64,000 nucleotides of DNA, taken from positions 353,365 through 417,364 of the forward strand of contig LBMP01000001.1 in the NCBI GenBank assembly GCA_001184205.1. The letters run 5' to 3'. This document shows positions 1 to 64,000 of this stretch, piece after piece (the first letter of the stretch is position 1; each line of letters begins with the position of its first letter). The notes beneath the pieces were generated by a model, which was not told the origin of the DNA, made no database searches, and saw only the letters and a list, made by a program, of their open reading frames with translations. Made by a program: the position numbers and the translations under genes. The DNA is from Desulfocarbo indianensis (lineage in GTDB: Bacteria; Desulfobacterota; Desulfarculia; Desulfarculales; Desulfarculaceae).

Positions 1-447
1 GCCCTGCGCTCCCTGGCCCTGGGCCTCACCGGCAAGGCCGACGTGGTGGAATTCCACCCGGAAGGCGCGGGCTGGCGGCCATACCCGGTGGAATACAAGC
101 GGGGACGCCCCAAGGACCACGACGCCGACCGCTTGCAGCTCTGCGCCCAGGCCATGTGCCTGGAGGAGATGCTGAATACTCCGGTGCCGGCCGGCGCCTT
201 GTTCTACGGGGCCAACCGGCGGCGGGAGGAGGTCGTGTTTTCCGGCGGGCTGCGCGAGGCCGTGGAACGGGCGGCCCGGGAGGTGCGCGACATGCTGGCT
301 TCCGGCCGCCTCCCCCGGCCCAGCCCCGGCCCTTATTGCCGCAGTTGCTCCCTGGTGGAGCTTTGCCTGCCCCGGCAGACCGGCGCCGGGGATTCGGCCA
401 GCGGCTATCTGCGCAGACAAATGAAAAGCGCCCGGGAGGAATCATGA
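1..447 (+). CDS. cas4: CRISPR-associated exonuclease Cas4 (5' end missing)
   Basis: The reading frame is open from base 1 and ends in a TGA at 445-447, so the window holds only the C-terminal ~148 residues. The fragment has the PD-(D/E)XK nuclease signature region: an Asp in GKADVVEF and an E-x-K in VEYKRGRP. Near the end is a Cys cluster (CRSCSLVELC) that in this family, with an N-terminal Cys, binds an iron-sulfur cluster. In type I-C systems Cas4 trims and orients prespacers with Cas1-Cas2 according to the PAM. Its stop overlaps the cas1 start by 4 bp (ATGA), so the two are translationally coupled. The interference genes (cas3, cas5, cas8c, cas7) would be expected upstream of the window. 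Confidence 0.93.
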   Translation, partial: ALRSLALGLTGKADVVEFHPEGAGWRPYPVEYKRGRPKDHDADRLQLCAQAMCLEEMLNTPVPAGALFYGANRRREEVVFSGGLREAVERAAREVRDMLASGRLPRPSPGPYCRSCSLVELCLPRQTGAGDSASGYLRRQMKSAREES

Positions 448-1478
448 AACGATTGCTCAACACGCTTTTTCTCACCAGGCCCGAAGCCCAGGTCTATAAG
501 GACGGCGAGTGCCTCCTGGTTAAGGCGGAAGGGCAGGTCCTCTTGCGCACGCCCATTCATTTGCTGGGCGGCGTGGTGTGCCTGGGCCGCGTGTTCGTCT
601 CTCCCCAGGCCCTGCACCATTGCGCCCAGCATGACGTGGCCGTGAGCTATTTGAGCGAAAACGGCCGTTTTTGGGGGCGGCTGCAAGGGCCGATCTCCGG
701 CAACGTACTGCTCCGCAAGGAGCAGTACCGGGCATCCGACGACCTTGGCCGAGCCGGCCTCATCGCCCGCGCGGCGGTGGCCGCCAAAGCCGCCAATTGC
801 CGCACCGTGTTGCGCCGGGCCGCCCGTTCCGGCCAGCCGGGGGAAACCGCCGGGGAACTGCAACGGGCGGCCGAGGCCTTGGGATCGGTTCTGGAAAGGC
901 TGGACGCGGAAAAGGACCTGGACCGCGTGCGCGGCTTGGAGGGCGAAGCGGCGGCGGCCTATTTCAGCGTGTTCGATCACTTGATAACCCAACAAAAAGC
1001 GGACTTCTTCTTCCGCGCGCGCAGCCGGCGTCCGCCCCTGGACAAGGTCAACGCGCTTTTGTCATTCACCTACACGCTCCTGGTCCACGATGTCTCGGCG
1101 GCCTGCCAGGCGGTGGGCTTGGACCCCCAGGCCGGCTTTCTGCACCGCGACAGGCCGGGACGGCCCAGCCTGGCGCTTGACTTGATGGAGGAGCTGCGCC
1201 CCCTCCTGGCGGACAGGCTGGTGCTCTCGCTTATCAATCTCCGGCGGATCAAGGCGAACGGCTTTAAAAGCACCGGCAGCGGGGCGGTCAACATGAGCGA
1301 CGATTGCCGCAAGAGCTTGATTGTGGCCTATCAGGAAAGAAAAAAGGACGAGGTGCATCATCCCTTCTTGAACGAAAAAATGCCGTTGGGGCTGGTGCCT
1401 TTCATTCAGGCGCTGCTTTTGGCGCGCCACTTGCGTGGCGATTTGGACGCCTATCCGGCCTATTTCCACAGGACCTGA
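444..1478 (+). CDS. cas1: CRISPR integrase Cas1, type I-C
   Basis: This is a 344-residue Cas1, the metal-dependent integrase that inserts spacers together with Cas2. The N-terminal beta domain begins MKRLLNTLFLTRPEAQ, typical of I-C Cas1. The three catalytic positions are visible: Glu168 (in GLEGEAAAAYF), His234 (in GFLHRDRPGRPS) and Glu249/250 (in DLMEELRP). The ATG at 444 overlaps the cas4 stop codon. An open frame continues upstream to 156, but it lies inside cas4 and its translation is an Arg/Pro/Gly-rich shadow, so the coupled ATG is preferred. cas2 follows after 11 bp. Confidence 0.97.
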   Translation: MKRLLNTLFLTRPEAQVYKDGECLLVKAEGQVLLRTPIHLLGGVVCLGRVFVSPQALHHCAQHDVAVSYLSENGRFWGRLQGPISGNVLLRKEQYRASDDLGRAGLIARAAVAAKAANCRTVLRRAARSGQPGETAGELQRAAEALGSVLERLDAEKDLDRVRGLEGEAAAAYFSVFDHLITQQKADFFFRARSRRPPLDKVNALLSFTYTLLVHDVSAACQAVGLDPQAGFLHRDRPGRPSLALDLMEELRPLLADRLVLSLINLRRIKANGFKSTGSGAVNMSDDCRKSLIVAYQERKKDEVHHPFLNEKMPLGLVPFIQALLLARHLRGDLDAYPAYFHRT

Positions 1479-1489
1479 AGGATGCCGCG

Positions 1490-1780
1490 ATGATGGTATT
1501 GGTTTGCTATGACGTTCGGACCGATTCGCCGGAGGGTCAAAGAAGGCTGCGCCGGGTGGCGCGCGTTTGCACCAATCATGGCCAGCGCGTGCAGAACTCG
1601 GTTTTCGAGTGCCTTCTGGACCCGGCCCAGTGGACCCGTTTGCAGGCGAACCTGCTGAAGGAAGCCGACTTGGAGGAAGACAGTTTGCGGTTTTATTTCC
1701 TCGGCAAAAACTGGCGGCGGCGGGTGGAGCACCACGGCGCCAAACCCACCCTGGACCCGGAAGGGCCCCTGGTGATTTGA
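1490..1780 (+). CDS. cas2: CRISPR-associated protein Cas2
   Basis: This is a 96-residue Cas2, the usual size for I-C. It starts MMVLVCYDVRTDSPEGQ, where the Asp after Tyr is the conserved first-strand acidic residue of the ferredoxin-like fold. It continues with the family segment GQRVQNSVFECLLDPAQW. Cas2 forms the structural centre of the Cas1-Cas2 integration complex. The next ATG (1493) is an alternative start. The CRISPR leader and array begin directly downstream on the same strand. Confidence 0.97.
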   Translation: MMVLVCYDVRTDSPEGQRRLRRVARVCTNHGQRVQNSVFECLLDPAQWTRLQANLLKEADLEEDSLRFYFLGKNWRRRVEHHGAKPTLDPEGPLVI

Positions 1781-1959
1781 ACGCCGACCTGAAGCTGTCG
1801 TGAAATGCCCAGGAGATCGGCGTTGAGTATAATGGTTTGTAATAACGCGAAAAATTACAGGAAGTCTTCAACGGGCCGGGATTCGCATGCATTGAAAGCG
1901 CTGGGTAGGCGTTTTTGGAACGATAAAACATGATATGTTAACAACTTACACGGGATACC
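1781..1959 (+). promoter_or_regulatory. CRISPR leader
   Basis: This is about 180 bp of comparatively AT-rich sequence between cas2 and the first repeat, where the array promoter and integration signals should lie. It opens with an inverted repeat (AACGCCGA at 1780-1787, TCGGCGTT at 1817-1824) that could attenuate cas transcripts. A TATAAT hexamer lies at 1828-1833, but I see no good -35 partner. A short palindrome, AACATGATATGTT, lies at 1927-1939, 20 bp before the first repeat. Assignment as leader rests on position and repeat orientation. Confidence 0.75.
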
Positions 1960-10701
<8,742 letters not shown>

Positions 10702-10742
10702 GAATTTTACTCCCTTGCTGACAGCGGCCAGACTTTTATCGG

Positions 10743-10774
10743 CTGGCCACGGCCTTTTGCCGGCCGTTGGCCAG
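10743..10774. terminator. Strong hairpin downstream of the CRISPR array
   Basis: CTGGCCACGGCC at 10743-10754 pairs with GGCCGTTGGCCAG at 10762-10774 with one bulged base, about 40 bp after the last repeat. There is no T-run, so this is not a classical intrinsic terminator, but it could end or stabilise the long pre-crRNA. The rest of 10702-10899 shows no gene. Confidence 0.4.
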
Positions 10775-10899
10775 GCATCCAACTCAACCCTTCGCGCTGG
10801 GGGGCATTTTCTCAAAGGGCCTCTGTTAATCCGCATTAAAACAAATTAATATGGGCCTGGTCATTTTCACAGCCACTCACAAACCGGGAAATCGCGGCC

Positions 10900-11556
10900 A
10901 TGAACCCGAGATTGCTGAGGACCACCGGATATTACGCTTTGGCATGCGCGCTACTGATCGCCGCGCTTTTCTTTTGGGTGGATCGGCCGGTGGATTTGGC
11001 CGCGAGCGGTCTGAAGGGCGGGGTCTTGTACCAGGCCGCCCAGACCATCTGTCTGGCGGCTGATCACGATTTGTTCAACTTGGCGCTGTTCGCCGCCTTG
11101 CTTTATTGCGGCGCGGCCGCCCTGGGCCGGGGCCTGACGCCGGGCCTGCGTTTGTGCCTTTATTGCTGCCTCGCCGTGGCGCTCACCATGGTCATCGGCG
11201 AGACCCTGAAATGGTTTTTCGGCCGCTACCGCCCGGAAATGTTTTTTACCCAGGGCCTGTACGGGTTTTCCTTTTTCGCCGACAAGGGCAGCCTGCATTC
11301 CTTTCCCTCCGGCCACACCATGCGGATTTTCTCGGCCGCCACGGCCCTGTCAATGGTTTGGCCCAGGGCGCGGGCCTGGCTGCTGGGCTTTGCCGGCCTG
11401 GTGGGGGTGGGCCGGGTGATCGTCACCAGGCATTATCCCAGCGACGTCGTGGCCGGGGTCTTCGTGGGCGTGTTCTGCGCCTTGTGGGTCTGGCAGATTA
11501 TGCTGGCATGGAAGCAAGAAAAGGAAAGCGCCAGCTTGATGACAAAGCCGAGCTGA
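10900..11556 (+). CDS. PAP2-family membrane phosphatase
   Basis: This is a 218-residue polytopic protein with the three phosphatase motifs of the PAP2/acid phosphatase superfamily in order: KWFFGRYRP (about residues 107-115), FPSGHTMR (about 132-139) and GRVIVTRHYPSD (about 171-182). The catalytic residues of the family (Lys, Arg, the two His and the Asp) are present. Such enzymes dephosphorylate lipid phosphates, for example undecaprenyl pyrophosphate, phosphatidylglycerol phosphate or lipid A, at the membrane face. Which substrate applies here cannot be told. It is a stand-alone gene between the CRISPR array and a convergent GAF gene. Confidence 0.9.
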   Translation: MNPRLLRTTGYYALACALLIAALFFWVDRPVDLAASGLKGGVLYQAAQTICLAADHDLFNLALFAALLYCGAAALGRGLTPGLRLCLYCCLAVALTMVIGETLKWFFGRYRPEMFFTQGLYGFSFFADKGSLHSFPSGHTMRIFSAATALSMVWPRARAWLLGFAGLVGVGRVIVTRHYPSDVVAGVFVGVFCALWVWQIMLAWKQEKESASLMTKPS

Positions 11557-11750
11557 CCCGCCCCGCCTGAGGCGGGCCCGCATAAGCCGCAAGGCCAAGG
11601 CCGCGCGCCAGCGGGCAGCCCGCCGCCGCCAGGAGCGCGGCGCAAGGCTCCATCGCCATGGGCCGGCGAGCGAACGCCCGCGCCCAGCGGCCAGCCATGC
11701 AAACCCGGCCGCTTTGGCCGTCAAACAAGCCCTGGAGGCAAACCGCTTAC

Positions 11751-12299
11751 TTAAGCCGCGCGCAGGCTCTTGAGCGCCTCCAGGGAATTCTTGTAGGCCC
11801 CGGTCACCCGGAGGTTATCCAGCACCAAGGCGATGATCTCCGCGATGGCCTGCACAAAGGTGAGGTCCTGCATCTTGAATTCCCAGCGCTCGGCGGTGTA
11901 AAGCCGCAGGACGCCCAGCGGCTTGCCCCTGAGCGTCACCGGCACGCTCAAGATGCTGGCGATGCCCTCGTTGATGGCCTCGCGGGGGTATTGCAGGCGC
12001 GGGTCCTCGCCCACCTTGTAGATGGCCACCGGGCCCTCGGTCAGGGACTTGGCAATGGAGCGGCTGGCGCTGATGGGCCCCTTGTTCAGATACTCGCGGC
12101 TCAGGCCGTGGCTGGCGGCCACCTCCAGCTTCTTGGACCTGCGGTTCAAGAGCATGAGCGCGCAGCCCTTCAGCTTCAGTTCCTCGCTCAAGGTGGTGAC
12201 CATGGTTTGGGTCACCTTGTCCAGGCTCTTGGCCGAGCTGATGATCTGGCTGATCCTGCCCAGGGTGGCGTAGTTGATTTCCTTTCTGCCTTTTCGCAT
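11751..12299 (-). CDS. GAF-domain protein
   Basis: This is a 182-residue soluble protein made almost entirely of one GAF domain (about residues 15-165): SLDKVTQTMVTTLSEELKLK, a central GIASILSVPVTLRGKPLGVL segment and a C-terminal FVQAIAEIIALVLDN helix. There is no output domain, so it may act as a stand-alone ligand sensor or a partner of a separate kinase. The frame is open further upstream, but the ATG at 12299 follows a clear AAAGGAGG Shine-Dalgarno sequence, so the longer version is unlikely. The ligand is unknown. Confidence 0.8.
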   Translation of the reverse strand: MRKGRKEINYATLGRISQIISSAKSLDKVTQTMVTTLSEELKLKGCALMLLNRRSKKLEVAASHGLSREYLNKGPISASRSIAKSLTEGPVAIYKVGEDPRLQYPREAINEGIASILSVPVTLRGKPLGVLRLYTAERWEFKMQDLTFVQAIAEIIALVLDNLRVTGAYKNSLEALKSLRAA

Positions 12300-12724
12300 G
12301 ATTATGCCTCCTTTATTTAAGAATCGCGGCCGGTGGAGCCCCGTTTCTGGGGCCCGCTCCCTAAAAGCAGGCGGTCCGGCTGGGACAAGGCGAATGGTTT
12401 TCTGGAAAGCGGCCAGCGGGAAGCGACGGCTCGGAATTGAAGCCAAAGGGCGGCTTTTCAGCCGCGGAATGGGGAAACCGGATGCAGCGCCATGGGCGTG
12501 TCTGGGGCAACTTCTTGTACCTGCGTCTGGTTTTATTATTTTCCGGCCGGGGCAAGCGGGTCAAGGCGCGCCTGGGACAGTTGATCCGCCTGCCGCGGAG
12601 GGGGGAGGGGCTTGCTCCCTTGCGCCCTTGGCGGCCAACGTCAAGCAAACCGGATTTGGAAGGCCAAGCTAACTACCTGTAAAATCTTAACCTGTGGCCC
12701 ATTGTCTACCGCCCCACTTTAAGC
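12300..12724. other. Intergenic, no gene seen
   Basis: This GC-rich stretch lies between the GAF gene start and the promoter region of sat. It has several short open frames on both strands, but none with a ribosome-binding site or family-like sequence. I see no RNA gene that I recognise. Confidence 0.5.
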
Positions 12725-12753
12725 TTGACAATTTAGGTGATGTCTCATTAAGT
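12725..12753 (+). promoter_or_regulatory. Candidate sigma70-type promoter for sat
   Basis: A perfect TTGACA at 12725-12730 is followed after 17 bp by TTAAGT (12748-12753), a weak -10. If used, it gives a transcript with an untranslated leader of about 340 nt ahead of sat. The -35 is convincing, the -10 is not. Confidence 0.4.
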
Positions 12754-12756
12754 TAC

Positions 12757-13101
12757 CTTCTGTAGACCATAAACTGACACAGTGCCGGAAAGCGTCTCCG
12801 GGCCGGGCTGAGAAGCCCTCGGGGGCGAGGTATACGCCTACCGGCCGTTAGGTCTATGTGAAAGGCCCCAAGGGGTGGGCCAGGTCTGGCAATTGGGCGG
12901 CGCGCGAGGCTGCCGCCGGGGTGAGAAGCAAGGCCGACCTCCGATCCCGGGGCCCTAAAGTTTGACCGGCATTGTTACCTTTGGCACAAGTGCCGGTCCG
13001 TCCAAGAGGCCAAGACGTTTGTAAGTCATAGTAACCCCGTCTTTTTCATGGCGGGGCGCCCCAGAGGGGGCGGTTCAAAATCTAGTTAAGGAGGATTACA
13101 C
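12757..13101 (+). promoter_or_regulatory. Long hairpin-rich leader of sat (possible structured RNA)
   Basis: The leader contains several strong potential stems: GGCC (12801-12804) with GGCC (12843-12846) enclosing GGGCT-GAGA-AGCCC (12805-12818) and GGCG/CGCC (12824-12838), which together look like a three-way junction. Further stems are GGCGGC/GCCGCC (12896-12901 with 12912-12917) and GACCGGCA/TGCCGGTC (12964-12971 with 12991-12998). It ends with AAGGAGG before the sat ATG. I could not match it to a riboswitch or housekeeping RNA family. It may be a regulatory leader or an independent small RNA. Confidence 0.45.
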
Positions 13102-14316
13102 ATGGCATTGGTTCCCCCCCATGGTGGAGGCGATCTTAAGCCCCTGTTGCTGGAAGGCGCGGCCCTGGAAGCCGAGAAGAAAGCCGCCGCGGGTTACAAG
13201 AAGCTGAACGTGAGCACGATGGCGGCTTGCGACTGCTTCATGATGGGCATCGGCGCGTTCACCCCCCTGGACGGCTTCATGACCGAGGCCGACTGGAAGG
13301 GCGTATGCGCCGACATGAAATTGGCCAACGGCGTGTTCTGGCCCATGCCGGTCACCGTGAGCGCCGGCGATGAGGACGGCATCGAAGTGGGCGACAAGCT
13401 CGCTCTGTATAACGATGAGTTCGGCGGCCTGGTCGCCACCATGGAAGTCAAGGACAAGTACCAGATCGACAAAGAGTTCGAGTGCAAGAACGTCTACACC
13501 ACCACCGACACCGAGCACCCCGGCGTGGCCAAGGTCATGGAGCAGAAGAAGTGGAACCTGGGCGGTCCGGTGAAGGTTCTTTCCGAGGGCGGCTTCCCCG
13601 AGGAGTACGGCGACCTGTACGCCAAACCCGCCGAGACCCGCGCCCTGTTCGATAAGCTGGGCTGGTCCCGCGTGGCCGCTTTCCAGACCCGCAACCCCAT
13701 GCACCGCAGCCATGAGTTCCTGGCCAAGATCGCGGTGGAGGTCATGGACGGCGTGATCATCCACCAGATCCTGGGCAAACTGAAGGCCGGCGACATTCCC
13801 GCCGACGTGCGCGTGAAGGCCATCAACGCCCTCACCGACAACTACTTCGTGAAGGGCACCATCGTTTCCAAGGGCTACCCCATGGAAATGCGTTACGGCG
13901 GCCCCCGCGAGGCCCTGCTGCACGCCGTGTTCCGTCAGAACTACGGCTGCTCCCACTTGATCGTGGGCCGCGACCACGCCGGCGTGGGCGACTACTATGG
14001 CCCCTTCGACGCCCAGAAGATCTTCTACGAGATCCCCGAGGGCTCGCTGGTGCTGAATCCCCTGCCCATTGACTGGACCTTCTACTGCAAGAAGTGCGAA
14101 GGCATGGCTTCCATGAAGACCTGCCCCCACGGCAAGGAAGACCGCCTGCTCTTGTCCGGCACCATGGTGCGCAAGACCTTGTCCGAGGGCGGCGATCTGC
14201 CCCGCGAGTTCTCCCGCCCCGAAGTGGTCAAGATTCTCCAGGACTACTACCAGAACCTGGAGGAAAAGGTGGAGATCAAGCTGCACGGCGCCGCCACCGG
14301 CGACACCAAGAAGTAG
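13102..14316 (+). CDS. sat: Sulfate adenylyltransferase (ATP sulfurylase), dissimilatory type
   Basis: This 404-residue single-domain homo-oligomeric ATP sulfurylase activates sulfate to adenosine 5'-phosphosulfate with release of pyrophosphate, the first step of dissimilatory sulfate reduction (or the last step of sulfur oxidation). The nucleotide-binding motif [11 protein letters not shown] starts at about residue 195 and the second active-site motif VGRDHAG at about 288. A CKKC-x9-C Cys set at about 329-342 (with a following His) is typical of the zinc site in dissimilatory Sat. The start has a strong AAGGAGG site. No apr, dsr or qmo genes are in the window. Codon use is markedly biased to C/G endings, as expected for a highly expressed gene. 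Confidence 0.97.
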
Positions 14317-14348
14317 CCTCTCCGCGCCAGCCTGAATAAAGGCGATCA

Positions 14349-14378
14349 AGGGCGGCCCTTTGGGGCCGCCCTTTTTTT
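14349..14378 (+). terminator. Rho-independent terminator of sat
   Basis: A 10-bp perfect stem (AGGGCGGCCC / GGGCCGCCCT) with a 4-base loop is followed by seven T residues, about 30 bp after the sat stop. Confidence 0.95.
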
Positions 14379-14557
14379 GCGCAGGCCGCCCTGCCTTGGG
14401 GGGAGATGGCCGGCCAAGCGCGGGGGACCCTTGCCGGTCTCCGCGCCGGCGCTGCCTTTGCCTCTGCGCAAAACCCGCTGAGCGATGCTCTACGCGTAAA
14501 GCAATAAATGGAGTTCGGGACCAGGCGGCCGAGGCGCTTATGGCGCGTCCGTTCCCT

Positions 14558-15502
14558 TTAAGGAGTCGCGGCGCGGCCCGCTTCAGGGCTCAAATCCCCC
14601 CGCGAGCCTTCCCGCCACAGGGCGCATTGGCCGAAGCCCTCCGCGCCGAGATAATTGCGCATGGGGTCGCATTTGATCTGCAGGATGAAAAACACCGGCG
14701 CGGGCAGCCGCCGGGTGCACAGGGTTTCGAAGTTGGCCCCGCCCTTGGATATCACCAGGTCGGCTTGGCGCAGGAGGCTCTTGAACTGCGGAGACACCCC
14801 GGCCCAATCCACCCCCACCCCGCCGTAGCCCGTGTCCGCCACCTGGTCGAAGCGGTCTTCCAGGCCGGTGTTGCGCAGCTCCCGGCGGGTGAGGTCGTTG
14901 AGGGCCGGCGCGCCCTTGACCGCCAAAACCACCCTGCCCGCCCGCTGGCGCAGATAGTCATAGAGCGGCAAGTCGAAGAAGACCTCGCCGGTGTTGTCGG
15001 TGAGGTACAGCACCAGGCCGGGCTGGGCCCGCAGGGCCTCTTCCAGCCGGGCCACGTGGTCGATGCAGAGCTCCACCCGGCTTTTTGCGGCGGTTTCCGC
15101 CTGCTCCATGGCCTGGTCCGGCGAACGGAAAAAATCCAGGTTGTTGCCCAGGGCGGCCAAAAACACCAGGGAGCGCAAATCGCCCCCCACCAGCTCCCTG
15201 GCCCTGGCCGCCACCTGCCGCGCCGCGCCGCTTTCGCTTCGCTTGAATTCCCGGAAGGGGTCCTCCCGCCTGGTGAGGCTTTTCACCGCCCGCAGAATCC
15301 GGTTGGCCACCTGGGGCGAGGTCAGGTTGCGGCCGTCGCCTTCCTCCAGGACTTGCAGGGCCGCCGCCTCGGCCCGGGCGGTCAGCTCGGCGTCTCCCCC
15401 GGCGGCGAACCTGGCGGCCTGCCTGGCCAGACCCGCCAGGCATTGGCGGCACTGGGGGTAGGGGTCCAGGATCTGCTGCTGCTCGTACAATGATTCGGCC
15501 AT
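14558..15502 (-). CDS. DUF89 / ARMT1-like metal-dependent phosphatase
   Basis: This 314-residue protein is of the DUF89 family, whose characterised members are metal-dependent phosphatases thought to clear damaged or inhibitory phosphometabolites. Visible family features are the N-terminal Cys pair in PQCRQCLAGL, ALGNNLDFF near the middle, YLTDNTGEVFFDLPL (about residues 165-180) with the metal-binding Asp-Asn-x-Gly-Glu, and DLVISKGGANFETL (about 245-260). The protein belongs to the prokaryotic Cys-containing subgroup. Its substrate is unknown. It is a single gene on the strand opposite sat. Confidence 0.85.
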   Translation of the reverse strand: MAESLYEQQQILDPYPQCRQCLAGLARQAARFAAGGDAELTARAEAAALQVLEEGDGRNLTSPQVANRILRAVKSLTRREDPFREFKRSESGAARQVAARARELVGGDLRSLVFLAALGNNLDFFRSPDQAMEQAETAAKSRVELCIDHVARLEEALRAQPGLVLYLTDNTGEVFFDLPLYDYLRQRAGRVVLAVKGAPALNDLTRRELRNTGLEDRFDQVADTGYGGVGVDWAGVSPQFKSLLRQADLVISKGGANFETLCTRRLPAPVFFILQIKCDPMRNYLGAEGFGQCALWREGSRGDLSPEAGRAATP

Positions 15503-15535
15503 GCGCTTAACTCTAGCGGCGGAGCGGCGCCGGCG

Positions 15536-16936
15536 CTAGCCTTTCCGGCTTGGCGGCAAGGCCGGCGCCTGGCTGTGCTCAGCCTCCCCAGCGGCCGCTT
15601 GCTTGTTTTTATTGCGCTGCCCGCCCAACAGTTTCTCCAGTTCGTGCACGTGGGCCAGCATGTTGGCGGCCTGGGAATTCATCTCCTCGGCCGCCGCCGC
15701 CGATTGCTGGGCGTTGGCCGCGATCTGCTGGGTCATGCGGTCCATTTGGGAGGCGGTGTCGTTGATCTGGTCTATGCCCTGGGTCTGCTCCAGGGAGGCG
15801 GCGGTGATTTCGGAGACCAGGCTGGCTATCTTGCCGCCCAGTTCCTGGCTTTTTTGCACGCCCTCGGCCACCTTGCTCAAAAGCTCCGCGTTTTCGTGAA
15901 TCTTGCCGTTGGAGTTGCCGATCAGATCCTGGGTGTTCTGGGCGGCCTCGGCCGCGCGCATGGCCAGGCTTCTCACCTCCTCGGCCACCACCGCGAAACC
16001 CGCCCCGGCCTCTCCCGCCCGGGCCGCCTCCACCGCCGCGTTCAAGGCCAGGAGATTGGTCTGGAAGGCTATCTCGTCGATGGTCCTGATGATCTTGGCC
16101 GTTTTTTCACCCGCGGCCACGGTCTGCTCCATGGCCGCCTGCATGCTTTCGGTGCGCCGGTTTATCTGCGCGTGGTTGTCGGCCACCTCGCTGGTTATCA
16201 CCCGGTTGGCCTGCTCGGCGTTGGCGGCGTTTTGCCGGGTCATGGAGGCCATCTCTTCCAACGCCGACGCGGTCTCCTCCAGGGAGGCCGCCTGCCCGGA
16301 GGAACTCTCGGCCAGAATGCGCGAGCCCTCGGCCACCTCCTGGCTGCTATTGGTCACCCGGAAGGCGCCCGCCCGCAAGCCTGATATGGCCTGCTTCAAA
16401 GGCCTTATCAGAATGCGCAGCAGGACCATCTGCATGCCGGCCGCCACCACCAGGACCATGATGCAGCTCTTGATCAGGATATCGAAAATATTGGCCTCCA
16501 GGGCCTGGTGCATGAACCGCTTGGTCAGGAAGACATCCACCGAGCCCACCTTCTCCTCGCCCTTGGCGATCACGGCGTTGACCTTTATGTACTCGCCCTC
16601 CGCCTTGTCCTCGGCCTTGGTCAAGCGCCATTGGGCGTCGCGCCGGACGCCCTGAAAAAATTTGTTGCCTTGGCCCTCGCGCACCAGCAGGGCATATACG
16701 GTCTGATTGTCCTGCTCGGCGAGAAGTATCTGGGCCACCAGATTTTCGTTCAGGTCCCACAGGGGTATGGCCAGCACCACCGCCAGCCTCTCCGCCGTGG
16801 ATTTGGCGGTGCGTTCCAGTTCGCTCTCCATGCGCGCCCGAGTGGCCCAAAAATCATAGGCGCCAAAGCCCGCCATGACGATTATTATCATGATCAGCGA
16901 TACCAGGCTCAGTCTCTGTGCCACGTTCAGGGCCAT
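15536..16936 (-). CDS. Methyl-accepting chemotaxis protein
   Basis: This is a 466-residue transmembrane receptor. A membrane segment at about residues 8-28 and another at about 150-175 bracket a periplasmic sensor domain. No clear HAMP follows. The signalling domain contains the highly conserved hairpin tip, with [20 protein letters not shown] and [13 protein letters not shown], which contacts CheA and CheW. Adjacent Ala/Gln/Glu-rich heptads are potential methylation sites. It starts behind GCAAAGGAGG. The neighbouring gene encodes an exported solute-binding protein of the same orientation, so the two may form a ligand-sensing pair. Confidence 0.95.
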
Positions 16937-17118
16937 GAGGCCTCCTTTGCGCCAAGCATTGTTTTAAATCTCTGGGAACCGTCGCGGCGGCTGTCCCTTG
17001 TCCTGGCCGTCCACCCGGCCGGCATTTGATCAAGGCCCTCCCCCTTGCCCAAAAAATGCAGCTCCAAACCGAGCGCCTTATTACCCGCCTTGGGTGAGCG
17101 GCCAGGACAAGGCAGCGC

Positions 17119-17835
17119 TTATTTGAATTTTTGATCCACGATCGGTCCCATGATTTGCTGGTATTTTCCGCTTTTGCGCAAATCCTCAATCGCCTTGCTC
17201 AGAATGGCGTCCGCCTTTTTGCCGTTGGCGTTCTTCTGCAATACGATCTTGACGTCGAAGGTCTTGTAGGGCTTCCGCTTGATGTCTTTCAGGCCGAGCT
17301 TTTGCAGGGCCGCGTCGCTCTCCACCATGGCGAAGATGAAACCGTCGATGCGGCCGCGGGAGACCTTGCGCAGGCTGCCTTCAATGCTGTCGGAAGGCTT
17401 TATGGGAAATTCGAAATAGTCCACGTGGGCCCGGTCGGTCTCCAGGTTGTATTGTTTGAGATTGGCCATATCCAGGTCTTTTTTGGAATAAAGCACAAAG
17501 ACCACCGAAAAGATGGTCTCCGTGGAATACATGAAATCCAATTTGTTTTCCGGGATCAGGGGGTTCTTCAAGAGCGGCATGTGGAAATCCGCCTGCCCGG
17601 ACACCACGTTGCGGATGGAGCGCGAAAAAGGCGCCACCTCTATGGAGATGGAGCCGCCGGGATAGACCTGGTCGATGGCCTTTACCAAATTCACCAGGAT
17701 GCCTTTTTGCGGCGTCTCCACCAAAGGCGGCAAGATGGGCAAACTGGCCTTGAGGTCCTGAGCGCGACAAAGGGTGGCCATGCCGCAAAGGGAAAGGAAA
17801 ATCAGCACCATCAACAGAGCCCTGGCTTTTCTCAT
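17119..17835 (-). CDS. Periplasmic solute-binding protein, family 3
   Basis: This 238-residue exported protein has a signal peptide (MRKARALLMVLIFLSLCGMA, cleaved about residue 27). The mature part is like the amino-acid-type SBP_bac_3 family: LPPLVETPQKGILVNLVKAI near the start, a VVSGQADFHMPLL turn, and the C-terminal helix ILSKAIEDLRKSGKYQQIMG. The start is set at the ATG with AAGGAG upstream; a longer frame to 17880 lacks a good site. No ABC permease or ATPase is nearby, so it may feed the adjacent chemoreceptor or a distant sensor rather than a transporter. Confidence 0.85.
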   Translation of the reverse strand: MRKARALLMVLIFLSLCGMATLCRAQDLKASLPILPPLVETPQKGILVNLVKAIDQVYPGGSISIEVAPFSRSIRNVVSGQADFHMPLLKNPLIPENKLDFMYSTETIFSVVFVLYSKKDLDMANLKQYNLETDRAHVDYFEFPIKPSDSIEGSLRKVSRGRIDGFIFAMVESDAALQKLGLKDIKRKPYKTFDVKIVLQKNANGKKADAILSKAIEDLRKSGKYQQIMGPIVDQKFK

Positions 17836-18209
17836 GATAACATTCTCCTTTGATAGAATTTTAAAGTTCTGGTTATCCACCAGCAGCCTTTGATGCCCTT
17901 ATCAGACTTCATGGAGTGAAATGCCTGGTGTCCCTCTCCTGGTGTCGGTGATATCAACGCCGTTAAATGGAACGCCGCCCCGCTTATATTGGGAGGCGTT
18001 CAGCCTTTTAAGGAATTGATATTCAATGCAACGGCGATGCCATCCCCAGCGGGATATTTGGGTGTGACTCTCAGGAAGCGAAGCAATGATAATTGCTTGC
18101 GATAAAAGCGATAAGCAGAAGAATCTTCCGGTGATACATATTGAGATCGTTTATGAATAACGAGATATAATCATTTAAATCTTGCCGAGCTATATATAAC
18201 GGCAAAGCC

Positions 18210-18249
18210 AAAAAAGATGCATGCAGCATAATGGCTGCGCATCTTTTTT
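18210..18249 (-). terminator. Terminator-like hairpin downstream of threonine synthase
   Basis: An A-tract plus GATGC pairs with GCATC plus a T-tract (11-bp outer stem), with an inner GCAGC/GCTGC stem and an ATAATG loop. Both strands end in a T-run. On the minus strand it lies about 140 bp after the threonine synthase stop. Confidence 0.75.
18216..18240 (+). repeat. Dispersed 25-bp motif, copy A
   Basis: The copy carries GCATGCAGCA, then TA, AATG-like bases and a closing GCGC in the same register as copies at 20238, 37326 and 63231. Here it is built into a terminator-like hairpin. Confidence 0.5.
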
Positions 18250-18387
18250 GTTTTTAACTATGTCTAAATGATCAACTAAATAATATTCTTCAGGCTCTTT
18301 TTTACCACTATTGCGTTGGTCGGCCGGCCCGCAAGGCTGACAAATCCAATCCATCGCCACAGCCGGCAAACCTGGGGAGGGTGGCGG

Positions 18388-19881
18388 TTAAAGCTCCAGC
18401 CTTTTGGCTATGTCCAGGGCCGTAAGCCGCACGAATTCATCCATTTCCTCCCCCTCCAGCGGCCGGCCGGGTTCGGGGAGGCGCTCCAGGCCCTGGGCCC
18501 GCACCAATTGGGGCGAGTTGACCAGATCCGGCCGGGGTCTGACGCCGAATTCCGGCGGGAAGCTGTCCTCGAAGTACATCTGCTGGAAGCCGATGAATTT
18601 CAGGTGATGGGCCGTGGCGTCCAGCACCGCGAATTCATCCTTTGCCAAGAGGCCCTGTTCCCGGGCCCGGACCAGGCCGGCCAGGGACTCGCCGCCCTGG
18701 GTGCAGATTATGTGGCCGTGGCGGTTGGCCAACAGCATGTGGTCCATTATCTCCTGCTCGCTGACCTGCACCACGGCAAAGGAAGCCGGGCCGGCGGCGA
18801 GCTGGTAGCGTCTGGCCAGCTCTCGCACGCGGGGCATGGATACCGGATTGCCGATCATGGCCGCCTGGGCGGCCGAGGGCTGCACCGCCACCGGCCGCCA
18901 CTTGCGTTTGGCCGCGTCCGGTTGGTTGTAGTATTGAAAAACCGGGTCCGCGTGATGGCTCTGCACCCCGATGATCCTGGGCAGGCTGGTTATGATGCCC
19001 AGGCGATGCAGCTTGAGGAAGCCGGACATGATGGCCGAGACGTTGCCCGCGTTTCCAATGGGCATGAACACCGCGCAGCCGGTCAGATCGTAATCAAGGT
19101 CCTGGGCTATCTCGTAGGAATAGGATTCCTGCCCCAGGATGCGCCAGGCGTTTTTGGAGTTCAGGAGCGCCACCGGCCAGTTTTCGGAAAGATGCTCCAC
19201 CACTTTCATGCAATCGTCGAACACCCCAGGCACCTCGAACACCTGGGCCCCGGAGCCCAGAGGCTGGGCCAATTGCTGGGCCGTGACCTTGCCGTGGGGC
19301 AGCAGCACGGCGGATTTGACCCTGGCATCCAGGTAGGAGGCGTACAGCGCGGCCGAGGCCGAGGTATCGCCGGTGGAGGCGCACACGCTCAAGATGCGCT
19401 CGACCCCCTGGTGCTTGATCAAATAGTTTATGTAGCTCATGGCCGCGGCCATTCCCCGGTCCTTGAAGGAGGCGGAGGGATTCTGGCCGTCGTTCTTGAA
19501 CATGAAGGGAAAGCCGATCTGGCCGGTCAGGCGGGGCTCGGCCTCCACCAGGGGGGTGTGGCCCTCGCCCAGGTAGATCACCGAATCCAGGGGGATCACG
19601 GGCGCGATCAGTTCGCTGTAGCGGAAAACGCCTTTCAAGGCGGGCAGGTTTAGCATGCGCCGCAGATCGAAGCGCCGCCGCCAGTCAACTGGAGAAGTTG
19701 CGGCGTGGCGGTCGAAATCCTGGTCCTCGATCAAAAGCACCTGGCCGCAGTTGGGGCAGGTGTAAAGCAACTCGTCTATGCCGTGCAGGCTGGAGCAACC
19801 CAGGCATTGGTAGCGCAGATCGCCCTGGGTTTGGGGCATGACCAGCGCACGGTCTTCCGGAGAAAAGTCTGGCAAGCGCAT
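18388..19881 (-). CDS. thrC: Threonine synthase
   Basis: This is a 497-residue PLP enzyme of fold type II that converts O-phosphohomoserine to threonine. It has an N-terminal zinc-ribbon-like segment (CLGCSSLHGIDELLYTCPNC, about residues 25-44), the PLP-lysine motif NPSASFKDRGM (about 140), and a threonine-synthase-like C-terminal half (HLLANRHGHIICTQGGESLAG). The frame extends upstream to 20103, but the extra 74 codons are low-complexity. The ATG at 19881 begins the conserved part, although its ribosome-binding site is weak. It is monocistronic. Confidence 0.93.
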   Translation of the reverse strand: MRLPDFSPEDRALVMPQTQGDLRYQCLGCSSLHGIDELLYTCPNCGQVLLIEDQDFDRHAATSPVDWRRRFDLRRMLNLPALKGVFRYSELIAPVIPLDSVIYLGEGHTPLVEAEPRLTGQIGFPFMFKNDGQNPSASFKDRGMAAAMSYINYLIKHQGVERILSVCASTGDTSASAALYASYLDARVKSAVLLPHGKVTAQQLAQPLGSGAQVFEVPGVFDDCMKVVEHLSENWPVALLNSKNAWRILGQESYSYEIAQDLDYDLTGCAVFMPIGNAGNVSAIMSGFLKLHRLGIITSLPRIIGVQSHHADPVFQYYNQPDAAKRKWRPVAVQPSAAQAAMIGNPVSMPRVRELARRYQLAAGPASFAVVQVSEQEIMDHMLLANRHGHIICTQGGESLAGLVRAREQGLLAKDEFAVLDATAHHLKFIGFQQMYFEDSFPPEFGVRPRPDLVNSPQLVRAQGLERLPEPGRPLEGEEMDEFVRLTALDIAKRLEL

Positions 19882-20616
19882 GTTCAGCGAGCACCCCTTC
19901 TCCAGCGCTTCCGCCGGCGGCGGCCCAGGATTCCACGCCGGGCCGCCCCAGGGGCGTTGCTGGAAAATGATTAAGTTGGGTTTCTCAATGCAAAAAGCCA
20001 GCCGAAGCGCTCCGGGGCAACATCCGCTCCCGGCCGCGGACCCGGCGGGCAGGCTTCCGGCTCGGCATGGGCGCGCCTTGCCAGGGCCGCCTTCGCTAAC
20101 CAACTATTAATTATGATCATTCCCCATGGAGCCGCCCGGTGAAGAGTCGGTTAGCCCGCAACCGCCGATTTTGGTTCCTGGCGGAGCGGCGGCTTGGTCA
20201 TTGCGCCCCTGCCCCAAGGGGGCTACGCAGCCGCCATGCTGCTTGCAGCAAAAATGCGTCGCTTTAGCCGGCAAATCCAAGCCGCGCCGGACAGGCTTCC
20301 CAGGCGGGCCAGCCGAGCCAACTGGCTATAATAACTGCCCAATGTCTGCCAAGGGTAGAAAGCGGGGGCCCGGACTATCGCGCCGGTATGATCATTGCTT
20401 TACTTAGCCAGCGGCATCATGCACTGAGCGCAGACAACCGGCTTGTCGCATAGGGGAATTCCATTGGGCGGGAGCGGCTCAGAACAGTTAAACGCAGCCC
20501 AACGCCTTTGATGCCTGCCCTGGACTCATTAAATCTTCCACGGTTACGGTCCAAGACACCCTTGAGTTGATCCACAGCCGCTCGCCGCCCTATTTCTTAA
20601 AGGCCTGGGAAGCGAA
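19882..20616. other. Divergent intergenic region
   Basis: This region lies between the starts of thrC (minus) and the HAD gene (plus). There is no convincing gene; the open frame at 20126-20407 has neither a ribosome-binding site nor family-like sequence. It contains motif copy D inside a larger hairpin: TGCTGC/GCAGCA inner stem and GGCTA/TAGCC outer pairing at about 20220-20268. Confidence 0.55.
20238..20262 (+). repeat. Dispersed 25-bp motif, copy D
   Basis: It reads GCTGCTTGCAGCA followed by two variable bases, AATG and a terminal CGC. It aligns without gaps to the other three copies. Confidence 0.45.
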
Positions 20617-21405
20617 ATGAACCAGTTGGAAACCATAAGAGCCAAAAAAGGTTTCATCTGCGACATGGACGGGGTGATTTATCACGGCAGGAATTTGCTG
20701 CCCGGGGCCAAGGAATTCGTCAACTGGCTGCAACAGGAGAAAAAGCAGTATTTGTTTCTGACCAACAACAGCCAGATCACCCGCGAAGAGCTGTCCCGAC
20801 GGCTGCAGCGCATGGGGCTCGAGGTGGACCCCCTGCACTTCTATACCGCCGCCCTTTCCACTGCCAGCTTCCTGTACTCGCAGCAGCCCGGCGCTTCGGT
20901 ATACGTGATCGGCGACGCGGGGCTCAGCAACGCGCTCTATGGAGCCGGCTTCGTCATGAACGACCTGGACCCCGACTTCGTGGTGCTGGGGGAGACCCGC
21001 TCCTATTCTTACGAGAAAGTGGAAAAGGCCATAAACCTGGTGCGGGCCGGCGCGCGGCTCATCGCCACCAATCCGGACCTGGCCGGCCCCCACGAGGGCG
21101 GCCTGTTCCCCGGCTGCGGGGCCCTGGCCGCGCCTATAGAACTGGCCAGCGGACGCAAGGCCTATTTCCTGGGCAAGCCCAATCCCTTGATGATACGGCA
21201 TGCCCTGCTTTGCCTGGAGTGCCCCCGGGAGGAGGCGGTCTTCATCGGCGACCAGATGGACACCGACATAATCGCCGGCGTCAATTCCGACATCGACACC
21301 ATATTGGTGCTTAGCGGCATCACCGCCCGCGAGGATCTGGCCCGCTTCGCCTACCGGCCCAAGTACGTCTTGGGCGGGGTGGGCGAGATAGCTCCCGGCG
21401 CTTAA
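20617..21405 (+). CDS. HAD-IIA family phosphatase (NagD-like)
   Basis: This 262-residue haloacid-dehalogenase-superfamily hydrolase is of subfamily IIA. Motif I is ICDMDGVIYHG (residues about 14-24), with the nucleophile Asp and acid/base Asp. Motif II is FLTNNSQ. The motif III Lys is in YFLGKPNP, and motif IV is FIGDQMDTDIIAG. The C2 cap lies between motifs II and III. Relatives dephosphorylate small phosphates such as p-nitrophenyl phosphate, nucleotides or 2-phosphoglycolate; the natural substrate cannot be named. It is followed after 17 bp by a gamma-carbonic-anhydrase-like gene, probably in one transcript. Confidence 0.9.
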   Translation: MNQLETIRAKKGFICDMDGVIYHGRNLLPGAKEFVNWLQQEKKQYLFLTNNSQITREELSRRLQRMGLEVDPLHFYTAALSTASFLYSQQPGASVYVIGDAGLSNALYGAGFVMNDLDPDFVVLGETRSYSYEKVEKAINLVRAGARLIATNPDLAGPHEGGLFPGCGALAAPIELASGRKAYFLGKPNPLMIRHALLCLECPREEAVFIGDQMDTDIIAGVNSDIDTILVLSGITAREDLARFAYRPKYVLGGVGEIAPGA

Positions 21406-21422
21406 CCCCCGGACTAGCCATT

Positions 21423-21959
21423 ATGCTCTATCAATTCGAAGGCAGGTTTCCCCAGGTGAGCCCGGAGGCGTTCGTGCACCCCCAGGCCGTGCTCATAGGC
21501 CAGGTGGCCGTGGCGGCCAATTGCTACGTGGGGGCCGGGGCCGTGCTGCGGGGGGACATCGGCGCGGTGCTGGTGGGGCCGGGCTCCAACGTGCAGGAAA
21601 ACTGCGTGCTGCACACCCTGCCCCAGCGCGAGGTGCGCCTGCACCAGGACACCCACGTGGGCCACGGCTGCATCTTGCACGGCTGCGAACTGCTGCCCGA
21701 GGTGCTGGTGGGCATGGGCTCGGTTATCAGCGACGGGGTGAAGGTCAACTCCCGCTGCCTGATCGGCTCGGGCAGCCTGCTCCTGGCCAATGTGGAAATC
21801 CCCTCGGACAGCGTGGTGACCGGCCGGCCCGCCAAGGTGGTCAAGGCCCTCAGCCCCGGGCAGCTGGAACAGCTGCGCTGGTCGCGCTCGGTGTATCAGG
21901 ACCTGGCGCGCCGCTACCTGCGCTCCTTTTGCGAGATTCCGCCGCAGACCGCCGGCTAG
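21423..21959 (+). CDS. Gamma-carbonic-anhydrase-like hexapeptide-repeat protein
   Basis: This 178-residue left-handed beta-helix protein belongs to the YrdA/CaiE/PaaY group. Hexapeptide repeats run from about residue 15 to 140. Potential metal ligands are the His in NCVLHTLP and the pair in HVGHGCILHGC, the positions used by gamma-class carbonic anhydrases. The C-terminal helix (VYQDLARRYLRSF) is typical. Whether it hydrates CO2 or has a thioesterase or other role is not decided by sequence. It is probably cotranscribed with the HAD gene upstream. Confidence 0.85.
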   Translation: MLYQFEGRFPQVSPEAFVHPQAVLIGQVAVAANCYVGAGAVLRGDIGAVLVGPGSNVQENCVLHTLPQREVRLHQDTHVGHGCILHGCELLPEVLVGMGSVISDGVKVNSRCLIGSGSLLLANVEIPSDSVVTGRPAKVVKALSPGQLEQLRWSRSVYQDLARRYLRSFCEIPPQTAG

Positions 21960-22084
21960 GAAACCCAAGGAAGCCAGCGCTGCCTGATCCGGCTCGCGCC
22001 CGGCCGATGCCCGCCGGGCCGGCGGACTTGGCTGAGGTCAGCGGTGGGCGTTACCGACCCGCGGGGCCGGGGCGCGCCGGCGTT

Positions 22085-23494
22085 TCATTCCGGAGTTTTA
22101 TTCAGGCCGTATTTGCGCAGAAGCCTTTGCAGGCTGCTGCGGTGCATGCCTATGCTGCGGGCGCTCTTGGCGATGTTCCAGTTGTGCAGCTCCAGCAATT
22201 GGCCAAGATAATTAAACTCGAAGCTGGCTATCACCTCTTTCTTGGCCGCGCGGAAATCAGGCAGCTCTTCCTGGCGTTTCTCCGTCAACTGTTGCTCTCT
22301 GCTGTCCAAAAGGCTGGCGCTCCTCACCGTCTTCACCTGGTCCAGCAGGTGCTCCTCGCGCAGGGCGTTGCCCGTGCAGGTGATGATTCCGTGCTCGATG
22401 ACGTTTTTAAGCTCGCGGATGTTACCGGGCCAATCGTGGCTCACCAAGAGCTTGACGGCGTCCTGGGAAATCTTGGTCACGTTGCGGCCGATCTTCTTGT
22501 TGACCAGCTGGATGAAATGCTCCACCAGGGGAATGATGTCCTCCTTGCGCTCGCGCAGGGGCGGCAGGGTGATGGGCACCACGTTGAGGCGGTAAAAAAG
22601 GTCGCTGCGGAACTTGCCCTCCTTGACGAATTCCTTCAGGTTGCGGTTGGTGGCCGCCACGATGCGCACGTCGGTGGCCCGGTAATGCTCCGAGCCGATG
22701 CGCCGGAACTCGCGGGAGTCCAGCACCCGCAGAATTTTGGCCTGCAGGGTGATCTGCAGCTCGCCGATCTCGTCCAGGAACACGGTGCCGCCGCTGGCCA
22801 CGTCGAACAGCCCCCGCTTCATGCGGGTCGCGCCGGTGAAGGCCCCCTTTTCATGGCCGAACAGCTCGCTCTCCAGAAGGTTTTCCGGCAGCGCCGTGCA
22901 ATCGATGGTCACGAAGGGCTCGCCGGCCCGCTGGCTGTGCTTGTGGATAAGAGAGGCGATGAGCTCCTTGCCGGTTCCGGTCTCCCCATAGATCATCACC
23001 GTGGAGGGAGTGGCCGCCACCTGGCGGACGTATTCCAGGATGTCGTCCATCTTCTTGCTGCGGGTTATGAGCTCGCCCATCTGGGTGCCGGAGATCTGGT
23101 GCTCCAGGGCCTGGATGCGGTCCTGCAGCCCCAGGAACATCAGCGCCTTCTTGATGACGATCTTGATGTCCTCCGCCTCGAAGGGTTTGGTGATGTAATC
23201 GAAAGCGCCCATTTTTATGGCGGTGACCGCGCTGTGGATGTCGCCGTAGGCCGTGATGATGATCACCGCCGCCTGGATGTCTATGTTCTTTATGGTCTCC
23301 AGCATCTCCAGGCCGGAGATGTCCGGCAGGTTCAAGTCCAAGAGGACCACGTCCACGTGGTTTTCCATCAGGTACTTGAGACCCTCTTTGCCGTAGCGGG
23401 CGGTCATGGTCTCATAGCCGCTCTTGGCCAACGAATAGCCCAGGTATTGTCTTATGTTGTCTTCATCGTCGATAATCAGGACGCTGCTCTTCAT
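22085..23494 (-). CDS. Sigma54-dependent response regulator (NtrC family)
   Basis: This is a 469-residue activator with three domains. Receiver, residues 1-120: acidic pocket IIDDED and phospho-acceptor Asp53 in LLDLNLPD. AAA+ sigma54-interaction domain, about 145-375: Walker A GETGTGKELIA, the sigma54-contact loop GAFTGA, Walker B FLDEIGE. Fis-type helix-turn-helix at the end: NIAKSARSIGMHRSSLQRLL. The ATG at 23494 has AAAGGA upstream; the longer frame to 23578 is not needed. The kinase gene lies upstream in the same direction (229 bp gap). With a sigma54 promoter at the head of the nearby catabolic cluster, it is the natural candidate regulator of that cluster. Confidence 0.95.
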   Translation of the reverse strand: MKSSVLIIDDEDNIRQYLGYSLAKSGYETMTARYGKEGLKYLMENHVDVVLLDLNLPDISGLEMLETIKNIDIQAAVIIITAYGDIHSAVTAIKMGAFDYITKPFEAEDIKIVIKKALMFLGLQDRIQALEHQISGTQMGELITRSKKMDDILEYVRQVAATPSTVMIYGETGTGKELIASLIHKHSQRAGEPFVTIDCTALPENLLESELFGHEKGAFTGATRMKRGLFDVASGGTVFLDEIGELQITLQAKILRVLDSREFRRIGSEHYRATDVRIVAATNRNLKEFVKEGKFRSDLFYRLNVVPITLPPLRERKEDIIPLVEHFIQLVNKKIGRNVTKISQDAVKLLVSHDWPGNIRELKNVIEHGIITCTGNALREEHLLDQVKTVRSASLLDSREQQLTEKRQEELPDFRAAKKEVIASFEFNYLGQLLELHNWNIAKSARSIGMHRSSLQRLLRKYGLNKTPE

Positions 23495-23723
23495 TACGCA
23501 TTCCTTTATGGCTTGTACATTCACTGACGTTCCGAGCGTCCAGCTCAAGTCGGGGCGTGCCTGGTTATTCGTCACCATTCCCGCCGCGCTCCACCTTGGT
23601 CAAAAGCCTACACAAAAAACCCTTTTTTGACTCTCATTTCATGGCGGGCCCGTGGCTAAAACCTGGGCGGCGATTGCCAGCCGCCCGACCCGGGTTCGCA
23701 AACGGCCGGAGCCCGCCCCGCTC

Positions 23724-24833
23724 TCATCTATCCGGGCTGGGCGGCAGCATGGGGATGCCGATCTCCACTATGGCGCCCCTGCCCGCCTCCCCCCGCACCT
23801 CGATCTTCCCGTTATGGGCCTTGAGGATTTCCCGACAGATGGACAGCCCCAGGCCGGTGCCCTTGGGCTTGGAGCTGAAATAGGGCGTGAAGACGTAGCC
23901 GCCCATCTCCGGGTCCAGGCCGTGGCCGGTGTCCTCCACCCGTATCCACAGGCTTTGGCAACTGGCGGGCGCGTTGGGGTCGTAGGGGCCGATGAAGGTG
24001 GTCACGGTGATGGCCCCCTCTTCGGTGATGGCGTCGATGGAGTTGAGAAAAATGTTCAAGAGCGCCTGATATATCTCGTCGCGGTCGATGAACACGTAGC
24101 GGTCGTCCAGGGCCAGGTTGTAGTTGACGGCAATGCTCTTGTTGGCGATCTGCCTGGTCAGGTTGGCCATGATGTCCTTCAGGATGTCTTCCAGAACCGC
24201 TATGTTCTCTTTTTTGAGATTGGGGAGCCCGCGGCGGCTGCGCAAAATGGAGTTCACGGTTTTCTTGATGCGCTCCAGGTCCTTCATCACGTTGTCCAGG
24301 ACCTGGATGTTCTCCGGCAATTGCAGGCTGTCGTACAAGGTGGCCAAGCCCAGCTTGATGCCGGTCAGCGGGTTGCTGACCTCATGGGCCAGGGTGTAGG
24401 CCATGTCCCGGAAGGAGGAGAACTTGGCGGCGGTCACGTTGATCCGCTCCAGTTCCTTCTGATGGGTGAGGTCGTTTATCACCGACATGACGTGGGTCAG
24501 ACGGTTGTTCACGTCGAAGATGGGGATGGATTTGGCCGAGAGGTAGCGATAAACCCCATTGGGCGAGACATAGGTGAATTCGTGGGGGCAGCTTTCCTCC
24601 CCGCTTTCCGAAGTCCGCCGCAGCCGGGACACGATGGCCTTTTTATGCTTGCTGTCGAACTCGGGCAGGAACTCCATGGGCGAGCGGCCCAGGGCCTCCT
24701 CCTTTTTAATCTCGAAGACCGATTCGAAAACCTCGTTCACGAACACCGCCCTGAGTTGCAGATCATGCAGAATCACCACCGTCCCCAGGTTGTGGATGAT
24801 TCTTTCGCTGACGTGGTCGTCTATGACCTGCAT
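23724..24833 (-). CDS. PAS-domain sensor histidine kinase
   Basis: This is a 369-residue soluble kinase with no membrane segment, so it senses a cytoplasmic signal. A PAS domain (about 10-125) is followed by the dimerisation/phosphotransfer helix, with His150 in LAHEVSNPLTGI. The ATPase domain has the N-box NIFLNSIDAI, G1 DTGHGLDPE and G2 GTGLGLSICREIL. The start at 24833 is chosen because AAGGAG precedes it; a frame extension to 24995 is Ala/Lys/Pro-rich. It is the likely partner of the sigma54 response regulator just downstream. Confidence 0.93.
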   Translation of the reverse strand: MQVIDDHVSERIIHNLGTVVILHDLQLRAVFVNEVFESVFEIKKEEALGRSPMEFLPEFDSKHKKAIVSRLRRTSESGEESCPHEFTYVSPNGVYRYLSAKSIPIFDVNNRLTHVMSVINDLTHQKELERINVTAAKFSSFRDMAYTLAHEVSNPLTGIKLGLATLYDSLQLPENIQVLDNVMKDLERIKKTVNSILRSRRGLPNLKKENIAVLEDILKDIMANLTRQIANKSIAVNYNLALDDRYVFIDRDEIYQALLNIFLNSIDAITEEGAITVTTFIGPYDPNAPASCQSLWIRVEDTGHGLDPEMGGYVFTPYFSSKPKGTGLGLSICREILKAHNGKIEVRGEAGRGAIVEIGIPMLPPSPDR

Positions 24834-24998
24834 GACAACTCCTTTTCCGGCTGCTTCCGCGCCGGAAGGCCGGTCCTGGCGCGGCCAGGCGGCTTTTGCC
24901 GGCGCGGGCTTTGACGAAGCCAAACCTGATTTTTTGGCGGCCTTGACGCGCAATGAGTCCATAACCCCGTCCATTGTACTCAATCTCCCACCCAAAGA

Positions 24999-25035
24999 GC
25001 ACTACCCCAGGCCTTAGGCCGGCCTGGGGTAGTGC
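24999..25035. terminator. Long inverted repeat at the end of the catabolic cluster
   Basis: A perfect 15-bp stem (GCACTACCCCAGGCC / GGCCTGGGGTAGTGC) has a 7-base loop. It lies 25 bp past the stop of the membrane-protein gene and before the kinase gene. No strong T-run follows, so termination efficiency is uncertain, but it marks the boundary between cluster and regulators. Confidence 0.6.
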
Positions 25036-25059
25036 AAGTCATGGTCGCGGTCCTTGAAC

Positions 25060-26151
25060 CTATGCTTCTGGAGGTCGTTCCTCGGGACCGAGCGGAGGTC
25101 CGGGGATCGACCACGGGGCCCGCATGAAGAAGAACTGGTGCATCAGAAGAATCACCGCCGCCACGTGCAGGGTGAAGAAGGCCGAAAGCATGTTGATGTC
25201 AAAGGGACCTTCCGGCGCCGCGAACTTGAGCTCCACCATGCGCGCGTACACCGGCGAGAGGATTATGCGCAGCAACACGATCCAGGCCGCGGTGAGGATG
25301 ATCTCCTCCAGCAGGAAATTCAAAACCCCGCGTTTGGGCTGGACGTGTTTGGCAAAGGGGAACATCTCGAACGCCACCGCGTGCATCAAGGACCAGCCGA
25401 TCATGCTGGCCCCCACCGCGCCGAAGGAGAAGGTGGGGGAGACGCCCAGGCGCAAGCCGCCTTCCCAGCAGGCGTAGCCCAGGACGATGACCGCCACGAA
25501 GATGCACACCTGGGGCAGGGGCTTGGGCAGCTTGTAAAAGGGCCAGCCCTGCAGGCACATGGTTCCGCCGAAAACCTGCACCCAGACGATTATCCACACC
25601 ATGAGGCCGAACCAGTAGCCGGACGGGAAGACCCCGTTGGGATCGTGGGGGGTGTTGTCCAAGGGGGTGCCGGCCATGTCCACGAAGATGAACCAGACGA
25701 TCCAGGTGACCACCATGATGACCACGGTGGCGGCCGCCCAGTTGGCCACGGCGTTGGGGCTGCCGTCCTTGTTCTTGAAGGGATGCGGCCCCACTCCGTC
25801 GAAGGAGTACCACAGGGTGACGCCGAAGACGATGATGCCCAGGGACGGGTTCATGGGAACTCCCGGAAAGACCCGGCTGGTGAAAAGGTTGAGGATGACG
25901 GCGTAGGCCAGCCACACGGCGCACATCAACAGGCCGGGCAGCAGCCGGTTGTCCGGTTTCCAAAGCTTGCCCATGGGAGCGGCGAAGGGCCAGCCCAACC
26001 CGCAAACGCCGAAGGTCACCAAGCCCATGAGCAGAAAGAAGGACGGCGGCAGATAATCCTGGAAGAACCAATCCAGGGGCACGAACATCATGAACAGCCA
26101 GGCGGCGGCAACCACCAATGAAAAACGCAACAAGGCTTGCGGTAACGGCAT
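25060..26151 (-). CDS. Polytopic membrane protein of unknown function
   Basis: This 363-residue protein has about nine or ten hydrophobic helices and Trp-rich loops (for example TWIVWFIFVDMAG, WFGLMVWIIVWVQVFGG). I do not recognise a characterised family and see no ATP-binding or known carrier signature. Short conserved-looking His/Asp/Asn loops (HPFKNKDGSPNAVANW, NTPHDPNGVFPSGYW) could face one side of the membrane. The start is the ATG at 26151 behind GGAGGT. It is the last gene of the minus-strand cluster, 99 bp after the swivelling-domain subunit, so a role in substrate uptake or membrane delivery is plausible but unproven. Confidence 0.6.
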   Translation of the reverse strand: MPLPQALLRFSLVVAAAWLFMMFVPLDWFFQDYLPPSFFLLMGLVTFGVCGLGWPFAAPMGKLWKPDNRLLPGLLMCAVWLAYAVILNLFTSRVFPGVPMNPSLGIIVFGVTLWYSFDGVGPHPFKNKDGSPNAVANWAAATVVIMVVTWIVWFIFVDMAGTPLDNTPHDPNGVFPSGYWFGLMVWIIVWVQVFGGTMCLQGWPFYKLPKPLPQVCIFVAVIVLGYACWEGGLRLGVSPTFSFGAVGASMIGWSLMHAVAFEMFPFAKHVQPKRGVLNFLLEEIILTAAWIVLLRIILSPVYARMVELKFAAPEGPFDINMLSAFFTLHVAAVILLMHQFFFMRAPWSIPGPPLGPEERPPEA

Positions 26152-26197
26152 ATGTACCTCCCTCTCTGTCGTCATAACCGGGTCAGTCCGCAGCGGC

Positions 26198-26237
26198 GCC
26201 CTCTCCGCCGGCCCTGTGGCGGGCGCGGGGAGAGGGC
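26198..26237 (-). terminator. Hairpin between the last two cluster genes
   Basis: GCCCTCTCC (26198-26206) pairs with GGAGAGGGC (26229-26237), with a further CGCC/GGCG inner pairing. It lies in the 99-bp gap and could attenuate read-through into the membrane-protein gene or protect the upstream mRNA. There is no T-run. Confidence 0.4.
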
Positions 26238-26250
26238 CGGGCGCCTCTCT

Positions 26251-27951
26251 TCAATGCACTGCCCTCTGCAGGACCTCGACCACGCCCACGTTGCCGTCGA
26301 TCTTGATTATGTCGCCGTCGTTTATGGAGTTGGTTGCGTTCCAGGTGCCCACCACCGCGGGGATGTTGTATTCCCGGGCGGCGATGGCGGCGTGGGTCAG
26401 CATGCCGCCGGTGTCGGTGACCACGCCCGCGATCTTGACGAACAGGGGCGTCCAGGCCGTGCCGGTATAGGGGCAAACCAGGATTTCGCCGGCCTGCACG
26501 TTCTGGAAGTCCTTGTAGTCCATGACCACCCTGGCCGGGCCCTCCACCTCGCCGGGAGAGCCGGGGAAGCCTTCCATGCGCTCGGCCACTTCGCGCTCGC
26601 CCTTGGGGTGCAGAACGTCGTCGATGATGCCGAAGACCTTGATGCCTATGGGGTCGGTCATCTTCTCGGGAATGGTGCCCACGGTCAGCGGCGCTTCCAG
26701 CCCCTGGACCATCTTGGCGTCTTCCTTGCGCTCGCGGACCATGTTGGGCACCAAGGCGCTATAGTGGTAAATTGCGCATTTTTCATTGTTCACCAGGGCC
26801 TGCATGACCTCCATCAATTCATGGAAGGTCAAGTAGACCACGTCCTCGATGGCTTCGATGAGCCCGCGCCGGAACAGGCGTTTGCCGCAGGCCATGACCG
26901 CGTTGTGCAGGGCGGCGGTGGACCCCTGGTCGATGTAGAAGCCGTGATCCTCCTGGAAGGCGTAGACGCCTTGGCCGGCCTTGAGCAGCTTGCGGAAGGT
27001 CTCTCTCTCTTCCTCGGGCAGGGAGGCCTCGAAATCGACGATGGCCTGCTCGCGCTCCTGTTTGATGTTTTGTTTGGACTCGAAGAAATCCCAGCCGCTG
27101 TCCATGCGGGGGAAATAGCCCTTGAGGGTGTCGATCACCGGGACGGGCTCCTCCAGCCAGGTCGGCGTGTTGACGTCCAAATGGGCCGCCACCACCCGGT
27201 TGCCGTAGATTTCCAGGAAGCGGTTGAATTTGTTCATCCAGGGCCTGGCCTGCTCCATCTTCTTGAGCTCGGCGAAGGCCTCCTCGGCGGGCTTTTCCAG
27301 GATCAGCTCCTTGAGCCCGCATTCCGCGGCGTACTTGGCCAGCCCCCAAAGCTCCTCATCGGTCTGGGTGGCGATGGACTCGAAGCCGCGCAGCATGATC
27401 ACGAAGTCTTTTTCCTCGAGGCCGTGCTTGTTGCAGAATTCCTCGAATCCGAAATAGACCGCGTCCGCCGGGTACATGAGCTTGAAGTGGATTTCCCAGT
27501 GCCGGCGGTTGAGGGCTTCGGCCCGCCGCAGGTGCTCCAGGAGGTGGGGCATGATGAGCTTGTCGGTGTCCACCCCGTTCAGGGTGTCCAGGTTTTTCAT
27601 CACCTCGGTGATGAGGCCCTTGTAGTACTCATCCCAGTGCTCGATGCAATACTCCACCAGCTGCCCGAATTTTTCCGCCCGCTTGCCTATCTCCGCCTCG
27701 TCGCTGATCAGGGCGAAACCCAGATAGACCCTGCCCTTGTAAATCTTCACGTGGCCGCCCTTGGAGGGGGGCAGGCTGGTTTCCTCGGCCGCCACGTGAT
27801 AGCCCCAGGCATGATGGGACTGCACGGTGGTCATGCCCATGGGGGTTATGGCATACGGCTGATGCAGGTCGTCCCGGAACCAAAATATGGATTTGTCAAA
27901 ATCCGTGTCGGGTCTGAGTGTTCTTAATGAACTGGTGTTGCGGTCTAACAT
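26251..27951 (-). CDS. PEP-utilising-enzyme subunit with swivelling phosphohistidine domain (phenylphosphate-synthase subunit-1-like)
   Basis: This 566-residue protein matches the central and phosphohistidine part of PEP synthase but lacks both the ATP-grasp domain and the C-terminal PEP/pyruvate TIM barrel. The mobile domain is at the C-terminus: PYTGTAWTPLF, then GGMLTHAAIAAREYNIPAVV with the phospho-acceptor His at about residue 520. The long N-terminal part (HHAWGYHVAAEE, HWEIHFKLMYPADAVYFGFEEF) should bind the acceptor substrate, as in phenylphosphate synthase and rifampicin phosphotransferase. Size (about 64 kDa) and architecture fit the large subunit of phenylphosphate synthase. The matching ATP-grasp piece is at 36048-37013 in the same cluster. 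The actual acceptor is unknown. Confidence 0.8.
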   Translation of the reverse strand: MLDRNTSSLRTLRPDTDFDKSIFWFRDDLHQPYAITPMGMTTVQSHHAWGYHVAAEETSLPPSKGGHVKIYKGRVYLGFALISDEAEIGKRAEKFGQLVEYCIEHWDEYYKGLITEVMKNLDTLNGVDTDKLIMPHLLEHLRRAEALNRRHWEIHFKLMYPADAVYFGFEEFCNKHGLEEKDFVIMLRGFESIATQTDEELWGLAKYAAECGLKELILEKPAEEAFAELKKMEQARPWMNKFNRFLEIYGNRVVAAHLDVNTPTWLEEPVPVIDTLKGYFPRMDSGWDFFESKQNIKQEREQAIVDFEASLPEEERETFRKLLKAGQGVYAFQEDHGFYIDQGSTAALHNAVMACGKRLFRRGLIEAIEDVVYLTFHELMEVMQALVNNEKCAIYHYSALVPNMVRERKEDAKMVQGLEAPLTVGTIPEKMTDPIGIKVFGIIDDVLHPKGEREVAERMEGFPGSPGEVEGPARVVMDYKDFQNVQAGEILVCPYTGTAWTPLFVKIAGVVTDTGGMLTHAAIAAREYNIPAVVGTWNATNSINDGDIIKIDGNVGVVEVLQRAVH

Positions 27952-28671
27952 GTTGGCCCTCCCTTTTATGTACTCGAAAAAACCCTTCCCGTTTCTTCAT
28001 GCGGCGAGCGGTCAAGCCGCCGCGATTCAATCCCGCGCAAACTTCCCCAGCCTCGGGCCGGCCCTCCCCACGGCGCGGACCCGGGTTGGCAATGATGGCC
28101 TTTTGGCATCGGCGCGCACCGCCACCCCCCGTTGCGGGATGCGCGTTGGGGGCTTTTGGTAAAGCTCGCTTCCATACCCCAAAGCATTGGACCTTTTGCC
28201 ACGTTCCATCCGGAACCCATGAATCGATTTAGGCTAAGCAAACGCTGAGAAAAGAGGTGATGCAAAATTGACCAACCAACAATTGGCTTTTGACATCTAT
28301 GAAACGAGGGCGGTCGTTATCGCCGAGGCGAATAACATCCGGTTTTATAAATCGCGTGGATTCGGTCTTTTTGGGGATCCCTGAAAAACCCGGCTTTAAA
28401 AGCCTCTCCCTGGGTTTTCCCGCCCGCTGATTCAAGACCAGATCGAGTTAAAAGTTGTTTTCCTTGGCCTGCCCCTGTTCCCTCTTACCCGCAGGAGGCA
28501 GGGCGTCCCCTTCCTTTTGTCGCGTCAGGTTGTTTGTTTAAGGCTTTCTCCGTTTTTGAGGCTCGTCAGGCCGCGGCGCCGGCCCGAGGCGGCCTTGCTT
28601 GGCGTTCTCTCAGGTCCGGGGCCATGGGGTTGGGGACGGCCTTCCCAGATGAGCCGCCCCCAACCGCCGAC
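27952..28671. other. Intergenic gap inside the catabolic cluster
   Basis: These 720 bp separate the acyl-CoA dehydrogenase stop from the phosphotransferase subunit start, all on the minus strand. I see no convincing gene; a 68-codon minus-strand frame at 28229-28435 lacks a start signal and family features. A separate promoter for the last two genes could lie here, but I found no sigma54 match. Confidence 0.5.
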
Positions 28672-29796
28672 TTATTGCAACACGTAGCGTGCGATCAAGA
28701 GCTTTTGGATCTCCTCGGTGCCTTCCTCGAAGTGATAGGAGCGGGCGTCCCGGAAATGCCGCTCCAGATCCGAGGTCTGGGTGTAGCCGACGCCGCCGTG
28801 GATGCGCAGGGCCAGCTCGGAGACCCTGGTCACCACCTGCTCGGCGAACAGCTTGGCCATGGCCGCTTCCTTCACGATGTCCTGGCCCTGATCGAACTTC
28901 CAGGCCGCCCGGTAGGCCAAAAGCCGCGCGGCCTCGATCTCGGTGGCCATCTGGGCCAGGTTGTTCTGCACCGCCTGGCGCTTGGCCAGAAGCTTGCCGA
29001 AGGTCACCCGCTTCTTGGCGTAACGCACCGCCAGGTCCAGGCACTTCTGGGCCAGGCCCACGCAGCAGAAGGCGATGGAGACCCGGCTTAAGTGCAACAT
29101 GCCGAAGGCCACGTCCAGGCCGGCCCCCTTCTGGCCCAGCTGGTTTTCCACCGGCACCTTGCAGTCCTTGTAGACCACGTTGTAGTGCCGCGGCCCCACG
29201 CAGCCCATCATCTTGGGCATAGGTTTCAGCTTCACGCCGTCGTTGGGCAGGTCCACCAAAAAGGAAGTGATGCCCCCCTCCGTGGCGGCGAAGGCGTAGA
29301 TCAGCTTGGTGTAGCCGGGGAACAAGGTGATGAGCCATTTGTGGCCGTTCAGCACGTAATGGTCGCCCTTGAGCTCGGCCTTGGAGTTGATGTCCTTGCC
29401 GGTGCCCGCCTCCGGCTCGGTAAGGCTGTTGGCGGCCCAGATCTCGCCGCTGGCCAAAAGCGGCAGGTATTTCTTTTTCTGCTCCTCGCTGCCGAAATAA
29501 AGCAGGGGCCGCCAGAAAAGGCCGTTCATGGTGTGGGCGATCAGCCGCACCGTGGCGTAAGCCTTGGAGAGCTCCTCCAGCACGGAGAGCCATTGCACCA
29601 CGCTCCAGCCCTGGCCGCCGTATTCCTTGGGGATGGTCAGCCCGAAGAATCGGCCCTTTTTCAGCTCGGCCACCAGCTCTTCCGGCAAGCGCTCCTCTTC
29701 TTCCAGGGGTCGCGAAAGGGGGTCCAGCACATCGCTCACCCAACGGCGCGCTTCCTCCTGGTATTTCAGAATCTCGGGCGATAAGCTAAAGTCCAT
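28672..29796 (-). CDS. Acyl-CoA dehydrogenase
   Basis: This 374-residue FAD-dependent enzyme has the standard three-part fold. The FAD-binding middle region carries SLTEPEAGTGKDINS (about residues 120-135). The C-terminal helical domain has RVTFGKLLAKRQAVQNNLAQ and ends with RIHGGVGYTQTSDLERHFRDARSYHFEEGTEEI. The Glu in FEEGTEEI occupies the usual catalytic-base position of most family members. It would oxidise an acyl-CoA to the 2,3-enoyl-CoA with an electron-transfer flavoprotein as acceptor. The start is set by AAGGAG before 29796. It is tightly linked to the SDR gene (24 bp), pointing to oxidation of a CoA-bound intermediate in the same pathway. Confidence 0.93.
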   Translation of the reverse strand: MDFSLSPEILKYQEEARRWVSDVLDPLSRPLEEEERLPEELVAELKKGRFFGLTIPKEYGGQGWSVVQWLSVLEELSKAYATVRLIAHTMNGLFWRPLLYFGSEEQKKKYLPLLASGEIWAANSLTEPEAGTGKDINSKAELKGDHYVLNGHKWLITLFPGYTKLIYAFAATEGGITSFLVDLPNDGVKLKPMPKMMGCVGPRHYNVVYKDCKVPVENQLGQKGAGLDVAFGMLHLSRVSIAFCCVGLAQKCLDLAVRYAKKRVTFGKLLAKRQAVQNNLAQMATEIEAARLLAYRAAWKFDQGQDIVKEAAMAKLFAEQVVTRVSELALRIHGGVGYTQTSDLERHFRDARSYHFEEGTEEIQKLLIARYVLQ

Positions 29797-29820
29797 ATTC
29801 GTCTCCTTGATGATGCGCAA

Positions 29821-30582
29821 TCAGCCGATCATGGTCAGGCCGCCGTCAATGCTCAACACCTGCCCGGTCAGATAGCTGGAATCGTCTCCCACGAAAAAGG
29901 CCACCACGTTCGCCACGTCCTGGGGCGCGCCCAGGCGGCGCAGGGGTATGGACTTGGTCACGGCCTCGGTCACGCGCTGGCCTTTCTCGCCTTCGTGCAG
30001 CCTGTCCCACAGCTCGGTTTTGACCGGGCCGGGCGACACGCAGTTGACCCGGATGTTGTAGCGGGCCAGTTCCTTGGCCAGGGCCTTGCTGCTGGCCATG
30101 ATGGCCGCCTTGGTGCCGCAGTAAAGCACTTCGCCGGGGTTGCCGATGCGGCCGGCGTCCGAGCCCAGGCTCACGATGTTGCCGCTGTTCTGCTCGATCA
30201 TGTAGGGGATGCAGACGTGGCTGGCGATGAGGAAGCTGCGGTAGTTGACGTTGATGATCAGTTCCCAAAGCTCGGGGTCGGTTTTGACGAAGGGCAGGCC
30301 CCGGTCGATGCCGGCGTTGTTGATCAGGATGTCGATGGAGCCGAGCTTTTCATGCGTCTGGGCCACCGCTTTCTTGACCTGGTCGTAGCTGGTGACGTCG
30401 CACTGGAAGGAAAGCGCTTCCACGCCCCCCTCGCGCGCCTGGCCGGCCACCTCCTGGCCCGGCCCGTCTTGCAGATCCAGCACCGCCACGTTGGCGCCCT
30501 CCTCGGCCAGGCGCAAGGTTATGGCCTTGCCGATTCCATTGGCCCCGCCGGTGATCACCGCGTTTTTACCCTTGATGCTCAT
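29821..30582 (-). CDS. Short-chain dehydrogenase/reductase (BadH/FabG-like)
   Basis: This is a 253-residue classical SDR. It has the cofactor motif TGGANGIG (residues about 11-18), an Asp at about 36 (AVLDLQD) favouring NAD, NNAGID at about 88, the catalytic Ser in LGSDAG, and YCGTK at about 154-158. Its overall similarity is to 2-hydroxyacyl- or 3-hydroxyacyl-CoA dehydrogenases such as the alicyclic BadH group, and the neighbouring acyl-CoA ligase and dehydrogenase support a CoA-ester substrate. Exact substrate specificity is inference. Confidence 0.9.
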   Translation of the reverse strand: MSIKGKNAVITGGANGIGKAITLRLAEEGANVAVLDLQDGPGQEVAGQAREGGVEALSFQCDVTSYDQVKKAVAQTHEKLGSIDILINNAGIDRGLPFVKTDPELWELIINVNYRSFLIASHVCIPYMIEQNSGNIVSLGSDAGRIGNPGEVLYCGTKAAIMASSKALAKELARYNIRVNCVSPGPVKTELWDRLHEGEKGQRVTEAVTKSIPLRRLGAPQDVANVVAFFVGDDSSYLTGQVLSIDGGLTMIG

Positions 30583-30605
30583 GAAGCCTTCTCCCTGTGG
30601 CCATC

Positions 30606-32264
<1,659 letters not shown>

Positions 32265-32370
32265 GATTCTCAACAACCTCCACCCAGTTTCGATGCTGCT
32301 GCTGCGCGGGCCGGCGATTGATCCTGCGACGCCGGTCGTGGGTCCGGCGCCGCGCAAGCGATTCCGGCCC

Positions 32371-33501
32371 CTAGGGTTTAGGCGGAGCTATGCTGCCGTC
32401 CTTTTTCTTCCACTGGACGCAGGTGACCTCTTCGAAGGCCCCCTCCGCCTCGCGGCATTCGTTACAGTAGATGCACTTGAGGATTTCCTTCTCCCTGCCC
32501 TCCCGGCTCTTTTTGGGCCAATAGGGATCGCAGAGAATGGGCCGGGCGATGCCGATCAGGTCGGCTTGCCCGTCTTGCAGAATTTCCTCCGCCACCTTGG
32601 CGGTGGGGATGCGGCCGGCGGTGATCACCGGCGTGGAGTGCCCGCCGTTGCGCAGGGTCTGCCTTATGTCGGCGGCCAGGTAGACGTTCACCTTTTCCTG
32701 CATCCACTTGGGCGGCATGCTGCGGTGGCCGCTGTAGCCGGTGTAGGGGTCCAGGGCCTCGCCCTCGCGGGGAACGGCGTCCTCGAAACGGCCGCCGGCC
32801 GATACGCTGACGTAGTCCAGCCCCAGCTCCGCCAGGCGGGAGGCGATGGGGCGGGACTGGTTGAGGGCGTTGCCGCCCAGGGTGAATTCATCGCCGTTGA
32901 TGCGGGCGCCCAGCACGAAATCGTCGCCCACCGCCTGGCGCGAGGCGATCACCACGTCCTCGGCCAGGCGCAGGCGCCCCTTCAGGCTGCGGCCGTATTC
33001 GTCTTTGCGGTGATTGTGGCGGGAAAGGAAGGAACTCATGGTGTAGGCGTGGGCATAGTGCAGCTCAACCGCGTCGAAGCCGGCCTCGCGGGCTCGGGCG
33101 GCGGCGGCGGCAAACAGGAGAGGAATCTCTTTCACCTCCTCCAGGCTCAGGTCTTCCACTTTTTGCCGGTAGCCGCTGCGGGCGATTTTCAGGAAATGAA
33201 TGATCTGGGGAGCTATCTTGGCGTCGCTTTCGGAGTGCACCCGGTCGGTGAGCTCCTTGAGGCCGGGGATGAACTCGTCGTGGTTCAGGCGAAGCAGCTG
33301 CCCGCTTTTCTGCTCTTTCACGGAGACCGCCTCGGTGATGACCAATCCAGCCCCGCCCTGGGCGTATAACAGATAGCGTTGGATGAGCTCTTCGGTGACT
33401 TTTCCCTCCACCGTGGCCAGGCGCGTGACAACCGGCGGCATGACTATGCGATTGGCTAGCTCCAGCTTGTGGCCGATGTTGAACGGCTCGAATAGTAACA
33501 T
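32371..33501 (-). CDS. Old-Yellow-Enzyme-type flavin oxidoreductase with Cys cluster
   Basis: This 376-residue FMN TIM-barrel protein is of the OYE/2,4-dienoyl-CoA-reductase branch. Active-site features are HYAHAYTMSSFLSRHNHRKD (about residues 165-185) with the substrate-anion-binding His pair and YGRSLKGRLRL. A C-terminal Cys motif, CIYCNEC plus a later Cys, resembles the [4Fe-4S] ligands of dienoyl-CoA reductases. Unlike the full-length enzymes, it stops there and lacks the FAD/NAD(P)H domain, so electrons must come from a partner protein. Reduction of an activated C=C bond in a ring or enone is the likely chemistry. Confidence 0.88.
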   Translation of the reverse strand: MLLFEPFNIGHKLELANRIVMPPVVTRLATVEGKVTEELIQRYLLYAQGGAGLVITEAVSVKEQKSGQLLRLNHDEFIPGLKELTDRVHSESDAKIAPQIIHFLKIARSGYRQKVEDLSLEEVKEIPLLFAAAAARAREAGFDAVELHYAHAYTMSSFLSRHNHRKDEYGRSLKGRLRLAEDVVIASRQAVGDDFVLGARINGDEFTLGGNALNQSRPIASRLAELGLDYVSVSAGGRFEDAVPREGEALDPYTGYSGHRSMPPKWMQEKVNVYLAADIRQTLRNGGHSTPVITAGRIPTAKVAEEILQDGQADLIGIARPILCDPYWPKKSREGREKEILKCIYCNECREAEGAFEEVTCVQWKKKDGSIAPPKP

Positions 33502-33551
33502 CTTTCGCCTTCCAGTATTGTTTTGGCCATAACGTTAAAAGTTGCCATCAA

Positions 33552-34169
33552 CTACATGGTTTTAGCCAACGAAAGCATGAAATCAAAAACATCGCGCTGG
33601 CGGGACAAGGCCCGCAATCCCATGGCCCTTCTCACGCGCTCCAGCTTGCTTTCCGCCTGCTCGCCCGCCAGATCCTGGGGAGAGATATTTTCCTTGGCCA
33701 TGACCTCGGCCATTTCTTTTTTCACCTGCTCCAGATCATTGCCGGCGGCGGATAGCGAATAGAAATGATCGGTCTTTTTCCCCTCGCGCAGCGACTTTTC
33801 CTCCTGCAAGGAAAAAGAGCCGCCAAAGGTGATCGACTTCAATTCTTGCGGCCGCCGGTTTATCTCGACGAGATGGGGATAGCCATCCGGCTTGTGCAAA
33901 GACAGGCGGCCCACTTCCTCCAGGCGGCTGATCACGTAATAGCGGTTGATCTCCGCGCAGCTCCCAGCGACCTTCACCACTTCGCGCGCGCCGTCGGCCC
34001 AGGTGAGCAGCACATATTTGGCGTCGTCCGAAACGCCCAGGGGGCGGCTCAAGGCCGGCTGGCGCTCCAGCTCCTGGCGCAGGGAAAGCGGCAGAGAGTC
34101 CCAATCAAGGCCCACCCGCAGGCCGTCATTGAAATCGACAGTGATTTTAGTAGGTTTCCTGGATGGCAT
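33552..34169 (-). CDS. Uncharacterised 205-aa cluster protein
   Basis: I do not recognise a family. The protein is soluble, with no signal peptide or membrane helix. It starts MPSRKPTKITVDFNDGLRVG, contains a beta-rich centre (YVLLTWADGAREVVKV, CAEINRYYVISRLEEVGRLS) and ends in a charged helical region with a heptad-like pattern. It starts 1 bp after the preceding HAD gene stops, so it is translationally linked to it. Its size is close to the small third subunit described for phenylphosphate synthase, but I cannot see that subunit's CBS-type repeats, so equivalence is only a guess. Confidence 0.6.
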   Translation of the reverse strand: MPSRKPTKITVDFNDGLRVGLDWDSLPLSLRQELERQPALSRPLGVSDDAKYVLLTWADGAREVVKVAGSCAEINRYYVISRLEEVGRLSLHKPDGYPHLVEINRRPQELKSITFGGSFSLQEEKSLREGKKTDHFYSLSAAGNDLEQVKKEMAEVMAKENISPQDLAGEQAESKLERVRRAMGLRALSRQRDVFDFMLSLAKTM

Positions 34170-34170
34170 G

Positions 34171-34911
34171 CTAGGATTCCTTCTTGGTCAGGATTTTTTT
34201 AAGCTCCGAGAAGTGACCGATCTCCACGTCGGCCTTGGAGGGGCCCAGGTCTATGAAGCCGGTGTACTTGATGGTTTTGAAGCCGCGCTCATGGGCGGGG
34301 TTTATATCGGTGGCCGGCTTGTCGCCCACCATCACCGCCTCGGAGGGCTCTATGCCCTGCTCGCGCAGTTCTTCGGCCAAGACATCGTATAGCGTGCCTT
34401 CTTTTTTGGTGAATCCCTTGTATTTAAGGTCAATGCTATCGTCAAGCAGATCGATTTTTCCCTGGGGCGTGACAAGTTTTTTGAAATACTTTACGAGCCC
34501 GCGGTTTTTAAGAAAACGCGACACGATATCGGTTCCCACCGGCCCCAAGGTCTTTTTCATCTCCGAGACCACCATGAGCTCTATGCCCTGCGCCTGTAGG
34601 TATTGCAGGGCATCTTCCAGCCCTTCGCCCATGTCCAAAAGGAGCTGCTCGTTCTTGCTGAATAACTCTATGGCCTCGGGATCATCGTCCAGGACGTAAC
34701 TATAAATCTCGTCGCGATGGCCTTCCTTGATGCTGCTGTAGGTGCCGTATTTTTCCTTCAGCACCCGATACTTGTATATTTTTTCCGGAATGAGTTCGGG
34801 ACGGCCTAATTCTTTATAGATTTCGCCGAACAGAAGTGGATTGCGGAGCCCGCCCGGCTCCATGATGCATTGCCCGTAGTCGAAACCGCACCACTTGACT
34901 TCCATGATCAT
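34171..34911 (-). CDS. HAD-superfamily protein with atypical motif I
   Basis: This 246-residue protein has HAD fold landmarks: motif I CGFDYGQCI at residues about 8-16, motif II MVVSEMKK, Lys-rich candidates for motif III (PQGKIDLL, KGFTKKEG) and motif IV AVMVGDKPATDINPA. The nucleophile Asp is present, but the acid/base Asp two positions later, normally needed for phosphatases, is replaced by Gly. It may therefore be a non-hydrolytic or different-chemistry HAD protein. A HAD-type subunit is known in phenylphosphate carboxylase, which makes the context suggestive. ATG at 34911 or 34905 can serve as start. Confidence 0.75.
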   Translation of the reverse strand: MIMEVKWCGFDYGQCIMEPGGLRNPLLFGEIYKELGRPELIPEKIYKYRVLKEKYGTYSSIKEGHRDEIYSYVLDDDPEAIELFSKNEQLLLDMGEGLEDALQYLQAQGIELMVVSEMKKTLGPVGTDIVSRFLKNRGLVKYFKKLVTPQGKIDLLDDSIDLKYKGFTKKEGTLYDVLAEELREQGIEPSEAVMVGDKPATDINPAHERGFKTIKYTGFIDLGPSKADVEIGHFSELKKILTKKES

Positions 34912-35004
34912 GCCCAGGCCCTTTTGGATATGTGACGTTAATCTGGTTCTAATGCCTGCCTGGTCCGCCGCCCCATGGAGGGGCGGCGGACTTCCGCGCC
35001 GAAG

Positions 35005-36033
35005 TTAGGGCATGGGGGGCAGATTGAACAACTTTTCGAAGTTCGCGCCCAGAATCATGTCGATTTCGTTCTGCTTGAGACCGGCCTGCTGGCCCAGGTC
35101 CTTGACGGCCTTGATGGCGCCCTCGGGATCGCCCACGCGGTGGGCGTAATCGGTGCCGATGCCCATCTGGCCGGGGCCCACCCACTCCAGGCAGCACTTC
35201 ATGGCCGGCAGGTAGAAGCTGGTGGTGTCCGGGTAGACGCAGCGCTTGTAGGTGAGGTCCGGAGACTCGGAGAGCTCGATGCCCCATTCCTTGCCGTAGC
35301 CCTTGTAGGAATCCTGCAAGCGGCGCACGAAGTAGGGCACCATGCCGCCCAGGTGGCCGTGCACCATGCGCAGGTTGGGGAACTTCTCGAACTTACCCTG
35401 GAAGATCATGCCCAAGACGGCCATGGAGGTATCCAGGGTGTAGGCCCAGAGCTGGTAGGGAATCTTCATCTTGTCCATGATGGGACCGACCAGGGGGTTG
35501 GCCGGGTGCACCAGGGCGGGCAGCTTGTGCTTATTGGCCAGCTCCCAGATGCCGTCGAACTTGGGCAGAAAGACCGGCTCGCCGGCGAAATTGGAGAACA
35601 TCTGGATGCCCTTGCAGCCCATCTTCACGCAGCGCTCCAGCTCCTTCACGGCCTCGTCGGGCGACTGATAGGGCAGGGTGGCCATCCAATAGAAGCGGCC
35701 GGGGTATTTTTCCTCGGCCTTCTTAAGGGCGTCGTTGCACTTCTTGGACCAATAGATGCCGTTTTCCGGCTCCAGGGTATCGGGTCCCGGGATGGTGACG
35801 CTGATCACCTGGGTGTCCAGGCCGGCGGCGTCCAGGTCCTTGATGCGGGCCTCGAGGTCATAGTGGCCAGGGCGGTCGATGTGCGCGCAAGCCACGCCGT
35901 TGTAATAGCCCCGATAGTGAGAGCCGCCGTCATGCTCCATGTAAGGAGACGCATCGCTGCCCCTGCTGCACAAATAATCCAGATACTCTTTGGGGTACCA
36001 ATGGTTGTGAACGTCAACGGTTCTTTGGGCCAT
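35005..36033 (-). CDS. Amidohydrolase-2 family protein (decarboxylase/hydrolase type)
   Basis: This 342-residue TIM-barrel protein is of the ACMSD / gamma-resorcylate decarboxylase-like group. The N-terminal metal motif is VDVHNHWYP. A His on a later strand is in PALVHPANP (about residue 170), RMVHGHLGGMVPYF carries another (about 230), and the C-terminal Asp is in MGIGTDYAHRVGDPEGA (about 290). Family members perform metal-dependent decarboxylation, hydration or hydrolysis of cyclic acids. The ATG at 36033 has AAGGAGG; the extension upstream overlaps the preceding gene. It is the second gene of the cluster, 14 bp after the ATP-grasp subunit. Confidence 0.88.
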   Translation of the reverse strand: MAQRTVDVHNHWYPKEYLDYLCSRGSDASPYMEHDGGSHYRGYYNGVACAHIDRPGHYDLEARIKDLDAAGLDTQVISVTIPGPDTLEPENGIYWSKKCNDALKKAEEKYPGRFYWMATLPYQSPDEAVKELERCVKMGCKGIQMFSNFAGEPVFLPKFDGIWELANKHKLPALVHPANPLVGPIMDKMKIPYQLWAYTLDTSMAVLGMIFQGKFEKFPNLRMVHGHLGGMVPYFVRRLQDSYKGYGKEWGIELSESPDLTYKRCVYPDTTSFYLPAMKCCLEWVGPGQMGIGTDYAHRVGDPEGAIKAVKDLGQQAGLKQNEIDMILGANFEKLFNLPPMP

Positions 36034-36047
36034 CTGTTTTTTCCTCC

Positions 36048-37013
36048 TTATTGGTTTAACGTCCTTATGTTCCTGCTTTGCAAAAAATAGAGATCGCCGT
36101 TCTGATAGGCCCACTCGATATCCTGGGGATAACCGAAATGGTCTTCTATTTTTCTTCCGCCTTCGCCCAGCTCGCGCAGTTGTTCGTCGTCAAGCGTGCT
36201 GGACTTCCCCTTTTCGGGTTCGACTTCACACATCTTGCGGCCGGAGCCTTTTTCCTCATCAAAGGTGCAAATTATTGTTTTTGGCGCTATTTTCCGGTCT
36301 TTCACCTCCAAGGTTTTCTTGTCCAAGCAGAAGAAGTCGTTCATCGACTTGCCAGAGACCACCGATTCGCCGAGCCCCCAATTGGACTCGATGACCATTT
36401 CGGTGCGACTTTTGGTGATGGGGTTTGCTGTGAAGAGAATGCCGGCTATCTCGGAAAAAACCATTTTCTGCACAATAGGAGAAATCAGACCCAGTTGATG
36501 ATCAATCCCTTTATGGTGCCGGGTGAAAACCGCCCGGCCCGTCCACAACGAGGCGCAGCACTTGCGGATGTGCTCCAGGATTTCATCCTCGCCCTTTAGA
36601 TAATGGTAGGTATCCATCATGCCGGGGAAGGACGAGATGGCGGTATCCTTGACCGCCACCGAGGAGCGCACCGCCACGAAATCATCGTCGCCGCCCATGA
36701 GATCGGCCAAAGCCTTCCTGAATTCGCTGATGACCTCTTCGGGCACCTCCGCCTCATAGATCAAGTCGCGAATCTGCTCTGATTTGGCTTCGACATCCGC
36801 GTAGTCGTCATAGTTGAAGGTGGAAACGATGTCGTAGATCTTGCCCTTTATCTTGTTGCTATCGATTATGTGAAACAGCGTGTTGGAGGTGATGCAAAAA
36901 CCGGGAGGAACCTTGAAGCCAGCCTTGGTAAGTTCTCCAAGATTGGCGGCTTTCCCTCCCGCCAACTCGAAATCTTCCTTGCCCAATTCATTGAAGTATT
37001 TTATGAATTCCAT
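36048..37013 (-). CDS. PEP-synthase-like ATP-grasp subunit (phenylphosphate-synthase subunit-2-like)
   Basis: This 321-residue protein equals the N-terminal nucleotide-binding domain of PEP synthase/PPDK. It has GGKAANLGELTKAGFKVPPG (about residues 19-38), FVAVRSSVAVKDTAISSFPG (about 117-136), FSEIAGILFTANPITKS and NWGLGESVVSG, and ends with YPQDIEWAYQNGDLYFLQSR. It contains neither a phosphohistidine domain nor a PEP barrel, so it must act with a separate subunit; the fitting piece lies at 26251-27951. Together they would transfer the beta-phosphate of ATP to an acceptor, as phenylphosphate synthase does with phenol. It is the first gene behind a sigma54 promoter. Confidence 0.85.
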   Translation of the reverse strand: MEFIKYFNELGKEDFELAGGKAANLGELTKAGFKVPPGFCITSNTLFHIIDSNKIKGKIYDIVSTFNYDDYADVEAKSEQIRDLIYEAEVPEEVISEFRKALADLMGGDDDFVAVRSSVAVKDTAISSFPGMMDTYHYLKGEDEILEHIRKCCASLWTGRAVFTRHHKGIDHQLGLISPIVQKMVFSEIAGILFTANPITKSRTEMVIESNWGLGESVVSGKSMNDFFCLDKKTLEVKDRKIAPKTIICTFDEEKGSGRKMCEVEPEKGKSSTLDDEQLRELGEGGRKIEDHFGYPQDIEWAYQNGDLYFLQSRNIRTLNQ

Positions 37014-37150
37014 CGTTGTTTTTTACCGCTCCAGCTATTTATTTCGAGACCATTTGACCAGGCGTTACTTGGCGACGCCTGAGTTGTCCTCTCTCGGTTA
37101 AAACGCGGTAATCTTTATGATCAGTAAAATGTTTGACGGCCTCTTATTGT

Positions 37151-37165
37151 GCAATGAGGATGCCA
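37151..37165 (-). promoter_or_regulatory. Sigma54 (-24/-12) promoter of the catabolic cluster
   Basis: On the minus strand the sequence reads TGGCATCCTCATTGC: TGGCA at -24 and TTGC at -12 with the exact GG-to-GC spacing required by RpoN. It is preceded by TG and followed by ACA. It lies about 140 bp upstream of the ATP-grasp subunit start. A sigma54-type activator and kinase are encoded at the other end of the cluster. Confidence 0.8.
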
Positions 37166-37204
37166 CACCGAGGCGTAACGAGCTAAGCCCGCATAACGGT
37201 TATA

Positions 37205-37278
37205 CAATATTGATATTGCGTTCATTAGAGCGCCCCTGACCCTGTTTTGAGGCAAAAACAGGCAGTTGGTGAACAACT
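37205..37278. promoter_or_regulatory. Inverted repeats upstream of the sigma54 promoter (possible activator sites)
   Basis: There are three dyads: CAATATTGATATTG (37205-37218), CCTGTTTT/AAAACAGG (37241-37262) and AGTTG/CAACT (37264-37278). They lie about 40-115 bp upstream of the -24 element, the usual range for enhancer sites bound by NtrC-type regulators. Confidence 0.45.
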
Positions 37279-37325
37279 ATCCGAAACTAAAAATTAAAAT
37301 AGTTAATCGGCGGTAGATCGAAAAA

Positions 37326-37350
37326 GTTGCATGCAGCACGAATGATGCGC
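37326..37350 (+). repeat. Dispersed 25-bp motif, copy B
   Basis: It reads GTTGCATGCAGCA, two variable bases, AATG, two variable bases, GCGC. It is preceded by the same AAAAAG as copy A and lies about 160 bp upstream of the sigma54 promoter. Confidence 0.5.
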
Positions 37351-38356
37351 ACCAATTATGTTCAGCGGCTACTCGGTGATATAAACAATTGATAACGATC
37401 TATTGTGCAACATTTCACAGCTTTATATGTTTGGCGCGGCTTTGAAACGATGGGAAATGATGACTATAGGTAGGCAGAATCCGGCGCTTGCGTATATTCG
37501 TATGTATATATCTTCAGCGGTGATATCCATATCAAGCCTGTGTTTCAAGGATGCCCTCAATGAAGAAATGGCAAGTGAATCGCTAGCTAAAAAACGATGC
37601 TCCTCCCTGTAAATCGTTAATCATGGATTGCAAAGCACATCCACTTTAACACAGCCAATACGCGCAAAACCATCGATTCGATCAGCGGAAAATCACCACC
37701 GGCGGCCTTGCCATTGCCAGGGCCATTATAAGATGACTTTCGTCAATAAATTCGCGGCCCATGCGCCGTCAATCTAGTTACATTATTGTTATCTTGTGTG
37801 TTTTCGATTGCGCCTTAACGCCTGGCGAAGCTGTTACCGTAAACAATTTCTTGGGGCAAGCATAAATCTTTTAGTTAACCAACTTAAACTGCCGCTGGCC
37901 GAAAACCACGAGCTTCATTATCGTATGGGCGGCAATTTTTTTCGCGGATATTGAGAAGTCCTTCACATCTTTGTTCATGGAACATGACGATTGCCCGGCA
38001 AGATTATTCGGTTGGCGGCAAGCTGTTGCTTTGGCCAAAAAGCCCTACGGCGCGGCTGCAGGGCTGGATTGGGTTGTTCTTAAGCCTGGGATGGGAGCCT
38101 CCGCGCGGGAAGCCAAGGCAGGGACCTGAGGCGCCTGGGCATGGTTCAAGCACGCCAACATGCGGTCATTACGGCAAAACCAGGCGCACGACCGGAGCGC
38201 GCCTGGCAAAGCGTGAATCCAGGGCGTTGGCGAGCCTGTCTAAGGATAAGGATGCGTGTACGGCGGGCAGGGCCCCGCCTCGCTGGAATCGAGCGGTTTG
38301 CCGATCCGCCGGAATCAGCCTTGTCGGATATACCGCTCGGCGCGCCCTGATTATTT

Positions 38357-39523
38357 TCAGGGAATGGCCAGGCGCTGGCCCGGGCGGATCATGGTGCCGG
38401 AAATCTTGTTGGCGCGCACCAGGTCCTTCACCTTGACCTTGTAGCGCTTGGCGATGGCCCCCAGGGTGTCGCCCGGCTTCACCACCACGGTTTGCCTGTC
38501 CCTGGGCGGCCGGCTGCTCACGCCTTGGGGCTTGGCGGTTTTTTCCAGGGAAGCCAGGCGCTCCTTGGCCTTGGCGCCTTCTCCCTTGGGCACCAAGAGG
38601 CTGACGCTGCCCCTGGGCAGCCAATAGCTCCTCAACTCCGGATTCATCTCCATGAGCTCCCGCACCGTGGTGTTGCATGCCTGGGCCAATAGCCTCAAGT
38701 GCAGTTCCCTGCCCAGGCGCAGGTCCAGGCTGTCGGATTCCACCGGCGCGTACAGTTCCTCCGCGGGCAGCACGTAACCATACTTGGCCGGATCGGCCAG
38801 GATGATCTTGGCGGCCATGATGCGGAAGACGTAGCGCATGGTTTCCCGCGGCAGGTAGAGGTGGTAGTAATCCTTGATCCCCTGCTCGGCGATCTCCTCG
38901 CGCACCCGCCGCTCGCCGCAATTGTAGGCGGCCATGGCCAGGGCCCAGGAGCCGAACTCCTCGTGCAGGTCCCTCAGATAGGCCAGCGCCGCGCCGGTGG
39001 CTTTCAGCGGGTTGCGGCGGTCGTCGAACCATTGGTCCACGCGCAGGGTGTAGCGCTTGCCGGTTTCGGGGATGAATTGCCACAGGCCGGAAGCGCCGGC
39101 CACCGACCTAACCCGGTGCAGGAGCGAGCTTTCGGCCACGGCCAGGTATTTCAAATCGTCCGGCATGCCGGCTTTTTTCAGCTCCTGGCTGATGTAGGGG
39201 AAATAGCGGCGCGCCCTTTTCAGCCACATCACCACCTGGGCCCGATCGTGCACCGCGATGGTGAACTCCCGGTCCAGCTGTTCGGCCACAAAGGGCAGGT
39301 TCAGGGGGACCTTTTCGCCGGCCAGGGTCATCTGGGGGGGAATGGAGGGCAGAAAATAGGGCGCCGGATTGGTTTCCGCCTTCTGGGGCTTGGCCGCGGG
39401 CCCCTGGCTGGCGGCCTCCTGGGAGCCGCTCAAGGGCTCGCCGGCCGCGGCGGGAACGATCAGGATTAGGGCGGCGCAAAACGCCGCCAGCATAAACACG
39501 GCGTTAGGGCCGCGCTGGGTCAT
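38357..39523 (-). CDS. Lytic transglycosylase with LysM domain (MltD-like)
   Basis: This is a 388-residue exported murein-degrading enzyme. A signal peptide covers about residues 1-27 (FMLAAFCAALILIVPAAAGE). The SLT domain contains the catalytic Glu in VAESSLLHRVRSVAGASGLW (about residue 140), then GLWQFIPETGKRY and MAAYNCGERRV. The C-terminus has one LysM peptidoglycan-binding repeat (VVVKPGDTLGAIAKRYKVKV, about 340-388). It cleaves glycan strands with 1,6-anhydro product formation. The ATG at 39523 overlaps the thiL stop by 4 bp (translational coupling) and has AGGGAGG upstream. Confidence 0.93.
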   Translation of the reverse strand: MTQRGPNAVFMLAAFCAALILIVPAAAGEPLSGSQEAASQGPAAKPQKAETNPAPYFLPSIPPQMTLAGEKVPLNLPFVAEQLDREFTIAVHDRAQVVMWLKRARRYFPYISQELKKAGMPDDLKYLAVAESSLLHRVRSVAGASGLWQFIPETGKRYTLRVDQWFDDRRNPLKATGAALAYLRDLHEEFGSWALAMAAYNCGERRVREEIAEQGIKDYYHLYLPRETMRYVFRIMAAKIILADPAKYGYVLPAEELYAPVESDSLDLRLGRELHLRLLAQACNTTVRELMEMNPELRSYWLPRGSVSLLVPKGEGAKAKERLASLEKTAKPQGVSSRPPRDRQTVVVKPGDTLGAIAKRYKVKVKDLVRANKISGTMIRPGQRLAIP

Positions 39524-40554
39524 GGGGATTTTTCCTCCCTGAAATGATCGAATCCCTGGAGAGTGATCTCTTCTTCGCTTCCATCGGCCCTGGCCAGGAC
39601 CACGCCCCGGCCCCTGGTGATCTCGCCCACCCGGCGGAGGCTCACCCCTTTTTGGCTGTCGGCGGCCAGTTCGGCCAAAAGCTCCACGTTTCCCGGCGCG
39701 CAGGTGACGAGAAGCTCGAAATCCTCGCCGCCGGTGAGCGCCCACTGGATGGGGTCCGCCTTCAGTTGGGCGGCCAGGCCGGCGGCCTGCGGGGCCAGGG
39801 GCAGCAGGCTTTCCTCCACCCGCGCCCCCACCTGGCTGGCCGCGCACAGCCTGGCCAGGTCGCTGGCCAGGCCGTCGGAAAGGTCCATCATGGCGTGCAC
39901 CCTTTCCGATTGGGCCAGGGCCCGGCCCGCGGCCACCCTGGGTTCGGGGCGCAGATGGGCGGCCACCGCCCAGGCGGCTTGCCCGTCGTCGGCCGCGCCG
40001 CCGGATTTCAGCCAGGCCAGGCCCGCCGCCGAAGAGCCCAGGGGCCCGCTGACGCAGACCGCGTCGCCGGGACGCGCGCCGGAGCGCAGCGCCGGCGACT
40101 TGGTTTCCACCGCGCCGATGAGGCAGAGGTTGATGACTATCTGGGGGGAGCGCACCGTGTCGCCCCCCACCAGGGTCAGGTTGTGCCGGCGGCACATCTC
40201 CATGACCCCCCCCAGGATGCTTTCCACCAGCCGGCGCGGCGGCCGGGGCGGCAGCCCCAGGGAGAAGAGGCCCCAGCGGGGCCGGGCTCCCATGGCCGCC
40301 AGATCGGAAAGATTGGCGGCCATGGCCTTCCAGCCCAGATCATGGGGGCCGGTGTAGGAGAGGTCGAAATGCACCCCTTCCACCAGGAGGTCGGTGGTGA
40401 CGCAAAAACCGCGCCCCCCCAGGTTGAGCACCGCCGCGTCGTCGCCGATGCCCACCCAGAGTTCGTCCTTGCTCTCGCCGGCCAGGGACTGGACCAGGCG
40501 GATAATGTCCTCTTCGCTCATGAGGGCTTTGGGATCTGGCGGGCTCCCGCTCAA
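39520..40554 (-). CDS. thiL: Thiamine-monophosphate kinase
   Basis: This 344-residue enzyme phosphorylates thiamine monophosphate to the diphosphate cofactor. Motifs of the PurM/ThiL fold are visible: VGIGDDAAVL (about residues 34-43), CVTTDLLVEGVHFDL, ANLSDLAAMGA, LVGGDTVRSP, MMDLSDGLASDL and WALTGGEDFELLV. The best ribosome-binding site (AGGAG) fits a TTG start at 40554, 11 bp after ndk. An internal ATG at 40521 lacks one. It probably shares a transcript with ndk upstream and the transglycosylase downstream. Confidence 0.95.
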   Translation of the reverse strand: MSGSPPDPKALMSEEDIIRLVQSLAGESKDELWVGIGDDAAVLNLGGRGFCVTTDLLVEGVHFDLSYTGPHDLGWKAMAANLSDLAAMGARPRWGLFSLGLPPRPPRRLVESILGGVMEMCRRHNLTLVGGDTVRSPQIVINLCLIGAVETKSPALRSGARPGDAVCVSGPLGSSAAGLAWLKSGGAADDGQAAWAVAAHLRPEPRVAAGRALAQSERVHAMMDLSDGLASDLARLCAASQVGARVEESLLPLAPQAAGLAAQLKADPIQWALTGGEDFELLVTCAPGNVELLAELAADSQKGVSLRRVGEITRGRGVVLARADGSEEEITLQGFDHFREEKSP

Positions 40555-40565
40555 GTCAAAAGCTC

Positions 40566-41027
40566 CTAACGCTCGTCCGAGGCGTACAGATAGGCGATGA
40601 GGGCCGGCTCATAGGAGAAAAGCTCCTTGGGCTGGAAAAAGCGGGCCACCTCGGTCTGGGCGGTTTCCACCGAATCAGAGGCGTGCACCAGGTTGGCCTG
40701 CATGCTCATGCCCAGATCGCCGCGGATGGTGCCGGGGTCGGCCTTGCGGCTGTTGGTCACTCCGCAGAGCTTGCGGCACACCTCCACCGCCTCCAGGCCT
40801 TCCAGACACAGGGCGATGACCGGGGTGCGGCTCATGAACTCGGCGATGGTGGGGAAAAAGGGCTTGTCGGCCAGGTGCGAATAATGCTCCTTCAAAAGCG
40901 CGTCGTCCAACTGGATCATTTTCATGCCGGCTATCTTGAGGCCCTTTTGCTCGAAGCGGCTCAGCACGGTGCCGGCCAGGCCGCGGGCCAGGGCGTCGGG
41001 TTTGATCAAGATGAGGGTTCGTTCCAC
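40566..41027 (-). CDS. ndk: Nucleoside diphosphate kinase
   Basis: This 153-residue enzyme equilibrates NTP and NDP pools through a phosphohistidine. It has the Lys in IKPDALARG, RTPVIALCLEG, the loop NSRKADPGTIRGDL and the active-site His in QANLVHASDS. The frame allows a TTG at 41033, but that codon directly abuts AAAGGA. The GTG at 41027 has proper spacing and gives the family-typical N-terminus (V/M)ERTLILIKPDA. It is slightly longer than the common 140-residue form because of the C-terminal YEPALIAYLYASDER. Confidence 0.96.
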   Translation of the reverse strand: MERTLILIKPDALARGLAGTVLSRFEQKGLKIAGMKMIQLDDALLKEHYSHLADKPFFPTIAEFMSRTPVIALCLEGLEAVEVCRKLCGVTNSRKADPGTIRGDLGMSMQANLVHASDSVETAQTEVARFFQPKELFSYEPALIAYLYASDER

Positions 41028-41168
41028 GTTCAATCCTTTCTATGGGTTTGCTGATCCGGCGGTCCATGGGGGGCGGTTGGCGCCCTGCGGGGCCTCGCCG
41101 CGCGCGGCGGCTCCCCAATTAGCGCACGGGCCCGCCGCCTTGTCAAGGAGCGGCGGGCCCTGGGGGCC

Positions 41169-43007
41169 CTAAAAGATGTCCTTATAATATTTTTCTTTGC
41201 ATTCCGGACAGATGCCATGGCTAAACTGCGCCCGGGAATGCTCGGTGACGTATTGCTCCACGCTTTGCCAATAGCCCTTGTCATTGCGGATTTTCTTGCA
41301 GTTGGCGCAGATGGGCAGCATGCCCGAAAGCTGCTTGACCTCGCCCAGGGCCGCCTTTAATTCCGTGATGAGCTTCCTGCCCGCCGCCTCGGCCTGCAGC
41401 CGGGCTATGGCGTTGCCGGTGCGCGAGGCCAAGGATTCCAGGGCGTAACGGGCGTGTTCCGGCACAAGGGGCCTGGTGAGCGATCCCAGGGACAGACAGG
41501 CGATCACCCGGCCCTCGTGGAGAACGGGCAATATGGCGGCGCTGTTCACCTTTTGCTTCTGCGGGAGCAGCTCGTTGAAGGGCAGGGCCCCGTTTTCCCG
41601 GTACAATGGTTTACCGGCCATGATTTCGGCCGTTTGGCGGCTCAGGGCGTCCATGTTGCGGATGTGGGCCATAAGGTGATCGGAAATCCCGATTTGCGCC
41701 ACCAGGCGCAGCCCGCCGTTTTCCTCAACCAGATGGGCGGCGCCGCCCTCCATGCCGGCCACCCCCACCGCGGTTTGCAGGCAAAGCTTCAACGCCAGTT
41801 CCGGCGCTTCGGCCTGGCTCAGGGCCAGCCCCAGGTCCCGCTCGGCCTTGATAAGCTCCATGTGCCAGCGTTCCTGGGTGGTGTCGCGGGCCACCAGCAG
41901 AACCCCCTTGGCCGAGGGGAAAATCCTCACCTCGAACCAGCGGGCCGCCTGGTTGGCCGTGGTGAAGCTGGTGGTCAGGGTCTCGGCATGGCGCTCCTGC
42001 ATGACCCTTAAAAGGGAGGGCCACAGGTCGCCGCTACGCGCGCCGGGCCAGGCGTCCTCCAGATCGAGGCCTATCAATTCCGGCGAACGCAGGCCGGAAA
42101 GGGCGTGGGCGGCCGGGTTGGCCAGAGTCACCCGCCAGCCGGGGTCCAGGGCCAGCACCGCGTCCGAAATGGCGTCCATCACCAGGCGATGCCGCCGCTC
42201 GCTTTCCTGCAGGAGGGTTTCGGTGAAACGCCGCTCGGTGACGTCATGCAGGAGCACCAGGGGGCCCTCCGGCGTCGCCTTGCCCGTGGGCCGGCAGGTC
42301 AGTACCAGCAGCCGCTCAGCTATCTCCATCTCCAGGGTGGCGGGGTATTCCGCGCCCGAGCGCAGCACCTCCTCCAGCTTGGGGCGCAAGGGCTCCGGCA
42401 CCGCCTGCGCCAGGGGCAGTCCCACCAGGGAGGAGCTTTCTTCCCGCCCCAAGGCCCGGCAGAAGGCGGGATTGGCGTACACCACGGCCAAGCTGTGGTT
42501 CAGAATGGCCATCCCCAGGTCCAGATCATGGTAGAAGGACCATTGTTCGCTGCGCTCATCCATCAGCTCGCTGATGACGTGACGGGGATAAATGCCTTCT
42601 CCGCCAAGCAGTTGGCGCGGGTCATGCTCGTCCAGACGGCCCTCTTTGATGAGCCGCGCCAGATGGCAAAGCGACCGCTTGAGTATCTCGGGGCGGTTCT
42701 TGGCCACCAAGGCGTCGGCCCCGCAATCGCGCAGGCGCTCGGGCTCCTCGGCGCACACGCCGGAGACCAGGATGACCGGCACCTTTTCCAGGCCCGGCAA
42801 CCGCTTGAGATACCGGCACAACTGGTCGCCCGCCACCTGGGGCATCACCACGTCCAGAAAAATCGCGTCCGGTTTCAGGCGGCGGGCGGCGTTGAGCGCG
42901 GCCAGACCATCGGCTTCGGTGTGAATTTCGAAGCCTTCTTCCTCCAGCACTTCCCGGATGAATTCCAGACTGGTGCGGCTGTTGTCGGCGACCAGGGCCA
43001 GCATCAC
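41169..43007 (-). CDS. Response-regulator/PAS/PAS/GAF sensor protein with Cys4 tail
   Basis: This 612-residue cytoplasmic signalling protein has a receiver domain (residues 1-120, phospho-acceptor Asp in AIFLDVVMPQ), two PAS domains (about 165-265 and 275-385) and a GAF domain (about 395-540). The short C-terminal module has ICANCKKIRNDKGYW and HGICPECKEKYY, two CxxC pairs that probably bind a metal. There is no kinase, cyclase or DNA-binding output domain. Similar tails occur on many deltaproteobacterial PAS proteins (recall, not tested). It may pass phosphorelay input to another protein or respond to redox or metal state. It is transcribed alone, divergent from the ECF sigma operon. Confidence 0.85.
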   Translation of the reverse strand: MMLALVADNSRTSLEFIREVLEEEGFEIHTEADGLAALNAARRLKPDAIFLDVVMPQVAGDQLCRYLKRLPGLEKVPVILVSGVCAEEPERLRDCGADALVAKNRPEILKRSLCHLARLIKEGRLDEHDPRQLLGGEGIYPRHVISELMDERSEQWSFYHDLDLGMAILNHSLAVVYANPAFCRALGREESSSLVGLPLAQAVPEPLRPKLEEVLRSGAEYPATLEMEIAERLLVLTCRPTGKATPEGPLVLLHDVTERRFTETLLQESERRHRLVMDAISDAVLALDPGWRVTLANPAAHALSGLRSPELIGLDLEDAWPGARSGDLWPSLLRVMQERHAETLTTSFTTANQAARWFEVRIFPSAKGVLLVARDTTQERWHMELIKAERDLGLALSQAEAPELALKLCLQTAVGVAGMEGGAAHLVEENGGLRLVAQIGISDHLMAHIRNMDALSRQTAEIMAGKPLYRENGALPFNELLPQKQKVNSAAILPVLHEGRVIACLSLGSLTRPLVPEHARYALESLASRTGNAIARLQAEAAGRKLITELKAALGEVKQLSGMLPICANCKKIRNDKGYWQSVEQYVTEHSRAQFSHGICPECKEKYYKDIF

Positions 43008-43372
43008 AGGGCCTCGCCGGCGGCCGCAAGGCGTGCTTTTCTGGTGGGACGATCAAGCCGGAACAGGCGAAACGCCGGTTGGACTCTTGAGGGCCAATCC
43101 TGACAAGCGGTTGACATAACTAACTATCTCCACGGGAACTTTCCCCAGGGAACCCGTTTATGATGCATCAACCTCCCCTATGACGCAAGCCGCCTCCCCT
43201 GGTGACTTGGCCTAAAAAATTATACCCTATAAGCGCTGCTTTCCCAAGTCGGGCCCTTGCGGCCGGGCGACTCTCTGCTCTCGGTCAAAAAAGTTGTAGA
43301 CTAATTGCCAGACCCGCGCGTCTATATAAAAAAATCGGGCGCTTTTGCGGGCCGGCGCTGGCGGGAAACACG
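43008..43372. other. Divergent promoter region
   Basis: This region lies between the receiver/PAS gene (minus) and the sigma-factor operon (plus). It contains TTGACA at about 43110 and AT-rich boxes near 43215 and 43320 (TCTATATAAAAAAA), but no pair spaced as a convincing promoter. It has no gene. Confidence 0.5.
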
Positions 43373-43990
43373 ATGCTAACTTGCCAAAGCCGCGAAAACC
43401 TTAGCGAAGCTCCCGGCGATCCCGCCGCGGACCTGGCGGCCAGGGCCAAGGGGGGCGACAGGGCGGCCTTTGAGCAATTGGCCGATTTTTATTGGGAAGA
43501 GGTGTTTCGCATGCTTTATTTCCGGGTTGCCAACGCCGCCGACGCCGAGGACTTGTGCCAGGAGGTGTTCCTCAAGGCCTACACCCGCCTGGCCAGCCTG
43601 CGCAAACCGGAGAGCGTGCGGGCCTGGCTCTATGGCATAGCCCTGAACCAGGCGCGGGATTTCCAGCGCAAGCAGCGGCTGCGGGCCTATTTCCGCACCG
43701 CTTCCCTGGAAGACGAACGCGCAAGCGCCGCGCAGGCCGCGAGCGGCCCTTCGGCCCTGGAAGCGGCGGCCTCCAAGGATTTTTGGCGGCAGGTGGCTGA
43801 TTTTTGCCAAAGCCTGCCCCGTTCGCAGCGGGAGGTCTTCACCCTCCGCTATCTGGACGGTCTGACGATTCCCGAGATCGCCCACGCCAGGCGCAGCAGT
43901 GAAAGCTCAGTCAAAACGCACCTGTATCGGGCGGTGCAGCGCTTCAAGCGCAGCCCCGGCCTGCTAAGGGAACTGAGGGAGGCGCTGTGA
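43373..43990 (+). CDS. ECF-family RNA polymerase sigma factor
   Basis: This 205-residue group IV sigma factor has region 2 at about residues 35-100 (FYWEEVFRMLYFRVANAADA, EDLCQEVFLKAY, VRAWLYGIALNQARDF) and region 4 at about 140-195 (LPRSQREVFTLRYLDGLTIP, followed by EIAHARRSSESSVKTHLYRA). The ATG at 43373 starts the compact protein; the open frame to 43202 adds unrelated sequence. It overlaps the anti-sigma gene (TGATG), so the two are made together. The downstream Spy-like gene suggests an envelope or metal stress regulon. Confidence 0.92.
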   Translation: MLTCQSRENLSEAPGDPAADLAARAKGGDRAAFEQLADFYWEEVFRMLYFRVANAADAEDLCQEVFLKAYTRLASLRKPESVRAWLYGIALNQARDFQRKQRLRAYFRTASLEDERASAAQAASGPSALEAAASKDFWRQVADFCQSLPRSQREVFTLRYLDGLTIPEIAHARRSSESSVKTHLYRAVQRFKRSPGLLRELREAL

Positions 43991-44502
43991 TGGGCCAGGG
44001 GCACTTGAGCCGCGCCGAGCTGGCGCTGGCGGCGGTGGAGGCGACCGCCGCCGGCCGGCGGGATCATTTAGAGCGCTGCCCCGGTTGCCGCAAAGAGCTG
44101 GCCGCCCTGCGGGCCGACCTGGCCGATCTGGGCCGCCGGGCCCGGCGGGAAGCGCCCCGGCCGCGGGGGGGCTTTGCCTGGCCCCGGGCCGCGCTCCCAG
44201 CGCCCTCCCCCCGGCGGGGGATTTGGCTGGGCGCGCCCCTGGCCGGAGCCCTGGCCGCGGCCCTGCTCCTGGCCCTGGCCTGGCTGGGGCCCCGGGGAGA
44301 CGCCACGGCTCCCCTCCTGGCCGGACCCGGCGAGGCCCAGCTCCTCGCGGAGGCCCTCCGGCCCGAGGCGGAAGAGCTGGACGGCTTCGTGGGGTTTCTG
44401 GTGGCGGAAAACCGGGCCCGGCTGGACCGGGATTTTCATAGTTTCATCAGCGCCGGCGGCGACGGCGCGGAAGAGGTGATGCCATGGGCAGGCGAATTGT
44501 AA
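43990..44502 (+). CDS. Membrane anti-sigma factor (zinc-finger type)
   Basis: This 170-residue protein has an N-terminal ZAS-like motif, HLERCPGCRKEL (His26, Cys30, Cys33), an Arg/Pro-rich linker, one membrane helix at about residues 75-95 (GAPLAGALAAALLLALAWLG) and a periplasmic C-terminal part of about 70 residues. This arrangement matches anti-sigma factors that hold an ECF sigma at the membrane until an envelope signal. It starts inside the sigma-factor stop codon; a GTG 3 bp earlier is an alternative. Its 3' end overlaps the next gene by 19 bp, giving a tightly packed operon. Confidence 0.8.
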   Translation: MGQGHLSRAELALAAVEATAAGRRDHLERCPGCRKELAALRADLADLGRRARREAPRPRGGFAWPRAALPAPSPRRGIWLGAPLAGALAAALLLALAWLGPRGDATAPLLAGPGEAQLLAEALRPEAEELDGFVGFLVAENRARLDRDFHSFISAGGDGAEEVMPWAGEL

Positions 44503-44921
44503 GCCTGGCGCTGTGCCTGGCTTGGCTGGCGGCCGCTTTTTATGGCGCCGGACCGGCGGAAGCCAAGGGCGGACCGGACGGCATGCGCAAGTGGTGGAAT
44601 TCGCCCCGCATGGTGGCCGAACTTCGCCTCACGCCGGCCGAAAAGGGACGACTTGACGAGTTGTTCATCAAATTCCAGCAGGATACCATCAAATACCGCG
44701 CCGAGGCCAGCCAGGCCCGCCTGGAGATCGAGGCCGCCTTCGACCAGGAGCCCTTGGCAGAGGCCAGGGCCTTGGACGCCTTCAAGCGGGTGGAGCAGGC
44801 CAAGACCGCGCGCGGCCGGGCCGCGCACGCTTTCATGTTGGAGGTGCGGCGGCTTTTGGGGCGCGACCGCTACCAGAGACTCAAGGAGATGTTCGAGGAG
44901 TTCAAGGCCCAGGCGCGCTGA
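44484..44921 (+). CDS. Spy/CpxP-like periplasmic protein (heavy-metal-sensor type)
   Basis: This 145-residue exported helical protein has a signal peptide (cleaved about residue 27, after PAEA). The mature part shows an LTPAEKGRLDELFIKFQQDT segment similar to the LTxxQ region of Spy/CpxP/ZraP and the periplasmic metal-sensor family, followed by long amphipathic helices rich in Glu, Arg and Ala. Such proteins act as periplasmic chaperones or as sensors that control the adjacent sigma/anti-sigma pair. The overlap with the anti-sigma gene supports the latter. A specific metal cannot be deduced; there is no His cluster. Confidence 0.75.
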   Translation: MGRRIVSLALCLAWLAAAFYGAGPAEAKGGPDGMRKWWNSPRMVAELRLTPAEKGRLDELFIKFQQDTIKYRAEASQARLEIEAAFDQEPLAEARALDAFKRVEQAKTARGRAAHAFMLEVRRLLGRDRYQRLKEMFEEFKAQAR

Positions 44922-45001
44922 GGCGGCCGGGGCTTAAGGCCCATAGACCATACACCCCGCCCCCCGGGGGGAAGCCCGGGGAACCAAAGGAGGAATCCGA
45001 A

Positions 45002-45424
45002 ATGAACAAGAAGATCACCAGCATTGCCGCCGTGTCGCTGGCCGTGGTCCTGGCCTTGGGCGTCTTGGGCTGCGGCGGGGCCAACGTGCCCGAGCCCTCG
45101 CGCTCGGGCTATCAGGGCGGCGCGGTGGGCGCGGCGGTGGGCGCCACGGCCGGCGCTCTTTTGGACGATGACAACCGCTGGCGCGGCGGCGTGATCGGCG
45201 GCGCCTTGGGCGCGGTCCTGGGCGGGGCCATGGGCGAGATATCCAATCGGGCCGCCCAGCAGGCGGCTTATCAGCAGCAGCCCGTGGTCTATACCAACCA
45301 GACCGGTAATCAGCGGGTGGAGGCCTATCCCGTGCAACGGCGGGGCAATTGCCGTATCGTGAAGGAAAAGTTCTTTGAGCACGGCCAACTCGTGCGCGAA
45401 ACCGAGCGCGAGGTTTGCGACTAG
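45002..45424 (+). CDS. Glycine-zipper lipoprotein
   Basis: This is a 140-residue lipoprotein. Its signal sequence ends in LGVLGCGG, with the lipobox Cys at about residue 24. Two Gly/Ala-rich helices (GGAVGAAVGATAGALL and GGVIGGALGAVLGGAMGE) form the glycine-zipper pattern of outer-membrane-associated small proteins. The C-terminal domain has two Cys (GNCRIV, EVCD) that could form a disulfide. It has a strong AAAGGAGG site. It follows the Spy-like gene by about 80 bp, so it may belong to the same envelope-stress unit. Confidence 0.8.
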   Translation: MNKKITSIAAVSLAVVLALGVLGCGGANVPEPSRSGYQGGAVGAAVGATAGALLDDDNRWRGGVIGGALGAVLGGAMGEISNRAAQQAAYQQQPVVYTNQTGNQRVEAYPVQRRGNCRIVKEKFFEHGQLVRETEREVCD

Positions 45425-45481
45425 GCCGTCGTCTGCCGACCACACGACCTCTTACGAGGGTGAGAGGAGAAGGAGATAGCC

Positions 45482-45727
45482 ATGACCTGTTTTAAAACCA
45501 CGGTGGCGGCCCTGGCCGTGGCGGGCATCCTGGCCACCAGCGGCCTGATCTACGCCGGCACGCCGGAGGAATTCGACAAATGCGATAAAAACAAGGACGG
45601 CAAGCTGACCTTCGAGGAATTCAAGGCCTGCTATCCGGACAAGACCAAGGCCAAGGAAGCCTTTGATTGGTATGACCGCAACAAGGACGGCGTGATCACC
45701 AAGGACGAATACACCGCGGGCATGTAA
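45482..45727 (+). CDS. Small exported EF-hand protein
   Basis: This 81-residue protein has a signal peptide (about 1-25, ending IYAG) and two canonical EF-hand loops, DKNKDGKLTFEEF and DRNKDGVITKDEY, with all acidic calcium ligands in place. Two Cys (KCDKN, KACYP) may form a disulfide. It is likely a periplasmic calcium-binding or calcium-buffering protein. It starts behind GGAGAAGGAG, 57 bp after the lipoprotein gene, probably cotranscribed. Confidence 0.88.
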   Translation: MTCFKTTVAALAVAGILATSGLIYAGTPEEFDKCDKNKDGKLTFEEFKACYPDKTKAKEAFDWYDRNKDGVITKDEYTAGM

Positions 45728-45773
45728 CGGGCGCTCGTTTATAAGCCGGCCCGCCCCCACGCCGCGCCGCATG

Positions 45774-45806
45774 AAAAAGCGGGGCGGGGAAATTACCCCG
45801 CCCCGC
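45774..45806 (-). terminator. Intrinsic terminator for the TraT-like gene
   Basis: An 11-bp perfect GC stem (GCGGGGCGGGG / CCCCGCCCCGC) with a 6-base loop is followed on the minus strand by five T residues. It may also stop plus-strand transcripts from the EF-hand gene. Confidence 0.85.
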
Positions 45807-45836
45807 GGCAAAGCCCCGATATTTTCGGTGGAGCCG

Positions 45837-46574
45837 CTAGAACACTCCGCCGATGGCGTTTATCAGCCCCTGCTCCAAATGGGGCAGCGCCTCCTGGAAT
45901 TCCAGGTTGGTCTTGCGCGCCGAGGAAATGATGCGGGTCTGATATTTCTTGGTGTTCACCGTGTTGGCCGAGGTCTGGGTGGTGGTGGAGGAGCTGCCGG
46001 ACTTGAGAGTGCTTTGATACTGCTGGCTCACCGCCTCCGGCACCTTCTCGGCGATCTGGATGTCGGTGATCATGGAATACCACACCACCTTGACCGCCGA
46101 GCCGCTGATGGCCTCTATGGCGCCGACGGCAAGGCCGCCGATGGCCGCGCCTTCCACCGCCCGGTCGCCGCCCAGGAGCGCGCCCACGCCGGCGCCCATG
46201 ACCACGCCGCCAACCCCCGCCATTTCGGAATTTTCCAGGGCGGATTTATCGGTGCGTCCCACCTGCAGCACATTGGCCTGGAGAACGTAATGGGCCTGGG
46301 ACGGGTCGTTGGTTATGGCGTAGCCCCTGGCCATGATGGCGCTTCTGATCTGCGATTCGATGTTGAGTTGCTTGTCCGTGGTGTTGCGGATCTGGACGAA
46401 AACGGTCCTCAAAGCTGGAGACACCGGCTCCAGGAAAATGGTGTCGGTCATCTTGGTTTGCACGTCCAAATCACCATAACGAATGGCAGTGGTGGTGGCT
46501 GCGCAACCGGCCAAAAGCAGACCCAGGCCGACGACGACCAGCACTAGCGCCACACTGGAGCGGGGTTTTCGCAT
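45837..46574 (-). CDS. TraT-like outer-membrane lipoprotein
   Basis: This 245-residue protein resembles the TraT complement-resistance/surface-exclusion family. A lipoprotein signal (LGLLLAGCAATTT, lipobox Cys at about 24) is followed by DVQTKMTDTIFLEP, VFVQIRNTTDKQLN, and a Gly/Ala hydrophobic centre (GVGGVVMGAGVGALLGG) typical of the family's membrane hairpin. The N-terminal TTG at 46580 is ignored because AGGAGG is correctly spaced to the ATG at 46574. There are no conjugation genes nearby, so it is probably a chromosomal relative of unknown role. Confidence 0.88.
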   Translation of the reverse strand: MRKPRSSVALVLVVVGLGLLLAGCAATTTAIRYGDLDVQTKMTDTIFLEPVSPALRTVFVQIRNTTDKQLNIESQIRSAIMARGYAITNDPSQAHYVLQANVLQVGRTDKSALENSEMAGVGGVVMGAGVGALLGGDRAVEGAAIGGLAVGAIEAISGSAVKVVWYSMITDIQIAEKVPEAVSQQYQSTLKSGSSSTTTQTSANTVNTKKYQTRIISSARKTNLEFQEALPHLEQGLINAIGGVF

Positions 46575-46742
46575 TAGCAAAGCCTCCTAGCTTGGTTTGC
46601 GGCAACGGGACGGACGCATACGAATTAGGATTATAGCTTTTCGCGGCGGAGAGGGCAACGCTCAGGCGCTTAAGCGGGAAGGGCCAAGGGTCCGGCCGCC
46701 GCCCACGGCGGCGGCCTTGCCGCCTGGCCGCATCAGGCTGGC

Positions 46743-47033
46743 TCATTCGTGGATGATGGGGCCGCCCATTTCATTGAACTTGAAGTTATAAAACACGTTG
46801 TGCCCGTTGTAGTCCAGCACCCTGAGGTCGTCCTGCTGCTTCACGTCGCCCAGCACCACGTCGAATTGCTTGCCGTACTTCTGGCGCACCAGTTCGCTGT
46901 CCAGCTCGTAAGCCAGGAACTTGCGGATGCCCTTGGCCTCCAGCTTGTGGATAAAGGCGGGATCGTCAAAGGCGCTGTAGCTGGTCAGGATGAGGATGGG
47001 CCCGGTACCGGTGAAAATGATGCCGGCCTTCAT
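46743..47033 (-). CDS. Small conserved-looking protein of unknown function
   Basis: This is a 96-residue soluble protein with a strong AAAAGGAGG site. It has a beta-strand start (MKAGIIFTGTGPILILTSYS), then DPAFIHKLEAKGIRKFLAYE, and ends VFYNFKFNEMGGPIIHE. There is no signal peptide, Cys motif or DNA-binding motif. I do not recognise a characterised family. It lies between the TraT-like gene and the acetyl-CoA hydrolase fusion on the same strand. Confidence 0.7.
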   Translation of the reverse strand: MKAGIIFTGTGPILILTSYSAFDDPAFIHKLEAKGIRKFLAYELDSELVRQKYGKQFDVVLGDVKQQDDLRVLDYNGHNVFYNFKFNEMGGPIIHE

Positions 47034-47142
47034 GGCGCACCTCCTTTTATAGGATTGTCCGCCCCCCTATCTTCAGGATGAACGCAGCGGGCGCGCCAAG
47101 TCAATCGCCGCTTGGGGCTTGCCCGGCTTGGGGCGGGGGAGG

Positions 47143-49005
47143 TCAGGCCTCGCCGCTATCGAAGCGGTGCTCCACCCGCCACACGCCCGGCTCTATCACC
47201 TGCTTGGTGTAAGGCCCCAATTTGCCGAAAACGCTCAGCATGGCCTTGTTGGAGCCGAAGCTGACCGCCCAGAATCCCTTCACGCCCCTGGCCTTGGCAT
47301 AGGCGGTGAGATGGTCCTGCAGGATGGTGCCCAGGCCCTGCCCCTGGTAATGATCATGGATCGTGTAGGCCACCTCGGCCAGATCGTCATCCTTGTCGCG
47401 CACATAGCGGCCCAGGCCCACGATGGTTTCCTTGCCGATGAGCCCGGTGGTGGCCAAGATGGCCATGTCGTGCTCATAGTCGATATTGACCAGGCCCTGG
47501 GCCGTGACGTGGGGCAGGGCCCGCACCGGGCGGAAATAGCGATTGTACACCGTCTCCTCGGAATGGGAGTAGAAGAACTCCTGCAAGGCCACCTCGTCGG
47601 TGGGCTTGATGGGCCGCACGGTAATGGGGGTGCCGTCCCGCATCTGGGTGGGGGCCTCCACCTCCTCGGGATAAAGGTTCTGCTCGGCGTGCAGGAGTAT
47701 CTGGTCCGGGTAGACGTAGGCGTGCTCCTTGGCGCTGGCCAGAAGCTCGTCCCGGAACTTGGGGTGGGCGATGTTGATCAGGGCCATGGCCCTTTCGCGC
47801 ATGGTGCGGCCGTGCAGATAGGCTATGCCGTACTCGGTGACCACGTAATAAACGTCCCCCCTGGTGGCCACCACCCCGGCCCCCTGGCTCAGCCGCGAGA
47901 CGATGCGGGTCTTCTGCCCGTCGCGGGTGGTGGAGGGCAGCACGATCACCGGCCGGCCCCCCAGGCTCATGGCGGCTCCCCGCATGAAATCCAGCCTGCC
48001 CCCGATGCCCGAATAAAGCTGATAGCCCATGGATTCGGAGGAGACCTGGCCGGTGATGTCCACCTCCAGGGCGCTGCCGATGCTGACCATGCGCTCGTTC
48101 CTGGCGATCTCCAGGGGGTTGTAAACCTGGCCGCTGGGCAAAAAGAGAAAGCTGGGATTCAGGTCCACGTAATCGTATATGCGGCGGCTGCCGATGCAAA
48201 AGGAGCAGACCACCCGGCCGGGCAGATTGGTTTTCTGGGAGCCGGTGACCACCCCCGCCTCGATGAGGTCCATCACCGCGTCGCTCACCACCTCGGTGTG
48301 CATGCCCAGGTTGCGCTTGTTGAAAAGATTGCTCAAAACCAGGTGGGGAATCTGGCCGTAGCCTATGTGCAGGCAATCGCCGTCCTCGATGAGCCTGGCC
48401 GCGTTCTCGGCTATGCGCTGGCCCACCGGGTCGGGCTCGGGCCAGGTGAACTCGATGAGCTCCTCGTTCTCCTCCACGAAGGCGTCGATGGCGCTCACCG
48501 GCAGGTAGCTGTTGCCCATGGTGCGCGGCATGCGCTCGTTCACCTGGGCTATGACGCGGCGGGCGTTTTCCGCGGCCGAGCGGGTCACGTCCACCCCGAT
48601 GCCCAGGGAGACGAAGCCGTGCTGGTCGGGCGGGCTCACCTGGATCAGGGCCACGTCCAGGGGCACCTGGCCCGAGGCGAACAGGCCCGGTATGTCGTGC
48701 ATGAACACCGGGGTGTAATCCGCCCGCCCCTGGTTCAGCGCCTCCCTGGTGCTGGGCCCCACGAAAAAGGCGTTGTGGCGGAAGCGCTTGTCAAAGCGCT
48801 GCTGGGTGTAGGCGGCTTCGCCCAGGGTCACGAAGTGGAGTATCTCCACGTCGTGCAAATCGTCGGCCCGGTCCAGAAGCGCCTTGACCAGGGCCCTGGG
48901 CTCGGCGCAGGCCGACCCCACGAAAACCCTTTGCCCCCTTCTCACGGCTTTCAGCGCCTTGCGGGCGCTCACCCGCCGCCGCTCGTAGATATCCCGCCAA
49001 GCCAC
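47143..49005 (-). CDS. Acetyl-CoA hydrolase/transferase fused to a GNAT acetyltransferase domain
   Basis: This is a 620-residue two-domain protein. Residues 1 to about 430 are a class I CoA-transferase/acetyl-CoA hydrolase: the conserved Glu lies in NLGMHTEVVSDAVMDLIEAG, with SALEVDITGQVSSES, GGRLDFMRGAAMSLGGRP and the late VVTEYGIAYLHGRTMRERA. Residues from about 455 form a GNAT fold (ITVRPIKPTDEVALQEFF), with the acetyl-CoA loop in HDHYQGQGLGTILQDHL. The fusion suggests either self-regulation by acetylation or use of acetyl-CoA bound by the partner domain. GTG at 49005 has an AGGGG site; the frame extends to 49068. Confidence 0.9.
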   Translation of the reverse strand: MAWRDIYERRRVSARKALKAVRRGQRVFVGSACAEPRALVKALLDRADDLHDVEILHFVTLGEAAYTQQRFDKRFRHNAFFVGPSTREALNQGRADYTPVFMHDIPGLFASGQVPLDVALIQVSPPDQHGFVSLGIGVDVTRSAAENARRVIAQVNERMPRTMGNSYLPVSAIDAFVEENEELIEFTWPEPDPVGQRIAENAARLIEDGDCLHIGYGQIPHLVLSNLFNKRNLGMHTEVVSDAVMDLIEAGVVTGSQKTNLPGRVVCSFCIGSRRIYDYVDLNPSFLFLPSGQVYNPLEIARNERMVSIGSALEVDITGQVSSESMGYQLYSGIGGRLDFMRGAAMSLGGRPVIVLPSTTRDGQKTRIVSRLSQGAGVVATRGDVYYVVTEYGIAYLHGRTMRERAMALINIAHPKFRDELLASAKEHAYVYPDQILLHAEQNLYPEEVEAPTQMRDGTPITVRPIKPTDEVALQEFFYSHSEETVYNRYFRPVRALPHVTAQGLVNIDYEHDMAILATTGLIGKETIVGLGRYVRDKDDDLAEVAYTIHDHYQGQGLGTILQDHLTAYAKARGVKGFWAVSFGSNKAMLSVFGKLGPYTKQVIEPGVWRVEHRFDSGEA

Positions 49006-49160
49006 AGCGTCCCCTCCCCTCAAGAAATGCGCGCCACGCCGAATCCTAACACGGGGACGCCCCCCCAACCAAGCCGCGCTGGCCGGTTGCCCCGCGCCCC
49101 CGGTTGGAGGTATATAAGGGGGCGACCTTGGCTTCTACAGCCGGCCCTGGAGAATTAACC

Positions 49161-49730
49161 ATGAACCACCTGCCCAAAAACCTGCCGGAACTGCCGTCCC
49201 TGGAGGGAGCCCTGCCGCCCCAGGCCGGCGAGCTGTTCCGTTTGCATCGCTTGTGCCTGCATTCCTACGGCCTGATGTGCCGCGACGTGGCGGCCCAGGC
49301 CCAGGCCCTGGCCGCGGCGGCCGGCAAGTCGCTGCGCAAAAAACACCGCCAGGAGCTGGCCGCCGTGCTCAAGGACGAATTGCCGGTGCTCATCGCCTTG
49401 CACGCCCTGGACCGCCTGGCCGCCGAGTCGAGACTTTCCTGCCAGGGCCTGGGCGATCTGATCCGGGGGCTTTTATTGCCTCTCTTCGCCATGAGCTACC
49501 AGCATCTCTATGATCAGCCCGCCGACCCCCTCAAGCACGTGCTGGCCCGCATAGATTGGTATCTGGACGGGGAAAAAGGCGGCCCCCTGGAGGCCTTCAG
49601 CCATTTCCTGGCCACGGCCTGGGGGGAAAAGCTTTCGGATCACGGCCCCTTGCTGCGCCATCTCCAGGAAAGCCTGCTGCCGGAGATGGACCGCCGCCTG
49701 GAACTGGCCTTCCGCTACGAGTTCGGCTAG
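49161..49730 (+). CDS. Uncharacterised helical protein
   Basis: This 189-residue, predominantly alpha-helical soluble protein starts at the ATG behind GGAG. It is rich in Leu, Ala and His (LFRLHRLCLHSYGLMCRDVA, ELPVLIALHALDRLA, LLPLFAMSYQHLYDQPADPL). There are no membrane helices or nucleotide-binding motifs, and I recognise no family. It precedes clpB by 200 bp on the same strand but is separated from it by a candidate promoter. Confidence 0.65.
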   Translation: MNHLPKNLPELPSLEGALPPQAGELFRLHRLCLHSYGLMCRDVAAQAQALAAAAGKSLRKKHRQELAAVLKDELPVLIALHALDRLAAESRLSCQGLGDLIRGLLLPLFAMSYQHLYDQPADPLKHVLARIDWYLDGEKGGPLEAFSHFLATAWGEKLSDHGPLLRHLQESLLPEMDRRLELAFRYEFG

Positions 49731-49853
49731 CCGTCCGCCCCTGCCTGGGGCGGCGGACCGGCCCGGAGAGCGCCTCCGCGGGCATAGGGGGGCCTTGCCG
49801 GACGGGCTGGGCCAATCCCGCAACCCCAATGGGTCTTTTTTGTCTCCTCCGCA

Positions 49854-49881
49854 TTGACTTCGTTTAAGCCCTGCTTACATT
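49854..49881 (+). promoter_or_regulatory. Candidate promoter of clpB
   Basis: TTGACT at 49854-49859 and TACATT at 49876-49881 are separated by 16 bp, 50 bp before the clpB start. It matches a vegetative promoter moderately. No clear sigma32 or CIRCE operator is visible. Confidence 0.4.
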
Positions 49882-49930
49882 TCATACTGTGAACCGAAAA
49901 TTACACTTCCTAAAAAGGCGGTAGGTAAAT

Positions 49931-52519
<2,589 letters not shown>

Positions 52520-52540
52520 TTGCCGCCGACTAAAACCAGG

Positions 52541-52570
52541 GGGGAGCTTCCCGTATAAGGGAGGCTCCCC
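52541..52570 (+). terminator. Hairpin after clpB
   Basis: GGGGAGC/GCTCCCC stem with an inner TCCC/GGGA pairing and a short loop, followed by TTGGGCGTTTT. It is probably a weak terminator between clpB and the permease gene. Confidence 0.65.
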
Positions 52571-52598
52571 TTGGGCGTTTTCTCCCGTATAATGAGCC

Positions 52599-53915
52599 AT
52601 GCCGCGATCGCCCGAAGAACTGCGCATACGCTACGCCCTGGATGAGTGGCCCCCGCCGGCGGCCATGTCGGTCATCGGCCTGCAATGGCTGGTGGTGCTG
52701 GTGCCGGGGCTTTTGGTGATGGGCGAGGTGGTCTCCTCGGCCCAGGGCCTCTCCGCGCCGGACAAGGTGGTCTTTTTGCAGCGCCTGCTTCTGGTGTGCG
52801 GCCTGGCCCAGTTCGTCCAGGTGCTGGCCGGCCACCGCCTGCCCGGCCTGGTGGGCCCCTCGGCGGCGCTCATGGTGGGCATCATCTCCACCACGGCCGA
52901 CAGCCTGGATTCGGTCTACGGCGCGGTGGCGGTGGGCGGCGGGCTGTGCGCCCTCCTGGGCTTCAGCGGCCTGGCCGCCAGGCTGCGCCGGCTCTACACC
53001 CCGCCGGTTTTGGCCAGCACCCTGATGCTCATCGCCATGACCCTGGCCCCCACCATGCGCGACCTCATGTTCTCCTCCCGGACCCTGGGCGGCGGCGGCG
53101 CCTCCTTCGGCTTCGCCATGGGCCTCATCATGCTCATGCTTTGGGCCCAGAATTTCTTCAGGGGTCTCTTGTCCTCCTCGGTGCTGCTCTTGGGCATGGC
53201 CCTCGGCGCGGCGCTTTTCCATTTCCTGGGCCTGGCCGCCGCGCCGGCGCCCGCCGTGGAGCTCGGCGCCCTGGGGCCGCCCAGCCTGTGGCCCCGCTCC
53301 CTGGAGCTGCAAGGCGGGGTGATAGTCTCCTTCGTGCTGTGCTACCTGGCGGTGATCAGCAACGAGCTGGCCACGGTGGAGGCGGTGGGCGACATCATCC
53401 AGAGCCCCCAGATGGGCCGCCGCCAGAGCCGGGCGGTGGCGGTGACCGGGGTCTTCGGGGTGCTGGCCGGTCTGTGGGGCGTGCCCGGCCCGGTCACCTA
53501 TTCGGTGAGCCCCGGCGTGCTGGTCTCCACTAAAAGCGCCTCCCGCTGGACCCTGCTGCCGGCGGCCGGCGCGGTGCTGGCCCTGGCCCTGTGGCCCCAG
53601 GCCCTGAGCGCCTTTTACCTGGTGCCGCCGCCGGTGGTGGGAGCGGTGCTGTTTTTCCTCATGGCCAACACGGTCTACGCCGCGCTGCGGCTCATGGTGG
53701 GCGGAGAGGGCGGCGGGGGCGGCGTCAGCTGGAGCGGCGGCATCGTGGTGGGCGGGGCCATGACCGTGGGCCTGGTGGTGGCTTTCATGCCGCCGGAGGT
53801 GAAGGCCGCCCTGCCCCCCATGCTCAAGCCGCTGTTGGCCAACGGTTTCGTCATGGGCCTGGCCGTGGCCCTGCTCCTGGAGCACGTCCTTTTGCGCCAG
53901 CGGCCCACGCCTTAA
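52599..53915 (+). CDS. NCS2-family nucleobase (xanthine/uracil) permease
   Basis: This 438-residue inner-membrane transporter has about 12-14 helices. Features of the xanthine/uracil permease family are LQWLVVLVPGLLVMG near the start, the GLVGPSAALMVG helix (about residues 84-95), the acidic NELATVEAVGDII helix (about 252-264) where the substrate-contact Glu lies, and GVPGPVTYSVSPGVLVSTKS. The substrate (uracil, xanthine or other) is not resolved. pyrE, a pyrimidine gene, is the next gene on the strand but 210 bp away, so a functional link is only suggestive. Confidence 0.85.
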   Translation: MPRSPEELRIRYALDEWPPPAAMSVIGLQWLVVLVPGLLVMGEVVSSAQGLSAPDKVVFLQRLLLVCGLAQFVQVLAGHRLPGLVGPSAALMVGIISTTADSLDSVYGAVAVGGGLCALLGFSGLAARLRRLYTPPVLASTLMLIAMTLAPTMRDLMFSSRTLGGGGASFGFAMGLIMLMLWAQNFFRGLLSSSVLLLGMALGAALFHFLGLAAAPAPAVELGALGPPSLWPRSLELQGGVIVSFVLCYLAVISNELATVEAVGDIIQSPQMGRRQSRAVAVTGVFGVLAGLWGVPGPVTYSVSPGVLVSTKSASRWTLLPAAGAVLALALWPQALSAFYLVPPPVVGAVLFFLMANTVYAALRLMVGGEGGGGGVSWSGGIVVGGAMTVGLVVAFMPPEVKAALPPMLKPLLANGFVMGLAVALLLEHVLLRQRPTP

Positions 53916-54126
53916 TCCGCCAGCCTCGGAAAGCCTTGCAGCCAGGGCGGAAAAGCCGCCCGGCCCCGCCGCCGGGGCGGTCGGCCTTTACCGGCGCTTA
54001 GGCCTGAATCCTGGCGGGGTATTCCGCCGGCCTTGAGTTGCGGGAGGCTCTCTGCTATAGAGAGGGGGCGGCGCTTGGGAAATATGGCGCAATGCCTGCC
54101 GGCGGCACATGAAAAAGGAGCTTGCC

Positions 54127-54888
54127 ATGCGTGAGTATCAGCAGCGATTGGCGCGGCTGTTGGCCGAAAGCCAGGCCCTGTTCTTTCAAGACGGCCTGCG
54201 CCTCAAGGATGGCCGGCCCTCGCCCTATTTCGTGAACCTGGGCGTTTTCCGCACCGGCCGCCTGGCCCAGGAGCTGGGACACTGTTTCGCCGATTGGATC
54301 ATGGATGAGGGCTTCTCGGACCAGGTGGACGTGCTGGTGGGCCCCTCCTACAAGGGCTCGGCCATCGCCCAGGCCGCGGCCATCTCCCTCTGGCAGGAGC
54401 ACGGGGTGGACGTGGCCTTTGATTACGACCGCAAGGAGGCCAAGACCTACGGCGAGGCCACGGGCCACGGCTATCTTTTCGTCACCGGCGCGGCCATCCA
54501 GGGCGGACGTTTCCTGATCATGGACGACGTGGGCACCTCCATGGCCACCAAGTTCGACCTGGTCAAAAAAATCGGCTGGCTGGAGCCCAGGGTGGAAAAG
54601 CCCCTGAAGATGCTGGGGGTGGTGCTGGCCGTGGACCGCGAGCAGACCCAGGCGGTCTACGACAAGGACGGCCGCGTGCGCGAGGGCCAGCGCGGGCCCG
54701 ACGCCCTGGCGGCTTTCAAGGAGGAGACCGGCCTGGAGGTGTGGTCGCTTTTGGGCATCCGCCAGACCGTGGAATATCTGCACGCCGAGGGCTTGGAAGT
54801 GCTGGTCAACGGCAGGCTCCGCTCCCTGGACGATGAACTCATGGAGCAGTTCAACGAGTATCTGGCCGTCTACGGCAGGGAGGCCTAG
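54127..54888 (+). CDS. pyrE: Orotate phosphoribosyltransferase
   Basis: This 253-residue type I phosphoribosyltransferase makes OMP from orotate and PRPP in pyrimidine synthesis. It has SPYFVNLGVFRTG near the start, LVGPSYKGSAIA (about residues 72-83), the catalytic flexible loop FDYDRKEAKTYGEATG (about 98-113) and the PRPP motif FLIMDDVGTSMAT (about 129-141). It is longer than the E. coli enzyme because of a C-terminal extension ending EQFNEYLAVYG. AAAAAGGAG fits the ATG at 54127; the in-frame ATG at 54109 overlaps that site. Confidence 0.93.
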   Translation: MREYQQRLARLLAESQALFFQDGLRLKDGRPSPYFVNLGVFRTGRLAQELGHCFADWIMDEGFSDQVDVLVGPSYKGSAIAQAAAISLWQEHGVDVAFDYDRKEAKTYGEATGHGYLFVTGAAIQGGRFLIMDDVGTSMATKFDLVKKIGWLEPRVEKPLKMLGVVLAVDREQTQAVYDKDGRVREGQRGPDALAAFKEETGLEVWSLLGIRQTVEYLHAEGLEVLVNGRLRSLDDELMEQFNEYLAVYGREA

Positions 54889-54893
54889 CCACC

Positions 54894-55244
54894 ATGAAGC
54901 GGGCGGTTGCCGCGCCGCTGTTGTCCATCCTGCTGCCCGGCCTGGGCCAGTTGGTCAACCGCCAGGCCGGCAAGGGCGCGGCCCTGGTGGCGGCCTCCGG
55001 GCTCATCGCCCTCCTGGGCGTGGGCCTGGCCTTGTACAAACTGAACAAGGCGGCCATGGCCCTTTTGGAACTGCCCGAAAAGGAGCGCAGCATCGAGGCG
55101 CTCTCCCGGGCCATGTGGCAGGAGGGCGTGGGCTATCTGGTGGTGTTGGGCTGCGTATTCCTGGCCATGCTGGTTTTTTCCATCTGGGACGCCTACCGGG
55201 TGGGCAAGCGCCTGGACCGGGAGGCGACGGCAAAAGAGGGTTAG
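54894..55244 (+). CDS. Small membrane protein, PGLGQ-type
   Basis: This 116-residue protein has an N-terminal LLPGLGQLVNRQAGKG motif like those of TM2/DUF5683-type membrane proteins, and two or three helices (AALVAASGLIALLGVGLALY and YLVVLGCVFLAMLVFSIWDAY). A charged loop links them. It begins 5 bp after pyrE and ends 2 bp before the next gene, so it is part of a pyrE operon. Function is unknown. Confidence 0.75.
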   Translation: MKRAVAAPLLSILLPGLGQLVNRQAGKGAALVAASGLIALLGVGLALYKLNKAAMALLELPEKERSIEALSRAMWQEGVGYLVVLGCVFLAMLVFSIWDAYRVGKRLDREATAKEG

Positions 55245-55246
55245 GC

Positions 55247-55582
55247 ATGCGTTCCTTGGTTTTCGATGAATTGCGGCGGGACGACCTGGAAAAGGTGCGC
55301 GCCCATTTGCAGGATATCCTGCCCCAGAGTTCGCTGCCCGACGTCTTCTGGCTGGAGCTGCCTCCGGACCTGCTCTCGCCCCTCCAGATCGAGCACAGCC
55401 AATCCTGCGGCCCCCATCGGGTGGCGGTGGTGATTGAAGAGGAATCCGTGCGCCTGGAATTTCTGGTGCGCGCCCAGGAGAGCCTGCGCTGCGCCTGCAC
55501 GGAGTACGCCTCCAAGGCCCAGCGCGAATTCTGCCTGGGCTTCATGGACCGGCTTTTGGAGGCCACCGGCATCAGGACCTGA
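55247..55582 (+). CDS. Uncharacterised 111-aa protein
   Basis: This small soluble protein begins MRSLVFDELRRDDLEKVRAH and ends FMDRLLEATGIRT. It has three Cys in the second half (SCGPH, RCACTEY) and a fourth in EFCLGF. I recognise no family. It sits directly behind the small membrane protein gene in the pyrE operon. Confidence 0.7.
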   Translation: MRSLVFDELRRDDLEKVRAHLQDILPQSSLPDVFWLELPPDLLSPLQIEHSQSCGPHRVAVVIEEESVRLEFLVRAQESLRCACTEYASKAQREFCLGFMDRLLEATGIRT

Positions 55583-55692
55583 GGCCCCGCCCCAGCCGGC
55601 GAAACATCCCCTTACGATCATCATCCACCCCGGCCCGCCGGGCTGGCGCGCCCGCGCCGGCGCGGCGCTTGGCCCAGGTAAGGATTTTCGCC

Positions 55693-56541
55693 ATGAACAT
55701 GTTCGAAACCCTGCGGGAATTCCAGCGGCGGCCCCGACCCTATGAACGCCTCACCACCGCCCTCTTGTGGACCGATGAGCACGTTTCGCGGAAAATGCTG
55801 GAGTTCCACCTGGACGCTAAATCGGATATCGCCTCGCGCAACCACGCCCTCATCGAAAAATCCGTGGACTGGATGGCCGAGCGCTTCCGCCTGGGCCCTG
55901 GAAGCAAGGTATGCGATTTCGGCTGCGGCCCCGGACTCTACGCCAACCGCCTGGCCCAAAAGGGAGCCCAGGTGACGGGCGTGGATTTTTCGCCGCGCTC
56001 CATCGGCCACGCCCGCGGCGTAGCGGCGCGGCAAGGCTTGCAGGTCAGCTACGTCTGCCAGGATTACCTGGAGTTCCAGAGCCGGCAGCGCTTCGATCTG
56101 ATCGCCATGATCTTTTGCGATTTTTGCGCCCTGGGCCCGGAGCAGCGCCGCCTCATGCTGGCCAAGTTCCGCGATCTGCTCGCGCCGGGCGGCGCGCTGC
56201 TCCTGGACGTGTTTTCGCCCCGCCTCCTTGCGGGCATGGGCGAGAAATGCGGCTACAAGTATTTCCCCCAGGGCGGCTTCTGGGCGGCCGGGGAGCACCA
56301 CGTGTTCCGCAAGGCCTGCAAGTACGAGGCGGAGATGATATTCCTGGACAGGTACCTGATCCTGGAAGAGGGCCGCACCCGCGAGATATTCAACTGGCTG
56401 CAATGCTTCAGCCCGGAATCCCTGGCCGGGGAGTTGGCCGAAAACGGCCTGGCCGTGGCCGAGCGATACGCCAACGTGGCGGGCCAGGCCTATGATCCGG
56501 CCGCCAGCGAATTCGCCGTGGTGGCGCAGTGCCGATCGTGA
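55693..56541 (+). CDS. SAM-dependent methyltransferase, class I
   Basis: This 282-residue protein has a Rossmann methyltransferase core. Motif I is VCDFGCGPGLYANRLA (about residues 73-88), followed by VTGVDFSPRSIGHAR, FDLIAMIFCDFCALG (motif IV) and LAPGGALLLDVFSP. An N-terminal helical cap of about 65 residues and a C-terminal beta region complete it. Small-molecule methylation is likely; the acceptor is unknown. The start is the ATG at 55693 behind AAGGA. Confidence 0.88.
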   Translation: MNMFETLREFQRRPRPYERLTTALLWTDEHVSRKMLEFHLDAKSDIASRNHALIEKSVDWMAERFRLGPGSKVCDFGCGPGLYANRLAQKGAQVTGVDFSPRSIGHARGVAARQGLQVSYVCQDYLEFQSRQRFDLIAMIFCDFCALGPEQRRLMLAKFRDLLAPGGALLLDVFSPRLLAGMGEKCGYKYFPQGGFWAAGEHHVFRKACKYEAEMIFLDRYLILEEGRTREIFNWLQCFSPESLAGELAENGLAVAERYANVAGQAYDPAASEFAVVAQCRS

Positions 56542-56686
56542 AGGCGCGCCGGGGGCCGCCATGAGGTTGCGGACTGTGCTTGCGCAAGGCCGCCCCGCCG
56601 GTAGCGGGCAGGCCATTTGCGCCCGGCGCGCCGGCTGATCCCCAATCGACGGGGAACCTCCCGCACAATCCTTATAACTGCTACGC

Positions 56687-57583
56687 CTAAGCCTCCAAGG
56701 AGGCGGCCCACTCCTGGGTCTCCTCCAGGGCCTGAGGGCCGTGGCTTTTTTCCAGTTCGTCCAGGTCCCAGCCCCGCTTCTCCAGAAATGCCATAGCCTC
56801 GGGCGTCTGGGCCGCGTCGGTCTCGGCCTGGGCCTCGGCGTCGTAGCAATGAAACCCCAGGCGCTTGGTCAGGGCGTCGGCCAGAAACACCAGGCCGGCC
56901 AGGTCCTCTTGCTCGCCGGCCCGCCAGGGCTCGTGATGGCAGGCCACCGCCAGGGCCATCTCCGGGGGCAGGTCCCAGAAGAGCAGGAGCTGCTGGCCCA
57001 CGAAGCCGTGGTCAAAGGCCAGCACCTCGGCCTCGGCCAGGGGCCAGGGCAGGCGCTGGCGCTCGATCACCGCCAGCACCCGGTCGATGTCCTTGGAGCG
57101 GAAGGCGTCCAGGGCCACCTTGCCCAAATCGTGCAAAAGGCCCAGGAGATAATAGCCGCGGCCCAAGCCCAGGAGGTCGCGCGCCAAGACCTCGCTGAAG
57201 CCGGCCACGATTATGGAATGCTTCCAGAGGCTGGCCCGCAATATGCGGCGCTTCAGCGCGCCCGCCCCGCCCATGGAAGAGAGAATGGCCAGGCCCAGCG
57301 AGAGGTTGCGCAGGGTCTCGAAACCCAGGATCATCACCGCCCTTTCCAGGCTGGCGATGGGCTGGGTGGTGCGGAACAGGGGCGAGTTGGCCAGTTGCAG
57401 CACCCTGGCGGCCAGGGGAGGATCGCGCTTCAGCACCCGCACCAGTTCGCTCACCTGGGCGTCGGCCCCGGCGGTGAGGCGCATCATCTCCTGGGCCGCG
57501 CCCGGCAGGGTGGGCAGGCTGTTGGGCTGGCAGCCCAGGACGCGGCTCAGGGCCAAGGCGGCGGGTTTGTCGGCGGGATTCAT
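56687..57583 (-). CDS. HDOD-domain signalling protein
   Basis: This 298-residue protein contains one HDOD domain (about residues 15-215): LPTLPGAAQEMMRL, VLKRDPPLAARVLQLANSPL, ERAVMILGFETLRNL and LLGLLHDLGKVALDAF. HDOD proteins are stand-alone scaffolds in signalling and usually lack full HD phosphohydrolase activity. Here an HD dyad remains (LLHDLGK), along with DHGFVGQQLL and VACHHEPWRAG, so some metal binding is possible. There is no fused output domain. Confidence 0.88.
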   Translation of the reverse strand: MNPADKPAALALSRVLGCQPNSLPTLPGAAQEMMRLTAGADAQVSELVRVLKRDPPLAARVLQLANSPLFRTTQPIASLERAVMILGFETLRNLSLGLAILSSMGGAGALKRRILRASLWKHSIIVAGFSEVLARDLLGLGRGYYLLGLLHDLGKVALDAFRSKDIDRVLAVIERQRLPWPLAEAEVLAFDHGFVGQQLLLFWDLPPEMALAVACHHEPWRAGEQEDLAGLVFLADALTKRLGFHCYDAEAQAETDAAQTPEAMAFLEKRGWDLDELEKSHGPQALEETQEWAASLEA

Positions 57584-57829
57584 GGTGATTTTATCTCCTG
57601 GCTAAGAGGGCCGGGGCGCGCCGGAAAGCCGCCCCGCGGCCGGGAACGGCCGGGCGCGGCCATGGGCTGTCCCGCACAAGAGGCCAGGGCTATAATGACA
57701 AATGGCCGGCCGTTTTGGCAATAGCTAGGGCCGGGGCGTTGTTTCATTGACCGGCGCGGGGGCTGAATGTAAATAATGAGGCAGCCAACCGGCTTGCCGG
57801 CGCGGCCGGCCAAAAGGATGGGATCAGCC

Positions 57830-58036
57830 ATGAATGCGCAGGATAGTTTCGGCGATCTGGAGGCCCAGAGCCTTTTTTGCCCCCAGTGCCAAAAGGCTCA
57901 GCCCGTGCGGCTCAAGCTGCTCCTGGTGCTGCCCAATGGCGAGAAATACGCATATTATTGCCGGGTTTGCGGGGCGGAGCTGGGCTCGAAAACCGAGCGC
58001 AACCCCCCGGAAAGTCCCACTTTTGGGCTGCCGTGA
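57830..58036 (+). CDS. Small zinc-ribbon protein
   Basis: This 68-residue protein has two CxxC pairs, FCPQCQKAQP and YCRVCGAELG, spaced about 30 residues apart. They would bind one zinc in a ribbon fold. The frame extends upstream to 57776, but the ATG at 57830 follows AAAGGA. Function is unknown; it precedes the nucleotide-sugar epimerase gene by about 95 bp. Confidence 0.7.
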   Translation: MNAQDSFGDLEAQSLFCPQCQKAQPVRLKLLLVLPNGEKYAYYCRVCGAELGSKTERNPPESPTFGLP

Positions 58037-58131
58037 GCTTTTAGAGGGTCATTGACTTATCACCCCTGAACTGGTAGTTAGCAGACGTGCCGTCCTTGGC
58101 GGCCGGCCAGCACAGCGAGGTATCACGAGGC

Positions 58132-59118
58132 ATGAATCAGCTTTCGCCCAAGCCCCTGCGCGCGCTCATCACCGGCGGCGCCGGTTTCATAGGTTCCCAC
58201 TTGGCTGAATATCTGGTGGCCCAGGGGCAGACGGTGCATGCGGTGGACGATCTTTCCACCGGCAGCATCGAAAACCTGGATTCGTTGCGCGGCAATCCCA
58301 ATTTTTCCCACACCATCGCCGACGTGCGCGAGGAACAGACCCTGGCCGAGCTGGTGGACCGGGCCGATATCATCTATCACCTGGCCGCGGCGGTGGGCGT
58401 GCGCCTGATCGTGGAAAGCCCGGTGCGCACCATAGAGACCAACGTGGGCTGCACCGAGGTGGTGCTCAAGATGGCCAACAAGAAGCGCAAGAAGGTCATC
58501 GTGGCTTCCACCAGCGAGGTTTACGGCAAAAACGAGCTGGTGCCCTTCCGCGAGGATCACGATCTGGTGCTGGGGCCCACCGTGAAGGCGCGCTGGGCCT
58601 ACGCCTGCTCCAAGGCCATAGACGAGTTTCTGGCCCTGGCCTACTGGCGGGCCCGGCGGCTGCCGGTGGTGGTCACCCGCCTGTTCAACACCGTGGGGCC
58701 GCGCCAGACCGGGCGCTACGGCATGGTGCTGCCCACCTTCGTCCGCCAGGCCCTCATGGGTCAGCCCATCACCGTGTTCGGCGACGGCAAGCAAAGCCGC
58801 TGCTTTTCCGCGGTGGACGAGGTGGTGGAGGCCCTGGCGGCCCTGGCCGAGGCCCCCCAGGCGGTGGGGCAGGTGGTCAACGTGGGCTCCGACCAGGAGA
58901 TCACCATCGGGGAATTGGCCGAGCTGGTCAAGGAGATGGCCGACAGCGATTCCCCCATAACCTATGTGCCCTATGAGCAGGCCTATGCGGAAGGCTTCGA
59001 GGACATGGCCCGGCGCATGCCCGACGTTTCCAAGCTGAAAAGCCTGGTGGGCTTCGCGCCCCGCAAGGACATCCGGGGAATTGTTTCGGCGGTCATAGAA
59101 CACTACCGCGAACGCTGA
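58132..59118 (+). CDS. NAD-dependent nucleotide-sugar epimerase/dehydratase
   Basis: This is a 328-residue extended SDR. It has the NAD motif TGGAGFIGSHLAEYL (about residues 14-28), IIYHLAAAVGV at about 82, the catalytic Ser/Thr in VASTSEVYG and the YACSK motif (Tyr and Lys, about 160-164), and VVTRLFNTVGPRQTGRYGMV. Sequence style is that of UDP-glucuronate decarboxylases or UDP-glucose 4-epimerases. With the polyprenyl-phosphate glycosyl-1-phosphate transferase next door (28 bp downstream), it points to surface polysaccharide synthesis. Confidence 0.88.
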   Translation: MNQLSPKPLRALITGGAGFIGSHLAEYLVAQGQTVHAVDDLSTGSIENLDSLRGNPNFSHTIADVREEQTLAELVDRADIIYHLAAAVGVRLIVESPVRTIETNVGCTEVVLKMANKKRKKVIVASTSEVYGKNELVPFREDHDLVLGPTVKARWAYACSKAIDEFLALAYWRARRLPVVVTRLFNTVGPRQTGRYGMVLPTFVRQALMGQPITVFGDGKQSRCFSAVDEVVEALAALAEAPQAVGQVVNVGSDQEITIGELAELVKEMADSDSPITYVPYEQAYAEGFEDMARRMPDVSKLKSLVGFAPRKDIRGIVSAVIEHYRER

Positions 59119-59145
59119 TTCCGCTTAAGGGGCGTAAACGAGCCC

Positions 59146-60918
59146 ATGCATCTGCTACTTCCCTTCATCCTGGCCCTGGCCGCGGCGGCCCTGGCCACGC
59201 CCATCATAATCTGGCTGGCCCGTAAAAACGGCTGGGTGGTGGCCCCCCGCCAGGACCGCTGGCACCAGAAGCCCACCGCCATCTACGGCGGGGTGGGCAT
59301 CTTCGCGGCCTTCATGACCAGCTTTCTCCTCACCGGGCCCCATCCCAGGGACCACTGGGTGCTGGCCGGCTGCGGGGGGGCCATGTTCCTGGTGGGGCTC
59401 ATCGACGATATCTGGGAGATGAAGCCCCAGGTCAAGTTCCTGGCCCAGCTCATCATCTCCATCGCGGCCGTGAGCCTGGGGGTGGATCTGGAGCGCGAGG
59501 TGATCCCCTGGGCCTGGCTGGCGGTGCCTCTGGCCGTGTTCTGGCTGGTGGCGGTCACCAACGCGGTGAACATCCTGGACAACATGGACGGCCTCAGCTC
59601 GGGGGTGGTGTTCGTGGCCGGCATCTGCCTGGGCTTCAGCTCCCTGGTCAACCACTTCACCCAGGTGGGCCACCTGGCGGTGATGCTGGCCGGCGCGGCC
59701 CTGGGCTTTCTCTTCTTCAACTTCAAGCCGGCCAAGATATTCATGGGCGACTGCGGGTCGCTGTTCCTGGGTTTCACCCTGGCCGGCACCACCATCCTTT
59801 CGGCCAACACCACGGCCGGGGCCTCCTCCCTGGCGCTGTCGGTGCTGATACCCCTGGGGGCCCTGGTGGTGCCCATTTTCGACACCACCCTGGTTACCTT
59901 CCAGCGCAGCAGCCACGGCCGCTCCATCGCCCAGGGCGGGCGGGATCATTCCTCCCACCGCCTGGTCTTCTTGGGGCTCAGCGAGCGCAAGGCGGTGCTC
60001 CTGCTTTTGGGCATCAGCCTCTCGGGCGGGCTGGCCTCGCTGGTCCTGGTGCGCTACGCCACGCCCCTCATCGCCCTGGTGGTGGTGGCCCTCATCGCGG
60101 TGGGCCTGGTGTTCTTCGGCCTCTATTTGGGCGAGGTGGAGGTCTACGACGGCCAGAACAAGCGCCGGCGCTGGCGCATGCCGGTTCTGGCCGGGCTGGT
60201 GATGTACAAGAAGCAGATATTGCAGATAGCCGTGGACACCGCCCTGTTCGCGGCGGCCTACGTGGCGGCCTGGCTGTTGCGTTTCGAGGGAGGCCTGATC
60301 CCCTGGCAGGAGCATCTCATCGCCCAGAGCCTGCCCTGGCTGGTGGGCATCAAGCTGGTGGCCCTGTGGCTGTTCGGCACCTACCGGGGGCAGTGGCGCT
60401 ATATCTCGGTGCACGATTACGTGCAGATCGCCAAGGGCTGCCTGGCGGGGTCCCTGGTTTTCGTCCTCTTTCTGGTGATCTTCTACCGCTTCGAGGAATA
60501 CTCCCGGGCGGTGATGATCATCGACTTTTTCCTGGCCTATATCTTCGTGGCCGGCTCCCGTTCGCTCATCCGGGTGTTCCGCGAGAAAATCCGCGGGCAC
60601 CAGGGCATGCCGGTGCTCATAGTGGGGGCGGGCGACGGCGGCGAGCTGCTGCTGCGCGAACTCAACAACAACCCATCCTATCCCTTCATGCCGGTGGGCT
60701 TCATCGACGACGATCCCGAAAAGCAGGGGCGGGTGATCCACGGCATAAAGGTGCTGGGCAGCCGCCAGGATTTGGACCAGCTCATCGCCAAGCACCAGGC
60801 GCAGCGGGTCTTCATTTCCATCCTCTCGGCCAAGTCGGCCGATTTCAGCGACGTGTACGAAATCTGCCAGAACCACGGCATCGAGTGCACCCGCATCCAG
60901 CCCATCATCAAACTCTAG
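59146..60918 (+). CDS. Fusion of a WecA/MraY-type sugar-phosphate transferase and a PglF/CapD-type N-terminal half
   Basis: This 590-residue protein has two parts. Residues 1 to about 340 are a WecA-like polyprenyl-phosphate HexNAc-1-P transferase with VGLIDDIWEM, AVNILDNMDGLSSG, KIFMGDCGSLFLGF and the cytoplasmic RDHSSHRL His motif. From about residue 345 follow four further helices and a Rossmann-like CoA_binding_3 domain (PVLIVGAGDGGELLLREL, VGFIDDDPEKQGRVIHGIKV), as found in front of the SDR domain in PglF/WbpM/CapD nucleotide-sugar dehydratases. The protein stops before any such SDR domain. The upstream epimerase gene could supply an analogous activity. Confidence 0.88.
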   Translation: MHLLLPFILALAAAALATPIIIWLARKNGWVVAPRQDRWHQKPTAIYGGVGIFAAFMTSFLLTGPHPRDHWVLAGCGGAMFLVGLIDDIWEMKPQVKFLAQLIISIAAVSLGVDLEREVIPWAWLAVPLAVFWLVAVTNAVNILDNMDGLSSGVVFVAGICLGFSSLVNHFTQVGHLAVMLAGAALGFLFFNFKPAKIFMGDCGSLFLGFTLAGTTILSANTTAGASSLALSVLIPLGALVVPIFDTTLVTFQRSSHGRSIAQGGRDHSSHRLVFLGLSERKAVLLLLGISLSGGLASLVLVRYATPLIALVVVALIAVGLVFFGLYLGEVEVYDGQNKRRRWRMPVLAGLVMYKKQILQIAVDTALFAAAYVAAWLLRFEGGLIPWQEHLIAQSLPWLVGIKLVALWLFGTYRGQWRYISVHDYVQIAKGCLAGSLVFVLFLVIFYRFEEYSRAVMIIDFFLAYIFVAGSRSLIRVFREKIRGHQGMPVLIVGAGDGGELLLRELNNNPSYPFMPVGFIDDDPEKQGRVIHGIKVLGSRQDLDQLIAKHQAQRVFISILSAKSADFSDVYEICQNHGIECTRIQPIIKL

Positions 60919-61029
60919 CCCGCATATTTCACGCAGCCTAGCGCCCAAGGCCGGTCGTGAAGCACGCGCCGCGTATCGGCGGCGGCTTCGCTTTTCAATG
61001 TAATGACGGGGATGGGCGCTGCCCGCGCC

Positions 61030-61776
61030 TCAGACGGTCTTGCTTAGGGGATTCATTCTCACCGTAAAGGGCGGCGCCTGGGGCAGGCGGGGAGGCAGGG
61101 GAAGGTAGGCCTCGGAGGCCCCTTCCTTGATCTCCCGGTCCTGGGCGGCCAGTTGGGCTTGCTCCTGCTTTTCTTCCTGAATATCCCGTTGCGCCTCCTG
61201 CTCCATGGCCCGGGCCTTGGCCGCCACCTGGCGGTCGGCGGCCGAGGGCTGGGCCGGCGCCAGGGCCGCCCGGCGCACGGTGCGGGCCTTTTGCAGGGTG
61301 GCTTCCGGGGTGGAGGCCTCGGAGGCGTCGATGGGCACCTCGCCGCCCACGGCGTATTGCTTGCCGTCGGGGCCGGTTTGGTAGGAATAGCTGGCCCCGC
61401 CCGCGTGGGGGCCGCCGGCGGCCACGTGGGCCTGCTCGTGGGCCCGCACCTCCCGGTCGCGGGCTTGCAAACGGCGCACCAGGGCCTGCTCCTGGGCGCT
61501 CAGGTCGGGCTGATAGGCTTCCCGGCTTTTGGCGCCGCGCTGGCCGCCGTCTTTTTCACCCGCGCGGGATTGCTTTTGGCTTTCCGAGCCGGGCTCCACC
61601 GGCCGCTGGGTCACGGCCGGAGTCGCCACATCCTCGCTGGCCCGGGGCTCCTGGGGAGCCGGGGTAGGTTGCTGGGCCGGGTCCTGGTTGGAACCCCGGA
61701 CGGGAGCCTGGCCCCCGTCCGGGGGGATGAGGGGAAAACCGAGCCCAGCCGCGCCGGCAGAGAGGACTTTTGCCAT
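61030..61776 (-). CDS. SprA-related putative metalloprotease-like protein
   Basis: This 248-residue protein has a long Pro/Gln/Ala-rich N-terminal half and a conserved core, REVRAHEQAHVAAGG (HExxH type), followed by GGASYSYQTGPDGKQYAVGG. The latter is the signature of the SprA-related family, whose function is not established. The C-terminal third is a Gln/Glu/Ala-rich coiled coil. There is no typical signal peptide, though the N-terminus is hydrophobic. Start: ATG 61776 with AAGG 11 bp upstream; a GTG at 61785 is possible. Confidence 0.75.
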   Translation of the reverse strand: MAKVLSAGAAGLGFPLIPPDGGQAPVRGSNQDPAQQPTPAPQEPRASEDVATPAVTQRPVEPGSESQKQSRAGEKDGGQRGAKSREAYQPDLSAQEQALVRRLQARDREVRAHEQAHVAAGGPHAGGASYSYQTGPDGKQYAVGGEVPIDASEASTPEATLQKARTVRRAALAPAQPSAADRQVAAKARAMEQEAQRDIQEEKQEQAQLAAQDREIKEGASEAYLPLPPRLPQAPPFTVRMNPLSKTV

Positions 61777-61899
61777 AATCTTCACTACCTTAAGGGAACA
61801 ATTCGTCTTATTAGTCTTATCGGCCGGGGAGGCGACTTTCTTTAATCGCTATAGGCGCGAGAGGAAAAATCAGGCGCTCAAGCCAGTGAGACCGGCGGG

Positions 61900-62556
61900 C
61901 TAGGCAATGGCTCCGCTGTAGAAATACCAGCCCAGGCCGGAGGTGAACAGCAGATTGCCCCACAGGCCGTGCTCCAGGCCGGCGGCGATCAGGGAGCCGG
62001 AGCGCAGGTAGCGGTAGCCGAAAAGGGCTCCCCCCAGGGCGGCCAGGGGCGGAGCCAGCCAATTGCCGTACAGGGCGTGAGCCAGGCCGAAGCTCAGGCT
62101 GTTGGCGACCAGCAGGGCGGCCTGGCTGGGGAACAGGGCCTCATAGCGCGCGAAGAAAAAGCCGCGGAACACCACCTCCTGGGGATAGGCGGCCAGGAGG
62201 GGATAGAGGAGCATGGCCAGCGACCACACGCCGGGCCGGCCAAGGGGAAAGGTCAGAAACCTCTCGGGCAAATAGAGCCAGGCGATCAAAAGCATGGCGG
62301 CCGCCCCCGGCAGCAGCGCCAGCAGAATGTTGCGCAGATGCCGGGACATCCCGTCGCAGGCGTAAAATGCGCAGTTGGGGAAGCCGGCTTTCTTGTAGAG
62401 ATAAATAGAGCAGCCCACCGCCAGAAGCAGCACCAGGGGCACCACCTTGAAAGCCAGCTCGCGGCGGAAGAAATATAAAAAAGCCGGCAGCGCGAAGAAC
62501 AGCGCCAGGCATTCGGCCCAAAGCAGCGCCTTGTTTTCCCTGGAAACCCGCCCCAA
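61900..62556 (-). CDS. CPBP-family intramembrane metalloprotease
   Basis: This 218-residue membrane protein has six or seven helices. It has the CPBP/Abi motifs, although motif 1 is degenerate: AAYPQEVVFRGFFFARYEAL (E-x3-R, with Gln in place of the first Glu), then SFGLAHALYGNW (F-x3-H) and LEHGLWGNLLF (H-x3-N). Family members act in prenyl-protein-like processing, bacteriocin immunity or sigma regulation; the role here is unknown. The start is a TTG at 62556 with GGAG 8 bp upstream, because the nearby ATG is in another frame. Confidence 0.8.
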   Translation of the reverse strand: MGRVSRENKALLWAECLALFFALPAFLYFFRRELAFKVVPLVLLLAVGCSIYLYKKAGFPNCAFYACDGMSRHLRNILLALLPGAAAMLLIAWLYLPERFLTFPLGRPGVWSLAMLLYPLLAAYPQEVVFRGFFFARYEALFPSQAALLVANSLSFGLAHALYGNWLAPPLAALGGALFGYRYLRSGSLIAAGLEHGLWGNLLFTSGLGWYFYSGAIA

Positions 62557-62686
62557 TAGCCATGCTCCGCTTGGTGATAATGATTAACCATTCTAAAGCG
62601 GGCGGCGCGGGCGGGCCATTGATCATGCGTTGTTCATGCAAATGTAACCTTGGGGCGAACGCCGGGCGGGTAGGCGAAAAAGTGTG

Positions 62687-62743
62687 AGGTCACCTTGGAT
62701 GATGTTCATGCCGGCATGAGAAAAGCAATATCCAAGGTGACCT
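62687..62743. terminator. Long inverted repeat beside the DUF2080 gene
   Basis: AGGTCACCTTGGAT (62687-62700) is perfectly complementary to ATCCAAGGTGACCT (62730-62743). The loop carries its own palindrome, TCATGCCGGCATGA. The plus strand continues with TTTTT, so it can terminate plus-strand transcripts; the minus strand has a T-run a few bases later. It also resembles a mobile-element end. Confidence 0.6.
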
Positions 62744-62753
62744 TTTTAACGGC

Positions 62754-62993
62754 TCAGTCCACCAGGATGATCTTCACCTTTTTACCGACCCAGGCCAGGG
62801 GCACGTACACCCGGCCGCAATCCCCGCTGGGCCGCACTTCCTTTTGAATCAGCTCGCTGCCGTACAGCTCCATCTTGGTCTTGCTGATGTTGTCCGCGCA
62901 GGAAACGCCCTCCCCGGATTGGCTTCCATAGGAATCGCAAAGCCGGGGCAATGACCTGATAGGCAGGACCTTCTTTTTGGTAGCGTTGGCCAT
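62754..62993 (-). CDS. DUF2080 family (transposon-encoded-type) small protein
   Basis: This 79-residue protein has a C-terminal segment, ELIQKEVRPSGDCGRVYVP, then LAWVGKKVKIILVD, which matches the DUF2080 group of AbrB-like, putatively transposon-encoded proteins known mainly from archaea. The N-terminal half is basic (MANATKKKVLPIRSLPRL). It probably acts as a small DNA-binding or antitoxin-like protein, but this is inferred from the fold alone. The start is set at the ATG at 62993 (weak AGGT); the frame runs up to 63047. No transposase is adjacent. Confidence 0.7.
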   Translation of the reverse strand: MANATKKKVLPIRSLPRLCDSYGSQSGEGVSCADNISKTKMELYGSELIQKEVRPSGDCGRVYVPLAWVGKKVKIILVD

Positions 62994-63126
62994 GGTTACC
63001 TGAATCAATTTGACCTGTTCAAGGTTGAGGAAATATCCGCTGCCCACCTGTTAAGCAAGCGGGATGCCAGCGCGGGCCCAAGCAGGCCATCCTGCATAAA
63101 TGCTTAATAATATATGATAAAAATAG

Positions 63127-63170
63127 AAAAGCCGCCCGCGAGGCGTCCTCCGGGGGGCCAGACGGGCTTT
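63127..63170 (-). terminator. Probable terminator of polA
   Basis: AAAGCC on the minus strand pairs with GGCTTTT across a GC-rich loop, followed by a T-rich tract (TTTTCTATTTTT on the minus strand). It lies about 200 bp after the polA stop. Confidence 0.5.
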
Positions 63171-63230
63171 GGTGTGAATATCTACTTAGAATTAATAGCT
63201 TTATTTAACAAAAGCCGACATATCCCCGAG

Positions 63231-63255
63231 GCTGCATGCAGCAAGAATGAAGCGC
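63231..63255 (+). repeat. Dispersed 25-bp motif, copy C
   Basis: It reads GCTGCATGCAGCA (GCTGCATGCAGC is a perfect palindrome), two variable bases, AATG, two variable bases, GCGC, in the same register as the copies at 18216, 20238 and 37326. Confidence 0.5.
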
Positions 63256-63366
63256 GCTCATTTTGCACGTTTCCATTGATTCATGGCTATTAGACAGGCC
63301 GTTTGCGCGGATCGCCGCCACGGGAGGCCGGCCATCGCCAGGCTTGCGCGGCCAATCCCCTGGCCG

Positions 63367-64000
63367 CTAATGGGCCTCCGACCAGTTGCGGCCCCAGCCC
63401 ACGTCCACCTTGAGGGGCACCTTCAGCTCCAGCACGCCTTCCATGACCTTCCTGACCCGCTTGGCGAATTTCTCCACCTGGCCCTCGGGCGTCTCGAAGA
63501 CCAATTCGTCGTGCACCTGCAAGATCATGAGCGCCTCGGGAAACTCCTTGGCCAGCATCTCGTCCACCTTGAGCATGGCCAGCTTGATGATGTCGGCGGC
63601 GGTGCCCTGGATGGGCGTGTTCAGGGCCATGCGCTCGGCCGCCTCCCTGGCCTGGCGGTCGCGGTAGTTGATGGCCGGCAGAAACCTGCGCCGGCCCAGA
63701 AGGGTGGTCACGTAGCCCAGCTCGCGGGCCTGGCTCAGGTTCTTTTGCTGGAAGGCGGCGATGCCCTGGTAGCGGCCCAGATAGCGCTCGATGATGGCCT
63801 GGGCCTCGGCCAGCTCGATCTTCTGCTCGCGGGCCAGGCGGAAGGCGCTCATGCCGTAGAGCACGCCGAAGTTGACCGTCTTGGCCCGAGCCCGCTGCTC
63901 CTTGCTCACTTTTTCCGGCGGCGTGTCAAAGAGCCGCGAGGCGGTCTGGGTGTGCACGTCCAGGCCGGAGGTCATGTCCCGCACCAGCAGGGGATCCCCG
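63367..64000 (-). CDS. polA: DNA polymerase I, C-terminal part (5' end outside window)
   Basis: These are the last about 210 residues of the family A polymerase domain. The O-helix motif B is RARAKTVNFGVLYGMSAF. The later segments are NTPIQGTAADIIKLAM and motif C ILQVHDELVFETP with the catalytic His-Asp-Glu. The frame is open to the window edge (GDPLLVRDM...), so the gene continues upstream. DNA repair and Okazaki-fragment processing are its established roles. Confidence 0.97.
   Translation of the reverse strand, partial: GDPLLVRDMTSGLDVHTQTASRLFDTPPEKVSKEQRARAKTVNFGVLYGMSAFRLAREQKIELAEAQAIIERYLGRYQGIAAFQQKNLSQARELGYVTTLLGRRRFLPAINYRDRQAREAAERMALNTPIQGTAADIIKLAMLKVDEMLAKEFPEALMILQVHDELVFETPEGQVEKFAKRVRKVMEGVLELKVPLKVDVGWGRNWSEAH

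Follow-up and report, generated by a model that had tools for sequence, protein, structure and literature searches.

The window analyzed here, a 64,000-nucleotide stretch of the Desulfocarbo indianensis genome, carries a sat gene whose product has a Pfam ATP-sulfurylase match (Table 1). The gene is apparently monocistronic, is followed by a terminator-like hairpin with a T run, and would be preceded by a leader of about 341 nt if transcription begins at the predicted upstream promoter P1. That length agrees with the outline drawn in a first-pass annotation (12757-13101), which had described a hairpin-rich leader ending in the ribosome-binding site of the ATP sulfurylase gene, and the AAGGAGG motif is indeed found at the leader's end. 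Because the leader is present as a single copy in its own 5.1-Mb genome (G000), an origin as a repeat or mobile insert was rejected. On the 3' side of sat, an ARMT1-like damage-control phosphatase gene lies on the opposite strand (14558-15502). The window also contains CRISPR-like long repeat arrays at 7993-10760, where repeated peptides are visible in several frames.

Table 1. Positions of the sat gene and of the predicted elements around it, numbered from the first letter of the window.
Feature	Position	Strand	Description
Promoter P1	12724-12754	+	CTTGACA (12724-12730), N18, TAAGTT (12749-12754); sigma-70-like; conserved
5' domain	12759-12861	+	Closing stem 12759-12768/12851-12861 around a multi-branch junction, predicted by folding
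Long imperfect hairpin	12864-12954	+	GGCCCC...GGGGCC; not beyond chance
Candidate second promoter P2	12962-12992	+	TTGACC (12962), N19, CAAGTG (12987-12992); weak -10
RNA hairpin	12964-12998	+	10 bp, operator in its loop; z -2.03
Operator-like palindrome	12972-12989	+	TTGTTACCTTTGGCACAA; Rex/HcpR type, TTGT-N10-ACAA, inside the leader
Hairpin A	13035-13056	+	CCCCGUC/GGCGGGG; stem 13035-13041/13050-13056, probability 1.0
Hairpin B, abutting A	13057-13072	+	CGCCCC/GGGGCG; stem 13057-13062/13067-13072, probability 0.98
Ribosome-binding site	13088-13094	+	AAGGAGG; position conserved in alignment A1
sat	13102-14316	+	ATP sulfurylase gene
Terminator-like hairpin and T run	14350-14378	+	3' of sat

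For comparison we used sat loci from relatives; sat was found in 21 genomes among 60 examined. Fourteen loci belong to the same family (L005, L006, L007 [= L030], L008, L009, L012, L018, L020, L021, L022, L023, L024, L026, and L027) and six to other families (L011, L013, L014, L016, L017, and L019). L025 was excluded because it lies at a contig edge and L028 and L029 because they are distant second copies, and L010 and L015, each the second of two tandem sat genes, were not counted as family leaders. Operator positions were compared in 19 of these 20 loci (without L007), 18 of which carry an operator, with promoter and operator positions entered by hand. A wider survey covered 75 further or overlapping sat loci, 36 with an operator at the cut-off (3 from the family, L034, and 32 further loci) and 39 without.

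A promoter-like sequence, CTTGACA-N17/18-TANNNT, precedes sat in all 14 family loci. The window, L020, L022, and L030 share its form ACTTTAAGCTTGACA letter for letter, and TTTAAGCTTGACA...TAAG occurs only once in the whole D. indianensis genome. Transcription from this predicted promoter, P1, would start at approximately 12760-12762. Counting against the P1 model, the window's -10 element matches only three of six consensus bases, and it is because of this weak -10 that P1 is absent from the list of a stricter promoter scan. In L009, where the operator has been lost, P1 is retained, an argument for its acting independently. In L030, the promoter lies about 620 bp upstream of sat, with an operator-like repeat array in between: five copies of a 44- to 45-bp tandem repeat (L030:2560-2880), each with an operator-like CACCGACTGGTACAAGG, an arrangement suggestive of an enlarged array of operators or hairpins.

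The best-supported regulatory signal is a candidate DNA operator that the first-pass annotation did not mention, namely, the palindrome within the leader. A degenerate form of the operator pattern finds four distinct sites in the D. indianensis genome, and the reversed pattern, used as a control, finds none. The four sites precede sat and three sets of other NAD(H)- or energy-linked genes: aprBA, a NAD kinase gene, and a pair of genes resembling CoA-disulfide reductase and LdhH. aprBA was identified by TIGR02060 above its cut-off; the NAD kinase, CoA-disulfide reductase, and LdhH names come from strong matches, each below the equivalog cut-off. The genome encodes a single Rex, recognized by PF06971 above cut-off and by the NCBIfam Rex equivalog, from a gene downstream of an apparent atpE (assigned by eye). 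Palindromes of the same form upstream of sat and apsAB in Desulfovibrio were first assigned to HcpR, a regulator of the CRP/FNR family, with the consensus TTGTGANNNNNNTCACAA (Rodionov et al. 2004; available text of PMC545781), and the same protein might own the operator described here. However, a later study reported that Rex represses sat in Desulfovibrio vulgaris (Christensen et al. 2015, as relayed in the available text of PMC7531388), and one of the four genomic sites precedes a NAD kinase gene. We infer that Rex is the probable binding protein and regard HcpR as an unlikely one. In one genus, g4, the first half of the operator reads AAGTG rather than TTGT in all seven loci; judged by its letters, this is a poor Rex half-site and counts against the Rex model.

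The position of the operator relative to the predicted transcription start differs between families. In the six other-family loci it starts at -9 or -10, whereas in all 12 operator-bearing family loci it starts between +94 and +211, with the window at +211; displacement of the operator into the leader is thus a family trait. The operator overlaps the promoter in the other families, whereas in the window it overlaps the weaker candidate promoter P2 and not P1. In the wider survey, 31 of the 32 further operator loci, mostly Desulfovibrio by title, hold the operator at -28, within a TTGAC(T/A)-N17-CA(A/G)NNT promoter. The operator itself is not universal, since none is recognizable at the cut-off in 39 of the 75 surveyed loci, most of them titled as Nitrospirae or Desulfobacterales.

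These comparisons raise the main rival to a P1 transcript, in which sat would be transcribed mainly from the operator-covered P2, as in Desulfovibrio. Transcription from P2 would start near 13000 and give a leader of about 100 nt containing only hairpins A and B, and P1 would be minor or drive something else. The Desulfovibrio-type arrangement provides the precedent: its promoter is TTGACT-N17-CAAGAT, with the spacer taken up by the operator, whose end is the CAA of the -10 element. Most family leaders have a TTGNCC-like block four bases 5' of the operator (read from the alignment); g4 leaders keep this block together with CAARGT at the operator end. Leaders outside the family, at about 86 to 145 nt, are also consistent with a short transcript. 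On the other hand, the window's P2 has a 19-bp spacer and a -10 element, CAAGTG, that lacks the final T; P1 is better conserved than P2, occurring at 14 of 14 loci; and L009 has P1 yet neither operator nor P2. We consider a mainly P2-driven sat rather unlikely, though less so than any of the other rivals to the P1 transcript.

The aprBA leaders of the family follow the same plan, with a distal promoter about 260 to 415 bp before the gene and, in most, a TTGTTC(C/T)-type operator inside the leader. Upstream of aprBA in L119 and L120 (both g4), a TTGACA-N18 promoter lies directly 5' of the operator, an arrangement that favors the short sat transcript, and a second promoter-like sequence likewise abuts the operator in L127. 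The possibility that the sat operator, too, has a second promoter next to it therefore deserves serious attention. Most family aprBA loci (L116, L118-L121, and L127) have another operator-like sequence, TTGTGAC-N6-ACA, just upstream of the distal -35 element. Nine family loci (L116 and L118-L125) also have AAGGAGGTG, or a sequence close to it, about 110 to 185 nt upstream of aprB and without a gene following it; a sequence of this type occurs upstream of aprB in L128, from another family, and is missing from L117 and L127. We take AAGGAGGTG to resemble the ribosome-binding STAB-SD mRNA stabilizers.

We next consider the leader as RNA. The stems described in the first-pass annotation form where it placed them, and the leader (12757-13101) has a minimum free energy of -150.6 kcal/mol (z -2.18), which 3 of 100 shuffled sequences equaled. 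Twelve of the 14 family leaders (without L007 and L012; 11 with separate domains), which are not mutually independent, have a mean z of -1.85, compared to -0.49 for the DNA directly upstream of P1. Thus, the leader folds moderately better than chance. The reverse complements of the 12 leaders fold nearly as well (mean z -1.82), as expected for inverted repeats. The three-way junction suggested for the 5' end forms when 12757-12862 is folded in isolation (z -2.29), where the stem 12761-12768/12851-12858 has a mean pairing probability of 0.94. When the full leader is folded, other pairings replace this closing stem, so the junction is possible and not established, and the 5' domain cannot be aligned between genera. 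Of the other segments, that at 13035-13072 is well supported (z -3.65), whereas the middle stem (12855-12965) has a z of -1.25, with 25 of 200 shuffles equally good, and does not exceed chance. The positional counterpart of the long middle hairpin in g4 is a short GGGCC hairpin, with one compensatory pair in L026 (by eye). Two further candidates were rejected. The RNA hairpin around the operator might have presented GGCACAA as a protein site, but the 12 leaders, as read in the alignment, do not conserve its outer stem. The full-length fold had hinted that the 5' end masks the ribosome-binding site; such pairing does not exceed shuffles in 11 of 12 leaders, and only L026 reaches 0.03.

The firmest RNA part of the leader is the pair of tandem hairpins, A and B. 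Their segment is not equaled by any of 200 shuffles. The last 95 nt of each leader were searched mechanically for perfect hairpins that abut one another. Such a pair is present at -61 to -77 in 11 of the 14 family leaders and in none of the six other-family leaders. For no leader among these 11 were more than 3 of 150 shuffles equally good, with 0 of 150 for the window's pair. L006 has no tandem hairpins, those of L009 and L027 are imperfect when judged by eye, and the same search returned unrelated hairpin pairs in L010 and L015. Because MAFFT did not bring both hairpins into register across 13 sequences (A2, A3, and A5), a model was built from five sequences only (A6). Run against 22 sources at an E value of ≤1, it returned 13 matches, none of them the window's own copy; with 150 candidates scored per genome, at least 5 of 21 genomes were matched, all at sat. 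Paired cells make up 99.1% of the tandem hairpins, compared to 46 to 66% for slid partners. Covariation was the check proposed for relatives' sat upstream regions, and here the pairing is nearly complete but compensatory evidence is slight, with one both-side change in 10 distinct rows of an alignment that was fitted to the model and excludes the window. Formal covariation is thin because the loops vary freely and the stems hardly change. Together with the promoter and operator, the tandem hairpins recur in other genera, in keeping with the conservation that the first-pass annotation had asked for.

Its proposal of a new regulatory RNA draws support from this recurrence but is unproven: BLASTN of the leader against 60 relatives found no true homologue besides its own copy, only one both-side change is seen, and the model missed the window's copy. 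Short BLASTN matches in L003 and L004 fall in or beside unrelated genes and were taken as chance. As that annotation had judged, no known riboswitch class is recognizable. An Rfam release 15 scan of the window gave no match at gathering score, and matches at E values of ≤10 were weak and chance-like; a known riboswitch is thus without support. We considered a new class of RNA nevertheless, a ligand- or protein-binding aptamer whose fold would control sat after initiation. The leader is long and structured beyond chance, a hairpin in g4 shows paired changes between L020 and L022 (by eye), and the leader is retained in front of two types of sat with only about 49% identity. Two genomes, G014 (L010/L026) and G017 (L015/L027), carry two divergent sat types in tandem, about 49% and 75 to 81% identical to the window's sat, and it is the 49%-identical type that adjoins the leader. 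In genus g4, the sat that follows the leader shares only about 49% identity with that of the window. A leader plan that persists in front of differing coding genes would point to selection on the leader. Against an RNA class stand the lack of an Rfam match, the sparse covariation, the unalignable 5' domain, the chance-level pairing between the 5' end and the ribosome-binding site in 11 of 12 leaders, and a scan of 12450-13150 that returned no terminator-like site. Positive evidence for a ligand-sensing RNA is little, and we judge such a class improbable.

The same scan led us to reject an attenuator or terminator within the leader. It also bears on whether P1 might yield a small RNA ending before the operator, or drive a leader attenuator, with sat transcribed from P2 or by read-through. 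Some support comes from g4, where CAAGTTTTTG comes after the GGGCC hairpin and immediately precedes the operator, and from L024, which has TGTTTTT after a G+C-rich hairpin. However, the window has only AAAGTTTG at this place, and the g4 stem and T run are 3 to 4 bases apart. We therefore think it very doubtful that P1 serves a small RNA or attenuator.

Taking together the promoter-like and operator-like sites, the tandem hairpins, their conservation, and the rex gene, all of which are read from sequence, we tentatively favor a P1 transcript controlled by a promoter-distal Rex roadblock, a reading that may well hold but that we stop short of calling probable. The nearly equal folding of the reverse complements, the scarcity of compensatory changes, the promoter-like block at the operator, and the many surveyed loci that lack an operator also count against it. 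P1 would give a monocistronic sat mRNA with a 5' leader of about 341 nt, and the transcribed leader would contain a Rex-type DNA operator about 210 bp from the transcription start. At low NADH/NAD+, Rex would occupy the operator and block RNA polymerase advancing from P1; at high NADH, Rex would depart and sat would be expressed. The leader folds 3' of the operator, above all hairpins A and B, would most likely stabilize the mRNA and prevent the variable upstream part of the leader from base-pairing with the ribosome-binding site. More speculatively, sat could be under a two-layer switch, in which a redox repressor acts in the sat and aprBA leaders and a family-specific leader RNA senses a second signal such as APS, pyrophosphate, or the act of translation; the 5' domain and tandem hairpins would then form an undescribed RNA regulator that outlived replacement of the sat gene. 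We see this elaboration as a long shot.

Several known systems offer points of comparison. Rex control of sat in D. vulgaris involves the same target gene and the same kind of palindrome, and Rex is encoded here too, but there the operator overlaps the promoter (available text of PMC545781) and here it would lie about 210 bp downstream of the start. Documented repressor roadblocks, by LacI, PurR, GalR, CcpA, and CodY, likewise have the operator downstream of the promoter in the transcribed region, with P1 being a predicted promoter in our case; Rex is not among the roadblocking repressors named in the available text of PMC4132739. Rfam cis-regulatory RNAs share a multi-stem fold before a metabolic gene and differ in that none in release 15 matches. 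The ompA leader is a 5' untranslated region with mRNA-stabilizing hairpins. Leaders of this type resemble the sat leader in having stable hairpins near the ribosome-binding site of a gene for which high expression is expected, and differ from it in that the sat leader has two abutting stems with variable loops, for which a stabilizing role would follow by analogy. A literature search, with most subscription papers outside its reach, found no paper on a sat leader RNA in Desulfarculaceae, and the available text of a noncoding-RNA prediction for Oleidesulfovibrio (PMC11124144) names no sat leader. The control circuit is known; neither the operator's placement inside the leader nor the tandem hairpins have, as far as this search shows, been described.

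ATP sulfurylase commits the cell to an ATP outlay on sulfate, so the redox setting of sat bears on the rate of sulfate reduction and on isotope effects. With the operator lying within long folded sat and aprBA leaders in one family and at the promoter elsewhere, these loci would offer a natural experiment in the passage from repression of initiation to repression of elongation, and the analysis gives precise boundaries for the 5' untranslated element. A long leader is also seen at a dsrA locus: upstream of dsrA in L138, a perfect TTGACA-N17-TATAAT lies about 295 bp before the start of the match, and the final hairpin of the leader adjoins the ribosome-binding site.

Follow-up and report, generated by a model that had tools for sequence, protein, structure and literature searches.

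The window (the whole stretch of 64,000 nucleotides of Desulfocarbo indianensis DNA analysed here) contains a catabolic cluster encoding twelve proteins, including a histidine kinase and a response regulator, all on the minus strand. The host genome is probably that of a sulfate-reducing bacterium. The cluster and the promoter at its head (hereafter referred to as P1) comprise the following features.

37326-37337, no strand assigned: candidate upstream activator site (UAS) for P1, with the minus-strand sequence GCTGCATGCAAC, 172 bp 5' of the -24 element
37150-37165, minus: σ54 promoter P1, TGGCATCCTCATTGCA, a consensus match with orthologous promoters in the related loci L061 and L109
36048-37013, minus: first cluster gene, for a PpsB-like ATP-binding subunit (PPDK_N)
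35005-36033, minus: Amidohydro_2 protein of the ACMSD / gamma-resorcylate decarboxylase family (AMH)
34171-34911, minus: HAD-like protein, conserved with the cluster
33552-34169, minus: uncharacterised 205-aa protein (U205), conserved with the cluster
32371-33501, minus: OYE-type NADH:flavin oxidoreductase (OYE)
30606-32264, minus: AMP-forming acyl/aryl-CoA ligase (LIG)
29821-30582, minus: SDR dehydrogenase, with BadH as its closest NCBIfam match, under the cut-off
28672-29796, minus: acyl-CoA dehydrogenase (ACAD)
26251-27951, minus: PpsA-like subunit with the PEP-utiliser mobile domain, separated from the acyl-CoA dehydrogenase gene by about 720 bp
25060-26175, minus: predicted membrane protein, 371 aa
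23724-24833, minus: soluble PAS histidine kinase (HK), with its ATG at 24833
22085-23494, minus: NtrC-type σ54-activating response regulator (RR), recognition helix HRSSLQRLLRK

The PPDK_N-type and PEP-utiliser mobile-domain subunits are encoded separately, as in phenylphosphate synthase, which the split PpsA/PpsB pair resembles; no match to a UbiD-type carboxylase was found among the twelve cluster proteins. In addition to the 720-bp gap before the PpsA gene, there are further gaps before the kinase and regulator genes, and a search for σ54 sites gave nothing convincing in the ACAD-PpsA gap or ahead of the membrane-protein and kinase genes. A decayed gene in the 720-bp gap was considered and rejected, as this stretch has no similarity to the genes occupying that place in relatives. 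In the related loci L062, L063 and L068, PpsA is preceded by apparent genes for a branched-chain-type ABC transporter set and a binding protein, to which L062 and L063 add a second amidohydrolase; the window lacks these genes and has the non-coding gap at that place.

Several other features of the window and of this genome were recorded. Genes for a HAD-IIA phosphatase and a gamma-carbonic-anhydrase-like hexapeptide protein face the regulator gene (20617-21959, plus strand). Relatives of the latter lie directly 3' of PpsA in L062 and L068, and L079 has relatives of the HAD-IIA gene close to its regulator gene; both genes thus travel with the cluster. The genome also encodes a second PpsA-like protein (44% identity; positions 10368-12158 of L070, G000:C111:160000-179999), which is next to a gene for a product that resembles, by eye, ARMT1/DUF89 proteins. 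L078 has a similar gene beside its kinase gene, and the window has a Pfam ARMT1-like gene at 14558-15502. A large CRISPR-like array, with minus-strand ORFs reading through its tandem repeats, occupies 7059-10459 of the window.

The first-pass annotation placed a σ54 activator with a GAFTGA motif and a soluble PAS kinase at 22085-24833, and the domains are as it described. The regulator contains a receiver domain (PF00072), a σ54-AAA domain (PF00158) with GAFTGA and a Fis-type HTH domain (PF02954) according to Pfam, and the LLDLxLPD motif with the phospho-acceptor aspartate of the receiver domain was aligned. The kinase has PAS, HisKA and HATPase_c domains only (Pfam), without the V4R sensory domain of PcrS-type phenolic sensors, and lacks any hydrophobic stretch of membrane-spanning length (best 19-residue hydrophobic mean of 1.15). 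This absence of a transmembrane segment is the one feature suggesting that the PAS domain may sense a cytoplasmic substrate. Orthologs of the regulator with about 60-63% identity were found in four other genomes (G444, G445, G446 and G105), the next-best NtrC-family proteins having 41-44% identity. The recognition helix RSS(L/F)QRL(L/M)RK is common to all five orthologs and differs from that of two other NtrC-type proteins aligned, RPNFxAL(L/M)RK. In an even sample of 395 genomes from the phylum, a regulator ortholog (E ≤ 1e-140) was present in two, this genome and G105, and only the same two encode a PpsA-like protein with at least 75% identity; G288, a third genome, has a PpsA relative at 57% and no regulator ortholog.

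P1 was claimed in the first-pass annotation as a minus-strand -24/-12 element with exact spacing, and the claim holds: TGGCATCCTCATTGCA at 37165-37150 has the canonical GG-N10-GC spacing and lies near the consensus TGGCAY-N5-TTGCW, with the start codon of the PpsB-like gene 152 bp downstream. Taken alone, the match proves little, since one-mismatch -24/-12 matches in the window are no commoner than in shuffled sequence (4 seen versus 4.6 expected) and are thus at chance level. Genome-wide, pattern searches identified 32 sites with the exact consensus at the right spacing, versus a total of 17, or about three to four each, at the wrong spacings (2, 2, 3, 4 and 6 places for spacers shorter by 2 or 1 and longer by 1-3, in a by-hand tally of TGGCAY sites over the first 100 entries in a list of 111). 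From this control, the right spacing is about nine-fold enriched, and about one in nine exact sites would be expected by chance. The genome encodes RpoN (PF04552, E 5.1e-65).

A palindrome of the form TGCTGCATGCA(A/G)C lies further upstream of P1, beyond the interval reported earlier (37151-37278). Measured from the start of the -24 element, GYTGCAYGCARC is at -172 in the window, -147 in L061 and -145 in L078; the motif was read by eye from these three sites, and the P values given below are therefore indicative only. Three further palindromes, which were not used in defining the motif, were found upstream of two other promoters in the window (P2 and P3) and in the related genome G446 (L109; GTTGCATGCAGC, at -149 from the -24 element). 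The palindrome thus precedes the same first gene, encoding PpsB, in three other genomes, at 145-149 bp upstream, one of these promoters being degenerate. The initial T and G of the extended motif, TGYTGCAYGCARC, are invariant across the six aligned sites. The two other promoters and their first genes are as follows.

18216-18227, no strand assigned: candidate UAS of P2, GCTGCATGCATC, 185 bp upstream of the P2 -24 element
18027-18042, minus: σ54 promoter P2, TGGCATCGCCGTTGCA
17119-17835, minus: periplasmic solute-binding protein, weak SBP_bac_3 match, first gene after P2
15536-16936, minus: methyl-accepting chemotaxis protein, next after the binding-protein gene
63231-63242, no strand assigned: candidate UAS of P3, GCTGCATGCAGC, 173 bp upstream of the P3 -24 element
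63054-63069, minus: σ54 promoter P3, TGGCATCCCGCTTGCT
62754-62993, minus: 79-aa protein, weak DUF2080 match, first gene after P3

The 79-aa protein is one that we take, from the DUF2080 match, to be AbrB-like. Each of P1-P3 is organised in silico as a σ54 promoter with an upstream activator site, the palindrome lying within the range of 145-185 bp upstream. Among the 30 exact σ54 sites read in this genome, the palindrome (with no more than one mismatch, within 400 bp upstream) was found at P1-P3 only; 0.12 such sites would be expected by chance, versus the three seen (P~2e-4, indicative because the motif was recognised by eye). Likewise, P1-P3 were the only ones among the UAS-like sites checked in this genome to have a strong -24/-12 element at the right distance, and the other sites checked were rejected as further regulon members. 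We infer from these patterns that the kinase-regulator pair probably runs a local regulon, with P1, P2 and P3 lying within 45 kb.

The relatives with the same cluster were consistent with this organisation. In L061 (genome G444), the genes PpsB-AMH-HAD-U205-PpsA-membrane protein-HK-RR lie in one orientation, with TGGCATGCCTCTTGCT 80 bp before PpsB; in L109 (G446), PpsB-AMH-HAD-U205-OYE-LIG-SDR are ordered as in the window, with TGGCATGGCTTTTGCT 81 bp before PpsB. The -24/-12 element is therefore conserved in L061 and L109, and so withstands the check proposed in the first-pass annotation, conservation in relatives that have the cluster, which the inverted repeats described below fail. In L078 (G105), HK-RR lie directly 5' of PpsB, with a degenerate TGGCAT-N5-TTGAT between them. 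A divergent σ54-like promoter, GGGCATGGTACTTGCT (L061: 5786-5801, minus), was found before OYE in L061, 184 bp from the palindrome of the PpsB promoter, which may thus serve two promoters.

A composite pattern of the two elements, TGCAYGCA-N(135-175)-TGGCAY-N5-TTGC, was searched for in 66 genomes, which include metagenome assemblies, many with short contigs. It was found in three of the five regulator-positive genomes, with three copies in this genome (G000) and matches in G444 and G446 as well, whereas the 61 others had none (association P~2e-4, again indicative for a motif seen by eye). The absence of the regulator from these 61 was tested directly for the members of the phylum sample; the remainder were taken as regulator-negative on the grounds that they have either no PpsA relative or a distant one. 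Of the two other regulator-positive genomes, G105 is a weak case, without the exact composite, with a degenerate -12 element and one mismatch in the UAS, and no UAS was found in G445, the contig of which starts inside the cluster. Of the 395 phylum genomes, only this one contains a stricter form of the composite, in three copies that all lie within the window. The cluster of G288 (L069) lacks the regulator ortholog, the palindrome and a strong -24/-12 element, and has an IclR-like gene instead (by eye); it was therefore rejected as a case of conservation and used as a negative contrast.

The computation directly shows the promoters, the palindrome common to them, the distance between the two elements and the joint occurrence of palindrome and regulator. 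On this basis, we consider it likely that the kinase-regulator pair drives the catabolic cluster through the σ54 promoter and the palindrome, and P2 and P3 likewise. RpoN-RNA polymerase would bind the -24/-12 element at 37165-37150. The soluble PAS kinase would respond to a cytoplasmic cue, which is most likely to be the substrate itself or an early product, and would phosphorylate the NtrC-type regulator; the regulator would bind the palindrome TGYTGCAYGCARC, located 145-185 bp before the -24 element, and, once bound, drive open-complex formation through DNA looping. The same site would control P2 (binding protein and chemoreceptor) and P3 (the small AbrB-like protein). As the same site is present at all three promoters, the pair would coordinate the breakdown of, and probably chemotaxis towards, one substrate class. 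The route from PAS kinase to NtrC-type regulator to RpoN promoter proposed in the first-pass annotation is strongly supported by comparative genomics: other genomes with the cluster also have the promoter, the kinase and the regulator, and this genome has an RpoN gene. The part that did not stand concerns the activator site, which is most likely to be the palindrome outside the interval reported earlier. The proposed regulon is also wider than in that annotation, which names neither P2 nor P3.

The promoter and palindrome might be real and yet be the target of another σ54 activator, encoded elsewhere in the genome, with the adjacent pair controlling something else. The genome has many NtrC-family candidates (144 in a loose first look) and, in Desulfovibrio vulgaris, one cluster has two candidate neighbouring activators, only one of which binds the site (PMC4641369). 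Such an arrangement nevertheless appears improbable here, given that the regulator ortholog and the composite co-occur (3/5 versus 0/61), that the linkage is kept in L061 and L078, with the UAS between RR and PpsB, and that the recognition helix is conserved.

A much less probable alternative is that the activator binds inverted repeats lying closer to P1. Three such repeats were claimed in the first-pass annotation; repeats are indeed present 27-113 bp upstream of P1 (37193-37278, minus strand), modestly non-random and not conserved, and we count four.

37264-37278, minus: repeat 1, AGTTGttcacCAACT-type
37241-37262, minus: repeat 2, CCTGTTTT-N6-AAAACAGG
37205-37218, minus: repeat 3, CAATATcaATATTG, overlapping a one-mismatch IHF-like sequence
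37193-37203, minus: repeat 4, ATAACcGTTAT

Their arms measure 8+8, 6+6, 5+5 and 5+5 bp, and this number of repeats was reached in about 2.5% of dinucleotide shuffles, a weak departure from chance. Their position would suit an activator site, in that the largest share of σ54 promoters in D. vulgaris lies within 100 nt of the site (PMC4641369). However, none of the repeats recurs in the five related promoters (P2, P3, L061, L109 and L078), whereas the palindrome at -145 to -185 does. The regulatory role claimed for the repeats was therefore rejected: with no cognate promoter conserving them, they are probably not the activator's site. CAATATCAATATTG overlaps the one-mismatch IHF-like site, providing an alternative reading of that repeat. 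IHF sites were themselves rejected as a conserved feature, as one-mismatch matches were found in most of the promoters, at inconsistent positions, as expected in A+T-rich DNA. Finally, that the -24/-12 match is fortuitous and the cluster transcribed from a σ70-type or other promoter has a negligible probability in our view, even with the share of chance matches estimated above, as the position before PpsB is kept in L061 and L109, paired with the UAS, and a scan of the intergenic DNA as far as 37400 gave no σ70-like match.

With control by the kinase-regulator pair as the preferred reading, the catabolic cluster becomes part of a defined regulon that can be tested and that has a precisely placed candidate activator site. 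Searching with this site could reveal further members of the cluster, and the binding protein and chemoreceptor, under the same proposed control, provide an independent handle on the substrate. More speculatively, and with a rather low likelihood, the cluster might encode an undescribed anaerobic pathway, in which the PpsAB-like dikinase would phosphorylate a phenolic or other hydroxylated substrate and the ACMSD/gamma-resorcylate-decarboxylase-type amidohydrolase, with help from the neighbouring gamma-carbonic-anhydrase-like protein, would carboxylate or decarboxylate it, replacing the UbiD enzyme; through the PAS two-component system, this pathway would be linked to a periplasmic sensor and a chemoreceptor of its own.

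Several known systems resemble the one proposed here. In Aromatoleum aromaticum EbN1, σ54 activators (PheR, PcrSR and EtpR) lie beside anaerobic phenolic clusters (PMC10715001). PcrSR, at the p-cresol cluster, is likewise a two-component system with a σ54-type regulator among anaerobic phenolic-degradation genes with a σ54 consensus promoter, but PcrS has a V4R phenol-binding domain, whereas the kinase described here has PAS as its sole sensory domain (Pfam), and the enzymes differ (PMC10715001). The pps-ppc cluster of the same strain also has a σ54 promoter before its phenylphosphate synthase genes, and the flanking σ54 activator PheR is needed for ppsA1 expression; unlike the pair in the window, PheR is a one-component activator of the DmpR/MopR type (PMC10715001). 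The alpha and beta subunits of phenylphosphate synthase (Thauera aromatica; Desulfatiglans anilini, PMC6114531) similarly correspond to a PEP-synthase-like enzyme split into ATP-binding and mobile-His-domain genes, but in the window the two genes are about 8 kb apart and accompanied by an Amidohydro_2 protein of a decarboxylase family, with no UbiD-type carboxylase seen in the cluster. The σ54 regulome of D. vulgaris Hildenborough, a sulfate reducer, is similar in its small regulons (usually of one to four operons), linked enhancer-binding proteins and specific sites, and was deduced by the same method of inference (PMC4641369). The string TGCA had no match in the text of that paper, the site logos of which are in figures and supplements, and no earlier description of the palindrome was found in the open full-text literature, the single match being an unrelated neuroscience paper. 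This type of switch is therefore well known, whereas the regulator, its binding site and the three-promoter regulon are, as far as the open literature was searched, new.
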